From the IMG/VR virus record IMGVR_UViG_3300024502_000010, positions 62,001 to 126,000 of that record: DNA of 64,000 nucleotides. The stretch is one strand, 5' to 3'. The translations under genes were made by a program, and so were the position numbers. Shown here in pieces: positions 1 through 64,000 of the stretch. The notes below the pieces were generated by a model. That model was not told the origin of the DNA. It saw nothing but the letters and a program-made list of their open reading frames with translations, and made no database searches. Each line of letters starts with the position of its first letter. Within the stretch, counting starts at the first letter, position 1. The stretch comes from a virus.

Positions 1-220
1 TGGGTCCATAAACACCCTTCACTGCACTATCATTCCAGCGGTCATCAGTCCAGCAGCAAGACATATCACCACCATCAATCAAGTCAGCAACTTTCTGACG
101 AGTGTTGTAATGAGTGTTCAGGATACGACCCAACCATTCAGGATAACCATCCCAGTGGTGATACACAGAGAGAATAGAACCATTCTTAAGTTCAAGACCG
201 ATTCGTGCTCGGGTGGACAT
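1..220 (-). CDS. hypothetical protein, 3' end cut by the window edge
   Basis: Open from an ATG at 220 to the window edge, giving the first 73 residues. It begins MSTRARIGLELKNGS and holds the segment YHHWDGYPEWLGRIL, which I associate with small conserved cyanophage proteins of unknown function. It is rich in Trp, His and Asp. It lies downstream of the Dam gene on the same strand, 46 nt away. No function can be assigned; the C-terminus is outside the window. Confidence 0.7.
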   Translation of the reverse strand, partial: MSTRARIGLELKNGSILSVYHHWDGYPEWLGRILNTHYNTRQKVADLIDGGDMSCCWTDDRWNDSAVKGVYGP

Positions 221-266
221 TTCAAGTTTGTTGCTTACATTATAGGTACACTTTAGAGGATCCAAG

Positions 267-1118
267 TTAGTAAACTGCTATGAGTTCACTTGCTTTTTTC
301 CTACTGCCGCCTTTTGCAGCAATCGTTCTAGTTACTTGAATTTGATAGATTGTAGCATTTTTGTAGAGTTCTCTTGTAATAGGAACATCGTGATTTGATA
401 CAATCACTTTGATACCTTTAGATGAAAGAGATTCTGCAAGTTGTGCTAACTGAACTTGTTGGTCAGAAGTAAATCCATCAGTCGCATAACTTGTGAAATT
501 TGCAGTATTTGATGCAGGAACATACGGTGGGTCAAAGTAGACAACATCACCTGCTTCCAAATCCTCATACAGAGATGAATCTTCAAAAGAAAGTGATGTG
601 AACCTCACCAATTGTTTGGATAAGAAATACATCCTGAAGTTCATCATTTCCTCTCTGGGAAAGTAAGCACTTTGTATTTCTTTCTCCCCAGTATCCTTAT
701 TTACAACTTCTCTACCATAAGGAACATTAAACATTCCTTTGCTATTATATCTTGATAGTCCATTAAAACAGTGCTTATTCAAATAAATGAATAACCTTGC
801 TCTCTCTGTAGTATCTGTTGCTTGATTGAAGTGCTCTCGCAACTCCAAATATACTTCTCTTGTATTATTCTCTGGCGTGAATAGTTCTTCGCAGTATTGA
901 ATGAAACTATCATCATTTGGATTTACCAAATTCTGATAGATTGCTACCAAATCCTTATTCACATCGTTGAGGATATATTGCTGTGCTGGTGTATTCAAAG
1001 CAACAGCAAGACTACCACCAAAGGGTTCACAATAACGCTTTGGATAACCAATATGGGGAATAAGATGGGGCAGAACTCTTGTTTTATTGCCAGCCCATTT
1101 AAGAAAAGTTTTGTTCAT
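267..1118 (-). CDS. dam: Dam-type (D12 class) DNA N6-adenine methyltransferase
   Basis: Transfers methyl from S-adenosylmethionine to adenine N6 in DNA, classically in GATC. Seen: N-terminal FLKWAGNKTRVL (D12 class opening motif), the SAM-binding motif CEPFGGSLAVAL at about residues 31-42, and the catalytic DPPYVP motif at about 197-202. At 283 aa it is close to E. coli Dam (278 aa) and T4 Dam (259 aa). A sigma70-like promoter lies just upstream (1125-1152). It may protect phage DNA from host restriction or mark it for packaging or replication. Family call is secure; the GATC target is inferred from the family. Confidence 0.95.
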   Translation of the reverse strand: MNKTFLKWAGNKTRVLPHLIPHIGYPKRYCEPFGGSLAVALNTPAQQYILNDVNKDLVAIYQNLVNPNDDSFIQYCEELFTPENNTREVYLELREHFNQATDTTERARLFIYLNKHCFNGLSRYNSKGMFNVPYGREVVNKDTGEKEIQSAYFPREEMMNFRMYFLSKQLVRFTSLSFEDSSLYEDLEAGDVVYFDPPYVPASNTANFTSYATDGFTSDQQVQLAQLAESLSSKGIKVIVSNHDVPITRELYKNATIYQIQVTRTIAAKGGSRKKASELIAVY

Positions 1119-1124
1119 TGGATA

Positions 1125-1152
1125 AGTATAGCATAAAAAAGAGGGTTGTCAA
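1125..1152 (-). promoter_or_regulatory. sigma70-like promoter for dam, overlapping a terminator
   Basis: On the minus strand TTGACA (1147-1152) and TATACT (1125-1130) are separated by 16 bp. The -35 hexamer lies in the loop and inner stem of the terminator hairpin at 1143-1155. The dam ATG is at 1118, so the leader is only a few bases long. Seen in sequence; activity is inferred. Confidence 0.75.
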
Positions 1153-1155
1153 CCC
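1134..1155 (-). terminator. intrinsic terminator after the 1165-1329 gene
   Basis: Minus-strand hairpin GGGTT-GAC-AACCC (1143-1155) followed by C and a T-run (1135-1140). It ends the small-gene string coming from higher coordinates and overlaps the dam promoter. Confidence 0.7.
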
Positions 1156-1164
1156 CCCAGAAAC

Positions 1165-1329
1165 TCAACCACCCTTTTCTCTCAAACTTCGCACAAGATA
1201 CTCAGTAAATTGCTCCATCTTCTCAGGAACTACAGCAGCAGGGCGTTGATTGATTACATTTTTAAGTGCAGTCATTTCATTAAACTCTTCGTCTGTAAGT
1301 TTTTTATTTCCCTTTGAAGGAAGAGTCAT
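1165..1329 (-). CDS. small conserved phage protein, unknown function
   Basis: 54 aa beginning MTLPSKGNKKLTDEEFNEM. This start is chosen because GGGAG lies 8 nt before its ATG; an upstream in-frame ATG at 1356 has a poorly spaced Shine-Dalgarno. It has a helical, charged body and ends REKGG. I associate the NQRPAAVVPEKMEQF segment with conserved cyanophage proteins of unknown role. It is the last gene before the terminator at 1134-1155, preceded by a late-promoter-like element at about 1362-1376. Confidence 0.65.
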   Translation of the reverse strand: MTLPSKGNKKLTDEEFNEMTALKNVINQRPAAVVPEKMEQFTEYLVRSLREKGG

Positions 1330-1422
1330 AAGTTTTGCTCCCGTGATTATGTCCATATCCTAACACTATTTAAGGGGGTTGTGTGGTTTCTTAATATTCT
1401 CTTTGGGATTGTTTAACAGTTC

Positions 1423-1647
1423 TTAATCGTTGAAGAAAGAACCAAAACTACCACGACTTCCTGGTTTTCTATCTTCCAACATATCCATCAGTTCTTCGAT
1501 TTTTTTGCAGTTTTCCATATCAAGAAGAACTTGTGACAGTTGTTTTACAACTAATGGTTTTTCTGATGTAGATGCAACACGAATAGCAGCACGAAGATGT
1601 GATTCTGCTTCCAAGATATGATCTAAAGTTTGTTTACTTAGTGCCAT
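1423..1647 (-). CDS. small conserved phage protein, unknown function
   Basis: 74 aa beginning MALSKQTLDHILEAESHL. Predicted mostly helical with heptad-like Leu/Ile spacing, then a Gly/Ser/Phe-rich tail (GSRGSFGSFFND). The start overlaps the end of the next upstream gene (1634-1825), indicating translational coupling. No domain recognised. Confidence 0.65.
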   Translation of the reverse strand: MALSKQTLDHILEAESHLRAAIRVASTSEKPLVVKQLSQVLLDMENCKKIEELMDMLEDRKPGSRGSFGSFFND

Positions 1648-1825
1648 TTAATCGGTCCTCGCATTTAGTGTAAAAAGTCCCTTCAACATAACAGGACTTA
1701 CCAGCTTCGTAGTATCTTACCACAGATGGTTTGGGTTGGTCAAGAGCACAATATCCTTGATTAGATAATGCACTTTCGGCACATAACATTAAAGCAGCGG
1801 GTGCAAGAAGTTTGATTGTATACAT
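1634..1825 (-). CDS. small exported protein with signal peptide
   Basis: 63 aa beginning MYTIKLLAPAALMLCAES. A short charged N-terminus is followed by a hydrophobic stretch and small residues typical of a Sec signal peptide; the mature part is about 45 aa with four Cys. The ATG at 1825 overlaps the TGA of the upstream gene (TGATG), so it is preferred to an in-frame ATG 6 nt upstream. One of several small exported proteins in this region. Confidence 0.6.
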   Translation of the reverse strand: MYTIKLLAPAALMLCAESALSNQGYCALDQPKPSVVRYYEAGKSCYVEGTFYTKCEDRLNGTK

Positions 1826-2391
1826 CAACACTCATCCATTCCAAGTGGTTTAGTTACTTTACGCAACTCAAAACTACCGTCCCCACGGTCAATCCACTCC
1901 ACAGTATCACCTTCCTTCAGATTTGCTGCTTCTAATAAATCATCAGGGAAACTGATAAAATATTCTGTCTCATCAGTATCAGTATCTTTACATTCTTCAA
2001 CAGGAAGTTGCCACTTTACTACTCTATCTTTTACTGGATAAAGGTCTCCATCTTCAGTTATATGGACTTTGGATTTTTCTGAGCGATTATCAATATCTTC
2101 CCAAAAATCATCCCAAGCACTTTTACACTCTGGTGAAGAGTTATCTTTATCACAACTCAAGATTTCATTTAGATAATCCTTATATTTGTTATTATCAACA
2201 CCACTATTCAAAAGTCCAAGAAGTTCATATGCTTCAGATGTTTTTTGTTTATATGTGTAGTAATTATCTTTTACTACACCAACAATTACATCATAAATCT
2301 CTTTTGGTGTTGCTTCACCAGAAGACATTGCATCATGCATCCAATTTTCAAGATTCTCAAGAGAATACTTTTTGTAATCAAAGTCAGTCAT
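1825..2391 (-). CDS. unknown protein with C-terminal AbrB/MazE-like domain
   Basis: 188 aa. The start MTDFDYKKYS at 2391 overlaps the stop of the upstream zinc-ribbon gene. Residues 1-110 are acidic and helical. The C-terminal ~50 residues (ISFPDDLLEAANLKEGDTV ... GDGSFELRKV) have the pattern of a SpoVT/AbrB swapped-hairpin domain: polar strand, 'P-x-x-L' turn, 'GD-x-V' and a closing strand. In that family the fold binds DNA or a toxin partner. A regulatory or antitoxin-like role is an inference only. Confidence 0.6.
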   Translation of the reverse strand: MTDFDYKKYSLENLENWMHDAMSSGEATPKEIYDVIVGVVKDNYYTYKQKTSEAYELLGLLNSGVDNNKYKDYLNEILSCDKDNSSPECKSAWDDFWEDIDNRSEKSKVHITEDGDLYPVKDRVVKWQLPVEECKDTDTDETEYFISFPDDLLEAANLKEGDTVEWIDRGDGSFELRKVTKPLGMDEC

Positions 2392-2590
2392 TTCTTGGTT
2401 TGTGTTTAGAGCAATCGTGGCAATAGTAAGAGAAACCATCGCGGAAGTATTTTACCACCTGATAGTGGTCTTTGTCAAGTGGTTTCACCACTCCACACTT
2501 ATCACAAATCCTTGTCTTTCTTGATAGACTTTCGAACTCGTTTGAGTTCCTTGAGTTCCATTTTAATATTTTTGTAAGCAGCGTCAGCAT
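2384..2590 (-). CDS. zinc-ribbon protein, start uncertain
   Basis: The C-terminal ~45 residues carry two CxxC pairs (CDKCG ... CHDCS), a treble-clef/zinc-ribbon pattern. The only in-frame ATG is at 2590, which would overlap the upstream gene by 89 nt and give a non-descript N-terminus. The alternatives are a rare ATT start near 2507 or expression as a +1 frameshift extension of the upstream gene. The end overlaps the ATG of 1825-2391. Confidence 0.5.
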   Translation of the reverse strand: MLTLLTKILKWNSRNSNEFESLSRKTRICDKCGVVKPLDKDHYQVVKYFRDGFSYYCHDCSKHKPRND

Positions 2591-2681
2591 CTAATTTGCC
2601 TCCCATTTCCATTGCAATAATTACATCGACTCTTGTGCCAAAGTGTGCAAGAGCCTTTTCAAAATCATCGAGTTCATACAT
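2502..2681 (-). CDS. small helical protein, unknown
   Basis: 59 aa beginning MYELDDFEKALAHFG and ending in a basic helix (KELKRVRKSIKKDKDL). The ATG at 2681 overlaps the upstream TGA. The basic C-terminus suggests nucleic-acid or acidic-partner contact, but no family is recognised. Confidence 0.6.
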   Translation of the reverse strand: MYELDDFEKALAHFGTRVDVIIAMEMGGKLDADAAYKNIKMELKELKRVRKSIKKDKDL

Positions 2682-2895
2682 CGTTTTTATTCCAATTTTC
2701 AAGAGTCAGAATATCTATGCGTGCATCAACTGCATCAATAGAATTAGAGAGTTCATAAAAGCAATTGCTATTCTCTACACTTTCCGCTTCAAGTGCTTCA
2801 ATTCTCAATTCAAGTTCAAGTAACTTTGAATAAACATCATCTTCAACAAAAATTTCTGTTGAAGTAAAAAACCATTCAATAAATTTTCTAATCAT
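2674..2895 (-). CDS. small coiled-coil protein, unknown
   Basis: 73 aa from MIRKFIEWFF. It has a hydrophobic/aromatic N-terminus, then a long acidic helix with heptad character (LELELRIEALEAES). The ATG at 2895 overlaps the stop of the preceding gene (TAATGATTAG), so it is chosen over an ATG 15 nt upstream. Possibly membrane-associated through its N-terminus. Confidence 0.55.
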   Translation of the reverse strand: MIRKFIEWFFTSTEIFVEDDVYSKLLELELRIEALEAESVENSNCFYELSNSIDAVDARIDILTLENWNKNDV

Positions 2896-3067
2896 TATCA
2901 AGAAGTCCAACAGATTTTAAGTAACGCCTATATGACATAAAACGCCCCAAAGATGGTTGTCCTGGAGCATTTAATTGGTGGCAGATTTCGCAGTAACACA
3001 ACCACTCATACCAAGGAGTAGTCTTATCAAGAACATGATAGGGATATTCTACAGCAGTTCTTTCCAA
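2888..3067 (-). CDS. small protein with TTG start, unknown
   Basis: 59 aa starting at TTG 3067, preceded by AGGAG at 7-nt spacing. It reads ERTAVEYPYHVLDKTTPW after the start and contains YEWLCYCEICHQL, a Cys/His-rich segment that could bind a metal. It ends SVGLLDND. No ATG exists upstream in frame within the open stretch, and the reading overlaps neighbours at both ends like the rest of the string. Confidence 0.5.
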   Translation of the reverse strand: MERTAVEYPYHVLDKTTPWYEWLCYCEICHQLNAPGQPSLGRFMSYRRYLKSVGLLDND

Positions 3068-3222
3068 AATTGTTCTCCTTTTTGTAACGCTAATACGACA
3101 GTTGTATGCTCTCTTGCGTGTCTATCGAGGTCTTTTTCATTAAAGTAAATGTTAGACCTTTCTACAGCACAACGAAAGATATTTGCCCAAAATTGTTGAT
3201 TAGGATTCAGTCGCATTTTCAT
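3049..3222 (-). CDS. small protein, unknown
   Basis: 57 aa from MKMRLNPNQQFWANIF. The start overlaps the end of 3200-3418; an ATG two codons later is equally possible. It is Arg/His-rich in the middle (DLDRHAREHTTVV). No motif recognised. Confidence 0.55.
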   Translation of the reverse strand: MKMRLNPNQQFWANIFRCAVERSNIYFNEKDLDRHAREHTTVVLALQKGEQFWKELL

Positions 3223-3418
3223 TCTTATTGAATCCAAATTTAATCTTTTCTTCTTCTAAACGAAGTTTGTGTGCAAGATTACAGACCGTTTCCATTACCT
3301 TGAGCGTGTCTTCTGTTGTGGCATTTGTAGGCATACGACTATTAACAATGCGAAACAAAGGAAAGAATTGTTCTGCTGCTTGCTGTACTTCTTCAGGCGT
3401 TAGGGGTTTATTGTTCAT
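3200..3418 (-). CDS. small conserved phage protein, unknown
   Basis: 72 aa beginning MNNKPLTPEEVQQAAEQF. Mostly helical, with a mid-region RIVNSRMPTNATTEDTLKV and a charged C-terminus. The start overlaps the upstream gene's stop (3408). Function unknown. Confidence 0.6.
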   Translation of the reverse strand: MNNKPLTPEEVQQAAEQFFPLFRIVNSRMPTNATTEDTLKVMETVCNLAHKLRLEEEKIKFGFNKNENATES

Positions 3419-3563
3419 TTTTCAAATCAGGATGTGGTGCATAAAGAGGTCCGTTGTAATTACCAGCAAACTTTGCAAGTTCTTGAACTGCTTTTACAGT
3501 CTCTTCTGTCTCAACCCATTCCCACGAATTGCCGTTTTTATCTACAAAATTGCGAATAGTCAT
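3408..3563 (-). CDS. small protein, unknown
   Basis: 51 aa beginning MTIRNFVDKNGNSWEWVE. The ATG is at 3563; the TAA overlaps the next gene's ATG. A short N-terminal beta pair (DKNGNSWEWV) is followed by a helix. No family recognised. Confidence 0.55.
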   Translation of the reverse strand: MTIRNFVDKNGNSWEWVETEETVKAVQELAKFAGNYNGPLYAPHPDLKNEQ

Positions 3564-3778
3564 AGTTTTCCTCCAACAGTTGAATCATAAGTTTTATCAG
3601 GTGATTTGTCAAACTCACCGTCTTGTTTTGCTTTTAAATACCAACGAGTAGCAGTTACACATTGGTCTTCAGTTAGTGATGTGATAATCCCACCACCATC
3701 TGGATAATGTGATTGCCAAGTACCCCAACTTTTTTGCTCCACATAAAAAGCATCGTCGTCATAAAACTGTTTACTCAT
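3560..3778 (-). CDS. small protein, unknown
   Basis: 72 aa beginning MSKQFYDDDAFYVEQKSW. It is aromatic- and Asp-rich at the N-terminus and has the segment LTEDQCVTATRWYLKAKQD. It overlaps both neighbours by 4-8 nt. No family recognised. Confidence 0.6.
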   Translation of the reverse strand: MSKQFYDDDAFYVEQKSWGTWQSHYPDGGGIITSLTEDQCVTATRWYLKAKQDGEFDKSPDKTYDSTVGGKL

Positions 3779-3920
3779 AATGATTCAGTTGCCTCTGTAG
3801 TTCAATTCGTGTGGAGATTAGTTTACTGTATAGAAAGTCTTGATACTGATTTCCTTTTAGTAGTTCAGTAAGATTATCAATCTGCATCATAGCAAGAATG
3901 AGTTTGGTTTTATCATCCAT
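3771..3920 (-). CDS. small helical protein, unknown
   Basis: 49 aa beginning MDDKTKLILAMMQIDNL. A single amphipathic helical protein; it ends LQRQLNHYE. It overlaps both neighbours by 8 nt in a coupled string. Confidence 0.55.
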   Translation of the reverse strand: MDDKTKLILAMMQIDNLTELLKGNQYQDFLYSKLISTRIELQRQLNHYE

Positions 3921-4062
3921 CGTCTTTCAGTTTTTGAAGATGTTCCATAATGACTTTGATGAAGTCTTTTTCAGTCCAGGTGTTGAGAATACTTTCCGTA
4001 GGAGAATTTTCATCCCAGGAGATATCGAAAGATCCATCTTCATTTTCAATTACCTGTATCAT
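3913..4062 (-). CDS. small acidic protein, unknown
   Basis: 49 aa beginning MIQVIENEDGSFDISWDE. The N-terminal hairpin with 'DGSF' is followed by a helix ending LQKLKDDG. The ATG is coupled to the TGA of the upstream gene. Confidence 0.55.
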   Translation of the reverse strand: MIQVIENEDGSFDISWDENSPTESILNTWTEKDFIKVIMEHLQKLKDDG

Positions 4063-4376
4063 TTTTTAGACTTTGTAGAGCGAGTAGTGTTTCGATTGGA
4101 ATCCACGCTGGGTTTTCGTTTGCGAACTGTACTTGAACTTCCGTCACTTTTTGGTTTAGACTTTTGTTCCACACTTCTCTTGTGTTTTTTACTGGACTCA
4201 ATGGGTTTTCCATCACGATAATCAATCTTTGTTGTCTTACTATCCAGTCTATACCTTTCTAGATATTTTTGCAAGTGTTCTTCGCAAGAAAAATAACAAA
4301 CCGTAGGATTTTTCTTTTCACCAAACTCTAATCGGTATGGGTGATTCTCATGAGGAAACAGTTCAGTAGAAATCAT
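4059..4376 (-). CDS. small protein with basic, disordered tail
   Basis: 105 aa. Residues 1-55 (MISTELFPHENHPYRLEF, then CYFSCEEH) look folded; residues 56-105 are Lys/Ser/Arg-rich low complexity (KKHKRS, TVRKRKPS, TRSTKSKK). A long basic tail fits binding to DNA, RNA or an acidic host protein, an inference from composition. Overlaps both neighbours by 4 nt. Confidence 0.6.
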   Translation of the reverse strand: MISTELFPHENHPYRLEFGEKKNPTVCYFSCEEHLQKYLERYRLDSKTTKIDYRDGKPIESSKKHKRSVEQKSKPKSDGSSSTVRKRKPSVDSNRNTTRSTKSKK

Positions 4377-4765
4377 CGTGTTCCAAACTCATAGTCCATA
4401 AGTCTACCATACTTGAAGTGGATTTTACAGCGAGGCCAGTCAGTCCATTCACCGTCCCAAGTTGGAGGATAAACCTCAACATATTTGGTAATCATACAAG
4501 GACTAATTTTTCCGTGATTGCCATTGGGAACCCACTTAAAGTTACACCACAGATGTATAGAATCATATCCTTCATCACCTTCTTTGAGTTCTACAAAGTC
4601 TGCAGTGTGGGAGAAATCAATATGATACAAATATCCGTGAGGGTCTAACCAATAGTGAGACATTGTGCCACCTATTCCGTCTTCAATATCTTTGGTGTGT
4701 AGTTCTACATTTGTGAATTGTTCTCCAAGATCATAGGAAGACCTCAAATAGTCAAACATCCCCAT
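4373..4765 (-). CDS. conserved phage protein, unknown
   Basis: 130 aa from MGMFDYLRSSYDL; this ATG is preferred to one five codons upstream because MGMFD openings are usual for this type. It is rich in Trp, Tyr, His and Asp, with beta-strand patterning (YVEVYPPTWDGEWTDWP). Sequence resembles small conserved phage proteins of unknown function. It overlaps both neighbours. Confidence 0.6.
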   Translation of the reverse strand: MGMFDYLRSSYDLGEQFTNVELHTKDIEDGIGGTMSHYWLDPHGYLYHIDFSHTADFVELKEGDEGYDSIHLWCNFKWVPNGNHGKISPCMITKYVEVYPPTWDGEWTDWPRCKIHFKYGRLMDYEFGTR

Positions 4766-4925
4766 CACTCTTCTCCCCAAGTTTAATAGGAAATTCTTTA
4801 TCGTTTAAATCATTATACAACAGATTGGCAAAGATTTCATATGCAGGTTGTCTAGATTCAATTGCGGATGAAGTAGCAACACTCCACATAATACGCAATT
4901 CGTTTTTATCAGGTAATGTCTTCAT
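4752..4925 (-). CDS. small protein, paralogue of the 14664-14822 gene
   Basis: 57 aa beginning MKTLPDKNELRIMWSVATS. It matches the 14664-14822 product in LPDK-EL-IMW-VATS and in a later F/A-LLY-ND pattern, so the two are duplicates. The start at 4925 lies inside the end of 4909-5262. Function unknown. Confidence 0.65.
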   Translation of the reverse strand: MKTLPDKNELRIMWSVATSSAIESRQPAYEIFANLLYNDLNDKEFPIKLGEKSDGDV

Positions 4926-5262
4926 TGGGTAACTTTTCATTTAAATCAACTTCAATATCACCAACAAGGTCATCAAGTTTATCAATCATTTCTAGGGTAA
5001 ATGGAATTGTTTTAACTTTACCAGTCTTTACATCTTCTGCCATTTGCTGCAGATGCTCAAGAAACTCCTTGGGTAAAGTATCGTCATCACCTAAACATTG
5101 CCAAAACCAAGACAAACACTCTTCATAAGGGTCGTCATACCACATCAGCGCATAGTCCTTATAGTTTCCAGAAATCAAATCACGCCAGATACGAAATGAT
5201 CCGCGAATGTTTTGCCAACCAGTAAACCAGCAGTGGTTAATGTAGTAATCGATCCAAGTCAT
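4909..5262 (-). CDS. Trp-rich protein, unknown
   Basis: 117 aa beginning MTWIDYYINHCWFTGWQN. The N-terminal third is extremely rich in Trp and Tyr, the rest acidic. It ends DLNEKLPNEDIT, a tail shared with the 11894-12253 product (DLNEKLPDEEND). No catalytic motif. Confidence 0.6.
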   Translation of the reverse strand: MTWIDYYINHCWFTGWQNIRGSFRIWRDLISGNYKDYALMWYDDPYEECLSWFWQCLGDDDTLPKEFLEHLQQMAEDVKTGKVKTIPFTLEMIDKLDDLVGDIEVDLNEKLPNEDIT

Positions 5263-5435
5263 TAGAGATAATGCGGTTTTTCAGTATCAAATTGGTAAAA
5301 CTTTACGTCTTTCATATCAAGACACATACGGATAGTTTCATGCTCTCTGTGCTCCCTATCTGTTCCTTTGTACATCCCTCTGCGTTGATAGGCACAACAC
5401 CAGATATTGTAGTAGATTTTAGATTTCTCGTTCAT
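5262..5435 (-). CDS. small basic/Cys protein, unknown
   Basis: 57 aa beginning MNEKSKIYYNIWCCAYQR. It has three Cys and a charged centre (GTDREHREHETIRM), and ends in a strand-like YQFDTEKPHYL. The stop abuts the next gene's ATG at 5262. Confidence 0.5.
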   Translation of the reverse strand: MNEKSKIYYNIWCCAYQRRGMYKGTDREHREHETIRMCLDMKDVKFYQFDTEKPHYL

Positions 5436-5769
5436 CTTCCCAAGGTGCTTTACGACTTAATAATCTAGCAATCTTTTCATTATATTCTGGTGGTTGATTG
5501 ATTGCTTCTACAAGAGCATCATATGCTTCTTCTGATACATAAATGACTGGTGGTTTTTGGTCTAACCTCAACTTGCGTTCAGGTGAAATAGTGATATTGT
5601 ATGGGTCATCATAAGGATAGATGTACTCCATATACCATCCCAAAGATAAACCTTCCCAGAACTCACTATATCCCCAATCATCCCCGTCATTATAACAATC
5701 CAGACAGTTCCAGAAGTTATGGAATCCATCAAGAAAGAGTTCCCATTTCGTTGGATTTTCAAATCTCAC
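5419..5769 (-). CDS. unknown protein with TacA-antitoxin-like tail
   Basis: 116 aa. The N-terminal half is aromatic and acidic (WNCLDCYNDGDDWGYSEFW). The C-terminal half, VSEEAYDALVEAINQPPEYN then ARLLSRKAPWE, resembles the C-terminal helix of DUF1778/TacA-type antitoxins ('EEL...L..PPEPNEAL..LL'). No toxin partner is visible beside it, so the resemblance may be only to the partner-binding helix. Unproven. Confidence 0.55.
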   Translation of the reverse strand: MRFENPTKWELFLDGFHNFWNCLDCYNDGDDWGYSEFWEGLSLGWYMEYIYPYDDPYNITISPERKLRLDQKPPVIYVSEEAYDALVEAINQPPEYNEKIARLLSRKAPWEDEREI

Positions 5770-5951
5770 GGGGTTTCATCACTCCAATAGTACCTCAGTT
5801 TATCACCATCCGCAGAAATATTCAAGTGATAGATTTTATCGTCTTCAGTATACACACCAACCCATAAGGTGCGTTCATTCATACTTTCAAGATGAAACAT
5901 TTGAATGTCTTGAAGTACAATTTCGTCTGGGTTTTCAGTAAATCTACTCAC
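5766..5951 (-). CDS. small protein, unknown
   Basis: 61 aa beginning MSRFTENPDEIVLQDIQM. Beta-rich pattern (TLWVGVYTEDDKIYHLNI) ending WSDETP. Overlaps both neighbours by 4 nt. Confidence 0.55.
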   Translation of the reverse strand: MSRFTENPDEIVLQDIQMFHLESMNERTLWVGVYTEDDKIYHLNISADGDKLRYYWSDETP

Positions 5952-6097
5952 TCTACTTCCTCATAAGCATCTTGAATCATCTGTGCAAGTTCCATAACTT
6001 CCAACTTCATTTCAGAAGGTGCTGTCTTTGCAATCTCATCATAGAACAAAGTAAGGGCAGTTGTCAATAGAACCAGTTGGCGTTTTGTGAAGTCCAT
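5948..6097 (-). CDS. small helical protein, unknown
   Basis: 49 aa beginning MDFTKRQLVLLTTALTLF. Two amphipathic helices and an acidic end (QDAYEEVE). Its ATG starts at the same base as the last base of the 6097-6774 stop. I associate this pattern with short conserved cyanophage proteins. Function unknown. Confidence 0.55.
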   Translation of the reverse strand: MDFTKRQLVLLTTALTLFYDEIAKTAPSEMKLEVMELAQMIQDAYEEVE

Positions 6098-6774
6098 TAT
6101 GAGAAGTTATAATGAACACGGGTGTAGAAGTCTTTGAAGCAACTTCTATTAAGGAGCTTCATCATTGCTGGAGGAATGTAGTATGAATATTCACTGAAGA
6201 AATCTTCTTTACTGAGAAATCTGAGACCATGAAGATACCAAGTGCCAAACTGCTCATGAAATGCCCTTACAGCACGATATTGCTGTGTAGTACAAGCAAC
6301 ATACTTATTGGTAGAGTTTTCAAAATCTTCTTTATGACCAGGATTTGCCTGTGTCATCATAACACACACAGTTTGACCCTCCCCTGTGCCGAAATATTCG
6401 GAAACCATATACACCCAATGCTCATCCACTGGGAATACATCACGATGATACTTCTGCTCATATTCTTTCATACAAGCATCGGCAACCAGTTGGAAGTTTT
6501 CTTTTTTCTTTGCTTGCAGTTCTTCAATTAGTTCTTCATGCTCAATCTTACGAAGTTGTTTCATTGCTTCTGAATGTTCTTCAATGAAATCAATAGCAAT
6601 CTTTAATACTTCATTCTCTTTTTCTCGTTTTGCCGCTTCTTCAAGCATTTCTTCGTGGGTCATTTCTTTGATGTGCAACTGTGTTTCTGGAGTTTGGACT
6701 TTTCCCCAAGAACTATCATCAATTGTGAGAGTTTCTTTTCCTTTATCATAAAACCTCAACTTACCATCAGTCAT
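6097..6774 (-). CDS. conserved phage protein with coiled coil
   Basis: 225 aa. Residues ~30-100 form a long charged coiled coil (HEEMLEEAAKREKENEVL). The C-terminal ~120 residues form a compact-looking domain (FPVDEHWVYMVSEYFGTGEG, then HEQFGTWYLHGLRFLSKEDF) that I associate with conserved cyanophage proteins of unknown function. It is one of the longest products of this small-gene region. It overlaps both neighbours. Confidence 0.65.
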   Translation of the reverse strand: MTDGKLRFYDKGKETLTIDDSSWGKVQTPETQLHIKEMTHEEMLEEAAKREKENEVLKIAIDFIEEHSEAMKQLRKIEHEELIEELQAKKKENFQLVADACMKEYEQKYHRDVFPVDEHWVYMVSEYFGTGEGQTVCVMMTQANPGHKEDFENSTNKYVACTTQQYRAVRAFHEQFGTWYLHGLRFLSKEDFFSEYSYYIPPAMMKLLNRSCFKDFYTRVHYNFS

Positions 6775-7073
6775 CGTAGATTTTCCCTAATCATTCTAAT
6801 ACACTCATTCCACTTATAACTGTTAGTTTCGTGTTCTTTCGGCAACCAATCCTTTACGATATTCACAATCTCATTTACCAGAACATCTCTGGATTGTGCG
6901 AAGTTTCCATAATCAACCCACTCTTCTAGTTTATTATAAAGAGTTGGTTTTTTATTCATAAGTTCTCGGATTTTCTGTTTGCCGTATTCTGTGAGTTCTT
7001 GTTTATTGGTGCGGAGTTGTTGGATTTCTTCATCAGTTAGTCCAATCACCCAAGGCATATCTTCATTAGTCAT
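6771..7073 (-). CDS. unknown protein of the WLPxE...WN(D/E)C family
   Basis: 100 aa. Its C-terminus, IVKDWLPKE ... YKWNECIRMI, matches the C-termini of 9423-9731 and 9733-10308 (WLPDE, GWNDC). The three define a small family with variable N-termini and a shared ~30-residue end. Function unknown. Confidence 0.65.
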   Translation of the reverse strand: MTNEDMPWVIGLTDEEIQQLRTNKQELTEYGKQKIRELMNKKPTLYNKLEEWVDYGNFAQSRDVLVNEIVNIVKDWLPKEHETNSYKWNECIRMIRENLR

Positions 7074-7306
7074 TGTGATACAGGTATAAAATCCAACTCA
7101 AATAGTTGGTTGTTCTCATTACAATAATAAAGTTTAGCATCCTCATCGTCAGGATAATACCAGAGTAGTTGGTTTTTGAGATTATACTTATCTGGTTGTA
7201 ATGGTTTTTTACCTCTTCTCAACTGAAAGATACCACCATCCTCCATAGCAGGATGATTGAGATTGATACCTTTTGCTCCGTCAAATCCTGCGTTTTTTGG
7301 TTTCAT
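7070..7306 (-). CDS. small protein, unknown
   Basis: 78 aa beginning MKPKNAGFDGAKGINLNH. Two strand-like segments in the C-terminus (YYPDDEDAKLYYCNENNQLF). Overlaps both neighbours by 4 nt. No family recognised. Confidence 0.55.
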   Translation of the reverse strand: MKPKNAGFDGAKGINLNHPAMEDGGIFQLRRGKKPLQPDKYNLKNQLLWYYPDDEDAKLYYCNENNQLFELDFIPVSQ

Positions 7307-7569
7307 CGTTCATTATAAAATACAAATCCAGTTGAGGTTTTTTCGTCGTAGTAATAATACTCTTGAAACACTCCGTTTTCAAAGTGTTCAATAGGTTCAA
7401 GTTCATCACTACCCGTTGAATAGTAACAGTCTAACACAAAATCAGAATATTCACCAACAAAACCACAGAAACGGTCAGGAAACTTTGAAATACTTTTGTC
7501 TGGGAACAGTTCGTAGTATGTGTCTAATACTTCCTGTCCATATTCTTCTAGGATTTCTTCAAGTGTCAT
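7303..7569 (-). CDS. small acidic protein, unknown
   Basis: 88 aa beginning MTLEEILEEYGQEVLDTY. Very acidic and Tyr/Phe-rich (GEYSDFVLDCYYSTGSDELE). High negative charge is common in DNA-mimic inhibitors, but nothing specific supports that here. Confidence 0.55.
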   Translation of the reverse strand: MTLEEILEEYGQEVLDTYYELFPDKSISKFPDRFCGFVGEYSDFVLDCYYSTGSDELEPIEHFENGVFQEYYYYDEKTSTGFVFYNER

Positions 7570-7744
7570 AAGGTTGCTGTGGGTCTTTTTTCCAAACTTC
7601 TTTGTAGATAATCCAAGGTTCTTCTTGGTGGGTCATTTGAGCAGACCAATGGTATCCATTCTCATCAACAGCATCCAGATAATGAATGCGTGTCTTTGGG
7701 TCAATCACTCGTGTGATAGTTTTGAATTTTACTCGTTCAGTCAT
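7559..7744 (-). CDS. small protein, unknown
   Basis: 61 aa beginning MTERVKFKTITRVIDPKT. Alternating polar/hydrophobic pattern predicts a small beta domain (RIHYLDAVDENGYHWSAQM). Overlaps neighbours by 4-11 nt. Confidence 0.55.
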   Translation of the reverse strand: MTERVKFKTITRVIDPKTRIHYLDAVDENGYHWSAQMTHQEEPWIIYKEVWKKDPQQPYDT

Positions 7745-8067
7745 TTTACTCCAAGCAAGTCCTTTTCAAAATCAGTCAAACGAGCAAGAAGTTCTTGTCG
7801 TTTTTGTTCTTTGATTTCTTCTTGTCGTTTTTCTTCTAACTTTTCATCAAGAACATCCATCATATAATCAAAACTATAACATCTCTTATCCCAATTAGTT
7901 TCACCTTGTTGATTGATGAATACTGTTTCATCAAATCCTTCTGGGTGGTACATTTCGTAGATACGAACTATATAATCACCATCTTTGTCCTCACGAATTT
8001 CAACACTTAAATCAAGTTGCTTTGCTTTGGAAAAGAGTTTGAGAAGTTCAGTTGCTTTGATAGTCAT
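7741..8067 (-). CDS. small protein, unknown
   Basis: 108 aa. The N-terminal ~60 residues alternate strand and turn (LSVEIREDKDGDYIVRIYE); the C-terminal ~45 are a charged coiled coil (LEEKRQEEIKEQKRQELLA). Coupled to both neighbours by 4-nt overlaps. Confidence 0.6.
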   Translation of the reverse strand: MTIKATELLKLFSKAKQLDLSVEIREDKDGDYIVRIYEMYHPEGFDETVFINQQGETNWDKRCYSFDYMMDVLDEKLEEKRQEEIKEQKRQELLARLTDFEKDLLGVK

Positions 8068-8393
8068 TTCAGTTCTCCATAAGAAAGTGTTTTGATTTCT
8101 TCTTTACTCAAAGGTTCTGTAGGATAATATCCAGAAGGATAATCATTCATACCAGCATCAAAGATAAACACAGGAATGTCTGCTTTTTTACAGAATTCTT
8201 TGAACTTTTCTCCATCCAATTCAAACTTACCAACATACTCAACATTTGGATACATATCCCAAGATGCTACAAGTCCTTCTGGATAATAACTCCACTCAAA
8301 CTCATCAAGTAATTTGATAATATCTTCTACAACTTGAATGTGTTCTGGATTAGTGTAGATGCGTCCGTATCCTTTGTAAGTGAAGGCAGTCAT
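8064..8393 (-). CDS. small conserved-looking protein, unknown
   Basis: 109 aa beginning MTAFTYKGYGRIYTNPEH. Mixed alpha/beta pattern; the segment VFIFDAGMNDYPSGYYPTE is Gly/Tyr/Asp-rich. No catalytic motif recognised. Coupled at both ends. Confidence 0.6.
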   Translation of the reverse strand: MTAFTYKGYGRIYTNPEHIQVVEDIIKLLDEFEWSYYPEGLVASWDMYPNVEYVGKFELDGEKFKEFCKKADIPVFIFDAGMNDYPSGYYPTEPLSKEEIKTLSYGELK

Positions 8394-8611
8394 TTCAAAT
8401 GAGGTTCAATTTGTGTTTGAAGTTTAAGTTGTTGAAGCAAATCACGAGCAAATGTTATTTCACCATACTCAAATCCCGCATCAAAAGCATCATCATAATT
8501 TCCAGCGTCTGAAGGAGAATAATCATCACCACATTCATCATAACAATGCTTACTGTCTGCAGTTTCTTGAAGTTTGGTGAGAAGGAATTGAAGTTTTTGT
8601 GTATCAGTCAT
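8390..8611 (-). CDS. small acidic protein, unknown
   Basis: 73 aa from MTDTQKLQFLLTKLQETA; the ATG at 8611 sits directly after the stop of the preceding gene, so it is preferred to an ATG 75 nt upstream. The middle is Asp-rich (DECGDDYSPSDAGNYDDAF). Confidence 0.55.
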   Translation of the reverse strand: MTDTQKLQFLLTKLQETADSKHCYDECGDDYSPSDAGNYDDAFDAGFEYGEITFARDLLQQLKLQTQIEPHLK

Positions 8612-8612
8612 T

Positions 8613-8786
8613 TCAGTTCTGGTGTTGTTTGAGATGGAGTTGGATACATTCCATAACATCATCAAGTGTGGAAGCACTACCCTCATAGTAGTAATCCATA
8701 TTCATTACATCTGTGACTTTGAGTTTGTAATAAAAATCACCATCAGATGAATACTGATGAATGATGATGTCAGTTTCGTAGTGCAT
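8613..8786 (-). CDS. small protein, first gene of its string
   Basis: 57 aa from MHYETDIIIHQYSSDGDF. An in-frame ATG at 8816 is rejected because it overlaps the -10 hexamer TATAAT of a promoter (8808-8813), so a transcript from there would start inside it. Predicted beta-rich. It heads the gene string running to lower coordinates. Confidence 0.55.
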   Translation of the reverse strand: MHYETDIIIHQYSSDGDFYYKLKVTDVMNMDYYYEGSASTLDDVMECIQLHLKQHQN

Positions 8787-8807
8787 CGGTTTGTTTGTTA
8801 TGAAGTC

Positions 8808-8813
8808 ATTATA
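8808..8813 (-). promoter_or_regulatory. -10 box of a promoter directly after a terminator
   Basis: Minus-strand TATAAT at 8808-8813, within TTGTATAATGACTTC, immediately follows the U-run of the terminator at 8815-8844. The -35 position holds only CCCACA, a poor match, so a host factor or an extended contact may be needed. It has the same layout as 10331-10359. Confidence 0.55.
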
Positions 8814-8814
8814 C

Positions 8815-8844
8815 AACCAAAAGGAGCACCTGTGGGATGCTCTT
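8815..8844 (-). terminator. intrinsic terminator after 8863-9426
   Basis: Minus-strand stem GAGCA ... TGCTC (8824-8828 with 8838-8842, extended inward by a G/C pair set) followed by CTTTT. Modest stem; placed between a stop codon and a promoter. Confidence 0.55.
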
Positions 8845-8864
8845 GTGCCAGTTTAGAAAGTGTC
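8842..8864 (-). repeat. direct repeat, copy 1 (copy 2 at 10365-10387)
   Basis: Minus-strand GACACTTTCTAAACTGG followed by CACAAG, matching copy 2 (GACACTTTACAAACTGG, then AACAAG) at 20 of 23 positions. Each copy begins at or just after a stop codon and leads into a terminator and promoter. Together they flank the three-gene unit 8863-10308. Confidence 0.7.
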
Positions 8865-9426
8865 ACTTGTCGTTCCAAGTAAAGTCAAGAAGTAGCTTAG
8901 TAAAGTATCTCACAATCACATTTGGTTTCTTTTCCAGATACACTTTGATGTTTGGTTTGATGTCCCAGTATCCTACCACATCTTTACCAATTCTAAATTC
9001 TGTAGTCCAATCTACAGCACTGCTCACACCAAGAGTAGAACAATCTAAATTACCTACTGTAAGTCTGACTGGGAATTGTCCGTGTTCCTTCGCATACTTA
9101 AAGTTCTCAATAATTCTATTGAACTTTTGATTGTAGTAATACTCTTGATGACATTTGAGTTCAGCAAACTTATGCTTGATACTCTCAATATGTTTATCAA
9201 TCTTCTCATCAAACTCTTGTGAGATTTCTTCTAATGACTTGCGTGGTAGTTCAAATTTGATTTCTTGTGCTTCGTTTGGAATTGTGAAGTATTCTTTGAG
9301 GAGTTCATACTTTTCGTGGTCTTCTTCAGCATAAGAATACAAATTCATACACTCAAAGACATTCTTTACATCTGTGAGTGTTTTGATTTTACTTACATCT
9401 AATTTATGGTTTAATGGTTCAATCAT
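8863..9426 (-). CDS. conserved phage protein with coiled coil, unknown
   Basis: 187 aa. The centre is a long charged helix (SQEFDEKIDKHIESIKHKF); the C-terminus (VGYWDIKPNIKVYLEKKPN, then FTKLLLDFTWND) is beta-rich. Last gene of a three-gene unit bounded by terminator/promoter elements. No function recognised. Confidence 0.65.
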   Translation of the reverse strand: MIEPLNHKLDVSKIKTLTDVKNVFECMNLYSYAEEDHEKYELLKEYFTIPNEAQEIKFELPRKSLEEISQEFDEKIDKHIESIKHKFAELKCHQEYYYNQKFNRIIENFKYAKEHGQFPVRLTVGNLDCSTLGVSSAVDWTTEFRIGKDVVGYWDIKPNIKVYLEKKPNVIVRYFTKLLLDFTWNDK

Positions 9427-9731
9427 TTCAACCTCAACTTCAACTTCTCAACACAATCATTCCAACCACAAGCATATCTATCATCACCACCATCTTCATC
9501 AGGCAACCATCTTTCAACAATATCACAAATAACTTCTCTATTTACAAACTCCAATTGTTCTTTACAGAACATCTCATAAAGTGTTTGTGGTTTTGGTTCT
9601 TCTACTTTTTGATACTTCACACCATCAATCATTATGGTTTCTTCATCAAGTTTTTGATAAACTCTCATAGTATAATCCACAGCACATCTTCCGTATTTTT
9701 TTCTTTCTACGATGATTTCTGGTTCAGTCAT
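9423..9731 (-). CDS. unknown protein of the WLPxE...WN(D/E)C family
   Basis: 102 aa. The C-terminus ERWLPDEDGGDDRYACGWND ending KLKLRLK is shared in pattern with 6771-7073 and 9733-10308. The N-terminal half is beta-like (CAVDYTMRVYQKL). Coupled to both neighbours. Confidence 0.65.
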   Translation of the reverse strand: MTEPEIIVERKKYGRCAVDYTMRVYQKLDEETIMIDGVKYQKVEEPKPQTLYEMFCKEQLEFVNREVICDIVERWLPDEDGGDDRYACGWNDCVEKLKLRLK

Positions 9732-9732
9732 T

Positions 9733-10308
9733 TCAGTTTTTCCTCTTGATTTCGTTCAAACAATCATTCCATCCTTGATTATATCCCATCTCATCTTCTT
9801 CATATTCTAACTCATCAGGCAACCATTCTTCACCCACATAAGTATAATTTCCCTTTCGCACCTCATTAAACCAAAGTCCTTCAAGCAGACGACGAGTTTC
9901 ACCATCAGTAATACGAACCAGCATCATACCATCAGCAGGTTTCTTTTTCTTATACCAAATAACATCAGTTGGATATTCCAGACGATAATAATTCTCACCA
10001 TTATAAGAGACAACCTCATACTTCCCAGAGTTTTCAAGATACATTCTTGGTTGAGATTTATGTGTCTCAATCTCTTTGAGGAGTTCAAGTTTCTTTTGAA
10101 GCACTTTGATTTCTGCTTCTGTTTTTTCAATATCAGATTTGAAAGTCATAGATTTAAAATAAGGAGTAGCATCCATCACACCATCTTTGATTGCTTGTCT
10201 AAAAGCATCACGAAGTCCATTTGCGACTTCTTCGGGGTGTTGCTTCCTTGGTTCCCAGTTTGTTGATTGTCCTTCGTTGATTTCAGTTGGTTTCCAATCG
10301 TTATTCAT
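9733..10308 (-). CDS. unknown protein of the WLPxE...WN(D/E)C family
   Basis: 191 aa. Residues 1-50 are polar; 55-80 form a coiled coil (EKTEAEIKVLQKKLELLKEI); the remainder is beta-rich and ends EEWLPDELEYEEDE ... GWNDCLNEI. It is the longest member of the three-gene family and heads its unit downstream of the promoter at 10331-10359. Confidence 0.65.
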   Translation of the reverse strand: MNNDWKPTEINEGQSTNWEPRKQHPEEVANGLRDAFRQAIKDGVMDATPYFKSMTFKSDIEKTEAEIKVLQKKLELLKEIETHKSQPRMYLENSGKYEVVSYNGENYYRLEYPTDVIWYKKKKPADGMMLVRITDGETRRLLEGLWFNEVRKGNYTYVGEEWLPDELEYEEDEMGYNQGWNDCLNEIKRKN

Positions 10309-10330
10309 TTAAGTGATTACTCATAAGGTC

Positions 10331-10359
10331 AGTATACAACAAAAAAGGTGCCCTGTAAA
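10331..10359 (-). promoter_or_regulatory. sigma70-like promoter inside a terminator
   Basis: Minus-strand TTTACA (10354-10359) and TATACT (10331-10336) with a 17-bp spacer. The -35 hexamer is in the loop of the terminator hairpin 10345-10367. Drives 9733-10308 and the genes after it. Confidence 0.7.
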
Positions 10360-10367
10360 GGCACCTT
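10341..10367 (-). terminator. strong intrinsic terminator after the homing endonuclease gene
   Basis: Perfect 8-bp stem AAGGTGCC / GGCACCTT (10345-10352 with 10360-10367), 7-nt loop, then six T on the minus strand. Confidence 0.85.
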
Positions 10368-10387
10368 GTTCCAGTTTGTAAAGTGTC
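10365..10387 (-). repeat. direct repeat, copy 2 (copy 1 at 8842-8864)
   Basis: Minus-strand GACACTTTACAAACTGG followed by AACAAG, between the stop of the homing endonuclease gene and its terminator. See copy 1. Confidence 0.7.
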
Positions 10388-10388
10388 C

Positions 10389-11174
10389 TTATACCACTCT
10401 CACTCGTTTAGTGATGTCTATTCCATTTTTCTTTTGATAATTTGAAAGAGCACCTGCGTTTGTGATAAATCCAGTTTCAAGACACATCCATCTTTGAGAA
10501 CTTGTTTTTTTACCTCCTATTTTTCCACCTCTTCTTCCATTTTCCGTCATTTTTTCTTTGCTTTGTCCGTGTATTCCAATTCCAAGTTCATATGTTCTAT
10601 TTCCACACTTTCTACCATTTTCAACCATCTGGTCTTTGGTTCTTCCGTGTATTCCTATTTTAAGTTCGTATGATTTTTTTCCTCCTTGTTTCCCATCTTC
10701 ACTCATCTGTTCTTTTGTTCTTCCGTGAACTCCAACACCAAGTTGATATACTCTTTCACCTCCTTTTTTTCCATAAATTTTACCAGTTCTTTTAGCATTT
10801 TCACTTCTTTGCTCTTTGGTTAGTGAATGAACTCCTAAACCAAGTTCATAACATTTATTTCCACTTTCACGCAAAACTTTTAGAGATACTTTACCACCAC
10901 AACTTTCATTTAGACACCATTTATCTGTATTAAAAAATGGTTTTATCAATCTTTCTTCAATTTCTTGTGCTTTCAACCAACCTTCATCCGTATAATCAAA
11001 AAATTGAAGTATTTGTTTCTTTGGTGTATAAAGTTCCCAACACCACTTGTTTGTTGTAGGAGAACCCCAGTATTCTTCGTTGAAGTATTTTTCCTTATGA
11101 ACTCCATAATAGTAATATGGAACTTCTTCAAAGGTAATTTTGTATATGTAAATTCTTGGACTTTGGTAAGTCAT
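10389..11174 (-). CDS. GIY-YIG family homing endonuclease with NUMOD3-like repeats
   Basis: 261 aa. The N-terminus (IYIYKITFEEVPYYYYGVHK) is a divergent GIY-YIG motif with a short 'YYYYGVH' second strand; the E of EIEERLIKPFF near residue 90 is a candidate catalytic Glu. Residues ~110-225 hold four imperfect ~24-residue repeats of the form 'YELGIGIHGRTKEQMSENGR', like NUMOD3 DNA-contact modules. The C-terminus (CLETGFITNAGALSNYQ) resembles a NUMOD1-type helix-turn-helix. Such enzymes copy themselves into related genomes by cutting alleles without the gene. It is preceded by two late promoters and an inverted repeat, and followed by a strong terminator, so it is an independent late cassette. 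Confidence 0.85.
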   Translation of the reverse strand: MTYQSPRIYIYKITFEEVPYYYYGVHKEKYFNEEYWGSPTTNKWCWELYTPKKQILQFFDYTDEGWLKAQEIEERLIKPFFNTDKWCLNESCGGKVSLKVLRESGNKCYELGLGVHSLTKEQRSENAKRTGKIYGKKGGERVYQLGVGVHGRTKEQMSEDGKQGGKKSYELKIGIHGRTKDQMVENGRKCGNRTYELGIGIHGQSKEKMTENGRRGGKIGGKKTSSQRWMCLETGFITNAGALSNYQKKNGIDITKRVRVV

Positions 11175-11199
11175 CGTTATTCTACAGAAACCGCATTAG

Positions 11200-11207
11200 T
11201 ATTTATA
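11200..11207 (-). promoter_or_regulatory. late promoter TATAAATA for the homing endonuclease
   Basis: Exact T4-type late promoter octamer on the minus strand, 26 nt before the ATG at 11174. Expected start near 11194. Confidence 0.75.
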
Positions 11208-11208
11208 A

Positions 11209-11232
11209 TAGAAAAGGTGCCCGAAAGCACCT
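11209..11232 (-). terminator. intrinsic terminator after 11281-11487
   Basis: Minus-strand stem AGGTGC / GCACCT (11215-11220 with 11227-11232), loop TTTCGG, then TTTTC. It separates the upstream string from the homing endonuclease gene. Confidence 0.65.
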
Positions 11233-11270
11233 AATCTGTCCGTAGAGAATTGCGGTTTCTATAGACATTT

Positions 11271-11278
11271 TATTTATA
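11271..11278 (-). promoter_or_regulatory. second late promoter TATAAATA
   Basis: Exact octamer on the minus strand just after the stop of 11281-11487. A transcript from it would start near 11265, at the 5' arm of the inverted repeat, and run into the terminator at 11209-11232. Confidence 0.6.
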
Positions 11279-11280
11279 AG

Positions 11281-11487
11281 TCATTTTTTACTCCAACTAC
11301 CTCGTTCATATAATGCTTCTGTAAGTTTGTTATGCCATTCCAATCTGGCATCTCGTTGTTCTTCGTATTCTTCGTCAGTAGGAATGGGAGCAAGTTTTGC
11401 CCACCAACTACCATCAAGTTTCCATAAGGTATTGTCGGAACATAATACCATATCACCAGAGATTTGTATAGGTTTTCTTTCAGTCAT
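11281..11487 (-). CDS. small conserved phage protein, unknown
   Basis: 68 aa from MTERKPIQISGDMVLCSD. The ATG at 11487 overlaps the upstream stop. The N-terminal 35 residues look like a single beta meander with 'LDGSWWAKL', followed by a helix starting PTDEEYEEQRDARLEW. Function unknown. Confidence 0.6.
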   Translation of the reverse strand: MTERKPIQISGDMVLCSDNTLWKLDGSWWAKLAPIPTDEEYEEQRDARLEWHNKLTEALYERGSWSKK

Positions 11488-11728
11488 CACAGGTTTCCTT
11501 TGCTATTTTTTTAATCCAAATAATATCAAGTTTGTTTGCCTTTTTTACTACTCTACCATATTTACTATAACGAAGTCCCCCACCATTTCCCAAATCAAAT
11601 ACAAAAGGACGGTCATCATCTGGATAGGTGGGAGAATTTCTAATTTTACCATAAAGAGTTGTATCGTCTCTGCGAACAACTTTGACGACATAATCAACAC
11701 ATTCTTCAAGATTAACAATTTCAGTCAT
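11480..11728 (-). CDS. small beta-rich protein, unknown
   Basis: 82 aa beginning MTEIVNLEECVDYVVKVV. Strand-rich with Gly turn (FDLGNGGGLRYSKYGRVV) and a basic C-terminus. An SH3- or OB-like small barrel is possible but unproven. Confidence 0.55.
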   Translation of the reverse strand: MTEIVNLEECVDYVVKVVRRDDTTLYGKIRNSPTYPDDDRPFVFDLGNGGGLRYSKYGRVVKKANKLDIIWIKKIAKETCDD

Positions 11729-11901
11729 CTTGCCCTCATCGCAGCAATCACAGCATCACGGGCACTTTTACCTTTTGCTCTACTCATAGGAAATCCACTA
11801 TTCATAAAAACCCAATCGTGTTCTCCATTCATTTTAGGAGAACACATCTTGAATTGATTGAGTAGAAATTCAAGGATTTCTGTGTCTGTTGGTTCAGTCA
11901 T
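11725..11901 (-). CDS. small protein, unknown
   Basis: 58 aa from MTEPTDTEILEFLLNQF; the ATG at 11901 overlaps the stop of 11894-12253 and is preferred to one 24 nt upstream. It ends in a basic helix (KGKSARDAVIAAMRAR). Confidence 0.55.
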   Translation of the reverse strand: MTEPTDTEILEFLLNQFKMCSPKMNGEHDWVFMNSGFPMSRAKGKSARDAVIAAMRAR

Positions 11902-12253
11902 TTTCTTCATCGGGTAGTTTTTCATTCAAATCAATACCATCTAAAACTTTATCAGACCATTTTAGCACATTCTCAATCAGTTTATCATTAACTTCTTTTT
12001 TCTTTTCCACAAACTTTTCAATCAGTTCATCATTAGGGTCGTTGAGGATTTGTTTTACTGGGTCTTTCTCTTCAATCATCAGTTTGATTTGTTTGAGATT
12101 ATCATAAAGTTCTTTATTGAAATCATAACATTCAGTCAAATGGTCTATGTTGTTGTCCTCAAAGTTAGTTTCCTCACGGATTTCCCAAGACAAACCATCC
12201 ATATCTGCTGCGGTTTCTGTGAGAAAGTATTCAAGTGTTTCAAGTAAATTCAT
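11894..12253 (-). CDS. acidic helical protein, unknown
   Basis: 119 aa. Strongly acidic and helical throughout (FEDNNIDHLTECYDFNKELY). The tail DLNEKLPDEEND is shared with 4909-5262. No family recognised. Confidence 0.6.
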   Translation of the reverse strand: MNLLETLEYFLTETAADMDGLSWEIREETNFEDNNIDHLTECYDFNKELYDNLKQIKLMIEEKDPVKQILNDPNDELIEKFVEKKKEVNDKLIENVLKWSDKVLDGIDLNEKLPDEEND

Positions 12254-12396
12254 TTTCTAATTACAGCAATTACTTTACGATTTGGATACTTCTCTACAAT
12301 TATATCACGAGCACTCTCATAATCAATAGCATCCTTTACGGTTTCATAATACACAGTTTTATCTGCATCATCCCAAGTTTGAACTTCGTAAGTCAT
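12250..12396 (-). CDS. small protein, unknown
   Basis: 48 aa beginning MTYEVQTWDDADKTVYYE. Strand-helix-strand pattern ending RKVIAVIRK. Coupled to both neighbours by 4-nt overlaps. Confidence 0.55.
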   Translation of the reverse strand: MTYEVQTWDDADKTVYYETVKDAIDYESARDIIVEKYPNRKVIAVIRK

Positions 12397-12647
12397 TTCT
12401 CCTCCCAATTTGCTCTCACATCTTTATAAGGTTCTGCTTTTACTACATTATGAATAGTAGGAGTAGTGCTTGAAGCAGGTGGAATATAAGGAGTGCTATA
12501 AAGTGGTGGAGATTTACTCAAATACTCTTCAATAATATTACAAGACCATCCATCCTCATAGAATTGCTTACCATAGAAAACAGCATCTTCCTTATTTGGA
12601 AAGGAAGCAACATAAGTTTCGTTGTGATAGAGTGAATAAACTTTCAT
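12393..12647 (-). CDS. small conserved phage protein, unknown
   Basis: 84 aa beginning MKVYSLYHNETYVASFPN. The N-terminal ~45 residues are folded-looking; the C-terminus is Pro/Ser/Thr-rich (SKSPPLYSTPYIPPASS), suggesting a flexible linker or binding tail. Confidence 0.6.
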   Translation of the reverse strand: MKVYSLYHNETYVASFPNKEDAVFYGKQFYEDGWSCNIIEEYLSKSPPLYSTPYIPPASSTTPTIHNVVKAEPYKDVRANWEEK

Positions 12648-12844
12648 TTCACATTCTCCCTTGCTTTGCGAGCAGCATCATAAAGTTCCCGAAGTCGTTG
12701 AGACCTATCCTTTCGTTTATTGACTTGTTCTGGACTATTATACCACACACTATCAGTTCCGTGTAATGGGCAATCTGGATTGAGGTTTTTGCTATTGGAG
12801 GTCTTGGTTCCTATTTGAATGTAAGAACAGGTGCATTTAGTCAT
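12644..12844 (-). CDS. small Cys/His-motif protein, unknown
   Basis: 66 aa beginning MTKCTCSYIQIG, with NPDCPLHG in the middle. C-x-C followed by D-C-P-x-H-G is a likely metal-binding set, also found at the C-terminus of 15299-15853 (NADCPIHG). The C-terminal half is basic and helical (QRLRELYDAARKARENVK). Confidence 0.6.
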   Translation of the reverse strand: MTKCTCSYIQIGTKTSNSKNLNPDCPLHGTDSVWYNSPEQVNKRKDRSQRLRELYDAARKARENVK

Positions 12845-13059
12845 TTTACAGAACTCACAAATACAGGAACTTCACCACAAATGTTAGTTGCGGAATTAAT
12901 CACATTATAAGACTTCCTACATTCTATCACAATCTCATAAGATTTCAAGAACATCTCTCTGTCCTTTTGAGTATTGTAAGTATTCAGTAGTTCCATAGAA
13001 AGGAAATAACCAGTAATGATGAGAAGTGGAATGATGAAGATAAAGATAAAGGGTTTCAT
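12841..13059 (-). CDS. small membrane protein, paralogue of 14160-14378
   Basis: 72 aa from MKPFIFIFIIPLLIITGYF. One N-terminal transmembrane segment, then a ~45-residue outside domain ending NICGEVPVFVSSVK. The 14160-14378 product has the same plan with ECR and ICGEVPV conserved, including two Cys that could pair. The orientation suggests the C-terminus is periplasmic (inference). Confidence 0.65.
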   Translation of the reverse strand: MKPFIFIFIIPLLIITGYFLSMELLNTYNTQKDREMFLKSYEIVIECRKSYNVINSATNICGEVPVFVSSVK

Positions 13060-13060
13060 T

Positions 13061-13240
13061 TCACTCATAGTAGGACATATCATAACTACCTTCATTATAA
13101 CCCATTTGAAAGATTTCTTGGGCAAACTTCACAAAGGCATCAAAGTTTCCAGAATACTCCCAACCATCATTTTCATCCCAATCTTCTTCAAAGTGTTCTT
13201 TTACAAGTTTGATGACTTCTTCATCTAAAATCATAGTCAT
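13061..13240 (-). CDS. small acidic protein, unknown
   Basis: 59 aa beginning MTMILDEEVIKLVKEHFE. Very acidic, helical, ending GYNEGSYDMSYYE. Its start overlaps the end of 13221-13388. No motif recognised. Confidence 0.55.
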   Translation of the reverse strand: MTMILDEEVIKLVKEHFEEDWDENDGWEYSGNFDAFVKFAQEIFQMGYNEGSYDMSYYE

Positions 13241-13388
13241 TTTTCTCCTGTTCTAAAACATCACGGGCACGGTCAGCAATCTGTCTCAAACTAATGCGAG
13301 GGTCATTATAAGATGTCGGAGTCCAATTATCACACCAACTATCAAGTTCAATAATAACTCGTTCTAATGCTGATTGAGTTTTAGTCAT
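13221..13388 (-). CDS. small protein, unknown
   Basis: 55 aa from MTKTQSALERVIIELDSW; the ATG at 13388 overlaps the stop of the upstream gene (TGATG). Ends in a charged helix (ADRARDVLEQEKNDYDFR). Confidence 0.55.
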   Translation of the reverse strand: MTKTQSALERVIIELDSWCDNWTPTSYNDPRISLRQIADRARDVLEQEKNDYDFR

Positions 13389-13678
13389 CACCAATCCAAC
13401 TCCACATAAATGCTCCACCCCAAATTATTAGGCAGATTATCTTTCAGGTATTCTAACATATAATCCTGAAAATCATAAGCAGTTGGAGAACATTCTTCAA
13501 TCAACACACCATACTCCAAATCCTCTTCGTGAATACTATATTTCACCCACACATCAACCACTCGTAGGTCAGCATAATTTACACCACCAAATCGTTCTGT
13601 GGAATTCTTGAGTTCTTCAAGTGCCTTTGTAGCAACCTCCTGAATGAGTGTGAGGTTCTTATTAAGTGTTTCGTTCAT
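13388..13678 (-). CDS. small protein, unknown
   Basis: 96 aa beginning MNETLNKNLTLIQEVATK. Helical N-terminus and mixed C-terminus with WSIYVELDW at the end. Coupled to both neighbours. Confidence 0.6.
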   Translation of the reverse strand: MNETLNKNLTLIQEVATKALEELKNSTERFGGVNYADLRVVDVWVKYSIHEEDLEYGVLIEECSPTAYDFQDYMLEYLKDNLPNNLGWSIYVELDW

Positions 13679-13830
13679 CGTATCCCCGCATCAAATAATT
13701 TTTTTAGTTCATGATAAACAAGTTTTAGTGTATTATCAGTTTCTAAATTTACATCTCTCAAAATCCAATAGAGTTCTTTTGCTTGTTGTTCTGTTAGTTC
13801 CAAGACATAAGATTTTTTGATTTCAATCAT
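13675..13830 (-). CDS. small helical protein, unknown
   Basis: 51 aa beginning MIEIKKSYVLELTEQQAK. One strand followed by two helices, ending LKKLFDAGIR. Such 'VLELTEEQA..L..IL' patterns recur in phage genomes without known function. Confidence 0.55.
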   Translation of the reverse strand: MIEIKKSYVLELTEQQAKELYWILRDVNLETDNTLKLVYHELKKLFDAGIR

Positions 13831-14005
13831 TTTCAATCTCCTCTACATTTACATAAGGAGCAGTTTTCCATTCACTCCATTCCTCACAATCATAAAGGAT
13901 GGGAGGACATAAATTACCAGAAGCATCAGTAGTAAAAATATGATACCGATACTGAATGTCTGGTTTCACTCCCAGTTCATTCTCAACGATACGAAGTTCA
14001 ATCAT
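13823..14005 (-). CDS. small conserved phage protein, unknown
   Basis: 60 aa beginning MIELRIVENELGVKPDIQ. Strand-rich, with DIQYRYHIF and a central Cys pair. It resembles short conserved cyanophage proteins; function unknown. Confidence 0.6.
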   Translation of the reverse strand: MIELRIVENELGVKPDIQYRYHIFTTDASGNLCPPILYDCEEWSEWKTAPYVNVEEIEND

Positions 14006-14163
14006 TTTCCAAGTTCCTTTTGAATACGATACTCACACCATTCTGTATGATTTTTAAGTTCTCCGTTGATTTGTGGGTCACTTATCTTACAATAAGAACA
14101 GCAGTAATAAGGATTACCACCACCAATAGGTTCTTTTGGATAGTCGTTATAATATTGGTTCAT
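14002..14163 (-). CDS. small Cys-rich, probably zinc-binding protein
   Basis: 53 aa from MNQYYNDYPKEPIGGG. It contains YCCSYC and a downstream HTEWC, a C-x2-C ... H-x3-C arrangement fitting a zinc knuckle. The ATG at 14163 overlaps the upstream stop. Confidence 0.6.
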   Translation of the reverse strand: MNQYYNDYPKEPIGGGNPYYCCSYCKISDPQINGELKNHTEWCEYRIQKELGK

Positions 14164-14378
14164 TTCACAAAATCTCCAATCACAGGAACTTCTCCACAAA
14201 TCTCATTCACTCTTACTACTGTTTGGTCTTTGAGTGCTTGACGACACTCCAAGTTTTTATTGTATGTTTGTTGGAATAATACTCGTTGTTGTTGGGCATC
14301 ATAGGTGATGATAGCACCAGCAACGATTGCAATAAAAAATACAAACAAAACTGCCCAATCAATTCCATCAAATTTCAT
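14160..14378 (-). CDS. small membrane protein, paralogue of 12841-13059
   Basis: 72 aa. Residues ~8-26 (WAVLFVFFIAIVAGAIIT) form a transmembrane helix; the remainder ends NEICGEVPVIGDFVK, shared with 12841-13059. Function unknown. Confidence 0.65.
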   Translation of the reverse strand: MKFDGIDWAVLFVFFIAIVAGAIITYDAQQQRVLFQQTYNKNLECRQALKDQTVVRVNEICGEVPVIGDFVK

Positions 14379-14667
14379 ACTTAGCCTCCACTTCTTTCAC
14401 CCGTTCCATAAAACTATCTTCACCATGATCACCTGAATACAGATAATCAATATGCCTCATAATCTCTGCCATCTTTTTCATTTTTGGCAGTTGTTCTTTT
14501 AGATATTCGATAGTTTCTGGTTCAAAAGCAGGATAATACTCTTCACCATAGTATCCACCATCTTCACGTTTCTGACCATTTTTGAGAATCTCATCTTCCA
14601 ATTCATCAGCAAACTGATAAACTTTGTAGTAATCGTAACCACAGTTACCAAAATGTCCACCACTCAT
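14368..14667 (-). CDS. MSGGHF-type conserved hypothetical protein
   Basis: 99 aa beginning MSGGHFGNCGYDYYKVY. The 'MSGGHF' opening with a downstream DYLYSGDHGEDSF is a pattern I know from a widespread phage and bacterial family of unknown function. Predicted helical. Coupled to 14664-14822 upstream. Confidence 0.7.
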   Translation of the reverse strand: MSGGHFGNCGYDYYKVYQFADELEDEILKNGQKREDGGYYGEEYYPAFEPETIEYLKEQLPKMKKMAEIMRHIDYLYSGDHGEDSFMERVKEVEAKYEI

Positions 14668-14822
14668 TTTCCAAGTCCTACTGGGGGTTTGATGTCGTTG
14701 AACTCATCATACAGCATCCTGGCAAAATGGATGTTAGGTCTTGTGCCAGTTTCCAAACTGGTACTGGTTGCAACAGTCCACATTATATCAAGTTCTCTTT
14801 TGTCAGGTAGAGGTTTAGTCAT
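14664..14822 (-). CDS. small protein, paralogue of 4752-4925
   Basis: 52 aa beginning MTKPLPDKRELDIMWTVATS. See 4752-4925 for the shared LPDK-EL-IMW-VATS core. Here the end is PPVGLGK. ATG at 14822; stop overlaps the next ATG. Confidence 0.65.
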   Translation of the reverse strand: MTKPLPDKRELDIMWTVATSTSLETGTRPNIHFARMLYDEFNDIKPPVGLGK

Positions 14823-15108
14823 CTTTCAACTTCATATAATCTTTTGCTTGATAGAACAACTCATCACGCCAGTTTCTCCCCCAGATATCAAAAGTAAATC
14901 CTAAACGACCAAGAGAGAATAGAAAGGAAAACAGTCTACCATATCCCATAGAGATTTGAAGATAAGGCCACTCAATCCACTTACCATATTCACCAAAATC
15001 AACTGCAACTTGAAGCAGTGAATATCGTTCAGTAAGAAAGAGTGATAGGTAGAACTCTTTACCATAATCCTCTCTTACACCCCATTTTGCGACTTGAAAG
15101 ATTTTCAT
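14815..15108 (-). CDS. aromatic-rich protein, unknown
   Basis: 97 aa beginning MKIFQVAKWGVREDYGKE. High Phe/Tyr/Trp/Leu content (LFSFLFSLGRLGFTFDIWGR) suggests a membrane-peripheral or tightly packed small fold. No family recognised. Confidence 0.6.
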   Translation of the reverse strand: MKIFQVAKWGVREDYGKEFYLSLFLTERYSLLQVAVDFGEYGKWIEWPYLQISMGYGRLFSFLFSLGRLGFTFDIWGRNWRDELFYQAKDYMKLKDD

Positions 15109-15302
15109 TGGTTTAGTTCCTCTGCAAGTCGAATCATATCACCTTTATCCAAAACAATTCTACCATCTTGAGCCGTAAAGAACTGCACTTTTTCTGCAGC
15201 AAGACAAAGAATAGCAGAAACTAACTTTTCTTCAGTATCAGCACCGAAATTATTTCGGTGTTCCCATACTTCATTCATAAATTCTTGTGCTCGTTCAGTC
15301 AT
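15105..15302 (-). CDS. small helical protein, unknown
   Basis: 65 aa beginning MTERAQEFMNEVWEHRNN. Two helices around a short strand pair (FFTAQDGRIVLDKGDM). Coupled to both neighbours. Confidence 0.55.
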   Translation of the reverse strand: MTERAQEFMNEVWEHRNNFGADTEEKLVSAILCLAAEKVQFFTAQDGRIVLDKGDMIRLAEELNQ

Positions 15303-15853
15303 TTTACTTTACCGTGAATAGGACAATCAGCATTAACCCACTTGCGTTCTTCAGGCATCTCTTCATTATCCATTACAGGACACTTACAACCTTTCTCAAC
15401 TGCTTCAGGAGACCCAGGAACAACACCATTCCATTCTTGATGAGTCATTGCTGACATTTCCTCATCGGTATATTGAGGATTTTCGGGTTGCTGGCAGCGT
15501 GAAAGTTTTGCTTTCAGATCATAAATCTCATCTTCCAACCTACGGAGTTCTTTAGAATAATCCTCTGACATCATCAGCTCAAACTCTTCCGAAATTTTAC
15601 GCATATCTTCTTCACTACGCATATCATTAAATGCAAGCGAACAAGCACCTTTCATAATACCAATTTCATTATGTCCCATCGTGCGGGCAACAGTTCCAAA
15701 GAAACGGAAGAGTTGAATGGTGTTGATGTCTTCACAGGGAATCTCAAAAGTATAATGCTCCTCAGGAAGAGTTTCGTCGTCATACATTCCAGACGAATAA
15801 CTTGGAGTCCATTCAGTATCAAAAGAAACTTTGAGTTTTGCTGTGTAGGTCAT
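15299..15853 (-). CDS. conserved phage protein with CPxHG tail
   Basis: 184 aa. Residues 1-90 are mixed (VSFDTEWTPSYSSGMYDDET); ~95-125 form a coiled coil (LRRLEDEIYDLKAKLSRCQQ); the C-terminus has CKCPVM ... NADCPIHG, a probable metal site shared with 12644-12844. First gene downstream of the promoter at 15876-15904. Confidence 0.65.
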   Translation of the reverse strand: MTYTAKLKVSFDTEWTPSYSSGMYDDETLPEEHYTFEIPCEDINTIQLFRFFGTVARTMGHNEIGIMKGACSLAFNDMRSEEDMRKISEEFELMMSEDYSKELRRLEDEIYDLKAKLSRCQQPENPQYTDEEMSAMTHQEWNGVVPGSPEAVEKGCKCPVMDNEEMPEERKWVNADCPIHGKVK

Positions 15854-15875
15854 TGCTTTGGATGTCTATGCACCT

Positions 15876-15904
15876 ACTATAAAACCCTTGACCGCGAAAG
15901 TCAA
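15876..15904 (-). promoter_or_regulatory. sigma70-like promoter inside a terminator
   Basis: Minus-strand TTGACT (15899-15904) and TATAGT (15876-15881) with a 17-bp spacer. The -35 hexamer overlaps the 5' arm and loop of the hairpin at 15884-15908. Drives the string from 15299-15853 leftwards. Confidence 0.75.
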
Positions 15905-15908
15905 GGGT
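15880..15908 (-). terminator. intrinsic terminator after 15932-16105
   Basis: Perfect 9-bp stem ACCCTTGAC / GTCAAGGGT (15900-15908 with 15884-15892), 7-nt loop, then TTTTA on the minus strand. Confidence 0.8.
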
Positions 15909-15931
15909 GAATGGACAGACTTTAAACTGGT

Positions 15932-16105
15932 CTATGTGGTCAAGAGTTTTCTACATATTCTTCTACAACTCTGCGTATCCTCATCACATTCAGTTAGACA
16001 TTCAAAATATGAATTCATAATTTCGTGCTGGTCTATAAACTCATCTAGCGTATTACCGATTTTTTTCCACCCAGCAAGTTGATTGTAAGAAATTAAATTG
16101 TGCAT
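15932..16105 (-). CDS. small Cys-containing protein, unknown
   Basis: 57 aa from MHNLISYNQLAGWKKIG; the ATG at 16105 has GGAGG 5 nt upstream, so it is chosen over an ATG 18 nt further up. The C-terminus (CLTECDEDTQSCRRICRK) has four Cys. Alone between an upstream regulatory element and the terminator at 15880-15908. Confidence 0.6.
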   Translation of the reverse strand: MHNLISYNQLAGWKKIGNTLDEFIDQHEIMNSYFECLTECDEDTQSCRRICRKLLTT

Positions 16106-16155
16106 AATGACCTCCACGCACAAAGAATATCATAATAAAGAGTTTTCAGTTCATT

Positions 16156-16190
16156 TTTATGACCTTACTATTCTACCACTATCTAGGAGG
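16156..16190 (-). promoter_or_regulatory. recurrent late-promoter-like element (copy at 16.17 kb)
   Basis: Minus-strand CCTAGATAGTGGTAGAATAG, closely matching CCTTAAATAGTAGTAGAATA at ~17.35 kb and CCTTAAATAGTGTTAGGATA at ~1.37 kb. Each sits upstream of a small gene in a short intergenic gap. The core TAAATA is shared with T4-type late promoters, but this copy reads TAGATA. Confidence 0.4.
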
Positions 16191-16214
16191 TTTATGTGGA
16201 TTGCTTAATACAAC

Positions 16215-16436
16215 TTAATTATAAATTGAACAAGGAACTCTGACTCGTTCTCTCCAAGTCCTTACATATCCAGGATTCCATCTATTGCCTGGCACATATT
16301 CTTCACGATACACAACTTCTGTGCAAATTGGTTCTCTATAATAAACTCTTGGTTCAAAAGGTTCCCAAAACTCTCTCCAAGTGATAGCACTTGCGGGTAG
16401 AGTTGCAAATGGCAAAAGTAAAAGTAAATATTTCAT
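16215..16436 (-). CDS. small exported protein
   Basis: 73 aa from MKYLLLLLPFATLPASA, a textbook Sec signal peptide with an ASA cleavage site. The mature ~55 residues are rich in Arg, Tyr and Pro with two Cys (PICTEVVYREEY, RVRVPCS). The ATG overlaps the upstream stop. Likely periplasmic; role unknown. Confidence 0.65.
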   Translation of the reverse strand: MKYLLLLLPFATLPASAITWREFWEPFEPRVYYREPICTEVVYREEYVPGNRWNPGYVRTWRERVRVPCSIYN

Positions 16437-16753
16437 CAGTCTCTTTGTCGCCAATCGTCTGGTTTGTCTCCTGTGAAGAAATCAATAATATCATCAGCTC
16501 CATTGAATCCAGTGCGGTGATTTGAAGGGTCGGGATCACCCAAATCCAATGCGTTCATAAAGTCATCTAAACTTCCTTCTTGCATATCTGGATTTGCAGC
16601 ACGGCGTCTTGCTTGCCTTAGAAGTGTTGCAGCGGAACGATTTGCTTTTGCCAACTTCTCTGCCCAAATCATGTCGCTTAACTCTACAGATTCGCCTTTT
16701 ACAATTCGCTCACAGATTGCTTCAAGGCGAAGACGGTATTGAGTGGAGAGCAT
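16436..16753 (-). CDS. conserved phage protein, unknown
   Basis: 105 aa beginning MLSTQYRLRLEAICERIV. Residues 1-65 are helical with a basic stretch (TLLRQARRRAANPD); the remainder is acidic and Gly/Asp-rich. I associate this with conserved cyanophage proteins; function unknown. Confidence 0.65.
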   Translation of the reverse strand: MLSTQYRLRLEAICERIVKGESVELSDMIWAEKLAKANRSAATLLRQARRRAANPDMQEGSLDDFMNALDLGDPDPSNHRTGFNGADDIIDFFTGDKPDDWRQRD

Positions 16754-16773
16754 ATGTATTACTCAGATAATGT

Positions 16774-17013
16774 TTATTTATTTCTTGATTTTAACTCCTG
16801 TTGCAATTCCTTCGCAAGTTTATATGCTCTTCTCCACATAAAATACTTTACAATTGGATTTGCTGGATTATGTAAAATCCACCACTTTGTCTTTTCATAC
16901 TGTACTCTTGCTAGTTGAGTTAGCATATAAAATGCCCTCGCTACTGATTGGTCTGTAGCAATAAAATACAAAACAAAAGCAAATATAATCAACCAAAAGG
17001 TATAAGAACTCAT
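16774..17013 (-). CDS. small membrane protein
   Basis: 79 aa. N-terminal transmembrane helix (FWLIIFAFVLYFIATD), then a basic cytoplasm-type amphipathic tail (WRRAYKLAKELQQELKSRNK). Coupled to 17010-17183. Confidence 0.6.
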   Translation of the reverse strand: MSSYTFWLIIFAFVLYFIATDQSVARAFYMLTQLARVQYEKTKWWILHNPANPIVKYFMWRRAYKLAKELQQELKSRNK

Positions 17014-17183
17014 TGTCTCAATGTCTTAAGATATTGTAGGACTTGTTCACGAACTGCCATAAGTTCATTAAAACACTTTTGGTTATGAGCACAGTTGCGA
17101 AGTTCAGGATCTGGTTTCAATACACTTTCCTCAAAGAGAGTCAGTCCACGATTCCACTTGTCAATTTGAGATTCTTCATTCAT
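17010..17183 (-). CDS. small protein, unknown
   Basis: 57 aa beginning MNEESQIDKWNRGLTLFE. Helical, with two Cys around HNQK (CAHNQKC). Start overlaps the stop of 17180-17344. Confidence 0.55.
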   Translation of the reverse strand: MNEESQIDKWNRGLTLFEESVLKPDPELRNCAHNQKCFNELMAVREQVLQYLKTLRQ

Positions 17184-17344
17184 TGTTTTACTACTTTAAC
17201 GGGACAGGAAGGAATAACTTTGCGGATTTCTTGAATAATTTCTGTTCTTTGAACTTCAGTTAATCCCACAACTTTAGAAATGCGTTGAATCACACTCAAT
17301 GCGTCAGAGCAAGTAATAATGGTTGCAGTAAGAAATACAACCAT
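17180..17344 (-). CDS. small, possibly exported protein
   Basis: 54 aa beginning MVVFLTATIITCSDALSV. A short hydrophobic N-terminus is followed by a helical body (QRISKVVGLTEVQRTEII). The hydrophobic start could be a minimal signal or anchor. Preceded by GGAG and by the late-promoter-like element at ~17.35 kb. Confidence 0.55.
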   Translation of the reverse strand: MVVFLTATIITCSDALSVIQRISKVVGLTEVQRTEIIQEIRKVIPSCPVKVVKQ

Positions 17345-17376
17345 GGTTTTCTCCTATTCTACTACTATTTAAGGTA
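17345..17376 (-). promoter_or_regulatory. recurrent late-promoter-like element (copy at 17.36 kb)
   Basis: Minus-strand CCTTAAATAGTAGTAGAATA, then GGAGAAAACC and the ATG at 17344. Contains TTAAATAG, six of eight matches to TATAAATA. One of three similar copies. Confidence 0.45.
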
Positions 17377-17388
17377 GTTTATAATTTT

Positions 17389-17562
17389 TTAAGAAATTAA
17401 GTCATGTCGAAGGCAGACCAACTTACCAATCAAAACACCATAGCGTAGCAAAACAGCACGATCTTCATGCTCTTTTGATTCTTTCTTAACCAATCGAATT
17501 AGTTCGATAATATCGTCCAAATTCAAGTCTGTATCTTGAATGTTATGTTCAGTAACTTTCAT
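17389..17562 (-). CDS. small helical protein, unknown
   Basis: 57 aa from MKVTEHNIQDTDLNLDDI; the ATG at 17562 overlaps the upstream stop. Charged helical body (IRLVKKESKEHEDRAVLL). Confidence 0.55.
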   Translation of the reverse strand: MKVTEHNIQDTDLNLDDIIELIRLVKKESKEHEDRAVLLRYGVLIGKLVCLRHDLIS

Positions 17563-17939
17563 CAGTCCCAACTAATATTTTCAAGAAGAACACCTGGCAT
17601 TACATAAGTCCAACCACTACCACCAACTTTATAATCAAACTTATATTCAAATTTGTTGTGACTATCCCAAGTCACATATCCTTTCTCTTTATCAAACCGT
17701 CCTTTGATAGTCAAACCAAACTTATTGGAGAAAATGTTACGAGTTCTCAATGCTCCACCAGTTTCACGAGTTTCAATGACTTTACAAACATCATCATAGG
17801 TTTGAACACCATACTCTAAAATACAGTTTGTTTCATATACAAAAGGACGATAAACTTTTACCTTAGGAACTACTGGTGCAGACTGTGCAAAAACAGGAGA
17901 ACCAAACAATAGTGCAGCAAGAACAATCAGTTTTTTCAT
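17562..17939 (-). CDS. exported protein, unknown
   Basis: 125 aa from MKKLIVLAALLFGSPVFAQS, a clear Sec signal peptide (cleavage after VFA). The mature ~105 residues are beta-rich with two Cys. It is coupled to the RlpA-like gene, so the two may act together at the cell envelope. Confidence 0.65.
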   Translation of the reverse strand: MKKLIVLAALLFGSPVFAQSAPVVPKVKVYRPFVYETNCILEYGVQTYDDVCKVIETRETGGALRTRNIFSNKFGLTIKGRFDKEKGYVTWDSHNKFEYKFDYKVGGSGWTYVMPGVLLENISWD

Positions 17940-18247
17940 CCAACAACCCTCCAACAAACGACAGCGTTACCTTTTTTTACAGAAGAAATGTGAGCAAAAG
18001 CAGCATAAGAAAGATCCAAATCAGCATGTGAGTATGGACCACGATCATTTACACGAACAATAACTTGTTTACCATTGTCTTGATTTGTCACCCGTATGCG
18101 TGAACCCATAGGTAGATAAGGGTGAGCTGCAGTCCAACGATAAGCGTCAAACCGCTCACCATTCGCAGTAACTTTTCCATGAAATCCGTCTCCGACTCCA
18201 TAGTATGTAGAAATTCCACAAGTCAACGCAGCAATCAATCCAATCAT
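17936..18247 (-). CDS. RlpA-like double-psi beta-barrel protein, exported
   Basis: 103 aa. After a short hydrophobic start (MIGLIAALTCG) the sequence follows the RlpA family: STYYGVGDGFHGKVTANGE, FDAYRWTAAHPYLPMGS, RVTNQDNGKQVIVRVNDRGP and DLSYAAF. RlpA proteins bind, and in some bacteria cleave, septal or naked peptidoglycan. Here the barrel stands alone, without the SPOR domain of cellular RlpA. It pairs with another exported protein (17562-17939). A cell-wall role during infection or lysis is inferred. Confidence 0.85.
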   Translation of the reverse strand: MIGLIAALTCGISTYYGVGDGFHGKVTANGERFDAYRWTAAHPYLPMGSRIRVTNQDNGKQVIVRVNDRGPYSHADLDLSYAAFAHISSVKKGNAVVCWRVVG

Positions 18248-18453
18248 TTCTCAATTTTCCAATGTTCATTACCAGACTTGGGAATCCAAGTGCAGTATTG
18301 TCGATTGATAGAAACCAAAAATAACATGTTATCAGTTTCTTGTTCCACTTCCATTGTATGAAGTGATTGCATGATATTCACAAAGCGATTCTTTGCCTTG
18401 GAACTTAGCGGTGTTACACTTACAAATTTCTTCTTGGTCTTAGGAGCTTTCAT
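18244..18453 (-). CDS. conserved phage protein, unknown
   Basis: 69 aa from MKAPKTKKKFVSVTPLSS, with a basic N-terminus and the segment LFLVSINRQYCTWIP. The ATG at 18453 is preceded by GGAGG-like sequence; an ATG three codons upstream is possible. First gene after the promoter at 18487-18515. Confidence 0.65.
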   Translation of the reverse strand: MKAPKTKKKFVSVTPLSSKAKNRFVNIMQSLHTMEVEQETDNMLFLVSINRQYCTWIPKSGNEHWKIEK

Positions 18454-18486
18454 AGTGATCATAGTTTTTCAACCTCCACAAAGGTC

Positions 18487-18515
18487 ATTGTACAGAGTTT
18501 TCAGTGTTGTGTCAA
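18487..18515 (-). promoter_or_regulatory. strong sigma70-like promoter
   Basis: Minus-strand TTGACA (18510-18515) and TACAAT (18487-18492), 17-bp spacer. It overlaps the last codons of 18501-18926 and drives the 18244-18453 to 17389 string. A related sequence (ACTGAAAACTCT ... TTTGTG ... GGAGG) lies upstream of 15932-16105. Confidence 0.8.
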
Positions 18516-18926
18516 GTAGTCTAAGTATTCATTGAAAAGCACTTCTTCCATTTGAAATGCTTGTTGTTCCCATGGTTGGTCTTCATAGTCCGTCTCAGAG
18601 TGGTCTATGCCCCTCCAGTACCTCTTTCCGTGCTTATCCTTCAGAGCACCCATAACATGCTGATAAACATGCCAGAGTTCGTGTAGAAGGGTTCTGGTGT
18701 AATGGTCAGGGTCCATATGATTGTGTAGTTCAATCTCAAAGCATCTTGGTCTCCAATTACAACCAATTACTCCTACCCAACCATAAACTCCATCGCGTAA
18801 CATTCCACGATGATTGACAATGATTTCAAGTTTATATCTTGGAAGGTGTTTGGAAATGAACCAATCTACAACTTGATTGCAACGACGCTTGCTATAGTTG
18901 TATCCACTGGTGTATAATGTAAGCAT
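18501..18926 (-). CDS. HELWH zinc metallopeptidase-like protein
   Basis: 141 aa. HELWHVYQH at about residues 86-94 is a HExxH zinc site; a downstream conserved Glu (YEDQPWEQQAF) could be the third ligand, as in SprT-like and related gluzincin families. The N-terminus YNYSKRRCNQVVDWFISKHL is helical. Cytoplasmic, since no signal is seen. The substrate is unknown; it may act on host or phage proteins. It is coupled to a 34-aa membrane peptide upstream. Confidence 0.75.
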   Translation of the reverse strand: MLTLYTSGYNYSKRRCNQVVDWFISKHLPRYKLEIIVNHRGMLRDGVYGWVGVIGCNWRPRCFEIELHNHMDPDHYTRTLLHELWHVYQHVMGALKDKHGKRYWRGIDHSETDYEDQPWEQQAFQMEEVLFNEYLDYLTQH

Positions 18927-19030
18927 CAGAATAGTGCATTAAACACTGCTTCGGTTACTTTGGTTGCCCAATGAGCAACCCATACAAAACTGCCGACAAA
19001 AATCAGTCGGTTCAGATTTGAGTACCTCAT
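18926..19030 (-). CDS. 34-residue membrane peptide
   Basis: MRYSNLNRLIFVGSFVWVAH opens a 34-aa reading that ends EAVFNALF and overlaps the ATG of the HELWH gene (TGATG). One short hydrophobic segment. It lies directly downstream of the -10 box at 19054-19059. Too small to be sure, but position and coupling support it. Confidence 0.5.
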   Translation of the reverse strand: MRYSNLNRLIFVGSFVWVAHWATKVTEAVFNALF

Positions 19031-19053
19031 TCGTTTCTCAGGTGTCTTTAGAC

Positions 19054-19059
19054 ATTATA
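19054..19059 (-). promoter_or_regulatory. -10 box directly after a terminator
   Basis: Minus-strand TATAAT within GGTTTTATAATGTC; its first T is the end of the terminator U-run. The -35 position holds CCCAAA, a poor match. Drives 18926-19030 and 18501-18926. Confidence 0.55.
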
Positions 19060-19086
19060 AAACCTCCCAAGTCGGTTTTGGGAGGT
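19058..19086 (-). terminator. intrinsic terminator after the tail-fibre operon
   Basis: Perfect 9-bp stem ACCTCCCAA / TTGGGAGGT (19062-19070 with 19078-19086), 7-nt loop, then TTTTA on the minus strand. Ends the 19120-25119 structural block. Confidence 0.85.
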
Positions 19087-19119
19087 CAGTGGACAGTTTT
19101 ATGAGTGTCTACCTCAAGT

Positions 19120-19587
19120 TCAATTTGGAATTAAATTTAGTAAAGATTCTAAATCACTTATTGAACTGAACGAATATCTGTTTTTCAGAGGAAATTCTGG
19201 AAAGACATATTCTTCAGGATATAAATCTTCGTTAGAAAGAAAACGAAGATTTGATCTATATTCAACTAAACTTGAATATTCCGCATCGGATAAAGATGTT
19301 TCTCCATTAGAACTAGATTGTTCAGAATGTCTTTGAACTAACCAATCAGTTTCAGTTAAAACTAAAGAAACTTTAGTTTTTAATTCTGTTTGATAACTTT
19401 TCTTAAATGTGTTGCGATTAAATTGTTCAACCTCAGTTTCGGAGAATGGAACTACTTCCCCATCAACAAGTTTATAAAAACTATGACCTTCATGTTCAGT
19501 TGGAATTAAATACCAACCATCACCTTCTTGTTCAGATGATACTTGAACTGTACTAATATTTTGTTCGTTAAATTGTACGTATGCCAT
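19120..19587 (-). CDS. putative tail-fibre assembly chaperone-like protein
   Basis: 155 aa. Residues ~60-115 (KTKVSLVLTETDWLVQRHSE ... SLVEYRSNLRFL) have the 'L..TDW...R' and 'YR..LR' pattern of the phage tail assembly chaperone family (APC-type, PF16778-like). The N-terminus is beta-rich. It lies at the 3' end of the fibre operon, where fibre chaperones usually sit. Family call is tentative. Confidence 0.55.
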   Translation of the reverse strand: MAYVQFNEQNISTVQVSSEQEGDGWYLIPTEHEGHSFYKLVDGEVVPFSETEVEQFNRNTFKKSYQTELKTKVSLVLTETDWLVQRHSEQSSSNGETSLSDAEYSSLVEYRSNLRFLSNEDLYPEEYVFPEFPLKNRYSFSSISDLESLLNLIPN

Positions 19588-19605
19588 TAGAGTACTCCTT
19601 TTATA

Positions 19606-20868
19606 TTATCTATTACCATACATGTCTGCACATGCATTATAAACTTTGTAGAATTGATACTGATTAGTTGAAGTTAGACCGTATCTATACCAATCAGCAA
19701 ATTTCATAGTATTAATCATTCTACTATCAACTTGAATATATGGATCAGAAAAAGTAGATGATAAATTATAGAATTTATTTTGGTCATACATCCAAAAAAT
19801 ACCACCAGTATTTGTCCAATAGTATGATGTTGCAACTTGCATGACAACATAAGTTGTTTGTGCTGGAATTGTAATGTTTGCCGACCAAGTAAGTCCGTAA
19901 CTACTATTACCAGTTCTTTGCCCAAGATTTGTCCAAGTACCAGATGTTACTCCACTATAAGTTCCGTTTTGTCCCGGAGAATATACCCACAAAGAACTTC
20001 CATCATGTCCAGATGACCAATATGATGAATGCATTCCATAAATTGTAATTGTCTTAGAAATGTTGGAATGATTACGAATTGGCATCATTAAGATGCTTAC
20101 GGGGTTGTAAGAAGTACTGTTTGGATATGCTCCTGATAGAGCTTGAGAACCTATATTATTCCCAGTCACATTCATCTGCTGTCTAGTGAGAGGATAATTT
20201 TGTCCAGTATCTCCATAATTATAAGTACTATCATTTACTCTTGGGATAAATCCTAAACCAAACCAAGACCACTGTTCGGCATCAGACTGTCCATTGGCAC
20301 CATATGCACGAAGATCGCTGACCAATGGACCAGCAGCTACAGCAGGACCATTAGTTGCCCAACCATTCAGAGTATTTTGTCTTGCATTAATACTATAGAT
20401 TGCCGAAATACTTTTTCTTGTTCCGCCAAAAATCTGCTCAAGAGAGTTATAATCGGCAGATGTGACTGGTTGCCAAGTTTGATCACCTCTTAAGAAAGTT
20501 CCTGAGTTAGCAGTACCTGATGCTAATCTTGCAGTTGGTATTGTACCAGAACTAAGATTTCCTGCATTAAAAAATATCGAACTATCATATCCATCAAGTA
20601 AATCTGCATTCAGATTGTTTACTTTAGTTGTAGATGAAACTGTAAATGGCGCGGTGCCTGAAGCAGTATTTGATGTAAAAGTAGGTGCAGTAATAGTACC
20701 ACTAGAAACGGTAAATCCCGAGGGGAAATTGGCTGAAGAAAGAGTTGTAATTCCAGTTACATTCAGATTTCCTTGAACAGTAATGCTACCCGTAGATGTC
20801 AAAGCAGGAACAGTAGGTCCACCTGTCCCTAATCTATTTGCAATATTATCAACATTTAGTTGAGACAT
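19606..20868 (-). CDS. tail fibre-like structural protein
   Basis: 420 aa. The N-terminus SQLNVDNIANRLGTGGPT and the repeat-rich section (STTKVNNLNADLLDGYDSS) are typical of cyanophage fibre proteins. The C-terminal ~250 residues form a unique, aromatic-rich domain (YGMHSSYWSSGHDGSSLWVY), a candidate receptor-binding head. A late promoter (20890-20897) lies directly upstream. Confidence 0.75.
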   Translation of the reverse strand: MSQLNVDNIANRLGTGGPTVPALTSTGSITVQGNLNVTGITTLSSANFPSGFTVSSGTITAPTFTSNTASGTAPFTVSSTTKVNNLNADLLDGYDSSIFFNAGNLSSGTIPTARLASGTANSGTFLRGDQTWQPVTSADYNSLEQIFGGTRKSISAIYSINARQNTLNGWATNGPAVAAGPLVSDLRAYGANGQSDAEQWSWFGLGFIPRVNDSTYNYGDTGQNYPLTRQQMNVTGNNIGSQALSGAYPNSTSYNPVSILMMPIRNHSNISKTITIYGMHSSYWSSGHDGSSLWVYSPGQNGTYSGVTSGTWTNLGQRTGNSSYGLTWSANITIPAQTTYVVMQVATSYYWTNTGGIFWMYDQNKFYNLSSTFSDPYIQVDSRMINTMKFADWYRYGLTSTNQYQFYKVYNACADMYGNR

Positions 20869-20889
20869 ATCCCTAATTTGTTTTTTAGT

Positions 20890-20897
20890 TATTTATA
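20890..20897 (-). promoter_or_regulatory. late promoter TATAAATA
   Basis: Exact T4-type late octamer on the minus strand, 22 nt before the ATG of the 19606-20868 fibre gene. Confidence 0.8.
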
Positions 20898-20899
20898 GT

Positions 20900-22153
20900 C
20901 TATTTATTTAATCCCAGTGGATTTATAACTACAACCTTATTGGAATCAATGTTTAAAGTTCCGTTAAAATCTATCACTAACTTTGCAAAATTTCCTACAA
21001 CATAACTTGACGAGACTCCTGTATTTTGATTTCCAATTGTGATTGTTTCATTCGCTAATATTCTTTTTTCAAAAGGTAGATGCCCAAACATATCTTTTGC
21101 ATCTTCAACATATGATCCAAGAATACCTTCATCTCTCATTGCAACTTCAATTCGTGAAGTTGAGTTATTGACCCTAACGCTTACTCCAGTTCCAACAAAG
21201 TCTAATGTCGTAAGACCTGCACCAACATATATTCCATTAGAGTTTATACCAACGATTGCACCTGCTGTGATATTTAATAATCTTCGGTTGAAATCAATAA
21301 CTGGTACATTGCCTGCTCTGTATTGTCCTGTTATATTAAAGTTTGCTGATGTTGTGACTCCGGATATGAAAGAATCGCCATCAACATAAAGAGCTGATGT
21401 TGGAGCAGCAAAATTAATACCCAAAGATCCGTTAAAATATGCACCGCCAGCAACTTGAAGTCTTTGGTTTGCCGTTCCAGTTGGGGTATCTGCGCCAATT
21501 AATAGAGCACTTGAAGCGTGTCTCCATCTAAATCTATTTGTAGAGTTAGTCTGGAATATAATATCTTGAGAATCATTATGATTAATGATTAATCCACCTG
21601 TAGTTGATGTTATCAGAGTTCTATTCCCAGTACCACCAACTTCAGATAATCCTAAAGTTCCGGCAATAGAAACTTGAGTTGTTGGCGTAACTGTAAGAGC
21701 AATTCCAAGTCTTGATGATATATATGCGTTGCCAGTTACTTGAAGTGATTGTGATGGAGTGCCAGTTGAAGTGGCAGATCCAATTATAACTGGATTTCCT
21801 CTAAAAAGCGTAGTATTTGTAAATGTGGAAATTCCAGTAAAAAGAGAAGTGTCAGTTACATGAAATTTTGATGTTGGAGTTGAAATTCCGATACCAACAT
21901 TATCAGTACCTGTATCATAAAAAAAGTTATTTGCACCCGCAGGATATCCACCATTATTCAATTGAATTGATTTTGCTGGACCCGTTGGAACAAATGATGC
22001 GACAATATTAGTTAAATATCTACCATCTCCATGATAATAATTGGCAGTAACAACACCAGAAACATTTATATCTGTTAATATTCCTATTCTTTTAGCCGCA
22101 TCATTTACACCCAAATAAGATGCAAACTGCGATAGTTCTCTGTTGTATGCCAT
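20900..22153 (-). CDS. tail fibre-like structural protein
   Basis: 417 aa beginning MAYNRELSQFASYLGVND. The body is built of repeated beta segments with 'VGIGISTPTSKFHV' and 'LGIALTVTPTTQVSIAG' themes usual in phage fibres that trimerise. No enzymatic motif. RBS GGAG lies 7-10 nt before the ATG; CTAAATAAGA about 20 nt upstream may be a weak late promoter. Confidence 0.75.
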   Translation of the reverse strand: MAYNRELSQFASYLGVNDAAKRIGILTDINVSGVVTANYYHGDGRYLTNIVASFVPTGPAKSIQLNNGGYPAGANNFFYDTGTDNVGIGISTPTSKFHVTDTSLFTGISTFTNTTLFRGNPVIIGSATSTGTPSQSLQVTGNAYISSRLGIALTVTPTTQVSIAGTLGLSEVGGTGNRTLITSTTGGLIINHNDSQDIIFQTNSTNRFRWRHASSALLIGADTPTGTANQRLQVAGGAYFNGSLGINFAAPTSALYVDGDSFISGVTTSANFNITGQYRAGNVPVIDFNRRLLNITAGAIVGINSNGIYVGAGLTTLDFVGTGVSVRVNNSTSRIEVAMRDEGILGSYVEDAKDMFGHLPFEKRILANETITIGNQNTGVSSSYVVGNFAKLVIDFNGTLNIDSNKVVVINPLGLNK

Positions 22154-22197
22154 TCTTGTAGATCTCCTATGTCTTATTTAGAATTGGAGCGAAATAA

Positions 22198-25119
22198 TTA
22201 AGCAATATTTCCAATTGAGTCTGAATTTCCTAAGCACCTAATTTTTAGATAACTATCCTTAAGCGGCGTAATTGTACCAGCACTGACAAATGCTTTTAAA
22301 GTCACTCTGCAGTCTGCAGATGGTATAGCAAGTCCTTTAACCTGAATCAATCCTCCTGCACCATTAATAATAGATGCTGATGGAGACATTGTGACTGTTT
22401 GACCAGTTCCTGCAAGTACTCTTCCACCAACAATGTCAATATTACCAGTAACATTACCAGTTGCAGTTAATGATGCAAATCCAGACCCGGAAGAAGAACT
22501 GAAGAGCAATGTGCAAGTTCCTGCTGTCGTTTTCGTGAAGAAGAGATTATAGTCAATTTCATAATAATGTCCAGAGAGAAGTGAAACTCCTACATTGTTT
22601 CCAAACCAAGAAACTGAGGTTTCTGCCGTTGTTGCACTAATATCACTACCGTTTGCATTTAATCTATAAAATTGCGTTGAGTCAATAAATGCTCTCTTAG
22701 TTCCATTTGTAATATCATTTTGTGTTACGAATAGATTCACTCCATCATATTCAATTGCATTTGATTCTGGCGTTGTTAATAAAGATCCTGCATTAACTTT
22801 GATTGGAGCTCCATTAGGAGTTGTTCTACCAGCACCAATATGCAAATTGCTACTGATTGTTGTTGTTCCAATTCCAACACCGGGAATAGATGTGTCAAAA
22901 ACAAATGGTTTTGACGAATCTGAACTTGAAATTTGAGTAGTAACTCCTGCGGAGGATGATGTTAGAACAACATTAAATGAACCAGAAGACCCAACATTCA
23001 ATAATACACCATCTTGTCCAGCAAGTCCCTGAGTACCTTGAACACCTTGTGGACCTGTATTGCCGAGAGGACCTAGAGTTCCTTGTGAACCTTCAGTTCC
23101 TTGCGCTCCCTGACCAGCAAAGGCTCCCTCTCTTCCTTGAACACTGGTGCCTTGAGTGCCTTGTGTTCCATTAGAACCTTGAAGACCTTGAACACCTTGA
23201 TTTGATCTACCTTGAATTCCTTGAACACCTTGAGAACCTTGGGAACCATCTTGACCAACATAACCTTCATTTCCCTGAATTCCCATGAGACCTTGAATAC
23301 CATCAAGTCCCTGAATTCCTTGAGCACCTTGGATTCCTAATGTTGAACTATTAATCCAAGAAACATTAGAACCATCACTTCCTAAGACATAACCCAAAGA
23401 ACCAAAATTTCCATCTTTATCTAAGATATTTCCCGTTACTTTAAGATCTCCTTGTACATGCAAGTCAGTATCTGCTTTTGTTGTACCTATACCAACTCTA
23501 CTTTGTCGGTAAATTGTTGTTCCTGCTCCAGTAGTCCAACGCGAAGCGACAAAAAGACTGCCATTTTGATATAATGAACCACCAAAGTTAATATCAGAAT
23601 TTACATCTAAAGAATATGCTGATTTTGCCGTTGTTCCTATGCCGACATTAGATAATGTATGAATTCCAACTGATGTTTTATTCCAATATTGGGTGCTACC
23701 AACACTTACGCCAAGTAAATATTGTCCATCACCATAGTATGTTATAATACCAGATGATGCAGTAACAATACCCGCAGATATTGATACATTTCCTACAGAA
23801 AGACCGGAAGAATTTACAAATCTTTGTACCAATACAGAACTTGCAGAACTAATTCCGGTTGATATTGTGCTGGATGCTCCAATTTGAACTACATCTTTTT
23901 GAGTAACTCTACTTGAGAATCCTACTGGAGAATTAATCGGGATTACAGTGGTTTTTGCAAATCCGGGACTGATTAAAACCGCATTAACATAACCACTTTG
24001 AACTAAAATTGTTGAGAATCCAACAACTGGAACATCTGTAAAAATACCAACGATACTGATAGAACTTCCAACAGATACTCCAATTGTACTTGCAACACCA
24101 ATTGCTGTTGAACCTATTCCAGTGTTAATTGCTGTTGAAGTATTTAAAAATGTTCTATTATATGGAGTAACTGCAGTTGTAGTTATTGCAACAACAGGTG
24201 CTGAAGTTAGCACTCCAACTACAGTAATTCTATCTCCAACTATAATATCGGAACTACTGTCTAAAATTATTTCTGTTGATCCAATAGAAACTGGATTATC
24301 TACTGTCTTTGTAAAATTTAAACTTGAATATTGTTGTCCAGTTACATTTAATTCGTCAGTTGTGATAGTTCCAGTATCAATTTTATTTTGTGGACCATTT
24401 ATAGTTACACTTGAAGAACCTACAGTCAATATTCCAGTGATTCTTGCATCACCATCGATATAGTTTATGTCAGTTGGTGTAATGAATACTGTAACTCCTG
24501 CACCCGTGCCAGCAGCAACTACATCACCGCCAACAAAGTTAATTGATGTAACTAAATCAACTGTACCTACAGGTGTTCCTTCATCAAGAACTGTAATACC
24601 ATTAATAGTTGATCCGCCAGTATATGCGCCGAGCACACCATAACCAACAAGTTCTACAATATCACCCTGATTTGTTGAAGAAACTAAAGTTACATCGACA
24701 CTGCTATCATAGTATTCTGAACTTGATAATTTTACACCATTGACAAAAACATCAAGTTCATTTGGTGTATGAGTAAATGGAAACTCAAATTGTCCATCAA
24801 AAGCAGTATAAGTTTGTACCGTTCTAAAATTAGGAAAACTTGACCACTCAACTCCACTATAAGTTGTTCTTAGATACTGTCCAGTTGATCCTAAACTTGT
24901 TAGACTTCCTGCAGCTACTGGTCCTTCAAGTACAAGAGTTTGGAAAGTTGCAATTCCGGTTAAATTTATATGAGTTGCGGCAATACCACCACGAACATCT
25001 AAAGTTGCTCTTGTTACGGTAGTACCAATACCAACTTTATCGTTTGTAGCGTCGGCAAAGATAAGATTATTGTTTACTTCTAAACCGTTTTTGACAACAA
25101 AATTCTTATTTATTCCCAT
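22198..25119 (-). CDS. long tail-fibre-like protein with collagen-like stretch
   Basis: 973 aa beginning MGINKNFVVKNGLEVNNN. Residues 1-590 are repeated beta modules ('VGIGTTVTRATLDVRGGIA'). Residues ~596-706 are about 35 G-x-y triplets rich in Gln (GIQGAQGIQGLDGIQG...), a collagen-like triple helix. The end (~710-973) is a folded C-terminal domain. Collagen-like rods link fibre domains and trimerise. Expressed from the late promoter at 25146-25153. Confidence 0.8.
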   Translation of the reverse strand: MGINKNFVVKNGLEVNNNLIFADATNDKVGIGTTVTRATLDVRGGIAATHINLTGIATFQTLVLEGPVAAGSLTSLGSTGQYLRTTYSGVEWSSFPNFRTVQTYTAFDGQFEFPFTHTPNELDVFVNGVKLSSSEYYDSSVDVTLVSSTNQGDIVELVGYGVLGAYTGGSTINGITVLDEGTPVGTVDLVTSINFVGGDVVAAGTGAGVTVFITPTDINYIDGDARITGILTVGSSSVTINGPQNKIDTGTITTDELNVTGQQYSSLNFTKTVDNPVSIGSTEIILDSSSDIIVGDRITVVGVLTSAPVVAITTTAVTPYNRTFLNTSTAINTGIGSTAIGVASTIGVSVGSSISIVGIFTDVPVVGFSTILVQSGYVNAVLISPGFAKTTVIPINSPVGFSSRVTQKDVVQIGASSTISTGISSASSVLVQRFVNSSGLSVGNVSISAGIVTASSGIITYYGDGQYLLGVSVGSTQYWNKTSVGIHTLSNVGIGTTAKSAYSLDVNSDINFGGSLYQNGSLFVASRWTTGAGTTIYRQSRVGIGTTKADTDLHVQGDLKVTGNILDKDGNFGSLGYVLGSDGSNVSWINSSTLGIQGAQGIQGLDGIQGLMGIQGNEGYVGQDGSQGSQGVQGIQGRSNQGVQGLQGSNGTQGTQGTSVQGREGAFAGQGAQGTEGSQGTLGPLGNTGPQGVQGTQGLAGQDGVLLNVGSSGSFNVVLTSSSAGVTTQISSSDSSKPFVFDTSIPGVGIGTTTISSNLHIGAGRTTPNGAPIKVNAGSLLTTPESNAIEYDGVNLFVTQNDITNGTKRAFIDSTQFYRLNANGSDISATTAETSVSWFGNNVGVSLLSGHYYEIDYNLFFTKTTAGTCTLLFSSSSGSGFASLTATGNVTGNIDIVGGRVLAGTGQTVTMSPSASIINGAGGLIQVKGLAIPSADCRVTLKAFVSAGTITPLKDSYLKIRCLGNSDSIGNIA

Positions 25120-25145
25120 TGGAGGAGAGCGCCTACCTTTTTACT

Positions 25146-25157
25146 TATTTATAAATA
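25146..25157. promoter_or_regulatory. palindromic, bidirectional late promoter
   Basis: TATTTATAAATA reads TATAAATA on both strands (plus 25150-25157, minus 25146-25153). It lies between the divergent genes 22198-25119 (minus, ATG 27 nt away) and 25182-25445 (plus, ATG 25 nt away), so one site can serve both. Confidence 0.75.
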
Positions 25158-25181
25158 TTATAAAAGTATTTCAGAATTAAT

Positions 25182-25445
25182 ATGGCTTCTCAAGTTTTAA
25201 GTGGAAGTACTAATGCAACATATACCAATAGCACCGGTCAAAATGTAAGATTAGTGATAAACTTCATGGCAAATTGTACTTTGATGAATTGGGGTGGAAT
25301 ATCCCTTACTGGAGGTTCAACAAGTATAGCAAAAGGTCGTGAGCCTCTTGTTTTTCCTAATGAAATTGTTCTCTCCGCAAATCAATCATTTAGTGCAACA
25401 TGCGGTGCTTACAATATTATTGTAATCAAAGAAGACGGAACCTAA
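25182..25445 (+). CDS. small virion-like protein, unknown
   Basis: 87 aa beginning MASQVLSGSTNATYTNST. Ser/Thr/Asn-rich beta pattern (NIIVIKEDGT at the end) fits a small decoration or fibre-tip protein. It is a lone plus-strand gene inside a minus-strand structural block and converges on 25446-25652 with no gap. Confidence 0.65.
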   Translation: MASQVLSGSTNATYTNSTGQNVRLVINFMANCTLMNWGGISLTGGSTSIAKGREPLVFPNEIVLSANQSFSATCGAYNIIVIKEDGT

Positions 25446-25652
25446 TCAAATAGGATTAGAAAATCCATTTGTTGTAAATGGAGTCTTAAAAGAAACATCA
25501 GCAGCAAGTTTATCTTTTGTGATAGTTGCGGCAGCAATTTTTGCTGCCGTAACATTCCCGTCAGCAATTTTTGCAGTTGTGACTGCAGAATTGGCAATAT
25601 CTGCAGTCCCCACTGCTCCATCTAAAATTAAATCTACTTGTGTTTGAGACAT
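25446..25652 (-). CDS. small fibre-repeat protein
   Basis: 68 aa beginning MSQTQVDLILDGAVGTAD. Three tandem ~10-residue repeats ('ANSAVTTAKIADGNVTAAKI') identical in type to those in fibre shafts. Probably a fibre-associated peptide or a remnant of a longer fibre. Confidence 0.6.
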   Translation of the reverse strand: MSQTQVDLILDGAVGTADIANSAVTTAKIADGNVTAAKIAAATITKDKLAADVSFKTPFTTNGFSNPI

Positions 25653-25669
25653 TTTAGTAACCTCCTAAT

Positions 25670-28600
25670 TTAGAATAATCGCCAACCAATGGTGCTATTT
25701 ACAAACATGAGATTCAGCGAAACATAACCGACATCCATTATCATGTCTTCCGCAAGTCCCATGAGTAAACTACCATTTCTTGCGATGGTAATATTTTGGA
25801 AATTGCCTGTGTTGTTTATTGTAACAAACCACCCAGCCACTGGATTTGTTGGCAAAGTTATTGTGGTATTATTTTGAGTTACGGAACAAAATTCCTTGTT
25901 AACTAACACTTTGTTTGCTGTAGTCGATGTTGTTGAATATAGATTTTTCCAAGTTATGCCAGCACCTACAGTTGAATCAATTGTTAACATAGTACCTTCA
26001 GGTCCAGGTCCAACAATTATTGCACTGTTGTTTGCAGATCCAACAACAAGTTCACCTTTGTTCTTCCAAGAGTTATCAGATAATAATGCACCCTGAGCAC
26101 CTAATGCAACTATGAAGTGAGATTTTCCTGCCTGTGGTGGGGTTAAAAAGCGAATTGTATTTGTGTTATCCCCAGCAGTTTGTAGAACTGTATAGTCAGT
26201 TCCTGGTTTCTGAATAACTCCCCCAATAGAAACTATAAGGTTTGCCGCATTACCTGATGGTATATAGTTAGTACCATTAATCTTCATGGAGAAATCAGTT
26301 CTTGAACCATTGAAAGGTCCACCATTAATTGCCTGATCAATACTATCAACAACAGCTGAGTTTCCTAATGGATATGCACCAGTAAGAGAGGAACTGTTGG
26401 TGGGAACAAATCCAAGAGCTGTGGTAACTTCGGAATATGATAATGGGGCATCTGCACCATTTGCCTTTAAGAAATTAGTTGGCGTTGCGTTCAATTTAAT
26501 AAACTGATTTGCTCTATAAATTGAAGTTTCACCAAGTCCAATAATATTGACTGTAGAAATGCCAGTTGTTGTATTGTATTGAGTATCTACACGAAGATTT
26601 GTGCCTACAAACTTAATTTGAGTTGTTAATCCAACATATGAGGTACTATTAGCGAGACCAATAGCAATATTGTCGGAAGAAACTGTAATGGTTGCGATAC
26701 CTATCGCAGATCCAAAAGAACCATTAATCTTAATCGGACCAGATCCTCTTATGTCTATGTTGGATGCAACACCAACAAAGTTTCCATTTGCAGATAGTCC
26801 AACAGCATTTTCCGAATATGGGAAGATTCTTCCAAACTTTTCCCATCTATTATTATTAGTATAAACCCAACCAATATAATCACCCGTAGATGGAATAGCG
26901 TTATAATGAACATCACCCGGGTTACCAGCAAGTGCTGGAGTAGAAATTCCTACAGTATGCTTTCTTGAGACTGCTGCATCTCCTTGTAAGAAGAGAGAAA
27001 CTACTTCAATACCTTTAGATGAATTTGAAGTTATCTTCTCATTGAAAACTACTGGTCCATTGAACTCAGAAATTGCTCTTCCGTTTGCCCCACCTTCAAC
27101 ACGGATAGAACGATTAAAAGTCCCTTCAATAGCAGTCAAAACATTAAGAGACGGTTCATTTCCAATATCTTCACCAGTTACGGTTAAGATTGGAGTATCA
27201 AATACTTCTTCCTGTCCAGTAACTGTGCTTAATTTCTTATTACCCGCATATGAAATTCCTTTATCATTCATACCGGTGTAGAAATTAACACCACCTTCTC
27301 TTCTTGTAGATTGTGCTAATAATTCTTCTTCTGTGGAAGTTTGTCTATCTTGCTTATCGGGGAAAGCAGTTGAATAGTTACCTGGTCCAAATCCAACATA
27401 TTCGAAGGTATGACCAGATGCACGAATAATTGAATTTCTTCTTAACTCAACTGGATTTACACTTATTCTTCTTACTGTAGAGTTAATTTTGTGACTTACT
27501 GCTTTAGTACCAAGAGCACCTCTAAATACAAAAATTGGATCTCCACTAACAATTGTTGATGGTACAGTTGTTTTAACTCTTACAACTTCTCCGTCTATTT
27601 GCAAGTAATCTCCAATTTTAATATCCAAATTATCAATTCCTCGGATGGTCACATTATCCGTGGTTGCATCGGTAATACCAAAAAGCAAAGTAGTAGTGAT
27701 TCCAGCATAATTATAATTCACTCTTCCAGAAATATTTTCATTATCGGGACTTATATCTCCATAATTTGAAGTTACTCCTTCTGGATAAACATGACCAAAA
27801 CTTGTACTGTTTTGAGCTGTGGTAGCAATTCCAACATTTACTACAAAGGACGTTAACCCAACATTATTAATAATAGAGAATCTTCCATTATGAATTGGAA
27901 GTTGATTTCCACTCAGTCTAACAGTATTGTCTATACTAAAACCATGATTTTCTAATGTTACAATCGTAGCAATTCCAGTTGTATGGGTATATCTAATCGT
28001 TGAAATTCCAATAGATCTTCCAGTTAAATAAACAAAGGAATTTTCTGAGAATGTTCTTCCAACCCCAGTTGAACTTCGATTAGGCACGGGATTTGCTGAA
28101 ACTGCCACAAAGCTCTTTGCAGCGCCAACCTTAACATCGGTAATTCTATATAAATCATTATATTCCAAATAGGAGACTGAAGAAATTCCAGAAACCCTCA
28201 CTACATCTCCAACATTATTATAAATTTTCGAAACAGTAACAACTCCGTGAGTGTGTCCAGTTGTTGTTGCTATACCGACTACAGCAAGTGTATTTCCGAT
28301 TCCATATGCACTACCACCATGCATAATTTGAACTTGGGAAAGACTTCCGTAAGAGTCAATTACAACTTTTGCAGTTGCATCTTGACCTGCAGCAGACCCA
28401 ACAAATCCGACTAATTTTGCATTATAATATGTGCCGGGAACATATTTTGCTCCAGTATTTGCAATACTTACTTTAGTGACTCGATTTAGACCATGTTCTA
28501 TTGATGTATAAAAGTCATGATTTGTTTGAGATGATGATTTGATGTCAGTAATACCAACTCCAACATCATTATCTTTAAGAAAATCATTAATAGTTTCTTT

Positions 28601-31600
28601 AGTAATACTATTTTGTACATCATCAACAACAACTTGTCCAATTAAAGATGGAGTTGCAAATGAATTTGCTGCATCTGGATCAGATTCTGGATTGTCTCTG
28701 TTTAGTTGTGGGTAAAGATCTTTTATTGATTGTGAATATTTTTCTTCTGTAAATGGAGTAACTGTGGGTGCGTTTGAGGAATTTAATATAGTTAAGTAAT
28801 ATATACCATCTTGTTTTTCTGGTATGTATTTTTGAACCTCTTTGTTTTGTTGAATATAATAAACTGAAGTATATTTCTTTCTCTTGAAGTATGGAAGATC
28901 TATATCTCTTTCTGTGGTATCATTTAAATATTCGCCGGGATTTGTATTTAATCCAACCGAAAATTGTCTGGAGCTTGAAATGCCAGAAACTGTAAATACT
29001 CTATTAAATCCTGTTTGGGATACGCCAATTGGATTATATTCGCTCTTAATGTTGACAAGTTCAACTTGAGAACCAACTGATAAATTATGTGGCAATTCTG
29101 TTAAAATATTCGCAACATTTCCACTCCAATTTGCATCAGCAATAAATTTGAAGTTTCTTTGTTGATTAATATTTGATAAAGTTCCTGTACCAAAATATGT
29201 TTGTATTTCTCCAGTGGTTGACCCAATAGAAGCATTTGATTCTTGAATAACAAAACCATCACTTGGTGGTCTTGCATATAATCTACCAGTTTGTGCAGGA
29301 ATTACATATCTTAATCTATAAATTCTATCCGATAAAATTCTATTATCTTTTTTACGAGTTATATAAGTTCTTGGAGTTGCATTTCCTAATGCAGAAACAC
29401 CAAGAGTCTTTATAATAGAATTAATTGTATTTTCACTTGATGCAGTTGCTACCTTTATATACCATTGTTGCTGAATATTATCATATTGAACAGGGTGTCC
29501 AATATCTCCAGGATTCTTATCAGAAACTCTACTGACTATTCTTAAAATTCCACCATTTGAGTTAATTGTGATCTGATTTCCATTAATTGCATCATTTAAA
29601 TTTTTTGCAAGTTTAAGAGTTGTATTTGTAGTCAATCCACTTAATGGATTTGCATTCGTTATTGCATAGTAAATATTATTTGGAATTAACCCATCGGGCA
29701 AATGTCCATTTCTACTTAAAATGCGAACTGTTTCTCCATTTTCGAAATTATGAGCTGTTGGAAAAGAAATGATGCTTGATGTATCGATGCTATTAATTCC
29801 AACAATGCTTCTACCAACATAAAAACTCTTTTCAGAACTCGTTTGAGAATTCTGCATCACAATACGAGAGCGATATTCTTTTACTGTCTCATTAACCGAT
29901 AGTGTAAGATTTAGATAGTCGTTCTCTTTTGCACCAACTCTATATCCTTCTTTTATGGTTTCTGGAAGAACATCTGGGTCAGTCTGACCGTATAAGTATA
30001 ACCTTTCGTTTGTTGTAGTAACCCCTACAACTTTTTGAACATCTATAGAGTCAAATTCAATTGCATATTCTGTTGGGGAAACATCCTTTGGTGGAATAAT
30101 ATGACTGATATAACCAAAATCATCTTGGGGGAAAGCATTTCTTCTGAATCCACTTGAAACTAATGACTTCGCACCAAAGTTAGAGTTGGAGTTTGTGATT
30201 GATTGGTCTCCACCAGTATCAACAGAAAAATGCTCTGCATAACCAATTGCAAAAACAGAGACATTCTGAATGAATGCATCGTTAACACATTTGATGTGGT
30301 AGTTTTTATATGCTGGTTTAAAGAGTGCTTTTGAATTGGAACTTATATTTTCATTACCAGTTATTGTATTGTCTTCATAAAGTCCCGTGTCAGAGTTATA
30401 AACAACAAATGCATTATCATCTTTCTGTAGTCCAATTCCAGTAAATTGGGCAACAACCATGGATTTAAATCCACTTGCCTTATCCCCATCTGCAAGAAGT
30501 CCACACATTCCGTATACAGAACGCAATGAACAGTTGAAGATGTATGGAGAAGCAGAGTTAACGGTATCGGATGCTAAAGCGAGTGTAGATCCAGTTGGTG
30601 ATGGTAAAGCTACTTGTGGTGCATTTTGAACTCTATAGACAAATGTGGTATCATTTAATTTTTCCGATATTACATATTGTCCATTATATCCAGGAACTTC
30701 TATTCCGTTAATTTTGATTGGAGTATCTGGTTCTAAACCAGGAACATTATCTACAGTGGTTACTGTAATTTTATTTGTTGGGGTGATTCCATTACCAGCT
30801 TTAATACTGCTTATTCCTACTGATAGACCAGTTGATCCAACAATTCTGTATTCATCAATTTTTGGTTCAATATCTAAACTTGCTGAAGGATAATCTGGTT
30901 CAATTGCACGACCAGATGATGCTCCATAAGCAAGACCAATCTTTTCATAATACATGTCAAGATCAGTACGATCATATTCTAAAGCAGAGGGATAAAATGC
31001 GTCTTGAATTCTGACACCATTTACACCATCCGCATATTCAAAAACTGTTAACTTATGGTGAGAAAAATTAGGGACAAATAGATTATCTGTATAATCTGTG
31101 TAGCATATTCCATTTGGATCTGCATCAAAAACAGTGAACTGCCAGAAATAGCATCCACCAGTTACTCTAAAAATAGCAGTTCTCTCAATGTTATCATTAG
31201 TTGGGTTCGGAACATATAGGGGACGAATCTTTGTTTTACGAAGATCCATTCCAACGATAGATGTTCCACGAGGGATAATAACACCACCATAAACACTATT
31301 AAGTTTGTATAGAGAGTTATTTCTGTCGGTTAAATCAAAGCTTGTTGTGGAATCAAATGGTGGGAAATCATTTGAAGTTAGTCCATTTCTCAGTCTATAA
31401 TTATTCTCTCCATCTGGAATATATCCGGGTCTGTTATCTACTAAGTGATCTCCCGGATACAATAGAATCGTAGTTTTTCCGAATCTATCGTTGTTTAATC
31501 CTCTTTGATACGAAAATCTTGCAGATTCAATTAATGCTCTCTGAATCGTTTTAAATGGACGAGTTAGAGAGTTTCCTTGATTTTCAACACTATCCGTAGA

Positions 31601-31678
31601 ATCTAAACTATTGGGATCTACGTATATAATTGTACCACGAACTGATTTCAGAAAATTATCTAATCTGGAGAGACCCAT
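25670..31678 (-). CDS. giant virion structural protein, 2002 residues
   Basis: Begins MGLSRLDNFLKSVRGTII. Residues ~15-250 (VDPNSLDSTDSVENQGNSLT, then RPFKTIQRALIESARF) resemble the start of a right-handed beta-helix of pectate-lyase type. The middle is built of Ig-like and fibre-like repeats; the C-terminal ~300 residues repeat fibre themes (FSMKINGTNYIPSGNAANLI). Proteins of this length and start are typical of T4-like cyanophage tails; exact location (fibre or baseplate skirt) is unknown. Largest gene in the window. Confidence 0.8.
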   Translation of the reverse strand: MGLSRLDNFLKSVRGTIIYVDPNSLDSTDSVENQGNSLTRPFKTIQRALIESARFSYQRGLNNDRFGKTTILLYPGDHLVDNRPGYIPDGENNYRLRNGLTSNDFPPFDSTTSFDLTDRNNSLYKLNSVYGGVIIPRGTSIVGMDLRKTKIRPLYVPNPTNDNIERTAIFRVTGGCYFWQFTVFDADPNGICYTDYTDNLFVPNFSHHKLTVFEYADGVNGVRIQDAFYPSALEYDRTDLDMYYEKIGLAYGASSGRAIEPDYPSASLDIEPKIDEYRIVGSTGLSVGISSIKAGNGITPTNKITVTTVDNVPGLEPDTPIKINGIEVPGYNGQYVISEKLNDTTFVYRVQNAPQVALPSPTGSTLALASDTVNSASPYIFNCSLRSVYGMCGLLADGDKASGFKSMVVAQFTGIGLQKDDNAFVVYNSDTGLYEDNTITGNENISSNSKALFKPAYKNYHIKCVNDAFIQNVSVFAIGYAEHFSVDTGGDQSITNSNSNFGAKSLVSSGFRRNAFPQDDFGYISHIIPPKDVSPTEYAIEFDSIDVQKVVGVTTTNERLYLYGQTDPDVLPETIKEGYRVGAKENDYLNLTLSVNETVKEYRSRIVMQNSQTSSEKSFYVGRSIVGINSIDTSSIISFPTAHNFENGETVRILSRNGHLPDGLIPNNIYYAITNANPLSGLTTNTTLKLAKNLNDAINGNQITINSNGGILRIVSRVSDKNPGDIGHPVQYDNIQQQWYIKVATASSENTINSIIKTLGVSALGNATPRTYITRKKDNRILSDRIYRLRYVIPAQTGRLYARPPSDGFVIQESNASIGSTTGEIQTYFGTGTLSNINQQRNFKFIADANWSGNVANILTELPHNLSVGSQVELVNIKSEYNPIGVSQTGFNRVFTVSGISSSRQFSVGLNTNPGEYLNDTTERDIDLPYFKRKKYTSVYYIQQNKEVQKYIPEKQDGIYYLTILNSSNAPTVTPFTEEKYSQSIKDLYPQLNRDNPESDPDAANSFATPSLIGQVVVDDVQNSITKETINDFLKDNDVGVGITDIKSSSQTNHDFYTSIEHGLNRVTKVSIANTGAKYVPGTYYNAKLVGFVGSAAGQDATAKVVIDSYGSLSQVQIMHGGSAYGIGNTLAVVGIATTTGHTHGVVTVSKIYNNVGDVVRVSGISSVSYLEYNDLYRITDVKVGAAKSFVAVSANPVPNRSSTGVGRTFSENSFVYLTGRSIGISTIRYTHTTGIATIVTLENHGFSIDNTVRLSGNQLPIHNGRFSIINNVGLTSFVVNVGIATTAQNSTSFGHVYPEGVTSNYGDISPDNENISGRVNYNYAGITTTLLFGITDATTDNVTIRGIDNLDIKIGDYLQIDGEVVRVKTTVPSTIVSGDPIFVFRGALGTKAVSHKINSTVRRISVNPVELRRNSIIRASGHTFEYVGFGPGNYSTAFPDKQDRQTSTEEELLAQSTRREGGVNFYTGMNDKGISYAGNKKLSTVTGQEEVFDTPILTVTGEDIGNEPSLNVLTAIEGTFNRSIRVEGGANGRAISEFNGPVVFNEKITSNSSKGIEVVSLFLQGDAAVSRKHTVGISTPALAGNPGDVHYNAIPSTGDYIGWVYTNNNRWEKFGRIFPYSENAVGLSANGNFVGVASNIDIRGSGPIKINGSFGSAIGIATITVSSDNIAIGLANSTSYVGLTTQIKFVGTNLRVDTQYNTTTGISTVNIIGLGETSIYRANQFIKLNATPTNFLKANGADAPLSYSEVTTALGFVPTNSSSLTGAYPLGNSAVVDSIDQAINGGPFNGSRTDFSMKINGTNYIPSGNAANLIVSIGGVIQKPGTDYTVLQTAGDNTNTIRFLTPPQAGKSHFIVALGAQGALLSDNSWKNKGELVVGSANNSAIIVGPGPEGTMLTIDSTVGAGITWKNLYSTTSTTANKVLVNKEFCSVTQNNTTITLPTNPVAGWFVTINNTGNFQNITIARNGSLLMGLAEDMIMDVGYVSLNLMFVNSTIGWRLF

Positions 31679-31720
31679 CTTATTAATACTTATAGTTTCC
31701 GTTATAAGTTATTTATTAAA

Positions 31721-31754
31721 CGAAAAAAGAGACTAGGATTACTCCCAGTCTCTT
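31721..31754 (-). terminator. strong intrinsic terminator
   Basis: 12-bp stem (31743-31754 with 31727-31738, one G-U) and 4-nt loop, then a T-run at 31723-31728 on the minus strand. A shorter T-run on the plus side makes it possibly bidirectional. Lies after the Mom-like gene. Confidence 0.85.
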
Positions 31755-31772
31755 TTCGCACTTCCTTCACAC
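31721..31772 (-). ncRNA. predicted ~50-nt RNA between a promoter and a terminator
   Basis: A sigma70-like promoter (31779-31808) would start RNA near 31772, and the terminator hairpin at 31727-31754 would end it near 31721. No reading frame fits. Inferred from signals only; it may instead be read-through control of the next structural gene. Confidence 0.35.
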
Positions 31773-32390
31773 CTCAATATTATACCATGACTCTTCTTTC
31801 CAAGTCAAGCGTTTTTGAAGTTGTTTATCAAATACCATTAAATATCTGTGCTTTCTACTTCGTTCTTTCCACTCACCTTCATAACCTTTTACTTTTCCAC
31901 GAGAGTGTTTAGTTCCGTCTGAATAGTAGAAATCTTTTTTTCTATCCGTGAGACCGTAATATTTAAAATTGCAAGCCCGATAGATTGTACCAGAATGGTA
32001 ATCGTTATCAGCATAAGAGAGGATTGCTTTAACTTCAGTATCTCTCCGAAGTTGTCTAATCGCTTTTGAAACAAACCAAGAAGTGATGTTATATTCACTA
32101 GATTGTGTATCAGGTCTGATGCATAATCTGGAGAGTTCGAAGAGTCCTTGTTGTTCGTGTCTTTCAAGTCCAAATGCTCCTTTCGCTACTTCAGGTACTG
32201 GCAGTCCAGTGAATATACAAACTCCTTGAAGACCACCTATATTCAAAGGAGAGAACTCATTATTTTTAAAGAGTCCGTAATTATATCCAGACTTGAATCC
32301 TTTTGATATATCTTTAAGATAATGGTATTTTAGTAAAAGTTCTTCTGATTGTTTTTTTGTTACTTTATCAATATAGAAGTCAGACTTCAT
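31767..32390 (-). CDS. Mom-like DNA modification protein (GNAT fold)
   Basis: 207 aa. The segments LSYADNDYHSGTIYRACNFK and YYGLT, then RSRKHRYLMVFDK, match the layout of the phage Mu Mom family, a GNAT-related group that modifies adenine in DNA (N6 carbamoylmethyl-type) and blocks many restriction enzymes. Also seen: FGLERHEQQGLFELSRLCI. Mu Mom is 231 aa. No com-like regulator is visible. It lies between the giant structural gene and the tRNAs. The family call rests on remembered motifs; chemistry is inferred. Confidence 0.7.
   Translation of the reverse strand: MKSDFYIDKVTKKQSEELLLKYHYLKDISKGFKSGYNYGLFKNNEFSPLNIGGLQGVCIFTGLPVPEVAKGAFGLERHEQQGLFELSRLCIRPDTQSSEYNITSWFVSKAIRQLRRDTEVKAILSYADNDYHSGTIYRACNFKYYGLTDRKKDFYYSDGTKHSRGKVKGYEGEWKERSRKHRYLMVFDKQLQKRLTWKEESWYNIEV
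31779..31808 (-). promoter_or_regulatory. sigma70-like promoter inside the Mom-like gene
   Basis: Minus-strand TTGACT (31803-31808) and TATAAT (31779-31784), 18-bp spacer, within the last codons of 31767-32390. Downstream lies only the terminator at 31721-31754. Confidence 0.6.
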
Positions 32391-32560
32391 TCAGGTTGCT
32401 TACATTCCATCATATATTCTACAGTGTTTGCTACATCATTCATAGCATCACGGAGAAATGGTTGTTGACCAGATTCTTGTTTAATGATTGGTCTTGAATC
32501 ATCAGTGAGAATCCAACGCCACTGCTTCATGGACTCACAATACCATAGATTAATTTTCAT
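32387..32560 (-). CDS. small protein, unknown
   Basis: 57 aa from MKINLWYCESMKQWRWIL. The ATG at 32560 overlaps the end of 32550-32708; a longer reading from 32671 overlaps that gene completely and is rejected. Beta hairpin followed by a helix (AMNDVANTVEYMMECKQPE). Coupled to the Mom-like gene. Confidence 0.6.
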   Translation of the reverse strand: MKINLWYCESMKQWRWILTDDSRPIIKQESGQQPFLRDAMNDVANTVEYMMECKQPE

Positions 32561-32708
32561 GTTTGAAGTGCTCCAGTTCGACCCAGTTAAGGAGTGTTTG
32601 GAATGCACTGATAGAGGCAGGAGTGCAGTTATCTTCCTTAAGTTTTTGAACATAATATTCAAGTGCTTCAATGACCATTTGACGGTCTTGTTGTGAAATA
32701 AGTGACAT
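32550..32708 (-). CDS. small helical protein, unknown
   Basis: 52 aa beginning MSLISQQDRQMVIEALEYY. Two helices (TPASISAFQTLLNWVELEH). ATG at 32708, 19 nt after the 3' end of tRNA-Thr. Coupled to the next gene. Confidence 0.6.
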   Translation of the reverse strand: MSLISQQDRQMVIEALEYYVQKLKEDNCTPASISAFQTLLNWVELEHFKHEN

Positions 32709-32726
32709 TGGAGTTATAGAACTCAG

Positions 32727-32798
32727 AGCCCCCGACTGGATTTGAACCAGCGACCAACGGTTTACAAAACCGTTGCTCTACCACTGAGCTACAAGGGC
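32727..32798 (-). tRNA. tRNA-Thr(TGT)
   Basis: 72-nt cloverleaf: 7-bp acceptor stem (GCCCTTG / CGGGGGC, two G-U), D arm GCTC-AGTGGTA-GAGC, anticodon loop TTTGTAA with anticodon TGT, T arm with loop TTCAAAT. CCA is not encoded. Reads ACA, a codon favoured in AT-rich phage genes. Confidence 0.95.
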
Positions 32799-32799
32799 A

Positions 32800-33069
32800 T
32801 TAATCAACAGGTAACATTTCTGGATTTTCCAGTTCAAGTTCAAACATAAGAGGATGACATTCTTCAAGCATTAAGTAATATGATGCTTGATAAAGGTCCT
32901 CTGGTTCAAATCTTCTTTCGTTATCTGCTAATTTGATAAGTTCCAAATCGAATATTGATTCGTCTGGAAGGTCGTCAAAAGTAAAAGGAATTTGATTTAT
33001 GAAATACATCAGAACAATTTGTGTTCCGCGATTGTACCAAACATATCTGGCATCTATTCTGTATTTCAT
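32800..33069 (-). CDS. small conserved phage protein, unknown
   Basis: 89 aa beginning MKYRIDARYVWYNRGTQI. Acidic, with FDDLPDESIFDLELIKLADN and a C-terminal helix. It fills the gap between the two tRNA genes. CTAAATAA about 20 nt upstream may be a weak late promoter. Confidence 0.65.
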   Translation of the reverse strand: MKYRIDARYVWYNRGTQIVLMYFINQIPFTFDDLPDESIFDLELIKLADNERRFEPEDLYQASYYLMLEECHPLMFELELENPEMLPVD

Positions 33070-33111
33070 AGAATAGTCCCTTACTTTTGTTTATTTAGAG
33101 GTATAACCTCA

Positions 33112-33195
33112 TAGGGCGAGGGAGACTTGAACTCCCACGGGCATAAGCCCAACAGATTTTAAGTCTGGTGTGTCTACCGATTCCACCACCGCCCC
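33112..33195 (-). tRNA. tRNA-Leu(TAA)
   Basis: 84 nt with the long variable arm of class II tRNAs. Acceptor stem GGGGCGG / TCGCCCT; D region GTGGAATCGGTAGACAC as in bacterial tRNA-Leu; anticodon loop CTTAAAA; T loop TTCAAGT. The first anticodon-stem pair is a C-T mismatch. CCA not encoded. Reads TTA. Confidence 0.93.
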
Positions 33196-33202
33196 AAAAA
33201 AC

Positions 33203-33409
33203 TTACGCTTTGTAAGTAGTAGGATTATACTTGATGTACTCCCAGAATGTCAACTTCATTTCTTTTTGTGACATTCCGCAGTGCTTTGCTGCTTGAGGGA
33301 GATTCCACTTTGCTGAAAAGAGTGCTTCATTTGCCTCTTTTACATTCTCTGGAGTGGTCTTGATTGGTTCCTCTTTGAGGTCTTTATATGAAATTTTATA
33401 TGGACTCAT
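33203..33409 (-). CDS. small conserved phage protein, unknown
   Basis: 68 aa beginning MSPYKISYKDLKEEPIKT. Segment WNLPQAAKHCGMSQKEMKLT looks like a helix-turn-helix ('A..CGMS...MK'), so DNA binding is possible. Coupled to 33406-33588 by a 4-nt overlap. Confidence 0.65.
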   Translation of the reverse strand: MSPYKISYKDLKEEPIKTTPENVKEANEALFSAKWNLPQAAKHCGMSQKEMKLTFWEYIKYNPTTYKA

Positions 33410-33588
33410 AGGGGACTTGCGTAAGAGAGAGTTTCTTCATCCACTGTAGCACGAACGAACTCTAGCACATTCATAAATTCATCTACCGTATCACAGGTCA
33501 CTTGCTTTTCTGAACCTTCACTGGAATACAGGTACACTGTACGCTTGATAGGGTCCACAACACAGCGTGAGAGGTACTCGTCTTGCAT
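33406..33588 (-). CDS. small conserved phage protein, unknown
   Basis: 60 aa beginning MQDEYLSRCVVDPIKRTV. Beta-rich N-terminus (VYLYSSEGSEKQVTCD) and a helix. First gene downstream of the strong promoter at 33614-33642. Confidence 0.65.
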   Translation of the reverse strand: MQDEYLSRCVVDPIKRTVYLYSSEGSEKQVTCDTVDEFMNVLEFVRATVDEETLSYASPL

Positions 33589-33613
33589 TCGGTCGTCCGT
33601 TGATTACCCATGT

Positions 33614-33642
33614 ATCATAGCACGGTCAGGGGTCGGTGTCAA
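33614..33642 (-). promoter_or_regulatory. strong sigma70-like promoter
   Basis: Minus-strand TTGACA (33637-33642) and TATGAT (33614-33619), 17-bp spacer. Drives 33406-33588, 33203-33409 and probably both tRNAs and the Mom-like gene. Confidence 0.8.
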
Positions 33643-33646
33643 GGGT

Positions 33647-34324
33647 TTAGAGTTCCAACCATTGAGAGGGGTGCGTCGAACTCTGGTGATAGTTAAAATG
33701 TTCTTCTTTCAAAGTAACACGAATATCACCAGGAATTACAATACGCTCTTCTTTTCTCTCCGTAAACTTTTGCGTAAAATGACCAACATTACTCGGAAAG
33801 ATAACAACTGTCCCTTCTTTTGGAGTAATCGTATAGTAATTGCAATTATACTTATTGTAATTACTGATTAAATTGTTTTGAGAGGATGTTTCAAATATTC
33901 CACCAACACATTCATTTTTATTTTTATCCTGAACAATACACAATCTATCAGAAGTTTCGTCAGTCTTTAGATAATAAACATAACTTAAATTAGATTCATT
34001 GTGCGTATGTGGTTTTAATGGTGGTTCTTCATCACTAAAATGGCATCCAACCCACGATTTGATGTTGTGATAACTCAGTTTACTATAATCTACATTGAGA
34101 ATTTTGAAGTAATTGTCTATGTGAGTACGAAGTTCTTTAAAAAAAGACTTATATTCTTCTTTTGAATGGACAAATATTTTTCCAGAGTACTCAGGACTTT
34201 CGTTCTCATATCCATTAAACCAATAATCACGAAGACGATCTAAATTATTTTTTTTAAATTCTTCATGACATTGGACATCACCTTGATAAATTATCAAAGG
34301 AAATAATTCGTGTATTTTACTCAA
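33647..34324 (-). CDS. putative 2OG-Fe(II) oxygenase-like protein
   Basis: 225 aa. The pattern PHTHNESNLSYVYYL (H-x-H metal ligands, residues ~112-116), GTVVIFPSNVGHFTQK (distal His ~190) and RIVIPGDIRV (Arg for 2-oxoglutarate) fits the putative 2OG-Fe(II) oxygenase group common in cyanophages near fibre genes. The substrate is unknown; virion protein hydroxylation is one possibility. The stop is 4 nt from the promoter of the next unit. Confidence 0.7.
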   Translation of the reverse strand: MSKIHELFPLIIYQGDVQCHEEFKKNNLDRLRDYWFNGYENESPEYSGKIFVHSKEEYKSFFKELRTHIDNYFKILNVDYSKLSYHNIKSWVGCHFSDEEPPLKPHTHNESNLSYVYYLKTDETSDRLCIVQDKNKNECVGGIFETSSQNNLISNYNKYNCNYYTITPKEGTVVIFPSNVGHFTQKFTERKEERIVIPGDIRVTLKEEHFNYHQSSTHPSQWLEL

Positions 34325-35094
34325 GTATATCTTTTTCCATTAATAACATACTCTCTATTATCTCCTGGATAGTCTTCAGGTGTCAAGCCTTCATATTCTG
34401 GTATATTTTTAGTTGTATCTTTTCTTTCAGCAAAGACAGTGTAATCGCAATTGATTGTGGCACCAGAATTATTTTTTACAATAATCTTTGTACCCCATTC
34501 AATTTTATCAACAAACAATTCTTGATAATGTCCAACAGGAGTTAATGTTACTCCAAGTGTTTCAAAATCTACAAGATTTCTCCAGTATTCTGGAAGTTCA
34601 ATTGTATTTGAATCTTTAAGTTTTCCCCTCAAATAAACTTCTGCAGATGGACCTTCTACGCAAATATATCTTAGCCTGTGGTCTTGTTTTGTTGGATGGG
34701 GAATATCAAATCCTTTTTTTCCATCCCAGCTACTAGCTGCAGAATTTAATGATCTTCCTCCCCATATTAAATTCTCTGCTGTTAGAGTTTTTTGTACTTC
34801 AAGATTGCGATCAATATAAACATCTTTACTAAAGTTAGTTAGATCTGCCTCAATGTTAAAAGTTGGAATAGGACCACTGTTTCTCTCTAGAGTTACATTG
34901 GAAGTACTACTTCCATCCAAATGCAGAGTAACATAATCTGATGGAGATGCTGTAGTGTTAACCAAAAGCATTGAAACATCGCTTAGGTTAAAGTAACCAT
35001 CAAATGGGTCTAATGAAAAATCGTCATTATCTCTAAATTCAACATTTGTTCCGGGACCAGTAAAGGTCCCATATTTTTCAAAAGTATATGCCAT
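34321..35094 (-). CDS. virion structural protein with conserved C-terminal domain
   Basis: 257 aa. The N-terminal half is fibre-like; from residue ~125 (KGFDIPHPTKQDHRLRYICV ... EGPSAEVYLRGKL ... IELPEYW ... TLTPVG) it carries a C-terminal domain shared with 36482-37144. In such proteins the domain may act as a self-cleaving or folding module like the Peptidase_G2-type chaperones; not proven. Coupled to the oxygenase-like gene. Confidence 0.7.
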   Translation of the reverse strand: MAYTFEKYGTFTGPGTNVEFRDNDDFSLDPFDGYFNLSDVSMLLVNTTASPSDYVTLHLDGSSTSNVTLERNSGPIPTFNIEADLTNFSKDVYIDRNLEVQKTLTAENLIWGGRSLNSAASSWDGKKGFDIPHPTKQDHRLRYICVEGPSAEVYLRGKLKDSNTIELPEYWRNLVDFETLGVTLTPVGHYQELFVDKIEWGTKIIVKNNSGATINCDYTVFAERKDTTKNIPEYEGLTPEDYPGDNREYVINGKRYT

Positions 35095-35480
35095 TATTGA
35101 CTAATCTCCACCTTCTTCCATTCTTGATTTTGCTCATCCCAGTTATAGATTGCTGGATTTTCTGGATCTCGCTCTGGCATGGGCACTGGAGATTCCCATA
35201 AACAAGTTGCCTCATTTAATCTCCAACTTTCATAAGGTTTTGGTGGAATAAAAGCATTTCTCATATCATCATAAGTGTATCCAACTGATGGATAATTTTT
35301 CCTTAGACTGCCATTATAGCTTGCTTGTCTCCAGTTTGTATAATCTCCAAAGAGAGACTTGCAAAATGCAATTCCTACTTCTTCAGATTCTTGACCATAT
35401 TGGTCTCTACAATCATCGTTTCCGACAACGACTACACGAAGAACTTGATTTTCGTGATTAATTTCTGCAAAATGTGCCAT
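35094..35480 (-). CDS. fibre-associated protein, unknown
   Basis: 128 aa beginning MAHFAEINHENQVLRVVV. Ends in a Pro/Glu-rich tail (PVPMPERDPENPAIYNWDEQ). The start 'MAHFAEI' and size are typical of a small conserved cyanophage structural-region protein. Its stop touches the next gene's start. Confidence 0.65.
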   Translation of the reverse strand: MAHFAEINHENQVLRVVVVGNDDCRDQYGQESEEVGIAFCKSLFGDYTNWRQASYNGSLRKNYPSVGYTYDDMRNAFIPPKPYESWRLNEATCLWESPVPMPERDPENPAIYNWDEQNQEWKKVEISQ

Positions 35481-35494
35481 ATTTTTCTCCTTAA

Positions 35495-36415
35495 TTAATT
35501 AAAACGAATAGAACCAGAAGTTGTAAATCTATAAACCCTATATCCGGAACGAGTTGGATTGGTTACAGTTCCACTTACTACAGTGGCAGCTGGATAACTG
35601 TCTTTGTATGCAATAATTACAATGCCAGATCCACCATTACCAGCAGGTTCTCCATTACTATATCTATCATTTCCTCCACCACCACCTCCGGTGTTAACAG
35701 TTCCATTACCGCCAGCAACAGTATACCAATTACCATTACCACCACCACCTAATCCACCAGAAGTTTGTGATTGGTATGGATGATATGCTCCACCACCTCC
35801 TCCACCACCATAATAAGTTTGTGTTCCTGTAATTGAATATTGGAGTCCATTTCCACCACTTCCACCATAGGTTTGACTTCCTCCATCAGCGCCAGCTCCG
35901 CCACCACCACCACCGCCACTATTTCCTTGTCCTCCATTATTTCCAGAACTAATTAAGAAAGCCGCAGTGTCTACAGAAGAAACGAAATTATAACTTGCAA
36001 TTGATTGGTAAAGAGTTCCTCCAACACTACTAGAATTATTATTAGAAGCACCTCCTCCAGATCCGCCCGATTTCCCACCAGTAGTTATGGATGCTCCACC
36101 GGAACCACTACCACCTCCACCACCACCTTGAGCTATTAATTTGGAAAAATATGAATCCGATCCAGTAAGTCCATCATATCGAGAACCAGACCAATTTCCT
36201 CCAGCTCCACCTGCACCAATAACTACTGAATAATCTGTTGCAGGAATAACCAAAGTATCTGAGGTATAGACAACTCTACCTGCACCACCACCACCACCTA
36301 ATGATACTCCACCCCCACCTCCACCACCTACTACCAAAATTTCAACAGGAATGGCTCTAGGATCTACTTTAAATGGTATTGTTCCCCCAAATCCAAATTG
36401 ACTTAATCTACTCAT
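35495..36415 (-). CDS. glycine-rich adhesin-like structural protein
   Basis: 306 aa. Residues ~25-270 are dominated by runs of Gly (GGGGGGG, GGGGGGAG) with Ser, Tyr and Asn. The plan is like T-even gp38 adhesins, whose poly-Gly II helices form the receptor-binding tip. It starts MSRLSQFGFGGTIPFKVD and ends in a short folded tail. Located among fibre genes, so a receptor-binding role is plausible but inferred from composition. Confidence 0.7.
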   Translation of the reverse strand: MSRLSQFGFGGTIPFKVDPRAIPVEILVVGGGGGGGVSLGGGGGAGRVVYTSDTLVIPATDYSVVIGAGGAGGNWSGSRYDGLTGSDSYFSKLIAQGGGGGGSGSGGASITTGGKSGGSGGGASNNNSSSVGGTLYQSIASYNFVSSVDTAAFLISSGNNGGQGNSGGGGGGGAGADGGSQTYGGSGGNGLQYSITGTQTYYGGGGGGGAYHPYQSQTSGGLGGGGNGNWYTVAGGNGTVNTGGGGGGNDRYSNGEPAGNGGSGIVIIAYKDSYPAATVVSGTVTNPTRSGYRVYRFTTSGSIRFN

Positions 36416-36481
36416 TTTATTTTTACTTTTATGCTGATTTAGTAGTTATTTAGTATTAAAATCCAAATCAAATTTTCACAA

Positions 36482-37144
36482 TCAAGAATCAATTTCCACT
36501 ATCAATCTTGGAACATCCTTTCTTGTAGCAAAAACATGATAAAAACAATTTATAGGAATTCCTGCTTTTGCTTGAAGATAAATTTTGTTGTCTTGTATTC
36601 TTTTTACTATAATATCCTGATGTGATCCAACGGGAGTTAATGATACTGTAATTGTATCACTATCTACAAGTTCTGTCCAGTATTCTGGCAACTCAATTAC
36701 TGTTTGATTTAATGCTCTACCACGAACATAAACACCATTTTCTGGTCCTTCAAGGCAAGTATGAACTAATTTTTTACCTGCTTTAGATGGGTGGTCAATT
36801 ACAAAGTTTTTAATTGATGCTTGAAGAACTTTTGTCCTTACAACTTCAGCTTCAACATATTTTGCTTTTAAGAGTAAATCAACTCTTACAAAGCTTTGAA
36901 ATCTTGAATATAATCTTGACCACAATGAATAAAGTGGTTGCGTTTTTGCGTCGGGATTTTTTAATTGCCCAATCATTAAAGATGCCTTTGCTGTGCTATG
37001 TTCTCCTGCTGCACCAACTTGAAATGGTCCTTCACAAAATCCAGACCCTCTTATTTTTTCATCAGCAACCCCAAGTGCTTTGGGGAAACCTGACCCAACC
37101 ATCAATTGTCCACCAACTGCATTATCATCCATTAAAAATGCCAT
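36482..37144 (-). CDS. virion structural protein with conserved C-terminal domain
   Basis: 220 aa from MAFLMDDNAVGGQLMVGS, with AAGGAG 8 nt upstream; an ATG 69 nt further up is rejected. C-terminal ~100 residues (LVHTCLEGPENGVYVRGRAL ... IELPEYW ... SLTPVG) are homologous to 34321-35094. Confidence 0.75.
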   Translation of the reverse strand: MAFLMDDNAVGGQLMVGSGFPKALGVADEKIRGSGFCEGPFQVGAAGEHSTAKASLMIGQLKNPDAKTQPLYSLWSRLYSRFQSFVRVDLLLKAKYVEAEVVRTKVLQASIKNFVIDHPSKAGKKLVHTCLEGPENGVYVRGRALNQTVIELPEYWTELVDSDTITVSLTPVGSHQDIIVKRIQDNKIYLQAKAGIPINCFYHVFATRKDVPRLIVEIDS

Positions 37145-37154
37145 AATTTTCTCC

Positions 37155-37820
37155 TTATTTGTTGTTTCTTGATTGTACAGATCTTCCGCCAACTTTAGAA
37201 TCTTTGTTGGCAACAGAATCGCTTACCCCTCTAATTATTGGAGCATAAATTTCCATGACAGTATTTGCAACAATTTCTGCTGTTCCCGGTGTCGCCAATT
37301 TATATAAAGATTTGGCATTAACTAAAACTTTTTTCGCATCTAATTCGATATTTTCGCTTGCATTGATGCGAATGTTTCCTTTGCTACCACCTTCACCAAC
37401 AGCGACTAATTCGATATCAGTTCCTTGAAGTCTGAGTTTTCCGTTAGAAGCAATGATAGCAATACTACCATTCCAAGAATGAATAAAAAGAGTCTCTTCA
37501 GATTCTGTTAAATCTTGTCCAGACTCAATAACAACTCTTCCTGGTGCCGTAATTTGACTACAACCTTTTCTTGGACCATCATTATCCAAAATGACAGAAT
37601 GTCTGGCATCAAATGCCTGAACCATAACACCGGCAGTTACATCAGCATTTTTGTGAATGTGACCGAAACTAATCGACCCATGATCATTACCATACCTCAT
37701 TGCAGTATAATTCTGCTTAGCAGTATTATTTCTTGAGATATTATCTGCAAGAAGTTCCTCTCTACCTGCTCTAGGCGGTGTTGCAACCTTTGTATTAAAA
37801 GTATTTTGGGCTGTTGCCAT
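37155..37820 (-). CDS. putative baseplate/tail spike-associated protein
   Basis: 221 aa. The centre (GSISFGHIHKNADVTAGVMV, then GRVVIESGQDL, IAIIASNGKLRLQGTDIELV, INASENIELDAKKVLVNAKS) has the stacked-strand pattern of a beta-helix like the spike end of gp5/VgrG proteins. Here it is a separate gene four genes downstream of gp5. Role in the spike is inferred. Confidence 0.6.
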   Translation of the reverse strand: MATAQNTFNTKVATPPRAGREELLADNISRNNTAKQNYTAMRYGNDHGSISFGHIHKNADVTAGVMVQAFDARHSVILDNDGPRKGCSQITAPGRVVIESGQDLTESEETLFIHSWNGSIAIIASNGKLRLQGTDIELVAVGEGGSKGNIRINASENIELDAKKVLVNAKSLYKLATPGTAEIVANTVMEIYAPIIRGVSDSVANKDSKVGGRSVQSRNNK

Positions 37821-37860
37821 TAGTAGTAAAAATTCAATATACTATTATTTAATAGGGTTA

Positions 37861-40800
37861 TTATTGCTCCGTTGTCGATTGCGGAGTTCCTGGAATATTG
37901 AGTCTTGGATTGTTACTATTAATATCAGTACCAGATCTCTGAATTGCGCTTGGAGCTGTAGTAACCTGAGCAGTAATGCTTTCTTGTAGAGTGTTGTAAA
38001 CTCTGACTTGAGTTCCAACAGTCTTATAGAATCCAGCATATGGAATGCCATTATCGTAGTAAACGGCACCATAGTATGCTCTTCCATCTACATATCCAGT
38101 TTGCTTGAGACCAACCAAATCTGTAACTTGAATTAATTTTTCTGGAATTTGTTGGACTTCTAATATTGGATCTCTAACAACACGAAACACTGGTCTAAAT
38201 GTGGCATTAACACCAGTTTCTGACTCAATAGTAATTTCTGGATATACATCAAATCCAATTCCCGGAGTAACAACTGAAACTCCAACAATTCTACCAAAAG
38301 AATCGCAATTATAATCAAGCACTGCACCATTGCTCGGAGTAATTTTTATCTGATCAACCCCACAGTTATAATTAATTCCCGAATTCTCTACAATAATTCT
38401 ATCTAAAACAAGTAGAACTGTATATTCTCCACCTTGTGGTGGTGGAGGAGTATATCCATTTCCTGGATCTAAAATTTCTACTCTTTCAATAACTCCTCTA
38501 CCACTTATTTTTTTCGCACATGGTGGTGGAATCAGAATTGCAGAAACTGCCATAGGATTGTCTGTCCAAGCAATTGTATCTGAAGAAGAACTTTGAATAT
38601 CTTTACTGATGTATAGTGCAACTCCCATCGGATTCTTTTCAAAAATAAACTCATCGCGAATTTTTGCCTCAGACTTAGTATTCTGCAATATTATCTCAAT
38701 AGTATGGTTTCCAGCTGTTGCATTAAATGTATATTGAACTTTTTGCCCAACAAAATCGGATGTGCTATAAACTTCTACACCATCAACTTTAAATATGGCA
38801 GCATTATCTGCTTGAAAATTGAATTTATAAACTCCACCCTGAGGGAAATTAACATTAGTCCATTTTAATGTAAAATCTCCAATAATTGCTTCATCTTCTT
38901 GACTTATAGATTTAAAAACTTTTGGAGAAATAGAGAAGTCGTTCATGTATGTACTCCAACGACTATCCTGATATTTAAAAAGTGTTGGACCGCTGTAGGT
39001 TACTCCATTTTTTGTAGTAGAACCTCCTGCTGGAGCTCCCGCTTCAACTCTAAAAATAAGATCATAAGTATTTCTTCCCAAAGGAGTTCTTCTTCTATTT
39101 GAAGATTTAAAAATACCCGATGAAGCTGTAATTTGAATGTCGTCATTATCATTGTTGGTTGCAATGTAGTCTGCAAAAATTTTATTACTTTCACCTTCAC
39201 CGGCTTCTTTTGCCTTAGTTCCGTTTTTAATTAATCCTTGCTCAACACTTTTAAATTTTGCAGAATTTTCTTTTGCAACTACTCTATAATTAATACCAGG
39301 TCTTACTTTTATTTTTTCCGTTCTTGTTTCTTTAACCTTTTGGGCACCCAAGATGGTAAATGAATCTTTACCGTCTTCAGATGTAAATGAAAAGGATAAA
39401 TCTCTTATTGCCCCTTCTCCATATACATTGAAAGAGACTTCTGTGCTCTGAGCGGCAGTTGGTGGAGATGCCCAATCTTGTGTACTAAAAACTTTAGTAT
39501 CTACATATTTTTTTATTTCTTGTGGTTTATTGTTAACCTCAACTGTAATTGTATGTCTACCTTTAGTTAGATATTTCTTTGCTAATTTTGGATTGGTTAC
39601 ATTAAATCCATCTAAAGTCGATACTTCTTGCCCATCGATTAATAATCTTCCAGTATTATCTCTGGTTCCTTTAACACCATAAAATCCAGCATAAGGAAGA
39701 TCAACTTCCCAAGAATTACTGAAAGTAACTCCTGCAGTATCGCTTCCCGGAGTATTGAGAGGAAGAACCGGAGATATTGCATATCTATTCATGAATGGAC
39801 TCCAAGCATTTCCTCTGGTAAATCTCACTGGATACCATTTTTGAGAAGAACCCGGAAATCTGGTAGACCAAATTGGATTAGGTGGACATCTTCCAGTTTG
39901 TATTGGTGGTTGCTCTTGAGGGATGTTTGGCATTGGAGCAACCATAGATAAAGAAACTCCCATTGGATTTTCATTCCAAGATTTTGGAGAAATTGTAGTT
40001 TCTGTCTGGGAAGTTACTGCGGATCCTGGAACTTCAAAGGTAAGATCATAAGTGTTTCTTCCGTAAGGTGTCTTTCTTCTATTCGAAGATGTAAAAGTTC
40101 CTAAAGAAGTGGTAACCTGAATATCATCATTGTCATTTCTAGTTGAAGTATAATCCGCAAAAATTTTGTTACCATTACCCGCAGGAAGTTCCTTACTTTT
40201 TACCCCATTTCTAACTAATCCCTGCTCAACTCCTTTAAATTTTGTAGAGTCCTCTTTTGCCTTTACTTTGTATTTTACTCCAGGTCTTACCTTTATCTTC
40301 TCTATTCTTGTTTGTCTGTTGCTCTGAGCCCCTAAGATAGTAAATGAATCTTTGCCGTCTTCGGATGTGAATGAAAAAGATAAATCTCTAAAGGCACCCT
40401 GACCATATACTGTGAAATCTACCTCAACAAAATTTGGTTTAGTGGTAGTTGTAGATTCATATATTTCCTGATTACGCAATTCAACTCTTATTATATGACT
40501 TCCTTCTTGAACTGTTTTTTGGATTGGTTTTGGATTTTCTGCAAATCCATTTAACTTGCCAACTTGATTATCGTCAATAAAAAGAGTTGCAATATTATCA
40601 CAATTGCCTCTAAAGATATATTCTCCAGTAATCGGAAAATACTCTTCCCATTCTAAATTAAAAACAAGACCACTATAATCACTTCCCTTTAAATCGGATG
40701 GAGGAACTGGAGAAACTGCATATTTGTTCATATGCTCTCCCCATCTCGGGAAGGTAACTTGATTTACTTCGTAAATTTCTCCATTAGAGTCTGTAATTGA

Positions 40801-41490
40801 CCTTGGATTAGTTTGTCTCGAAGTCCAGTAAGGATTTTTTAATACGCTTTGGTATAAATCAATCTCTCTTCTAATGGGGTCTTCGGTTATTGATGTGTAT
40901 CCAGATGGATCCCATCTACCAAGATTTTCGCCATTTACTCCAAAAGATTCTCCATATCCAACATCAGTATCTTCGCATAATTCATATTCCTCAAAATCTT
41001 CTTCTCCCTCAAATACTTCTATTTGGTCTGGAGTTTCTCCAAGAATAGATCTTAAAACAGTTCCGTTGCCAAATAAACAATCATCCTTTGCAATAGTGAT
41101 TGGTGGATACTTATATCCATGACCACCTCTAACAACATCAACAGCAAGTAAAGAACCGTCTCTACCAATAATAGGATTTGCTGCAGCACCTACACCATCT
41201 CCACCAAAAAATATAATTTTTGGGGGTCCACACTCACGGTAAGATTGAATTCCGTCACATTCTCCAGTTGCATTGAGTAAGTCGTTAGGAGTTAAATCAT
41301 TAACTTCATTGATATTCAGATATCTAATGTTATTATTGCCATCAGTAAAAATAAAAGTTGTTCCTGGATTATCTTTAGCGTAATTATTTGCTTCACAAAT
41401 AGTTATTTCCGTAATATATCCAAAGTTTGGGTCTACATATCCGACTTTAATATCATCTTTTGTTGGATTAGAAAATAAATTAAAAGTCAT
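37861..41490 (-). CDS. large structural protein with three PA14-like modules
   Basis: 1209 aa. N-terminal ~240 residues are unique. Three repeated modules follow, near residues 247-345, 566-660 and 848-950, each with 'M-N-x-[YF]-[AS]-[IV]-S-P' then 'G-x-[YF]-x-F/V-x-G/A-x-x-D-N-x-A/G-x-[LF]-x-[VI]-D-G/D', the layout of PA14-type sugar-binding beta sandwiches. Modules one and two are followed by near-identical blocks (DLSFSFTSEDGKDSFTILGA). The end is Pro/Gly-rich. Probably a baseplate-attached carbohydrate-binding protein; inference. Confidence 0.65.
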   Translation of the reverse strand: MTFNLFSNPTKDDIKVGYVDPNFGYITEITICEANNYAKDNPGTTFIFTDGNNNIRYLNINEVNDLTPNDLLNATGECDGIQSYRECGPPKIIFFGGDGVGAAANPIIGRDGSLLAVDVVRGGHGYKYPPITIAKDDCLFGNGTVLRSILGETPDQIEVFEGEEDFEEYELCEDTDVGYGESFGVNGENLGRWDPSGYTSITEDPIRREIDLYQSVLKNPYWTSRQTNPRSITDSNGEIYEVNQVTFPRWGEHMNKYAVSPVPPSDLKGSDYSGLVFNLEWEEYFPITGEYIFRGNCDNIATLFIDDNQVGKLNGFAENPKPIQKTVQEGSHIIRVELRNQEIYESTTTTKPNFVEVDFTVYGQGAFRDLSFSFTSEDGKDSFTILGAQSNRQTRIEKIKVRPGVKYKVKAKEDSTKFKGVEQGLVRNGVKSKELPAGNGNKIFADYTSTRNDNDDIQVTTSLGTFTSSNRRKTPYGRNTYDLTFEVPGSAVTSQTETTISPKSWNENPMGVSLSMVAPMPNIPQEQPPIQTGRCPPNPIWSTRFPGSSQKWYPVRFTRGNAWSPFMNRYAISPVLPLNTPGSDTAGVTFSNSWEVDLPYAGFYGVKGTRDNTGRLLIDGQEVSTLDGFNVTNPKLAKKYLTKGRHTITVEVNNKPQEIKKYVDTKVFSTQDWASPPTAAQSTEVSFNVYGEGAIRDLSFSFTSEDGKDSFTILGAQKVKETRTEKIKVRPGINYRVVAKENSAKFKSVEQGLIKNGTKAKEAGEGESNKIFADYIATNNDNDDIQITASSGIFKSSNRRRTPLGRNTYDLIFRVEAGAPAGGSTTKNGVTYSGPTLFKYQDSRWSTYMNDFSISPKVFKSISQEDEAIIGDFTLKWTNVNFPQGGVYKFNFQADNAAIFKVDGVEVYSTSDFVGQKVQYTFNATAGNHTIEIILQNTKSEAKIRDEFIFEKNPMGVALYISKDIQSSSSDTIAWTDNPMAVSAILIPPPCAKKISGRGVIERVEILDPGNGYTPPPPQGGEYTVLLVLDRIIVENSGINYNCGVDQIKITPSNGAVLDYNCDSFGRIVGVSVVTPGIGFDVYPEITIESETGVNATFRPVFRVVRDPILEVQQIPEKLIQVTDLVGLKQTGYVDGRAYYGAVYYDNGIPYAGFYKTVGTQVRVYNTLQESITAQVTTAPSAIQRSGTDINSNNPRLNIPGTPQSTTEQ

Positions 41491-41494
41491 TATT

Positions 41495-43225
41495 CTATGA
41501 ATCCGATTTTAAATCTTCTTGATTTTGTCCAGGAGAAGCAAATGGTTTAGCTGGTTCTGGAGTTATTTTTGTGGTTGGGTTTTGTGCCTTAGAGTCAACT
41601 TCACCAACTCTTGGTTGTTGAGAGTTTGCTGCTGCACCACTTCCATTTTGGATGATAAAATAATCTGATGCAGGACAACTTGGAGTTAACTCACATCCAA
41701 AAATATTTAAAGATATATTTCTGAAACTTAAAGCTGAAGTAATACTTCCAGTTACATCTCCTATTAAATTTTTCTTATCTTTTACAAACTTGGTAATTTC
41801 TCCAATTCCAGACAATATATCATAAAGAAAATTATTCACATTGTCTAATATTTTAGTAACTGTCTTATTTATTTCTGGCATCTGTCCGGATATTATATTT
41901 CCAGTTAATCCTTCTACGGAGCAAATTGGAGTTGTTGGGGTCGATGGTTTTGTTTTTATCGGCAATTCTTTTTTTAATTGACCGTTCAAAAATCCTCTTA
42001 TTTGATCACACAAATTATTGGTTATTTTACTGAATAAACAAGTAATTAATTCGGTTATTCTTTTTTTTACATCAAAATACTTATTCCTTTGATTTGGTGG
42101 TATCAAATTTACAGTTTTTGCTAAAGATTTATTAATCTGTTTCATTATATATTCCATAATCTTATCAAAGATTATTTTCATGTATTTTGCAATTTCACAT
42201 GCAAAATTGTTAATCAATTCTTGTATCTGGCTAAAAATTAAAGAAACTGCATCAACATAACTTTGGACAGCATTCAAAATCTTATCAATATCCTTCGTTA
42301 GGTTTTCTAAAGCAACTTGAATTGCTTTTAATGCAGATTTGACTTTATCGCATGGTGAAAGAATAGCAGTCTTTCTGTGATAATAGTCATTTCTAACAAT
42401 ATCCGCTTTTGACTGCTCATGAACAGCATCTACATTTTCCTTTGTTGCTCCAGGTTTTGTGGGAGATGTTGGAGAATTTGCTGCTTCACATCTTGCCTTA
42501 ATTCCATTTTGAACTGCTGTTTTTACAAAATTAATAAACTCTGGAGTTCCGCGAGTTAGATTTCTTGCCTCTGCTTCAGCAGAAGCACTTTGAATATCTC
42601 TTAATTGGAAAGAAGTTGGTTGCCTATCTCTTCTTAATCCATATTGGTCTACTTGAACTCCCGGTGGAATATCAGCACATTCTTGAGATGTATCTTGGTC
42701 TTTTGGTTTGGTAATTACAAGACCTTCATCCGGAACTTTAATATATGGATCTTTATTACCATCAGCAGGATTTGCATATCCGCTTACAGCAAGACTTCCT
42801 GGTTGAGTGTTTGTTACCTTGCTACCGCCAATTGATGTTGCAAGTTGCGTTTGTGCATTATTACCAAGAACTCCCATGATAACAGGAACTTGCTGATCCT
42901 GTCCATCAAGGAAAAATCCAAAAACAAACATCCCCTGCCTTAATGCAGAGGTTGCTCCTGCATTTGCTTGTCCTCCACCACCAGTCACGGGATACATTAC
43001 CTGTGCCCAAGGAAGGTCTTGAGAACTTATTTCTTCTTCACCTTGATCATGAAGACCTATAATTCTAACTTTATATCTGCGAGATTGTCCAGATATTTGC
43101 TCTTTAGACTCAAATTTGCTTGAGAGCATATTATCTCTCCAAGTGGAATCGCTGGCAATTTGCCCTATCCACCAATTGAAATGTGCTCCAAGAAATCCTG
43201 GATTAAATAAGGTTCCTTCAGACAT
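41495..43225 (-). CDS. 5: baseplate hub / spike protein gp5
   Basis: 576 aa from the ATG at 43225, overlapping the upstream TGA (TGATG). The N-terminal OB-fold signature (HFNWWIGQIASDSTW, RRYKVRIIGLHDQ, LPWAQVMYPVTGG) identifies T4 gp5-type proteins of cyanophages. The lysozyme domain of T4 gp5 is absent; instead residues ~280-480 are long helices (CDKVKSALKAIQVALENL). Sits after the gp27-like gene, as the gp27-gp5 hub pair does functionally. Confidence 0.88.
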   Translation of the reverse strand: MSEGTLFNPGFLGAHFNWWIGQIASDSTWRDNMLSSKFESKEQISGQSRRYKVRIIGLHDQGEEEISSQDLPWAQVMYPVTGGGGQANAGATSALRQGMFVFGFFLDGQDQQVPVIMGVLGNNAQTQLATSIGGSKVTNTQPGSLAVSGYANPADGNKDPYIKVPDEGLVITKPKDQDTSQECADIPPGVQVDQYGLRRDRQPTSFQLRDIQSASAEAEARNLTRGTPEFINFVKTAVQNGIKARCEAANSPTSPTKPGATKENVDAVHEQSKADIVRNDYYHRKTAILSPCDKVKSALKAIQVALENLTKDIDKILNAVQSYVDAVSLIFSQIQELINNFACEIAKYMKIIFDKIMEYIMKQINKSLAKTVNLIPPNQRNKYFDVKKRITELITCLFSKITNNLCDQIRGFLNGQLKKELPIKTKPSTPTTPICSVEGLTGNIISGQMPEINKTVTKILDNVNNFLYDILSGIGEITKFVKDKKNLIGDVTGSITSALSFRNISLNIFGCELTPSCPASDYFIIQNGSGAAANSQQPRVGEVDSKAQNPTTKITPEPAKPFASPGQNQEDLKSDS

Positions 43226-43437
43226 CAATCCTCGTAAATTCTACATTCCAGAGCATTTGGGTTATCATTACAATAAAGTTCTAACCCAGTAGGGTCATGA
43301 TCATCATCTGGATGGTTTTTAACCCATCTTTCTAAAGATTCTAATTCATCTTGAGCATGTCTTCTTGATTGCGAAGACACTGTTGGGTCGTCAAGAATTT
43401 TTCTGTCATGCTTAATGTGTTGTTCTACATTATCCAT
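43225..43437 (-). CDS. small protein between hub genes, unknown
   Basis: 70 aa beginning MDNVEQHIKHDRKILDDP. Charged helices then an acidic, His-containing tail (PDDDHDPTGLELYCND). Coupled to gp5 by TGATG. Possibly a hub assembly factor by position. Confidence 0.6.
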   Translation of the reverse strand: MDNVEQHIKHDRKILDDPTVSSQSRRHAQDELESLERWVKNHPDDDHDPTGLELYCNDNPNALECRIYED

Positions 43438-43473
43438 AGTAGAATTTTTTTATGCTATTACTATTTAACAACT

Positions 43474-44865
43474 TTATATTGCATTATAAGATGGACTTCC
43501 CCTTTTTCCTAAAGAATCTCTAACTAAAGTTAACTTAGTATAACCACCATCCTTTAAACTTAAATAATGGCATAGTTCAGCAATAACATAAAACCCGCCA
43601 AATTGTTTATTAAGTTCTTGAGTATCCTTGCTTGATAGTTCTGGAGAGTCAATGAAAATTAAATCGCCCGCATGTAAACTAAAATCTGCACTAATTGTTA
43701 TTGTAACCTTAGTTGAAAAAAACTGATTATATCTCATCACAGATTGATTCAAAATATTTTTTGGATCAAAATTTGGATCTCTTGATTTATTAATTTGCTC
43801 AGAAACTGGACCAGTTGGCAATGTTCCCCTGTCAATTAGCATGTACTGTGTTCTTGTAAAATCTTTATTTTTTCCATCTCTAAAAAATTCACTATTATAC
43901 TTTGGAAATTCTTTACCAGCTTTTTGCAAATTTGATTCTGAACCAGGAGTTCCACTTGAATTCGCATTTGCATTTATGACTTGATAGTAACAATTAAATG
44001 GATCGAATAAAATTGTCCTCGTTGAGTAAGATCCTATCTCAAATTTGGACTGAACATTTCCTGTAGCGGTGTCAATATTATGTTCTAATATCTTTCCATC
44101 ATATCCTGAAGGAACATTTGCTCCCCTACTATCAGGTGTTTGATTAAATATTAAACTTTTATAATTTTTTTTAGAACCAGAAGGAGTATTCTCCGACAAG
44201 AGATTTTCTATTGATTTGAATTTAAATCCATCTGAGGTCTCATAGAAAAAGAAACCTGCACTATTTCCTATTGCCGTTTGTAGTTTTGGAATTGATTTTT
44301 TAGCAAGCCAAAGTAAAACATAAAAAGGTCTGCGATTATTTCCTATAAAATTATAATTATTCTCGGTTTCTTCTATATCTACATTTTTTTGAGTTCCAAG
44401 ATATTTTGATTCCGTTAATATTTTCCTAACATGGTCAGATATTTTGCCATCAAACCGAGAGTTAACTACTGTTTTATAGTTAAAAATAGATTCCTTAGAA
44501 ACAAGATTTAAAGAAACTACAGTTCTTTGAGTATCTTGACCAATTGGTTTTATATTGTCAATATACAAGTCTAATTTTAATTCAACATCATTTGGATCAG
44601 TCATCTTAATTGTTGCTTTTTCAGTTCCAACTAAAGGCATACCCTCAATCAAAGTCTTATACGCATTTTCTGATTCTACAGTCTTACCACTTTCAACATA
44701 CATCAAATCCAATTTGATAGCTGGATTTAAAATACTTTCATAATAATATAAGTCAGTAATTATTTTTGAGATATCCTTTTTCTTAGACTTATTATTAGAT
44801 TCAATAAGAAACTGTTTAATATTATAATCTCTGGATTGTGCAACAGTAATTGGTGTATTTGCCAT
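43474..44865 (-). CDS. baseplate hub protein, gp27-like
   Basis: 463 aa beginning MANTPITVAQSRDYNIKQ. Features such as YYYESILNPAIKLDLMYVES, SLNLVSKESIFNY, and DFSLHAGDLIFIDSPEL fit hub proteins of the gp27/gpD type (two barrel domains plus C-terminal OB-like region). It precedes gp5 by one small gene. Identification rests on position and fold pattern, not on clear identity. Confidence 0.65.
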   Translation of the reverse strand: MANTPITVAQSRDYNIKQFLIESNNKSKKKDISKIITDLYYYESILNPAIKLDLMYVESGKTVESENAYKTLIEGMPLVGTEKATIKMTDPNDVELKLDLYIDNIKPIGQDTQRTVVSLNLVSKESIFNYKTVVNSRFDGKISDHVRKILTESKYLGTQKNVDIEETENNYNFIGNNRRPFYVLLWLAKKSIPKLQTAIGNSAGFFFYETSDGFKFKSIENLLSENTPSGSKKNYKSLIFNQTPDSRGANVPSGYDGKILEHNIDTATGNVQSKFEIGSYSTRTILFDPFNCYYQVINANANSSGTPGSESNLQKAGKEFPKYNSEFFRDGKNKDFTRTQYMLIDRGTLPTGPVSEQINKSRDPNFDPKNILNQSVMRYNQFFSTKVTITISADFSLHAGDLIFIDSPELSSKDTQELNKQFGGFYVIAELCHYLSLKDGGYTKLTLVRDSLGKRGSPSYNAI

Positions 44866-44893
44866 GCTTCTGTATGTTCTATATTAGTATTTA

Positions 44894-47782
44894 CTACATG
44901 AAAAGTATGTCTTTAGATGGATCTTCACTTCCACTAATATAAGAGGAATTTTTTGGTGGTGAAGGCAATACTCTTGGCGGAACAACGGCAGTTATTGGTT
45001 GTTCTGGAACATGATACATATAATCTTCCTCAGTTTCTGGAAATCCATCTTCGGTATATTGACTCAACATGGATATTAAACTTTCTGATGCTCTTTTTCT
45101 TTGAGAAACAGTTTCTGTCTTATTAATCAAATCATAAAATGGAATTCCAAATAGTTTAACGGAATCAGCATCAACAACATATTCTCCTGGGTGCGTGACT
45201 GCATAATCGGTTTTTCTAATTAAACCACCATGTTCATAAGCAACATGCACATGATCACTGTGTTCAGATGGTTCATTTCTTGCATGTAGTAGTTGAACTG
45301 GTTTAACACCTTTCATTTTATTAAACTCTGCGATAGCAGCAAGAATCGGACCTTGTTCATAAGCATACGCACCTAAATCAATTGCTCTACCTTGATAATG
45401 GTAAGAGTTTGCAGCGTGTCTACCAAGAACTCCACCAAATTCTGGATGCTCATGAATACTTCCCGGAACAACACCCAATTTCTGAACATATCTTCCAAGT
45501 TCTCCTGCAATCTTACTACCAAGACTTCCATATCCTTTTCCGAGGTCTAAACCACCCATACCTTCAGCACCAGAAGTTGGTGCGGTATCGACTTCTCTTT
45601 TTTGTTTTAATTTAGAATAATCTTCCGCTGTTCCATGTATTTGGTCTTTTCCACCTCTAAATCCACCATAAAAGTAAAATCCATACTTTCTAACCAATTC
45701 ATTTAACTTTTCATTAATACCACCATTTTTCTGACTGAATGTATCAGAAACTCCAAGAACTCTAACTTTTGCTCCTATAGATTTTAAATATGAAAGTTGA
45801 GATTCAACAGAAGAAAAGTCATCCTTAGAATTTGCAATGCCAGTTGAAAGGTCAATCAATTTCCCCTGAAGGGCATCGCCTTTTGCTTTTAAAATCTTTA
45901 AAACATTTGCCGCACTCCTGCCAACTTGAGTGTCGTCACTATCAGTTCCCTTTCCACTCCTACCGGCAAATCCATGTGCTATACTATCACCAATAACAAA
46001 TTGTGCTTGTCCACCAAATTGTGCGAGTGGATTTTCTTGGGTGTCCCCTACTTTTTGTGCGGAAGGACTTACTGCCCCACCTTGTGTGCTATTTGCCTTC
46101 AGTGTTAATTGATTTGATAAATTAGATATAATTGAATTAATTGGATCAGTAATAGCATCTTTTACTATAGAACTAATCCAATTTGATATATCAATAGGTC
46201 CTGTCTTATCACTGATTACTCCACCTTTAACATCTGGAGATTTTGCAGTATCTAAAATATCATTCAGAAGATTATTAAGACCTACACCAACTGCTTTAAA
46301 ATCACTCTCTGGTGGTTTGTCTCCCATTAAAGTTTTAACACTCATTTCAAGCAAAGGATGTACAAATTTTGTAGTGCCAACAATATCATAAGATTTTTCT
46401 AAGTATTCGTATGGATTTGTTATACTGACATCAGAAAAATTCTGATAGAAAGTTGATATTTTTGTATTAGTTGAATTTTGATATGGAGATAAACCTCCAA
46501 CATCAACACCAGGCTGTAGCGGAGAAGTTGAAATAACCTCAGTTCTTCTTGCCTTAACTCCTTTACCTGCTGTTCTTGTGACTGCCCCCATATACATTCC
46601 GCCTCTGGTAACCTCTCCTCCTTCAGCGTATCCCATTGCTTCTGTGGCACCTTTACCATATAAACTTCCAAAAGAACCTTTCTTTTTAGCAAGAAGTCCA
46701 AAACTAAGAACATTAACCATTTGTCTTAGTTGCTCTCTAATTCTGGCATCAAGTTTTCCAAGATTCTCTCTTTGGGTTCTTATTCCTTTACTATCCCCCA
46801 TTAAGGACATCACCGCAAAATTTATTAACTCAACTGCATATCTAAAGGGAGCACCAATAATATCAAGCAATGTTCCTATACCGGTAGAAAGAAAATTATA
46901 AAATCTGAGTCCGGGAATAGCAAATGTATTGTAAAAAGCAAGTTTGGCTGACCTCGTAATGAGATTTGGATCTTTTTGTGCTTCCTCCACTTTCTTGTAA
47001 GCATCTGATTCAAGTTTTGTAGTAAATTTTCTCTGTTGAAAAAGTAATTCACCAACAAGAGATGATGCAAGTCCAACGAGACCAACAACTCCGACAGTGG
47101 AGCTTGCTATTCTTTGAGCAATAGCTTGCATAGAAGCTCTAAATCCTTGCCTTTTAACAACCTCTTGAGTAACTTTTTCTTGAATAGTATCAACTGCTTG
47201 CCTTTGAACACCTGACTGAGAATCGATTTCAATCAGATCGGAAAAAAGCATTCCAGCAATAAGCATGGAATTCATTACATTTTTTGCGGTCCCTAATGCT
47301 TTCTCATAATTTTGTAGACCTTTATCGCCACCTAATAATTTTGCTTGTTTTTTACCAAAATCAACTATCTGATAAACTTTATCGACAAATGTGACAAATG
47401 AATTTAGTAATGCACCAGAAAACTGAAGAATGAAATCACTAAACTTCATTGCACCCACCAAAACACCTTTTAGTTTTGGTGCATGGGGTAAAAGTTTAAT
47501 TGCAAATGCCCCTAAAAGAACTTTGAATAGGAAATTTTTTACAACATCAAGAAATCCAAGTTTTTTGACAGGCATCTTAGTGGATACTTGTCTTTCAGAA
47601 CTATCCGTTGTATCCTCTAATTTTCTTTCCTTTTCTTCAAATCTCTTTCTTTCGTTCAGTAAATTTTGACGCTTGAACGCAATATCCTTAAATTTGTTTT
47701 TTTGTCCAACAAGTTTTTCGACTCGAACTACTTGCTTTTTAAGTATGAAAGTTGTTGGATTCTTGAGTGTAATGTATGCCAT
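44894..47782 (-). CDS. tape-measure-like tail protein with SGNH-like and M15-peptidase-like domains
   Basis: 962 aa. N-terminal ~350 residues are helical with hydrophobic stretches and are homologous to 47787-50885. Residues ~595-715 look like an SGNH hydrolase: block I FVIGDSIAHGF and block V KDQIHGT. Residues ~780-880 look like an M15-type peptidase: HAANSYHYQGRAIDLG and SDHVHVAY. The end has the module GEYVVDADSVKLFG found in tape-measure proteins. Probably a tail-tip/hub component acting on the cell envelope during entry. No signal peptide. Confidence 0.75.
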   Translation of the reverse strand: MAYITLKNPTTFILKKQVVRVEKLVGQKNKFKDIAFKRQNLLNERKRFEEKERKLEDTTDSSERQVSTKMPVKKLGFLDVVKNFLFKVLLGAFAIKLLPHAPKLKGVLVGAMKFSDFILQFSGALLNSFVTFVDKVYQIVDFGKKQAKLLGGDKGLQNYEKALGTAKNVMNSMLIAGMLFSDLIEIDSQSGVQRQAVDTIQEKVTQEVVKRQGFRASMQAIAQRIASSTVGVVGLVGLASSLVGELLFQQRKFTTKLESDAYKKVEEAQKDPNLITRSAKLAFYNTFAIPGLRFYNFLSTGIGTLLDIIGAPFRYAVELINFAVMSLMGDSKGIRTQRENLGKLDARIREQLRQMVNVLSFGLLAKKKGSFGSLYGKGATEAMGYAEGGEVTRGGMYMGAVTRTAGKGVKARRTEVISTSPLQPGVDVGGLSPYQNSTNTKISTFYQNFSDVSITNPYEYLEKSYDIVGTTKFVHPLLEMSVKTLMGDKPPESDFKAVGVGLNNLLNDILDTAKSPDVKGGVISDKTGPIDISNWISSIVKDAITDPINSIISNLSNQLTLKANSTQGGAVSPSAQKVGDTQENPLAQFGGQAQFVIGDSIAHGFAGRSGKGTDSDDTQVGRSAANVLKILKAKGDALQGKLIDLSTGIANSKDDFSSVESQLSYLKSIGAKVRVLGVSDTFSQKNGGINEKLNELVRKYGFYFYGGFRGGKDQIHGTAEDYSKLKQKREVDTAPTSGAEGMGGLDLGKGYGSLGSKIAGELGRYVQKLGVVPGSIHEHPEFGGVLGRHAANSYHYQGRAIDLGAYAYEQGPILAAIAEFNKMKGVKPVQLLHARNEPSEHSDHVHVAYEHGGLIRKTDYAVTHPGEYVVDADSVKLFGIPFYDLINKTETVSQRKRASESLISMLSQYTEDGFPETEEDYMYHVPEQPITAVVPPRVLPSPPKNSSYISGSEDPSKDILFM

Positions 47783-47786
47783 TTAC

Positions 47787-50700
47787 TTATCCTCTCATAC
47801 TTAGTATGTCTTGTTCCCAATTAATTTCTTCATCAATAATTGTAGTAGAGGACTGAGGTTTGGTCAGAATCGAAGGAGACATTATAAAGTCCACTTCACT
47901 ATTATCAACGATTATTTCTGGTCTTTGGTCTATTTTTCTACCGGTATATTTACTCAAATGCTTTATCAGTTGAGATGATTTTTCATTTCTTTGTTTTTCA
48001 TTCTCAATGCCATTGATCATACTGAAGAATTGGACTCCACCAAACAAATCAACAGAATCTTTATCAATCACATATTCACCTTCGTGCAATAGTCTAATAC
48101 CACCAGATAAAGTAGGTCCACCACTCTGACGAGAAGAACTTAACATAGATTTAACTTCAAGATAATTCAAGAATGAAGTTTGATTTCTGTCGCCCACATA
48201 ACCAACATGAACATGAGGAACTTTATTTGCTACACCAGATAATCCAAGCGGAGTTCCTGCATTTATTTTGATTCCCGATTTATTCTTAACAGCACTCGAT
48301 AGTTCATACAAGTGAGTTGCATAAAAGAAATTAACTGTTTTGCCTTTGTGTGAAAAAGGTTTATCCAATTTTATTCTTACACTATGCTGATCTTGTTGAC
48401 CGGGCATATTTGGATTTGCATCTTGACCCATTTGAGCAACATGTCCACGCTCTGCATACTCTAAAATTCCACTAACAGATGCAACAACTTTTGAACCTAT
48501 AGGCGTTAAAATATCAAGACCAGTATCAGCAGCATATCCTCCTTTATTTGAAGCAATATTCTGAGAAGGAACTGGGTTTACAACACCAGAAATTGAAGTA
48601 GAGACACTCTCTGCACCCATATTTAATCCACTACCATCAGGAGTTTCTGGGTCACAAATGCAAGGATCTACATTTGCGGCAGGGGAACCTGGTGCTATTT
48701 TTGCAGTTGACGGACCTGCACCTTTTTTTATTTGTGCCAATCGTGCCATAAAATTAGATCTTGACATACCAGCCCTATTTCCACCAGCGTGTCTGTCAGG
48801 ATATGTTCCACCACTACTATGGGGAAGACCTCTCCAAGTCGCAGAAAGACGATTACCAAACTCTTCATCACTCATCTGACCACTTCTCCACCTTGAAAAT
48901 CCATGTCCAGAATATAACATTTTTAATGCTGTTCTATCTTGCAATTCTGGCGTAAACTTATCACTTCCTTTACCACCAGCTGCAACTACACGCTCTAAAA
49001 GATATTCTGGCATTTGTTGATATCTACCAACAGCACCATTTGCATTTGATGCCAACCAAGAAACACTCATTTGAGTTGGTTTTCCTGCAGTTGCACCGCG
49101 AGAAACATTAAATGCATCATATTCTTTAGGTCCAGATTCGACTGAAGCAATCAAATCTAAAATTGCTTTATCAATTGCATCTCCAGCAACAGCAAACCCG
49201 CTACCAGTATCGCAAGCAGCAGCACAAGCATCCGCACTTGTTTCTTCAGCAACACCCGGTGGAGGAAGAAGACCTAATTGAATTCTAAGTTGATTTTGTA
49301 TCTGAGAAAATTTGTCCTGCAAACTTTTTGAGATTTCTTGTTCGATAATATTCTTAAATTCATCAGTTCCTAAAGATGTGTATATTTGATTATACGCTTG
49401 CCTATTTTCTTCATAAACTCCGGATAATAATAAAGAGGACAATGAACCACTTGCATTAGAATAATCTCTATTCGTAATTCTATCTCCAAGAATGGATTTT
49501 ACAGTTAACCCCATTAAAGGTCCAATTGAACCACCATCATATAAACTTTCATAAGAAGAAATCATATAGTTATATTGATTCATTCTATCATTTTCTTTTG
49601 GATATGGAAAAATCTGTGTCATCATTCCAGTTCCGCCTATTGCAGATCCAGGTTGCAATGAACTCGATTGTGGATTGAATGTTCTTGGTATTTCTACTTT
49701 TTTACCTTTATTATTTTGAGTATATCCACCCCCAGCAAATTTTTTAACTACTAACCCACCACTATAATATCCCATATCTTTAACTGCTTTCTGCCCATAC
49801 AAACTTCCAAATGACCCAGGAGTTTGTAGTTTATTGGCAACGCTATCCATTTTGAAGAATGAGAAAAGAGGAGCAAATACAGATAGACCCTCTCTTATAT
49901 TGTCTCGCACTCTTGCATCAAACTTTCCCAAATTTTTATTTTGTTCTTCAAGTCCTCTTTTATCATTATTAATTTTCATTGCTGCAGCACGAATCAACTC
50001 AACACCGTATCTAAAAGGAGCACCAATAATATCCAGAAGAGTTCCAACACTACTTAAGAATGCTATCGGAACTTTAAACATTGCGGAGAGAACACCGAAT
50101 TGGTTCAATCCTTTGGAATATTTTTTAATTTGATATATTCCTTCACCTAAAGCCGAGGATAATAGACCTGCGCCAAGAACTATTCCAGCAGCACCCAAAG
50201 GTCCAATTGCTGCTCGTGCTGCTACCTTTGATCCTTCTTCTGCCGCTTTTGCTGCTGCTTCTCCTTTTATCTTTTGTTGAATAATATCGGTGCCAGATTC
50301 TATTGCTTGACTTGCTGCAGGTATTCCACTACCAACTCCACCAAAATCACTGAATATCATTCCGGCAATCATGATAGAATTCATTAAAGAATTCGCTTGA
50401 TTGTTCAATCCATCCAAAGAATCAACTGCTTTTTGTCCGCCAATAGTCTTTACTAATTTTCTTGCATGTTCGGCTGCTTGATATCCTTTATCTACAAATG
50501 TGACTAATCCATTTAATAATTTGCCACTCATATCAAGAATAAAATCACTGACCTTAAACATTGTGGTCAATAATCCCATCATTTGTGGAAGATATTTTAA
50601 CAGACGAACTGCTACAAATCCTAATAAAACATTAACAATAAATTGTTTTAAGGAATCTAAGAAACCAAGTTTTTTTCCTATCTTCTTTATTGGTTTTCCT

Positions 50701-50885
50701 ATAAACTTTAATGTTTTTTCAAGTCTTGATTCATAATCAATAAATCTTTCTCTTTCAGAATTTTTTCTCTTATCATCAATACTTTTTTTCTGAGTAATTA
50801 ATGATGACTTAATAAGTTTTTCCTTTGCAACAAATTGTCCCTTTACGGATTTAAGAGTTGTTGTGAATGGAGAAACTATTTTCAT
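47787..50885 (-). CDS. tape-measure-like tail protein with lysozyme-like and M23-like domains
   Basis: 1032 aa. The N-terminus (KKLGFLDSLKQFIVNVLLGF) parallels 44894-47782. Residues ~580-720 resemble a phage lysozyme/lytic transglycosylase (VESGPKEYDAFNVSRG, NGAVGRYQQMPEYLL). Residues ~775-905 resemble an M23/lysostaphin domain: GLDILTPIGSKVVAS ... PHVHVGYVG, but the usual first metal His (H-x-G-x-D) is replaced (DTGLDI). The end repeats GEYVIDKDSVDLFG. Likely supplies wall hydrolysis that T4 keeps in gp5. Confidence 0.78.
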   Translation of the reverse strand: MKIVSPFTTTLKSVKGQFVAKEKLIKSSLITQKKSIDDKRKNSERERFIDYESRLEKTLKFIGKPIKKIGKKLGFLDSLKQFIVNVLLGFVAVRLLKYLPQMMGLLTTMFKVSDFILDMSGKLLNGLVTFVDKGYQAAEHARKLVKTIGGQKAVDSLDGLNNQANSLMNSIMIAGMIFSDFGGVGSGIPAASQAIESGTDIIQQKIKGEAAAKAAEEGSKVAARAAIGPLGAAGIVLGAGLLSSALGEGIYQIKKYSKGLNQFGVLSAMFKVPIAFLSSVGTLLDIIGAPFRYGVELIRAAAMKINNDKRGLEEQNKNLGKFDARVRDNIREGLSVFAPLFSFFKMDSVANKLQTPGSFGSLYGQKAVKDMGYYSGGLVVKKFAGGGYTQNNKGKKVEIPRTFNPQSSSLQPGSAIGGTGMMTQIFPYPKENDRMNQYNYMISSYESLYDGGSIGPLMGLTVKSILGDRITNRDYSNASGSLSSLLLSGVYEENRQAYNQIYTSLGTDEFKNIIEQEISKSLQDKFSQIQNQLRIQLGLLPPPGVAEETSADACAAACDTGSGFAVAGDAIDKAILDLIASVESGPKEYDAFNVSRGATAGKPTQMSVSWLASNANGAVGRYQQMPEYLLERVVAAGGKGSDKFTPELQDRTALKMLYSGHGFSRWRSGQMSDEEFGNRLSATWRGLPHSSGGTYPDRHAGGNRAGMSRSNFMARLAQIKKGAGPSTAKIAPGSPAANVDPCICDPETPDGSGLNMGAESVSTSISGVVNPVPSQNIASNKGGYAADTGLDILTPIGSKVVASVSGILEYAERGHVAQMGQDANPNMPGQQDQHSVRIKLDKPFSHKGKTVNFFYATHLYELSSAVKNKSGIKINAGTPLGLSGVANKVPHVHVGYVGDRNQTSFLNYLEVKSMLSSSRQSGGPTLSGGIRLLHEGEYVIDKDSVDLFGGVQFFSMINGIENEKQRNEKSSQLIKHLSKYTGRKIDQRPEIIVDNSEVDFIMSPSILTKPQSSTTIIDEEINWEQDILSMRG

Positions 50886-50887
50886 TT

Positions 50888-53236
50888 TTATCTAATACCT
50901 AAGATATTAGCATTTCTTCTATTTGAACTTGACGAAGCACTGAAGGATGGAACTGATGGATTTGAACCACTTCCTCTTCCTCCTCCCATTCCACCTCCAG
51001 CAACTTTTGGCTTAGATGAAACAACTTTAGGTGCTGGTTTTGGTGTTGGGGTGATTGGTCTTGAGTTTGGAGATGTTTTACCTATCTTTGCCATTCTCAA
51101 GTCTCTTGCTCTCTTCGCCTCAGCATAACTTCCATAATATTTTCCATCCGAAGATGAATAGTATTTACCCATTGCCGCAGCACCAGATTGCTTTATTCTT
51201 GCCTCAGATGCTTTGTCGGCAGCATTTGCTTTATCTATTTGGTCATATGTACCAAACATTCTGGTTAATCCACGACCAACTCCACCAAGAAGTCCACCCC
51301 TATTCATAAATTCTTGATTTGCAGTTCTTACCTTAGCATTAGTTTCTCTTTCTCTTTGCTGTGGGGTAATTGAAATTGATAACTTTTTCTTTGCATTTGA
51401 ATCATTTACTGCTCTTGAATATCCATTAGGTCCAAGGCGTTCATTCATCATTTTTTTAATATTTTCTTCTTTCATTCCACGCCTTCTCATATCTTCCAAA
51501 TCACTAATAGCAGTGAGACGCATTTTTCTTGCGTTTAAAGTCTCCTCTCTGCCAGTAGAACCTTTTGGATCAAAGAAGTCTGCAATAGACTCCAACATTC
51601 CTTTGTTTCTTTCAGTTGCTCTTTGATAAGTTGGTTCTCCTCCTTTAAAAGACAAGTAAGCAACAAAAGGTCCATCAGGTCCCATCATAATTTTAGTTTT
51701 TGGTAGGTTCTTTTTATCTACATTTCCAAGACCACTACTCATCAAACCACCACCTTTACCACTATATCCTTTATTTCTGGCACCATACTTATCAACTTGT
51801 CCAGAAAGACCCTTTGCAAAATTAGAGGAGTATATAATATCCTTTCCTCTTTTTTGAGCAAAATATCTCATTCCACCGACATTAATTTCATTAATAGGAA
51901 TACTATCGGCACCCGTTCCTGCACCAAGGGTTTTTACTCCACCTTTAACAAGGATTGATTGTCTACCACCATAAGTTGTTCCATAACCAGCACCAAGAGG
52001 TGTTTTTACTCCTTTTCCGGATGAAAGTGCTCTTTGAACTCCTACTTGGTCTTCTATTCTCTTTAATCTTTGGTCTAAAGATAATCTTTTATTATCTTCA
52101 AGAACAGGATCTCTATAATTAGGATCTTCTCCAATCAATCCACCACCTACAGCATGAACTGCATGTCTTACAATTTTGGGGCGATTAGTTCCACCACCAG
52201 CAGAGTTCATTGCTTCAAGTGTGCTCACACCAAACTTCTGAACTGCTCCACGAGACATAACAAATTCACCGTCAGTAAGCATTGCTGGGACTTTATCAAT
52301 TCCCTTTGGACCAGAAATGCTTCCACCAAGTCCTTGAGTTATATTAGCAAGACCACCAGAAGCTAAAAATGCTGTAAATGGATTGAGTTGGGAAGATACT
52401 TCTGCTCCAGTTGACTTTAAAATACCTTTTAAGTCGGCAAGACCACCACCAGCAGCTTCCATTGTGGGAACTGACTGAGGTTCAGGAACTGCTATTTGTG
52501 GTGCTTCTCCATCACCCATGAATTTATTGATTGCAAGACCAGTTCCAACAGCAGCTGCACCGGCAACTCCAAGTTGAAGAAGACCACCGCGCAATCCACC
52601 AATTTTTCCACCACCAGCAAATACGGAGGCAATCCCCTTTCTTTTTAGTATTTGTCCAGTGGCAATTGCTTTTGCTAATCTTGCTGCAATTACAATAAGT
52701 CTGGTTGTTAACCCAACGGCAACTCCAGCAACTTTTCTTACAACTCTACCAAACCCAGTACCAAATAAAATATAACCAGCAACCAGAGATGGCCACCAAT
52801 CACTCAAAAATCTCATTATGGAGCGAATTTTGCTCCTATTTTTTTCGTCCGCAAACCAATTTAATAATAATATAAGTGCTCTACCAAGAAATACGGTAAC
52901 AAAAAATTGTATTATCTGGTCTAATATACTTTTAACTGGAGCAACAACAGATTGTGCTACATTCTTTACGGTTGCAAAAGATCTTTCCAGACCAAGTTCT
53001 ATACCCTGTCTTCTACTTCTTTCCTGACTTTTTCTTGTTTCATCAACATCTCTCTTTGTCTGAACATTTTGTTGAGAGAGAAGTTGAATGATATTTGTTA
53101 ATGATTTAGATATGTCCTGCAGGATGGCAGTGTCTGCAGGGGATGATATTAATTGTTGTTGAGGTTGAGCAGCAAAAGCAGAAGAACGAACCGTTGTCGT
53201 TCTACCCATCATTTTTTGTGCATTTACTGTTGCCAT
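50888..53236 (-). CDS. tape-measure-like tail protein
   Basis: 782 aa beginning MATVNAQKMMGRTTTVRS. Residues ~60-220 hold several hydrophobic helices (FVTVFLGRALILLLNWF); ~300-340 has IDKVPAMLTDGEFVMSRGAV, the 'alpha-GEFV' motif common in phage tape-measure proteins; the C-terminus is basic and Gly/Ser/Pro-rich. It directly follows the gp26/60-aa chaperone-like pair, the expected place of the tape measure. Shorter than T4 gp29-proportion; the neighbours may share the job. Confidence 0.7.
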   Translation of the reverse strand: MATVNAQKMMGRTTTVRSSAFAAQPQQQLISSPADTAILQDISKSLTNIIQLLSQQNVQTKRDVDETRKSQERSRRQGIELGLERSFATVKNVAQSVVAPVKSILDQIIQFFVTVFLGRALILLLNWFADEKNRSKIRSIMRFLSDWWPSLVAGYILFGTGFGRVVRKVAGVAVGLTTRLIVIAARLAKAIATGQILKRKGIASVFAGGGKIGGLRGGLLQLGVAGAAAVGTGLAINKFMGDGEAPQIAVPEPQSVPTMEAAGGGLADLKGILKSTGAEVSSQLNPFTAFLASGGLANITQGLGGSISGPKGIDKVPAMLTDGEFVMSRGAVQKFGVSTLEAMNSAGGGTNRPKIVRHAVHAVGGGLIGEDPNYRDPVLEDNKRLSLDQRLKRIEDQVGVQRALSSGKGVKTPLGAGYGTTYGGRQSILVKGGVKTLGAGTGADSIPINEINVGGMRYFAQKRGKDIIYSSNFAKGLSGQVDKYGARNKGYSGKGGGLMSSGLGNVDKKNLPKTKIMMGPDGPFVAYLSFKGGEPTYQRATERNKGMLESIADFFDPKGSTGREETLNARKMRLTAISDLEDMRRRGMKEENIKKMMNERLGPNGYSRAVNDSNAKKKLSISITPQQRERETNAKVRTANQEFMNRGGLLGGVGRGLTRMFGTYDQIDKANAADKASEARIKQSGAAAMGKYYSSSDGKYYGSYAEAKRARDLRMAKIGKTSPNSRPITPTPKPAPKVVSSKPKVAGGGMGGGRGSGSNPSVPSFSASSSSNRRNANILGIR

Positions 53237-53242
53237 GATGCC

Positions 53243-53425
53243 TTACAGTTGTGAGCTTTGCTGTTGTTGCTTCATCCTCTCTTCTTCAAGATGTTGCTCC
53301 AAAAGACCAACATAAACATCTCTTTCCCACGGGATCATATTTTCAATCTCCCATAAAGAATATTTATGGTACTGTACTAAGGCAAAATTAAGTCGGAAGT
53401 AGTTTTCGAGGTCCATATGGACCAT
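53243..53425 (-). CDS. 60-residue ORF, probable frameshifted extension of gp26
   Basis: MVHMDLENYFRLNFALVQYH, then YSLWEIENMIPWERDVYVGL and a Gln/Glu-rich tail. It resembles the short 'T' part of tail assembly chaperones (small, helical, 'W-E..' region). The ATG at 53425 lacks a Shine-Dalgarno at normal distance; the nearest GAAGG is ~20 nt away. The frame is -1 relative to gp26 and open from the slippery site, giving a 301-residue fusion. It could also be translated alone as a gp51-like hub factor. Confidence 0.75.
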   Translation of the reverse strand: MVHMDLENYFRLNFALVQYHKYSLWEIENMIPWERDVYVGLLEQHLEEERMKQQQQSSQL

Positions 53426-53440
53426 GGCTACGCGAAAAAA
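53410..53440 (-). promoter_or_regulatory. candidate programmed -1 frameshift site
   Basis: Minus-strand T TTT TTC (53440-53434) is in the gp26 frame two codons before its TAG. Ten nt later GGTCCATATGGACC (53423-53410) can form a 5-bp hairpin with a 4-nt loop. A -1 slip reads CGC GTA GCC ATG into the 60-aa ORF. Confidence 0.65.
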
Positions 53441-54147
53441 GACGCTAACCCTTCAAGAACTACTTCACTTTCAACACCAGTAGTTGGGTTCTTGACAGTG
53501 ATTTTATGAGAAAGTTTTGGCATTGTTTCAAAGAACTTTTCAATTTCTTTGAACTGTGAGGAATTCATTTGATCTAAAAATTCAGTAACCTCTTTTTTAG
53601 TTACATCTGCCGTAGACCATACTTCTTCTTCAGTATAGATTTTATCAATGCAAGATGCAATCAAATCAAAAGATTGTTCCATTGCATTTTCATTTTTAAA
53701 ATCGAAGTTAGTTTTGATGAATTGGTCAAGTGATGGATATTTCATTTCCATCATAATACTACTATCTACCTTAATTTTATTGGTATGTTCTGGATTTTTT
53801 TGTACTTTAATATCATCCAAGTTAATACTCACAGAAACATTAGTTTCATTATCATCAGGGCAGATAATATTAACCTCAACATCTTCTCCGACAGATTTGC
53901 CGCGAATATTGAGAAATAAAAACTCAATGTCAAAAGTTGGTAAATTTTCTACTTTAATGTCTTTAGTCAAAATACAACTTTTGATGACATTCTTAATTGC
54001 ATTAGTAATTTGCTTATTGTCTTCGCTTTCTAAAGCAATTACTAATAACTTTTCTTCCTTAACAAGAAATGGTCGGTAAAGAATTGTTTTTCCACTTGAA
54101 GGCAATTCAAGTTCATAAGTCGGTGTAGAAATCTTAGGTAATGGCAT
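53428..54147 (-). CDS. 26: baseplate hub/tail assembly protein gp26
   Basis: 239 aa beginning MPLPKISTPTYELELPSS. It fits the T4 baseplate protein family (PF12322-type, T4 gp26/gp51): YRPFLVKEEKLLVIALESED, CILTKDIKVENLPTFDIEFL, then 'NIRGKSVGE'. In T4 gp26 and gp51 are homologous hub factors. Here the stop follows a slippery heptamer and the gene lies immediately before a tape-measure-like gene, as tail assembly chaperones do. Confidence 0.85.
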   Translation of the reverse strand: MPLPKISTPTYELELPSSGKTILYRPFLVKEEKLLVIALESEDNKQITNAIKNVIKSCILTKDIKVENLPTFDIEFLFLNIRGKSVGEDVEVNIICPDDNETNVSVSINLDDIKVQKNPEHTNKIKVDSSIMMEMKYPSLDQFIKTNFDFKNENAMEQSFDLIASCIDKIYTEEEVWSTADVTKKEVTEFLDQMNSSQFKEIEKFFETMPKLSHKITVKNPTTGVESEVVLEGLASFFA

Positions 54148-54187
54148 AATGACCTATAGAGAAAATCAGATGTGATTATTTAGATGC

Positions 54188-55099
54188 TTATGCTCTGACT
54201 GAATTTCCAGAAGAATTTGCTGCTTGTTGAGATACTCCACCAACTGTAAAGGATGATGGAGAAGAAGTTGCCAAAGCTCCAGCACCATCAAGACCAGGAA
54301 GTGCCATATCACCAATGCTAAATTGTGCATTATTGTATATTGCTTGAGTTTCTGGGTCCACAAAATCGCCAAAAGAAGATTGGGCGTCCGAATGAAGAGG
54401 TTCTTTACTTCCAGTTGGGTAAAGAACATACCTAACATAAGAAAAAGACACGGTACATTTTAGTAGAGATGAAGTATCATAAGAAACTGGCATTGAAGAT
54501 ATAGAAATAGGAAATGCGTTAACAAATTGATAACTCAATGTTCCTCCAGAATAAAAATCTTTAGAACCAGTTCTTTCGAATTTTGTGATAGATAATCCCG
54601 ATTTAGAAACATAATTGGTTGGATAATTTATTCTATAAAAATAATTTGTAGCTAAAGAACCAGGTCTGCGTACACCTTCAGTTTTCTCTGGACCTTGAGC
54701 TACACTTTCTCCAACGATATATTTCATCCATACTTCAAAAAATCTAATTGGAAGATATTCGCCAGCGTTGACATAAAATGTCATATCAATTCTATCATCA
54801 TAAATTCTTCTTGAAGCGTGTCTATGAGTAGTTCCGTGATAATCGCTGTTAATATCAATGGTCGCAATATTAGATCCAGGAAGCACTGTTTCGCAACAAA
54901 GCAAATTCAAAGTATCTTGCTTAATTCCCTCAAATTGATATATTCCATTCGCTTCGAAATACTTTCTGCCATTAGTCCCAGAGAGTCCAGGGGGAATGGG
55001 AATTGATACCTCAAAATGAGATGTTAGTGCTGGGTTCAGTAGTTTGGACTTAATGTCCGACACTGACCTTACTGTTCTTCTAACTGGGTCGAATACCAT
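54188..55099 (-). CDS. 54: baseplate tail-tube initiator gp54
   Basis: 303 aa beginning MVFDPVRRTVRSVSDIKS. LLCCETVLPGSNIATID, the long loop YHGTTHRHASRRIYDD and the strand pattern of the tube-protein fold (T4 gp19 relatives) fit gp54 (320 aa in T4). It starts the tail tube on the baseplate together with gp48. The ATG overlaps TATAA of the late-promoter region, so the next in-frame start could be used by some transcripts. Confidence 0.75.
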   Translation of the reverse strand: MVFDPVRRTVRSVSDIKSKLLNPALTSHFEVSIPIPPGLSGTNGRKYFEANGIYQFEGIKQDTLNLLCCETVLPGSNIATIDINSDYHGTTHRHASRRIYDDRIDMTFYVNAGEYLPIRFFEVWMKYIVGESVAQGPEKTEGVRRPGSLATNYFYRINYPTNYVSKSGLSITKFERTGSKDFYSGGTLSYQFVNAFPISISSMPVSYDTSSLLKCTVSFSYVRYVLYPTGSKEPLHSDAQSSFGDFVDPETQAIYNNAQFSIGDMALPGLDGAGALATSSPSSFTVGGVSQQAANSSGNSVRA

Positions 55100-55100
55100 T

Positions 55101-55108
55101 TATAAATA
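55101..55108 (+). promoter_or_regulatory. late promoter TATAAATA for gp4
   Basis: Exact T4-type late octamer on the plus strand, 33 nt before the gp4 ATG. On the minus strand the overlapping sequence reads TATAAATG, running into the gp54 start codon. Confidence 0.75.
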
Positions 55109-55141
55109 TTTTTTGACCGTATATATTATGTAGTAAGGATA

Positions 55142-55585
55142 ATGGCAGAAAGTATTAAGAGTAAATATAAACCATCATATCCAAAAAAGTACATAGGAGA
55201 CCCAAATAACATTATTTGTAGAAGTAGTTGGGAAAGAAAATTCTGCCGTTGGTGTGATTTAAATGAAAATATAATTGCTTGGGGCTCAGAAGAAATTCGC
55301 ATCAAGTATTATGACCCAGTGAAGCAAAAAGTAAGAAATTATTTTCCAGATTTTATTATTAAGGTAAGAGAACAGTCTGGAGAAATTAAGAAGTATATTG
55401 TAGAGATTAAACCGAAAAAACAAACAGTTCCTCCACAGCAGAAATCCAGAGTAACAAAATCATATATCTACGAAGCCTATACTTATGCTACAAACCAAGC
55501 AAAATGGAAAGCAGCAGAAGAATTCTGTAAGGATAATATGATTGGATTCAAGATCATCACAGAAAACGAACTGGGTATAGGGTAA
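55142..55585 (+). CDS. 4: head completion protein gp4 (TnsA-like nuclease fold)
   Basis: 147 aa beginning MAESIKSKYKPSYPKKYI. ICRSSWERKFCRWCDLNENI, then NYFPDFIIKV and YIVEIKPKKQ give E ... PDF ... E-x-K, a restriction-endonuclease-like core, and match T4 gp4. In T4 it finishes the filled head before tail joining. RBS AAGGA 6 nt before ATG. Confidence 0.9.
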   Translation: MAESIKSKYKPSYPKKYIGDPNNIICRSSWERKFCRWCDLNENIIAWGSEEIRIKYYDPVKQKVRNYFPDFIIKVREQSGEIKKYIVEIKPKKQTVPPQQKSRVTKSYIYEAYTYATNQAKWKAAEEFCKDNMIGFKIITENELGIG

Positions 55586-55971
55586 TGGCAGAAGGTTTCG
55601 GGCAATATGCAAGTGTTCCCCCAAGAATGAGAGAGCTCAAAAAGAAAATTGCTGAGGCTGGAACTAATGACCCAGAAGATTTGATGTTAATTATTATGGA
55701 TTCTTTAAAAGAAGAAGTATTATATCCAGAGCCAGGAAAATTTTATACTTTTATATACAACCCCAAAACACCGGAAATTGAATATGACCAACATCCATTG
55801 ATTGCTTGTACTTCATTAGAGAGATGGGGATTCAAAGCAATCAATTTTCATTGGAGAGAAGGTAGGCAATATACTTGGGAAGAAGTTGCTGGCAAACTTC
55901 ATGTAATAAAGTATGATGAACTTGATGAAATGTTATCTATACCTTATGCAAAATTCCGTCTAAATAAATAA
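55585..55971 (+). CDS. conserved phage protein in the gp4-gp48 cluster
   Basis: 128 aa beginning MAEGFGQYASVPPRMREL. Segment MDSLKEEVLYPEPGKFYTFI and a Trp-rich end (INFHWREGRQYTWEE). It overlaps gp4 by one base. Likely a tail or head-completion accessory by location; function unknown. Confidence 0.7.
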   Translation: MAEGFGQYASVPPRMRELKKKIAEAGTNDPEDLMLIIMDSLKEEVLYPEPGKFYTFIYNPKTPEIEYDQHPLIACTSLERWGFKAINFHWREGRQYTWEEVAGKLHVIKYDELDEMLSIPYAKFRLNK

Positions 55972-56035
55972 AACCCACAATTTACGAAGTAAAAATATAT
56001 TTGATTAGAGAAATTCCACCCTCAAAAGTAAAGTA

Positions 56036-57382
56036 GTGGCAAATACAAAAACAAGCAAACCAAGTTTAGTAACTGTAGGAAATCAACAAGTAGCAGTAAA
56101 AACTGTTGTCACTGACAATGGAAATAATAATTTTTCCATACAAGTTGTAAGAAATAGCGCAACTAACCCAAGTGCAACTGGAACTGTTATTGCGGCAACA
56201 GATTCCTCAGGAAAGTTAAAGCCAACAGCAAATGCATCATCTCAAGAAAAATTAGACATTAGCAATACAAATAGTCAATTAATAAAAGAAGTAAGAAATC
56301 AAAAAAGTGGACTTGAAGCACCTTTGGGAGTCACTGATCCAACAGCAAAAGCAGCATATAATAAGGCAGGTGGTCTTGGATCTGGAAATCAAGCAATAAA
56401 TCCAGAGCAGAATAAATCCCCAGAATCTCTTCCGAGTGATGAAGCAAAGGAAGCACTATTTGGAGAATCCGAAAGTTTCAGAGAGAAGACAAGATTAAAT
56501 TATGGAGATGCTAGATATCCATTAGATTTATCAATAGAATTTCAGGATTGTATAAAGTTTACAATTTTAAATTATAGACCATCTTTAGCTGGGGGAAAAG
56601 GTGGACAAGGAAGCACCGGAGAAGTTAGTAGAATTGTCACGATTGATAAAGGAAATCCAACCATAGGTAAAGAAAGACTTGGAACCATAACTCTACCAAT
56701 TCCGGCAGGAATTTCTGATAGTAATTCGGTGAGTTGGCAAGAAGATCCTATTAATAACTTTCAAGAAGCTCTCGGCAATATCACTCAAAAATATATCATA
56801 GGTGGTACGGAAGCTGCAACACCGGCAGTAGGATCTGCGACAGACACACTGAAATCTTCAGTAGATTCTGGAGATTTGCAAAGATCCCTCTCTGCCACAT
56901 TAGCGGGATATGCAGCCCAAACAGATAAGCTGCAGCAGAGAGTATATGGAACTATGTTCAATAATAACCTAGAACTGCTGTTTAATGGGCCCGGTCTTAG
57001 AACTTTTTCTTTTGGATTTAAATTATCCCCAAGAAGTCCATCAGAAGCAAAAGAAGTAATGAAAATTATTCGTTACTTTAAGCAAGCAATGTCTGTAAAA
57101 AGAAGCAAATCTTCTATTTTACTTAAAACACCAAGAACATTTGCAATATCATATATGTCATCTAATCAACAACATCCATACTTAAATAAATTTAAGGAGT
57201 GTGCATTGACATCAATGAATGTTGATTATACGCCAGATGGTCAATACATGACATATATGAGCTCAAATATAAATGAAAGATCAATGATATCATATAATCT
57301 AACATTATCTTTCCAAGAACTTGAGCCAGTATTTGATGATGAATATGGTAATGAGCAAGTAATTACAAACATAGGTTACTAA
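56036..57382 (+). CDS. 48: baseplate tail-tube cap gp48
   Basis: 448 aa, GTG start. The C-terminal half, ELLFNGPGLRTFSFGFKLSP, RSPSEAKEVMKIIRYFKQAM and LKTPRTFAISYMSS, is diagnostic for T4 gp48-type baseplate proteins that top the hub and template the tube. T4 gp48 is 364 aa; the extra length is N-terminal, polar and probably flexible. Followed at once by gp53. Confidence 0.88.
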   Translation: MANTKTSKPSLVTVGNQQVAVKTVVTDNGNNNFSIQVVRNSATNPSATGTVIAATDSSGKLKPTANASSQEKLDISNTNSQLIKEVRNQKSGLEAPLGVTDPTAKAAYNKAGGLGSGNQAINPEQNKSPESLPSDEAKEALFGESESFREKTRLNYGDARYPLDLSIEFQDCIKFTILNYRPSLAGGKGGQGSTGEVSRIVTIDKGNPTIGKERLGTITLPIPAGISDSNSVSWQEDPINNFQEALGNITQKYIIGGTEAATPAVGSATDTLKSSVDSGDLQRSLSATLAGYAAQTDKLQQRVYGTMFNNNLELLFNGPGLRTFSFGFKLSPRSPSEAKEVMKIIRYFKQAMSVKRSKSSILLKTPRTFAISYMSSNQQHPYLNKFKECALTSMNVDYTPDGQYMTYMSSNINERSMISYNLTLSFQELEPVFDDEYGNEQVITNIGY

Positions 57383-57383
57383 A

Positions 57384-58088
57384 ATGTCTTCATATTTCAG
57401 CAAACTACCAAACTTTGAATATGTTAGCAGACTACCAAATGCTGGTATATCTGACTACTCTTTAGTTAAAAATTTATTTAAGAGAGGAGTAATACGAAGT
57501 GATATTTTAGACAATTTAACTTTTTTCGAAAAATATAAAATAATTGGTGATGACCGCCCAGATAATGTAGCATTTAAAGTTTATGAAGACTCAAGTTTAG
57601 ATTGGATAATTCTTCTTTCAAATAATATTACCAACATACAAACAGAATGGCCATTACCTCAAGATGTTTTTGATTCCCATTTAAGACAAAAATATGGATT
57701 TGATGCTGGTTTAAGTTCGGAAGAAGATATTTACAACAACATCTATAATGGAGTACATCACTACGAAACTATAGAAATTAAAAATAGTCAAGGAGTTGTA
57801 ATTATTCCCGCCGGTCTTGAAGTTCCATTTAACTATGCATTAGGTATGCAATATTATGAAGAAACTACGGATACTATAGAAACAATTTATGAGGCAGTGA
57901 GAGTGGTAACAAATTATGAGTATGAAGAAAAAATTGAAAATGAAAAAAGAAATATTTTTGTCCTAAAACCAGAATATATTAGTGTTGTAATCAATGATAT
58001 GGAAGATATGATGGAATATAAAAAAGGTGCCACTCAGTATGTGAGCGACACCTTGAAGAGAGCTGATAATATCAGACTATATCAATAA
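57384..58088 (+). CDS. 53: baseplate wedge protein gp53
   Basis: 234 aa beginning MSSYFSKLPNFEYVSRLP. NLTFFEKYKIIGDDRPDNVA and DWIILLSNNITNIQTEWPLP match T4 gp53 (196 aa), the wedge protein that joins wedges around the hub; its LysM-like core lies in this part. The last ~20 codons contain the gp32 terminator in antisense (58024-58054). Convergent with gp32, no gap. Confidence 0.88.
   Translation: MSSYFSKLPNFEYVSRLPNAGISDYSLVKNLFKRGVIRSDILDNLTFFEKYKIIGDDRPDNVAFKVYEDSSLDWIILLSNNITNIQTEWPLPQDVFDSHLRQKYGFDAGLSSEEDIYNNIYNGVHHYETIEIKNSQGVVIIPAGLEVPFNYALGMQYYEETTDTIETIYEAVRVVTNYEYEEKIENEKRNIFVLKPEYISVVINDMEDMMEYKKGATQYVSDTLKRADNIRLYQ
58018..58054 (-). terminator. gp32 terminator inside the gp53 coding sequence
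   Basis: Minus-strand 13-bp stem (58042-58054 with 58024-58036, two G-U pairs), 5-nt loop, then TTTTT. Ends the replication operon. Confidence 0.8.
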
Positions 58089-59033
58089 TCAATCTTCAGC
58101 AAGACGCTGGAAATAAGAAAGAGCATCATCTTCATCATCATCTTGAGAGATTTGAGGAAGTGAAGGAGACTTAGAACGAGCATAAGACTGTTCTAGTTCT
58201 TCTACTACACGCTCTTGAGCAGTAGGAGTTTGAGTGAACTCTTGGAGTTCATCTTCTTGCTCAACCACTGCACGGGAACGAGCAGGAGAAGAGTTCTTGA
58301 GACCCAGTACCATATTCATACGACGCTCAAGTTCTTCATAAGACTTGAACTGGTCTGGGGCAGTGATGGCAGTAAGAGAATACTCTTTCTTCCAGAGTGC
58401 TTCGAGAGCATCATCATCATCCAGCAGAGGTTCAACCGAACCAAACTCAGACTTATCATAGTTCCAGTAACCATCTTTCTTCACAATCTTCAGTTTGAAG
58501 TTTGCACCTTGCCAGAAGTCAAAAGGATTGATAGGAGTTTCATCCTCAAACTCAGGTTGCATTGCTTCCATAAGTTTATCAAAGATCTTCTTACCATACT
58601 TAAAGAGAAAGACCTTACCTTCGTTTGCAGGATTTGCAGGATCTTTTACAACATAGATGTTGCTGTAGTAAGACAGTTTACGCTTTTGTTTGCGAACAGT
58701 TTCTTTGTTAGACTCAATACCACTATTCCACAGTTCGCGGTTATATTCTCCCAGAGGATCTTTCTGACCAATAGTAGTCAGAGAGTTTTCAATATACCAT
58801 CCACCATTACCTTGGAAGGCATGTGAATACATTTTTGCCCAAGGAAGTTCTTCACCTTCGGGGGCAGGAAGGAAACGGATAACTGCAAAACCGTTACCTG
58901 CTTTATCAACTTCGGGTTTCCAGAGACGCTCATCTGCACCACCTGAAGTTGTACTCATTTTCTCAACTTCTTTTACCAGTTTAGAAGTAAGAGAACCAAG
59001 TTTGGATTGCTTTTTAAGATCAGAAAAAGACAT
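58089..59033 (-). CDS. 32: single-stranded DNA-binding protein gp32
   Basis: 314 aa beginning MSFSDLKKQSKLGSLTSK. The core with GNGFAVIRFLPAPEGEELPW and the acidic C-terminal tail (PSLPQISQDDDEDDALSYFQ) are typical of T4-like gp32, which coats ssDNA in replication, recombination and repair and recruits gp59 through its tail. Length is close to T4 gp32 (301 aa). The His/Cys zinc site of T4 gp32 is not evident. Its promoter is not obvious. Confidence 0.95.
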   Translation of the reverse strand: MSFSDLKKQSKLGSLTSKLVKEVEKMSTTSGGADERLWKPEVDKAGNGFAVIRFLPAPEGEELPWAKMYSHAFQGNGGWYIENSLTTIGQKDPLGEYNRELWNSGIESNKETVRKQKRKLSYYSNIYVVKDPANPANEGKVFLFKYGKKIFDKLMEAMQPEFEDETPINPFDFWQGANFKLKIVKKDGYWNYDKSEFGSVEPLLDDDDALEALWKKEYSLTAITAPDQFKSYEELERRMNMVLGLKNSSPARSRAVVEQEDELQEFTQTPTAQERVVEELEQSYARSKSPSLPQISQDDDEDDALSYFQRLAED

Positions 59034-59081
59034 TAGATTTCTCCGTATTAGTAGGATTTGGCTTTTGTGTACTTCGTTATT

Positions 59082-59426
59082 CTACAGGTCAGAACCTGTT
59101 TTGTCAATCTGCTGCTTCATGATATCAAGCATTTTGGACATATTATTGAGAATGATATTCATGTCCGTTCCCGGAGGCATTCCCATCATAATTGCAGAAT
59201 TAACAATTTTTTCTTTCATTTCGACTGCTTCGGGATCATCGGATAAACTCATTCTTGTATAAAGAACTTTTTGTTTATCTAATAGAGTTTCAAGAACTTC
59301 AACATGTTCAAGTTTTTCTTCTTTACTCATCGTAGGAAATTTAAAAATATTTCCATAGATTTGTTCTTGAAGTTCTGCAATTTCAGTCATCTCTGAGCGG
59401 ACGACTTCGGAGTTAAAGAAACTCAT
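59082..59426 (-). CDS. DUF1825-like protein between gp59 and gp32
   Basis: 114 aa beginning MSFFNSEVVRSEMTEIAE. The start 'FF-SE-V' with two helices (SKEEKLEHVEVLETLLDKQK, LYTRMSLSDD) resembles the DUF1825 family of cyanobacteria (MAFFDSEIV...), which is otherwise host-encoded. Function unknown. Coupled to gp59 by a 4-nt overlap, so it may belong to the replication module. Confidence 0.7.
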   Translation of the reverse strand: MSFFNSEVVRSEMTEIAELQEQIYGNIFKFPTMSKEEKLEHVEVLETLLDKQKVLYTRMSLSDDPEAVEMKEKIVNSAIMMGMPPGTDMNIILNNMSKMLDIMKQQIDKTGSDL

Positions 59427-60019
59427 TGACCCTCCAAAATAATTTCTTTTAAAATTCGCCTAAAACGAAATACATCAATATTTAGAAATGGATTATATTT
59501 TTTAATCCGACGACTGACGGTTTCCCACACTGGGTCTTGAAGTTTCTTATCAAACTTGTTCCCGAACAGGAATATTTTGTCATAGATCACCATAGTTTCT
59601 ATACTAATCTTCCCGCTCAGGAACTTTTTTAGAAGAGGTGGATGTCCCTTTGAGCACTTAAAAACATCTTCAAAGTTATTATCTTCAAACAAAGATTGAC
59701 TCTCTTCTCTAAAAACATAAGAAAGAGACTGAATTTTCTTTTGCCAATTTTGATATCTTCCTTCACCCTCTTTCATCATTTCACCAATCCACAAAGTTTC
59801 TGGATCTGGACAAGAGACAAAGTTTGCAACAAAAAAGTCTATAACTTCTTGATCAGATTTTTGCCTTGATATTTTTTCAAACCACATTCTGTCCTTCCGT
59901 TTATAAAAAGACTGAACTGTCGCTCTACTTTTACCACAGTACTTAAAATAATCATAACTGTCTTTGGTAAAATGATTTTTCAACGACAAATAGCACTTAT
60001 AGGCATCAAAAGGCATCAT
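59423..60019 (-). CDS. 59: helicase loader gp59
   Basis: 198 aa beginning MMPFDAYKCYLSLKNHFT. DSYDYFKYCGKSRATVQSFY and FFVANFVSCPDPETLW fit T4 gp59 (217 aa), which loads the gp41 helicase on gp32-coated forks. All-helical. Either of two adjacent ATGs may be the start. Confidence 0.85.
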   Translation of the reverse strand: MMPFDAYKCYLSLKNHFTKDSYDYFKYCGKSRATVQSFYKRKDRMWFEKISRQKSDQEVIDFFVANFVSCPDPETLWIGEMMKEGEGRYQNWQKKIQSLSYVFREESQSLFEDNNFEDVFKCSKGHPPLLKKFLSGKISIETMVIYDKIFLFGNKFDKKLQDPVWETVSRRIKKYNPFLNIDVFRFRRILKEIILEGQ

Positions 60020-60074
60020 TCAAAAAAGTAATATAGGGATTTTTTTGCCGGGATTTTTTCCGCCCAAAAATGGA

Positions 60075-60332
60075 TTAAAAAACCAATTTTGCACGGGAAG
60101 TTTTTTTAAGAAAGTTTAGTTCCATTGCTTCATACTTAATCTTTTCCTTCAAAGGTTTTGAAATGAGTTTAGGAACTGATTCTAAATCAATATTGTTTTG
60201 CTCACAGAAATGAACAATAGCATCAATATAATTCATTTCAACATTAACTTGCACAAGATTTTCAATTTCTTGTGCAAATCGTGATGGACAAAAGAACTTG
60301 TTTTCTAATGCTTTTTCTAATTCATTCTCCAT
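60075..60332 (-). CDS. 33: late transcription co-activator gp33-like
   Basis: 85 aa from MENELEKALENKFFCPSR; ATG overlaps the stop of the nuclease gene. Ends ELNFLKKTSRAKLVF; a short hydrophobic C-terminus is how T4 gp33 (112 aa) binds the sliding clamp. gp33 joins RNA polymerase flap to clamp at late promoters, in line with the TATAAATA promoters here. Assigned from remembered cyanophage gp33 sequences and gene order. Confidence 0.72.
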   Translation of the reverse strand: MENELEKALENKFFCPSRFAQEIENLVQVNVEMNYIDAIVHFCEQNNIDLESVPKLISKPLKEKIKYEAMELNFLKKTSRAKLVF

Positions 60333-61002
60333 CTGACCCAGTATTGTGATGTACAAATTCTTTAATATAACGAACTAATAGTTTAATATAATCCCCTTTG
60401 TTTCTTTTGTCAAATACTTTGACTTCACCGCCAGGAGTAACCATTAAAGTAATAAGTTTTTTGACAACCTTACCAGTAAGTTCGTAGTATGCTGCAGCGT
60501 AGAATGTTTCTTGAACAAAATAGTTTTCAATCCATTCTTCTGGTTTAATTTTTTCTGAAGTCTTAAAGTCAATAACTGCTAACTCTCCTTCATATTCAGC
60601 AATACAGTCAACTCGTCCAGCAAGTCCAAGGTATTCTGAATAAAGAGTTCTCTCAATTGCATGAATATTATTTATCTTATCAAGATAAGGTTTCGCATGA
60701 TGAAACATATGCTTTGTCAGGAGTTGATAATCATCCCAGACAAGTGATTTATTTTCAAGGTAATCCTGACAGACTTGGTGAAAGTCAGTTCCTCTTGCTG
60801 TTGCCTTTTTAGTAATACGATTTGCCTCTTCAAGTCCTACACGCTTTCGCCAATCAATAAAGATTTGACGATTATAGAATGAAGTAACTGAAGTAATTGA
60901 AGGCACCCACTGACCATCAGGAAGATTGTACAGACGGATGCCATTTGTTTCTTTCTTTTCTAATTCCAAATCACCTAGGTAATTACAATGAACAAAACTC
61001 AT
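60322..61002 (-). CDS. PD-(D/E)XK exonuclease, RecB/Cas4-like
   Basis: 226 aa. The catalytic core reads GRVDCIAEYEGELAVIDFKT (D ... D-F-K), preceded by an His-containing helix (ATARGTDFHQVCQDYL). Such small RecB-type nucleases are usual in cyanophages next to replication genes. The Cys cluster of true Cas4 is not evident. Coupled to phoH. Confidence 0.8.
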   Translation of the reverse strand: MSFVHCNYLGDLELEKKETNGIRLYNLPDGQWVPSITSVTSFYNRQIFIDWRKRVGLEEANRITKKATARGTDFHQVCQDYLENKSLVWDDYQLLTKHMFHHAKPYLDKINNIHAIERTLYSEYLGLAGRVDCIAEYEGELAVIDFKTSEKIKPEEWIENYFVQETFYAAAYYELTGKVVKKLITLMVTPGGEVKVFDKRNKGDYIKLLVRYIKEFVHHNTGSDGE

Positions 61003-61751
61003 ACACCAACTTCCATTTTAGCAAGAATATATTCCTTCACAAATCCAGAGCGAACAATATCATCAACTCCAAATTCAATAATATCAATTGAAGGCATCAC
61101 ACGAAGAACTTTCATGAAGTCAATGATTCCATTCTTCTCATTCGTCTTAATAAGATCAGATTGAGTAGCATCGCCACAGAACATAATCTTACTGTTTTCA
61201 CCTACACGAGTAATTATACTATCAAGTTCATGAAAATTCAAGTTTTGGAATTCATCAACAATCACAATGGCATTATCTAAAGTGGTTCCGCGAATAAAAG
61301 AGGTGCTCCAAAAACTGATCGTTCCCTGAGTTTTAAGATTGCCATAAAGCATCTCAAATGATGCGTCGTCTGGCATTTGGAACATATACTTTACCATATT
61401 CTTATATGGAATCTGATAAAGACTTGACTTGTCTTCATGGTCTCCGGGAAGAAAACCAATCTCACGAGTAGCAACAAGAGACCTTACAATATAAATTTTT
61501 TCGTAAGGACTTCTTTCATCGAGAACATCTTGAAGTGCATTGTAAAGAGTGATAAAAGTTTTACCAGTTCCTGCACATCCATAAGCAACAATATTTTGTC
61601 CCTTCTCATATGCTCCATATAAAAGTTTTTGATTATCAGTAAGAGGTTCAATATCTCTCATCAAATCAAGACCAATTGGTTTCTTGCGTTTCATTTGTTT
61701 TGCAGTCATCCCAACACCAATTGGTTGATCCTCTCTTCTTCTTCTTGCCAT
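60999..61751 (-). CDS. phoH: PhoH-like P-loop ATPase
   Basis: 250 aa. Walker A GCAGTGKTF (residues ~59-67), Walker B IVIVDEFQN (~166-174) and the sensor FCGDATQSDL match PhoH/RecD-like ATPases. phoH is a cyanophage signature gene; in E. coli it is a phosphate-starvation gene, but its phage role is not settled (RNA/DNA helicase-like activity suspected). Confidence 0.92.
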   Translation of the reverse strand: MARRRREDQPIGVGMTAKQMKRKKPIGLDLMRDIEPLTDNQKLLYGAYEKGQNIVAYGCAGTGKTFITLYNALQDVLDERSPYEKIYIVRSLVATREIGFLPGDHEDKSSLYQIPYKNMVKYMFQMPDDASFEMLYGNLKTQGTISFWSTSFIRGTTLDNAIVIVDEFQNLNFHELDSIITRVGENSKIMFCGDATQSDLIKTNEKNGIIDFMKVLRVMPSIDIIEFGVDDIVRSGFVKEYILAKMEVGV

Positions 61752-61764
61752 AAGATTTTAAGAT

Positions 61765-62013
61765 TTAAACGGGTTTTACTTTAGAGCCTGGAACTTGTGA
61801 TGCTTTTTTAAGAACATCATTCCATCCGGGATGAGATTTTTTAAGTCTATCATACACTTCCCCAATATCACCAGATGATGGGCAAGTACTTGGGTCAGAC
61901 CAATCTCTATCCCACTCGGGATTATCTTTTTTCCATTGATCCCAATCATGAACACTGAGAACAACTTCTTTTTGTTCACCAGTTTGTTTATTAATCACTG
62001 GATATGTTGCCAA
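61765..62013 (-). CDS. conserved cyanophage protein, unknown
   Basis: 82 aa beginning MATYPVINKQTGEQKEVV. Segments SVHDWDQWKKDNPEWDRDWS and PGWNDVLKKASQVPGSKV have a pattern I associate with cyanophages in this position. It starts like a short zinc-ribbon-type protein but lacks the Cys. Function unknown. Confidence 0.7.
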   Translation of the reverse strand: MATYPVINKQTGEQKEVVLSVHDWDQWKKDNPEWDRDWSDPSTCPSSGDIGEVYDRLKKSHPGWNDVLKKASQVPGSKVKPV

Positions 62014-62042
62014 TGTTACACCTCCATTGTATGTAAGGATAT

Positions 62043-62753
62043 TTATTCAATAGTGATGGAAGGTGCATCAACACACTCAGAACACCCTTCACGAGACCAA
62101 CCAAGTGCTTCAGACACTGCAGGAAACTGGCAAGTAAAGATGCAACGAACAAGTTCTGCAATTTCCATGTGTTCCTTCTGTGTACCATGAGCAGAACGAA
62201 GATCAATATAATGAATCCATGACCTTACAGAACCGGTCATATAGAGTCTTGTAGGCGTCGCTAAGGGCAGTACAAACCTTGCACACTCCTTTGCCACACC
62301 CTTCTCTAAAAGGCGGTTATAAAGGCGTAGAGACTGCTCAAAATGAACGCGGATATCTTCTGTCAGTGTCAGTTTCAGATAGTCGGGAATATCATCAATA
62401 GAGTTCTGACGGTTCTTTGTATCTTGGCGGCGCAGTTCAGGCAGAGGAATAGTGCTATTCAGAAGATTTGTATCAGCATATCGTTGCGAAAATTCTTGAT
62501 ATGTAAATGAACGATGGCGAAGAATCTGAGCTGCTAGTCCACGAGTAGTATTGATTTCAACAGTCATTGAAGCTTGTTCAAAGATACTCCAGTGTTGATG
62601 TTGGATGCAATACTTGAGAAGACCAGAAAACTTATCATTATCCTGATTAGCAGGATTACTTACCCGAGCACAATATGCCATATGCTTTTCTGCATCGGGA
62701 GTAACACTAATGAGTTTTACTTCTGGTTTCATAAACTCAAAATCATCGTACAT
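62043..62753 (-). CDS. thyX: flavin-dependent thymidylate synthase ThyX
   Basis: 236 aa from MYDDFEFMKPEVKLISVT; the ATG at 62753 lies within the end of the upstream gene. Motif RHRSFTYQEFSQRY (RHRxxSxxExSxRY) and the C-terminal LRSAHGTQKEHMEIAELVR identify ThyX, which makes dTMP from dUMP using FAD, NADPH and methylene-tetrahydrofolate. It supplies thymidine for AT-rich phage DNA. A GTG-start extension upstream is unlikely. Confidence 0.95.
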   Translation of the reverse strand: MYDDFEFMKPEVKLISVTPDAEKHMAYCARVSNPANQDNDKFSGLLKYCIQHQHWSIFEQASMTVEINTTRGLAAQILRHRSFTYQEFSQRYADTNLLNSTIPLPELRRQDTKNRQNSIDDIPDYLKLTLTEDIRVHFEQSLRLYNRLLEKGVAKECARFVLPLATPTRLYMTGSVRSWIHYIDLRSAHGTQKEHMEIAELVRCIFTCQFPAVSEALGWSREGCSECVDAPSITIE

Positions 62754-62922
62754 CGTATTCATCTTCCTCGTCATAAAATACTTCGTCGTAGTCACTTAAA
62801 AAATTTTTAATTTCTTCATAGACAGGATCTTTAACCTCAGTCTCAGGTTCAATCTCTGCTTTTAAACAATCTACCAGAGACTCAAGGTTTCTGACAATAA
62901 GTTTAAGTTTTTCTCTATCCAT
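62743..62922 (-). CDS. small acidic protein upstream of thyX, unknown
   Basis: 59 aa beginning MDREKLKLIVRNLESLVD, ending in an acidic run (SDYDEVFYDEEDEYDVR). Overlaps the thyX start. It follows the promoter at 62946-62974, so it leads the thyX-gp32 operon. Confidence 0.6.
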   Translation of the reverse strand: MDREKLKLIVRNLESLVDCLKAEIEPETEVKDPVYEEIKNFLSDYDEVFYDEEDEYDVR

Positions 62923-62945
62923 TTTTTATAAACCTCGACAAAGGT

Positions 62946-62974
62946 ATTATAGACAAAAAAAGAGGTGGAGTCAA
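62946..62974 (-). promoter_or_regulatory. strong sigma70-like promoter inside a terminator
   Basis: Minus-strand TTGACT (62969-62974) and TATAAT (62946-62951), 17-bp spacer. The -35 lies in the loop and edge of the hairpin at 62960-62985. Likely main promoter of the thyX-phoH-gp33-gp59-gp32 operon. Confidence 0.85.
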
Positions 62975-62985
62975 GTCCACCTCTT
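62952..62985 (-). terminator. intrinsic terminator after the speD-side string
   Basis: Perfect 10-bp stem AAGAGGTGGA / TCCACCTCTT, 6-nt loop, then a 7-T run on the minus strand. Confidence 0.88.
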
Positions 62986-62988
62986 AAG

Positions 62989-63087
62989 TCATTTTGCTGC
63001 TACCAGAGTAGCAAGAGATGCTTTTTGACGCCTCTCTTCTTTTTGTTTTTGTTCTTTAATGAGTTGAAGAAAGTTTAGTTTTTTCAT
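62989..63087 (-). CDS. 32-residue basic peptide
   Basis: MKKLNFLQLIKEQKQKEERR opens a 32-aa helix ending SLATLVAAK. GGAGG lies 10 nt before the ATG, and the ATG overlaps the upstream TGA (TGATG). Very small but with good signals. Confidence 0.55.
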   Translation of the reverse strand: MKKLNFLQLIKEQKQKEERRQKASLATLVAAK

Positions 63088-63224
63088 CACTTATGCCCCT
63101 CCTTTACAAACTTAACACCACGATAGTTTTCGTTATACTGTTGGGGTTGTTGCATCATTTGCTGTTGATACTCAAGACGCTTTTGCTTGTCGTATTCAAC
63201 ACCGCGATAAACTACTTTTGACAT
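63087..63224 (-). CDS. small DUF4278-like protein
   Basis: 45 aa beginning MSKVVYRGVEYDKQKRLE and ending NYRGVKFVKEGHK. The 'YRG-[VI]-x-[YF]' element (here twice) is typical of DUF4278, a cyanobacterial family. AAGGAG 8 nt before the ATG. Suggests acquisition from a cyanobacterial host; function unknown. Confidence 0.65.
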   Translation of the reverse strand: MSKVVYRGVEYDKQKRLEYQQQMMQQPQQYNENYRGVKFVKEGHK

Positions 63225-63255
63225 TAGGTTTTCTCCTTAGTTTTTAGGTTAAAGA

Positions 63256-63336
63256 GCGTTCCTTCAGTCGGCGTTTCCGTTCGCTATTTGCGAATAGCGA
63301 ATGAACGAATTGCGTTCCGCGTCGGCTTACTTCCGT
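63256..63336. repeat. GC-rich palindrome flanked by direct repeats
   Basis: A perfect 9-bp hairpin TTCGCTATT-TGCG-AATAGCGAA (63280-63301) sits between two imperfect ~25-bp direct repeats (63256-63280 and 63312-63336; both contain GCGTTCC, then GTCGGC, then TTCCGT). Much richer in GC than its surroundings. No U-run, so not a terminator. Resembles interspersed repeat elements of cyanobacteria. Confidence 0.6.
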
Positions 63337-63347
63337 CCTATTAGGTT

Positions 63348-63551
63348 TTAGCACTTTACTATGAAATCCTTTCGGAGTTCTAATAACAATCGGTCCTCTA
63401 TCTTTTGAATTACTACATCGTCGTTTTTAACGATGTCCATTAGTTCCATCGCGGTGTCGCAAGAAACTGCAACCTGTTGGATGCTAGATGCTTGTGGCGC
63501 TGAAACGAAGAGGAAAGGAACCCATGCTAAAAGCAAGAGTGCTTTAGTCAT
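63348..63551 (-). CDS. small exported protein
   Basis: 67 aa beginning MTKALLLLAWVPFLFVSAPQ, a Sec signal peptide; mature ~45 aa with a helix (DTAMELMDIVKNDDVVIQKI) and one or two Cys. The repeat element at 63256-63336 lies just downstream. Confidence 0.65.
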   Translation of the reverse strand: MTKALLLLAWVPFLFVSAPQASSIQQVAVSCDTAMELMDIVKNDDVVIQKIEDRLLLELRKDFIVKC

Positions 63552-63571
63552 AGGATGAACGGTAGAGGATT

Positions 63572-63577
63572 ATTATA
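63572..63577 (-). promoter_or_regulatory. possible -10 box for 63348-63551
   Basis: Minus-strand TATAAT about 20 nt before the ATG, without a convincing -35 (CCTATA at 17-bp spacing). Confidence 0.4.
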
Positions 63578-63629
63578 CCTCTATTCAACTTATATAGGAA
63601 GTTTTGTGTGTATTTCCTGATACAGTTTT

Positions 63630-63956
63630 CTATCTCTCAATATAACTTAATGTATGATTGGTAGCATAAAGTTGTTGGATAATAATATCACATCCAATCT
63701 TTGGATTACAATCACCACAAGTATAAACATCAACTGCTGCCTTACCTTCTTCTGGCCATGTATGAATGCTGATGTGACTTTCGGACAACAAGCATATTAC
63801 AGTAACTCCTTGTGGTTCAAACTTTTTTGAAATTGTTTGAACCACAGTAGCGCCGCTCGCTGCTGCCGCGTTTTCCAATAAGTCTATAAGACAACGCTCG
63901 TCGTCCAAAAGGACAAACGAGCATCCATACAAATTAAGTAGGTAATGCTTCCCCAT
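63630..63956 (-). CDS. speD: S-adenosylmethionine decarboxylase proenzyme
   Basis: 108 aa. Bacterial class 1b AdoMetDC: the self-cleavage site ESHISIHTWPE (the Ser becomes the pyruvoyl group), Cys in TCGDCNP and the C-terminal LYATNHTLSYIER. It provides decarboxylated SAM for spermidine synthesis, so the phage can support polyamine supply for DNA condensation or host physiology. speD is a known cyanophage auxiliary gene. RBS AGAGGAGAA; ATG overlaps the upstream TAA. Confidence 0.95.
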   Translation of the reverse strand: MGKHYLLNLYGCSFVLLDDERCLIDLLENAAAASGATVVQTISKKFEPQGVTVICLLSESHISIHTWPEEGKAAVDVYTCGDCNPKIGCDIIIQQLYATNHTLSYIER

Positions 63957-64000
63957 TACAACGGATTCTCCTCTGCTTCTTTAATTAATGAACTCACAAT
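63956..64000 (-). CDS. C-terminal end of the gene upstream of speD (partial)
   Basis: The window edge shows the last 14 codons, ending KEAEENPL and TAA, which overlaps the speD ATG (TAATG). It implies a coupled upstream gene outside the window; identity unknown. Confidence 0.5.
   Translation of the reverse strand: MVSSLIKEAEENPL

Follow-up and report, generated by a model that had tools for sequence, protein, structure and literature searches.

The window, a stretch of 64,000 nucleotides (positions 62,001 to 126,000 of IMG/VR virus record IMGVR_UViG_3300024502_000010), carries on its minus strand a tail tube gene with a clear match, then gp26 and gp51, and then a gene that weakly resembles tape measure genes (Table 1). 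The gp26 product matches Pfam PF12322 T4_baseplate (E 3.8e-76) and PHROG 150 'baseplate hub' (E 3e-80), and the 60-codon open reading frame that follows it (53243-53425) is gp51, matching PHROG 634 'baseplate hub assembly catalyst' (E 6e-27). A PF12322 domain, with a gp51 tail in the long form, places the pair in the T4 gp26/gp51 family. The gp51 frame also matches the C-terminal end of PHROG 150, the gp26 family, an early sign that fusions of the two parts exist. No second full-length PF12322 gene, as in the two-gene arrangement of T4, was found; there is one PF12322 copy in the 204,829-bp virus record, a record that is possibly a fragment. The gene after gp51 had been called tape-measure-like in the preliminary description, and we retain this as a probable but weakly supported assignment: its PHROG tape-measure matches reach only an E of about 0.01, and the genes at the equivalent position are annotated as tape measure in Caulobacter phage Cr30 and Sinorhizobium phage phiM12. 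The second gene downstream of the junction (47787-50885, minus strand) encodes a protein of 1032 aa. Its residues 569-691 resemble an endolysin (PHROG 90, E 4e-9) and the region around residue 858 weakly matches peptidase M23; the protein may belong to the tail and carry two domains that degrade the cell wall.

Table 1. Genes and candidate recoding elements around the gp26/gp51 junction of the window.
Feature	Position	Strand	Basis
Preceding gene, tail tube protein	54188..55099	-	Pfam Phage_TTP_2 E 7.6e-12; PHROG 45 'tail tube' E 3e-34
gp26, putative short tail assembly chaperone isoform (TAC-N), 239 aa	53428..54147	-	Pfam PF12322, PHROG 150, AlphaFold model
GAAGGG, Shine-Dalgarno-like, candidate 5' stimulator	53449..53454	-	in most of the 177 junctions an SD core lies 9-11 nt ahead of the heptamer
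Slippery heptamer T TTT TTC	53434..53440	-	gp26 register; T TTT TTN in 327/330 relatives, six T unchanged throughout the 177 non-redundant junctions
gp26 stop TAG	53428..53430	-	one sense codon (GCG) between heptamer and stop
Stem-loop GGTCC-ATAT-GGACC, candidate 3' stimulator	53410..53423	-	10-nt spacer after heptamer; folding z trough; compensatory changes at 3/5 pairs in the window's clade
Predicted -1 extension RVA + 60 codons + stop = gp51, C-terminal part of putative long isoform (TAC-NC)	53243..53434	-	PHROG 634; fusion profile vs RB69 gp51
Following gene, 782 aa, probably of tape-measure type (evidence weak)	50888..53236	-	PHROG tape-measure matches; annotation in relatives

Through the junction the minus strand reads ...GAA GGG TTA GCG TCT TTT TTC GCG TAG CC ATG GTC CAT ATG GAC C..., and re-reading it bore out the coordinates, the frame, the fusion length and the hairpin of the preliminary description. 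T TTT TTC is a -1 slippery heptamer in the gp26 frame near its stop, and a slip there continues CGC GTA GCC ATG GTC, which on translation gives a predicted fusion with the 60-residue frame of 301 aa (238 + RVA + 60), marked by the predicted peptides NPTTGVESEVVLEGLASFFR and VAMVHMDLENYFR. The inverted repeat GGTCC/GGACC follows after 10 nt, and the ATG of the 60-residue frame, as had been claimed, has no SD-like core at a usable distance. The 60 open reading frames of at least 100 aa in the window contain 92 in-frame heptamers of the form X XXY YYZ (Y = A/T), and only that of gp26 lies less than 15 nt from a stop. Since about 1.6 would be expected so close to a stop by chance (our own estimate), this single case is not significant by itself; judged from the sequences, the significance of the heptamer lies in its conservation and not in its lone occurrence in the window.

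Conservation of the slippery site and of the -1 relation, which the preliminary description had proposed as a check, was analysed in 330 loci in which the end of gp26 is complete, collected by scanning viral contigs with single proteins and from phage records. T TTT TTN is found in the exact gp26 register in 327 of them; gp51 could be located in 327 loci, of which 326 have it in the -1 frame. After removal of redundancy 177 junctions were left, and the six T were invariant in every one (xxT TTT TTN) while the flanking amino acids varied, and in 175 of 175 junctions the -1 frame runs without a stop from the heptamer to the gp51 domain. As the sequences share ancestry, we give no formal probability for the conservation of the T run. 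The exceptions to the heptamer among the 330 loci are RB69, which has two genes, Vibrio phage K353, which has CTT TTC at the junction together with an overlapping TAATG and keeps the -1 relation, and locus L334 (about position 2250), where the slippery run has one T fewer than in the near-identical L333 and the fusion is broken; this loss would be either a mutation or a homopolymer sequencing error.

Folding of 40-nt windows along gp26 and gp51 in the 177 junctions gave a single deep trough, in the window that starts 5 nt after the heptamer, with a mean z of -2.0 and 65% of the junctions below -1.5, compared to 26% in the next downstream window and mostly 1-22% at other places (the mean at offset 135 is an artefact of dividing by a variance of zero and was disregarded; the median at this offset is 0.21). 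The stems themselves differ from lineage to lineage. In the clade of the window, GGTCC-ATAT-GGACC is replaced by GATCC/GGATC, GGTTC/GAACC and AGTCC/GGACT, and two of the pairs show an association (Fisher 2.5e-5 and 5e-8, uncorrected for relatedness). Upstream of the heptamer, 164 of the 177 junctions (93%) have an SD-like core, against 7% at control positions, and it nearly always ends 9-11 nt before the heptamer; because the conserved Glu-Gly codons force much of this sequence, we keep the element as a candidate. Of the features expected of a programmed -1 frameshift site, this junction has the in-frame X XXY YYZ heptamer, a -1 frame that relatives keep open and that encodes a conserved domain, and a candidate 3' stimulatory RNA structure at a short spacer.

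The counterpart of the predicted fusion can be seen in RB69, a close relative of T4, which has separate genes for gp26 (the domain only) and for gp51, the latter on the opposite strand and consisting of a full PF12322 domain and then the gp51 tail. We made a profile of 172 virtual fusions and aligned it with both proteins. It follows RB69 gp51 continuously from the middle of the domain through the junction to the tail, the C-terminal half of RB69 gp51 being collinear with the cyanophage fusion, and it follows RB69 gp26 up to the Phe-Phe of the slip site, where RB69 gp26 ends. What frameshifting is predicted to yield here as the long product is thus encoded by an ordinary gene in the group of T4. 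Relatives of the full-length gp51 of RB69 occur in 1341 phage records, mostly of enterobacterial Straboviridae.

The reading of gp26 and the 60-residue frame as joined by a -1 frameshift, already put forward in the preliminary description, is supported at the sequence level by the site, the frame, their conservation, the RNA structure signal, the collinearity with RB69 and the gp51 starts that are missing in many relatives. We consider it very probable that gp26 and the gp51 frame are one recoding gene, with a programmed -1 frameshift that gives two isoforms of a tail chaperone; that the slippage takes place, its efficiency and the chaperone role are what we infer. Most ribosomes would stop at TAG and release the short tail assembly chaperone of 239 aa. 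A fraction would pause between the SD-like GAAGGG upstream and the GGUCC/GGACC stem-loop downstream, slip back one base on U UUU UUC and continue into the long isoform of 301 aa, ending ...LEGLASFFRVAMVHMDLENYF.... By analogy with G and GT of lambda, both isoforms would then cover the tape measure protein and bring in the subunits of the tail tube.

One could also think of gp51 as a separate protein, made by termination and reinitiation at the ATG just past the gp26 stop, with the heptamer as an incidental feature. Such an ATG is present in this phage and in 110 of the 175 loci, some phages have TAATG or TGATG overlaps, and the public records examined show gp51 as a separate gene or leave it out. 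At the other 65 junctions, however, the -1 frame has no ATG before the conserved gp51 domain, and 40 of the 175 lack ATG, GTG and TTG alike while the frame is nonetheless open; the 979 codons from the heptamer to the first possible start contain not a single stop, which has a chance of about 1e-20 if shared ancestry is ignored. Many relatives would thus appear to be unable to initiate gp51 on its own, unless a non-canonical start were in frequent use. An SD-like core precedes only 11 of the 110 gp51 ATGs, versus 118 of 173 for the ATG of gp26 itself, and reinitiation leaves both the invariant T run and the stem-loop unexplained. We therefore find reinitiation an improbable explanation, but as this phage has its own gp51 ATG, a separate gp51 could also be made besides the frameshift product.

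The T run could likewise be a place where the polymerase slips and produces mRNAs one base longer or shorter. There is indeed a homopolymer, and the deletion in L334 tells that it can vary or be misread, but the run is exactly six T in 161 of 177 junctions and never longer than eight, whereas the bacterial cases cited have runs of nine bases (PMC5009743). Polymerase slippage has no need of the fixed X XXY YYZ register, and the stem-loop and SD-like elements would be stimulators of ribosomes, all of which makes this explanation very unlikely indeed. Hardly more credence can be given to the idea that the nucleotides are conserved only because the protein must end in Glu-Gly-x-x-Ser-Phe-Phe. The Gly and the Phe-Phe are conserved in the protein, but the synonymous choice is fixed at the junction and not at the other Phe-Phe dyad of the same genes, where we counted TTC TTT 108 times, TTT TTT 45, TTC TTC 17 and TTT TTC 12; Phe elsewhere in these genes is written TTT in only 69%. 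The codon before the TTT of the heptamer is AGT, TCT, AAT, GAT, GCT, GGT, CAT or ACT, eight codons for seven amino acids, and ends in T in 177 of 177 junctions. The second residue of the heptamer is Phe in 164 and Leu in 13, and the Leu is written only as TTA or TTG. As far as can be read from these alignments, selection at the junction acts on the nucleotides, as a frameshift site would have it.

For the function of the two products we infer a role in tail assembly, as chaperones, in line with the T4 literature, which counts gp26 and gp51 among the hub assembly chaperones and where gp51 is needed for assembly yet is not in the final particle (PMC3004832). The AlphaFold model of gp26, made from an alignment of the window and the phage loci only, has a pLDDT of 85.6, and its highest-probability match in the PDB is the HK97 tail assembly chaperone 2OB9 (probability 0.77), which at an E of 1.3 is not significant and no more than suggestive; further matches were to 2OB9 (0.47) and 3FGX (0.28), all with E above 1. 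A PDB sequence search with the gp26 profile returned only noise, and an NCBIfam search gave no matches above the cut-off. The comparison with the G/GT/H arrangement made in the preliminary description would fit the order of tail tube, gp26/gp51 and probable tape measure gene, and the weak chaperone-type fold match.

Several known systems can be set beside the junction. The slippery site of lambda G/GT is G GGA AAG, and differs from T TTT TTC here. Phage P2 has a myophage tail gene pair, E/E', in which ribosomes shift to the -1 frame at T TTT TTG, nearly the same heptamer; its proteins belong, as far as we are aware, to a different family from gp26/gp51. Lambda G/GT gives a short and a long isoform, as predicted here (Xu, Hendrix and Duda 2004). 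The -1 signal of E. coli dnaX consists of an upstream SD, a heptamer and a downstream stem-loop, of which the SD and the stem-loop stimulate (PMC5009743), and the junction here resembles it, with a heptamer and candidate counterparts of the stem-loop and of the SD, whose core lies at 9-11 nt; the heptamer of dnaX is A AAA AAG instead of U UUU UUC, and its shift product is the shorter one while here it would be the longer.

A review of recoding from 2016 describes the tail frameshift as widespread, with T4 as an exception. The preliminary description had held that the arrangement was not known to be described for T4-like cyanophages, which is doubtful, because PMC12846349 credits Vladimirov, Gautam and Davidson (2022, Virology 566:9-15) with poly-T -1 signals in the short-isoform chaperone genes of T4-like phages, and PMC10885494 refers to the same work, which is reported to have identified the tail assembly chaperone genes of T4-like phages, for members of this group that pair a short gene with a fused long one. 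Going by these citing papers, the gene family is the same as here and the pair of a short and a fused gene matches RB69; the phage at hand differs in being a cyanophage. The tail chaperone frameshift of T4-like phages thus appears to have been described already in 2022, to judge from the citations, and that of gp26/gp51 in this cyanophage may be known as well. A limited literature search, which is weak evidence, found no description of a quantified conservation among cyanophages, of the turnover of the stem-loop, of the SD-like element or of the variant in Ackermannviridae.

In the annotation of these phages, gp51 would be better given as a joined CDS; several records omit it or have it cut short. 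The tail is present in the -1 frame but unannotated in Cronobacter phage S13, Acidovorax phage ACP17, Aeromonas phage AP1 and phage CBA120. The annotated gp51 of phage Melnitz-3 and Agrobacterium phage OLIVR6 begins within the conserved domain, because ATG, GTG and TTG are all lacking upstream. In Synechococcus phage S-WAM1 the annotated gp26 start lies well within the conserved protein, and gp51 is unannotated.

T TTT TTN with a gp51 tail in the -1 frame is found in a wide set of phages: Caulobacter phage Cr30, Agrobacterium phage OLIVR6, Acidovorax phage ACP17, Pseudoalteromonas phage XG4, Sinorhizobium phage phiM12, Stenotrophomonas phage Ps15, Aeromonas phage AP1 and Methylophilales phage Melnitz, as well as S13, nt-1 and EniLVp02 of the Straboviridae. 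Four Ackermannviridae loci (L336, which is phage CBA120, L342, L345 and L347) keep the -1 gp51 tail but have only NTT TTC at the junction, without the full heptamer, and the shift there may take place at a site of another kind. A single-tRNA shift of the Z_ZZN kind is known (PMC5009743), and it is possible that the Ackermannviridae junction works in this way.

As a tentative view, to which we would give rather less than even chances, a dnaX-like frameshift with three elements is ancestral to a wider T4-like assemblage of cyanophages, several Straboviridae, alphaproteobacterial phages and others; the heptamer would have been kept unchanged through repeated replacement of the stem-loop, T4 and its close relatives would have switched to two genes, and the Ackermannviridae would have reduced the signal to a shift of the U UUC type. 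The cyanophage data link the one frameshifting gene of many relatives with the two separate genes in the group of T4.
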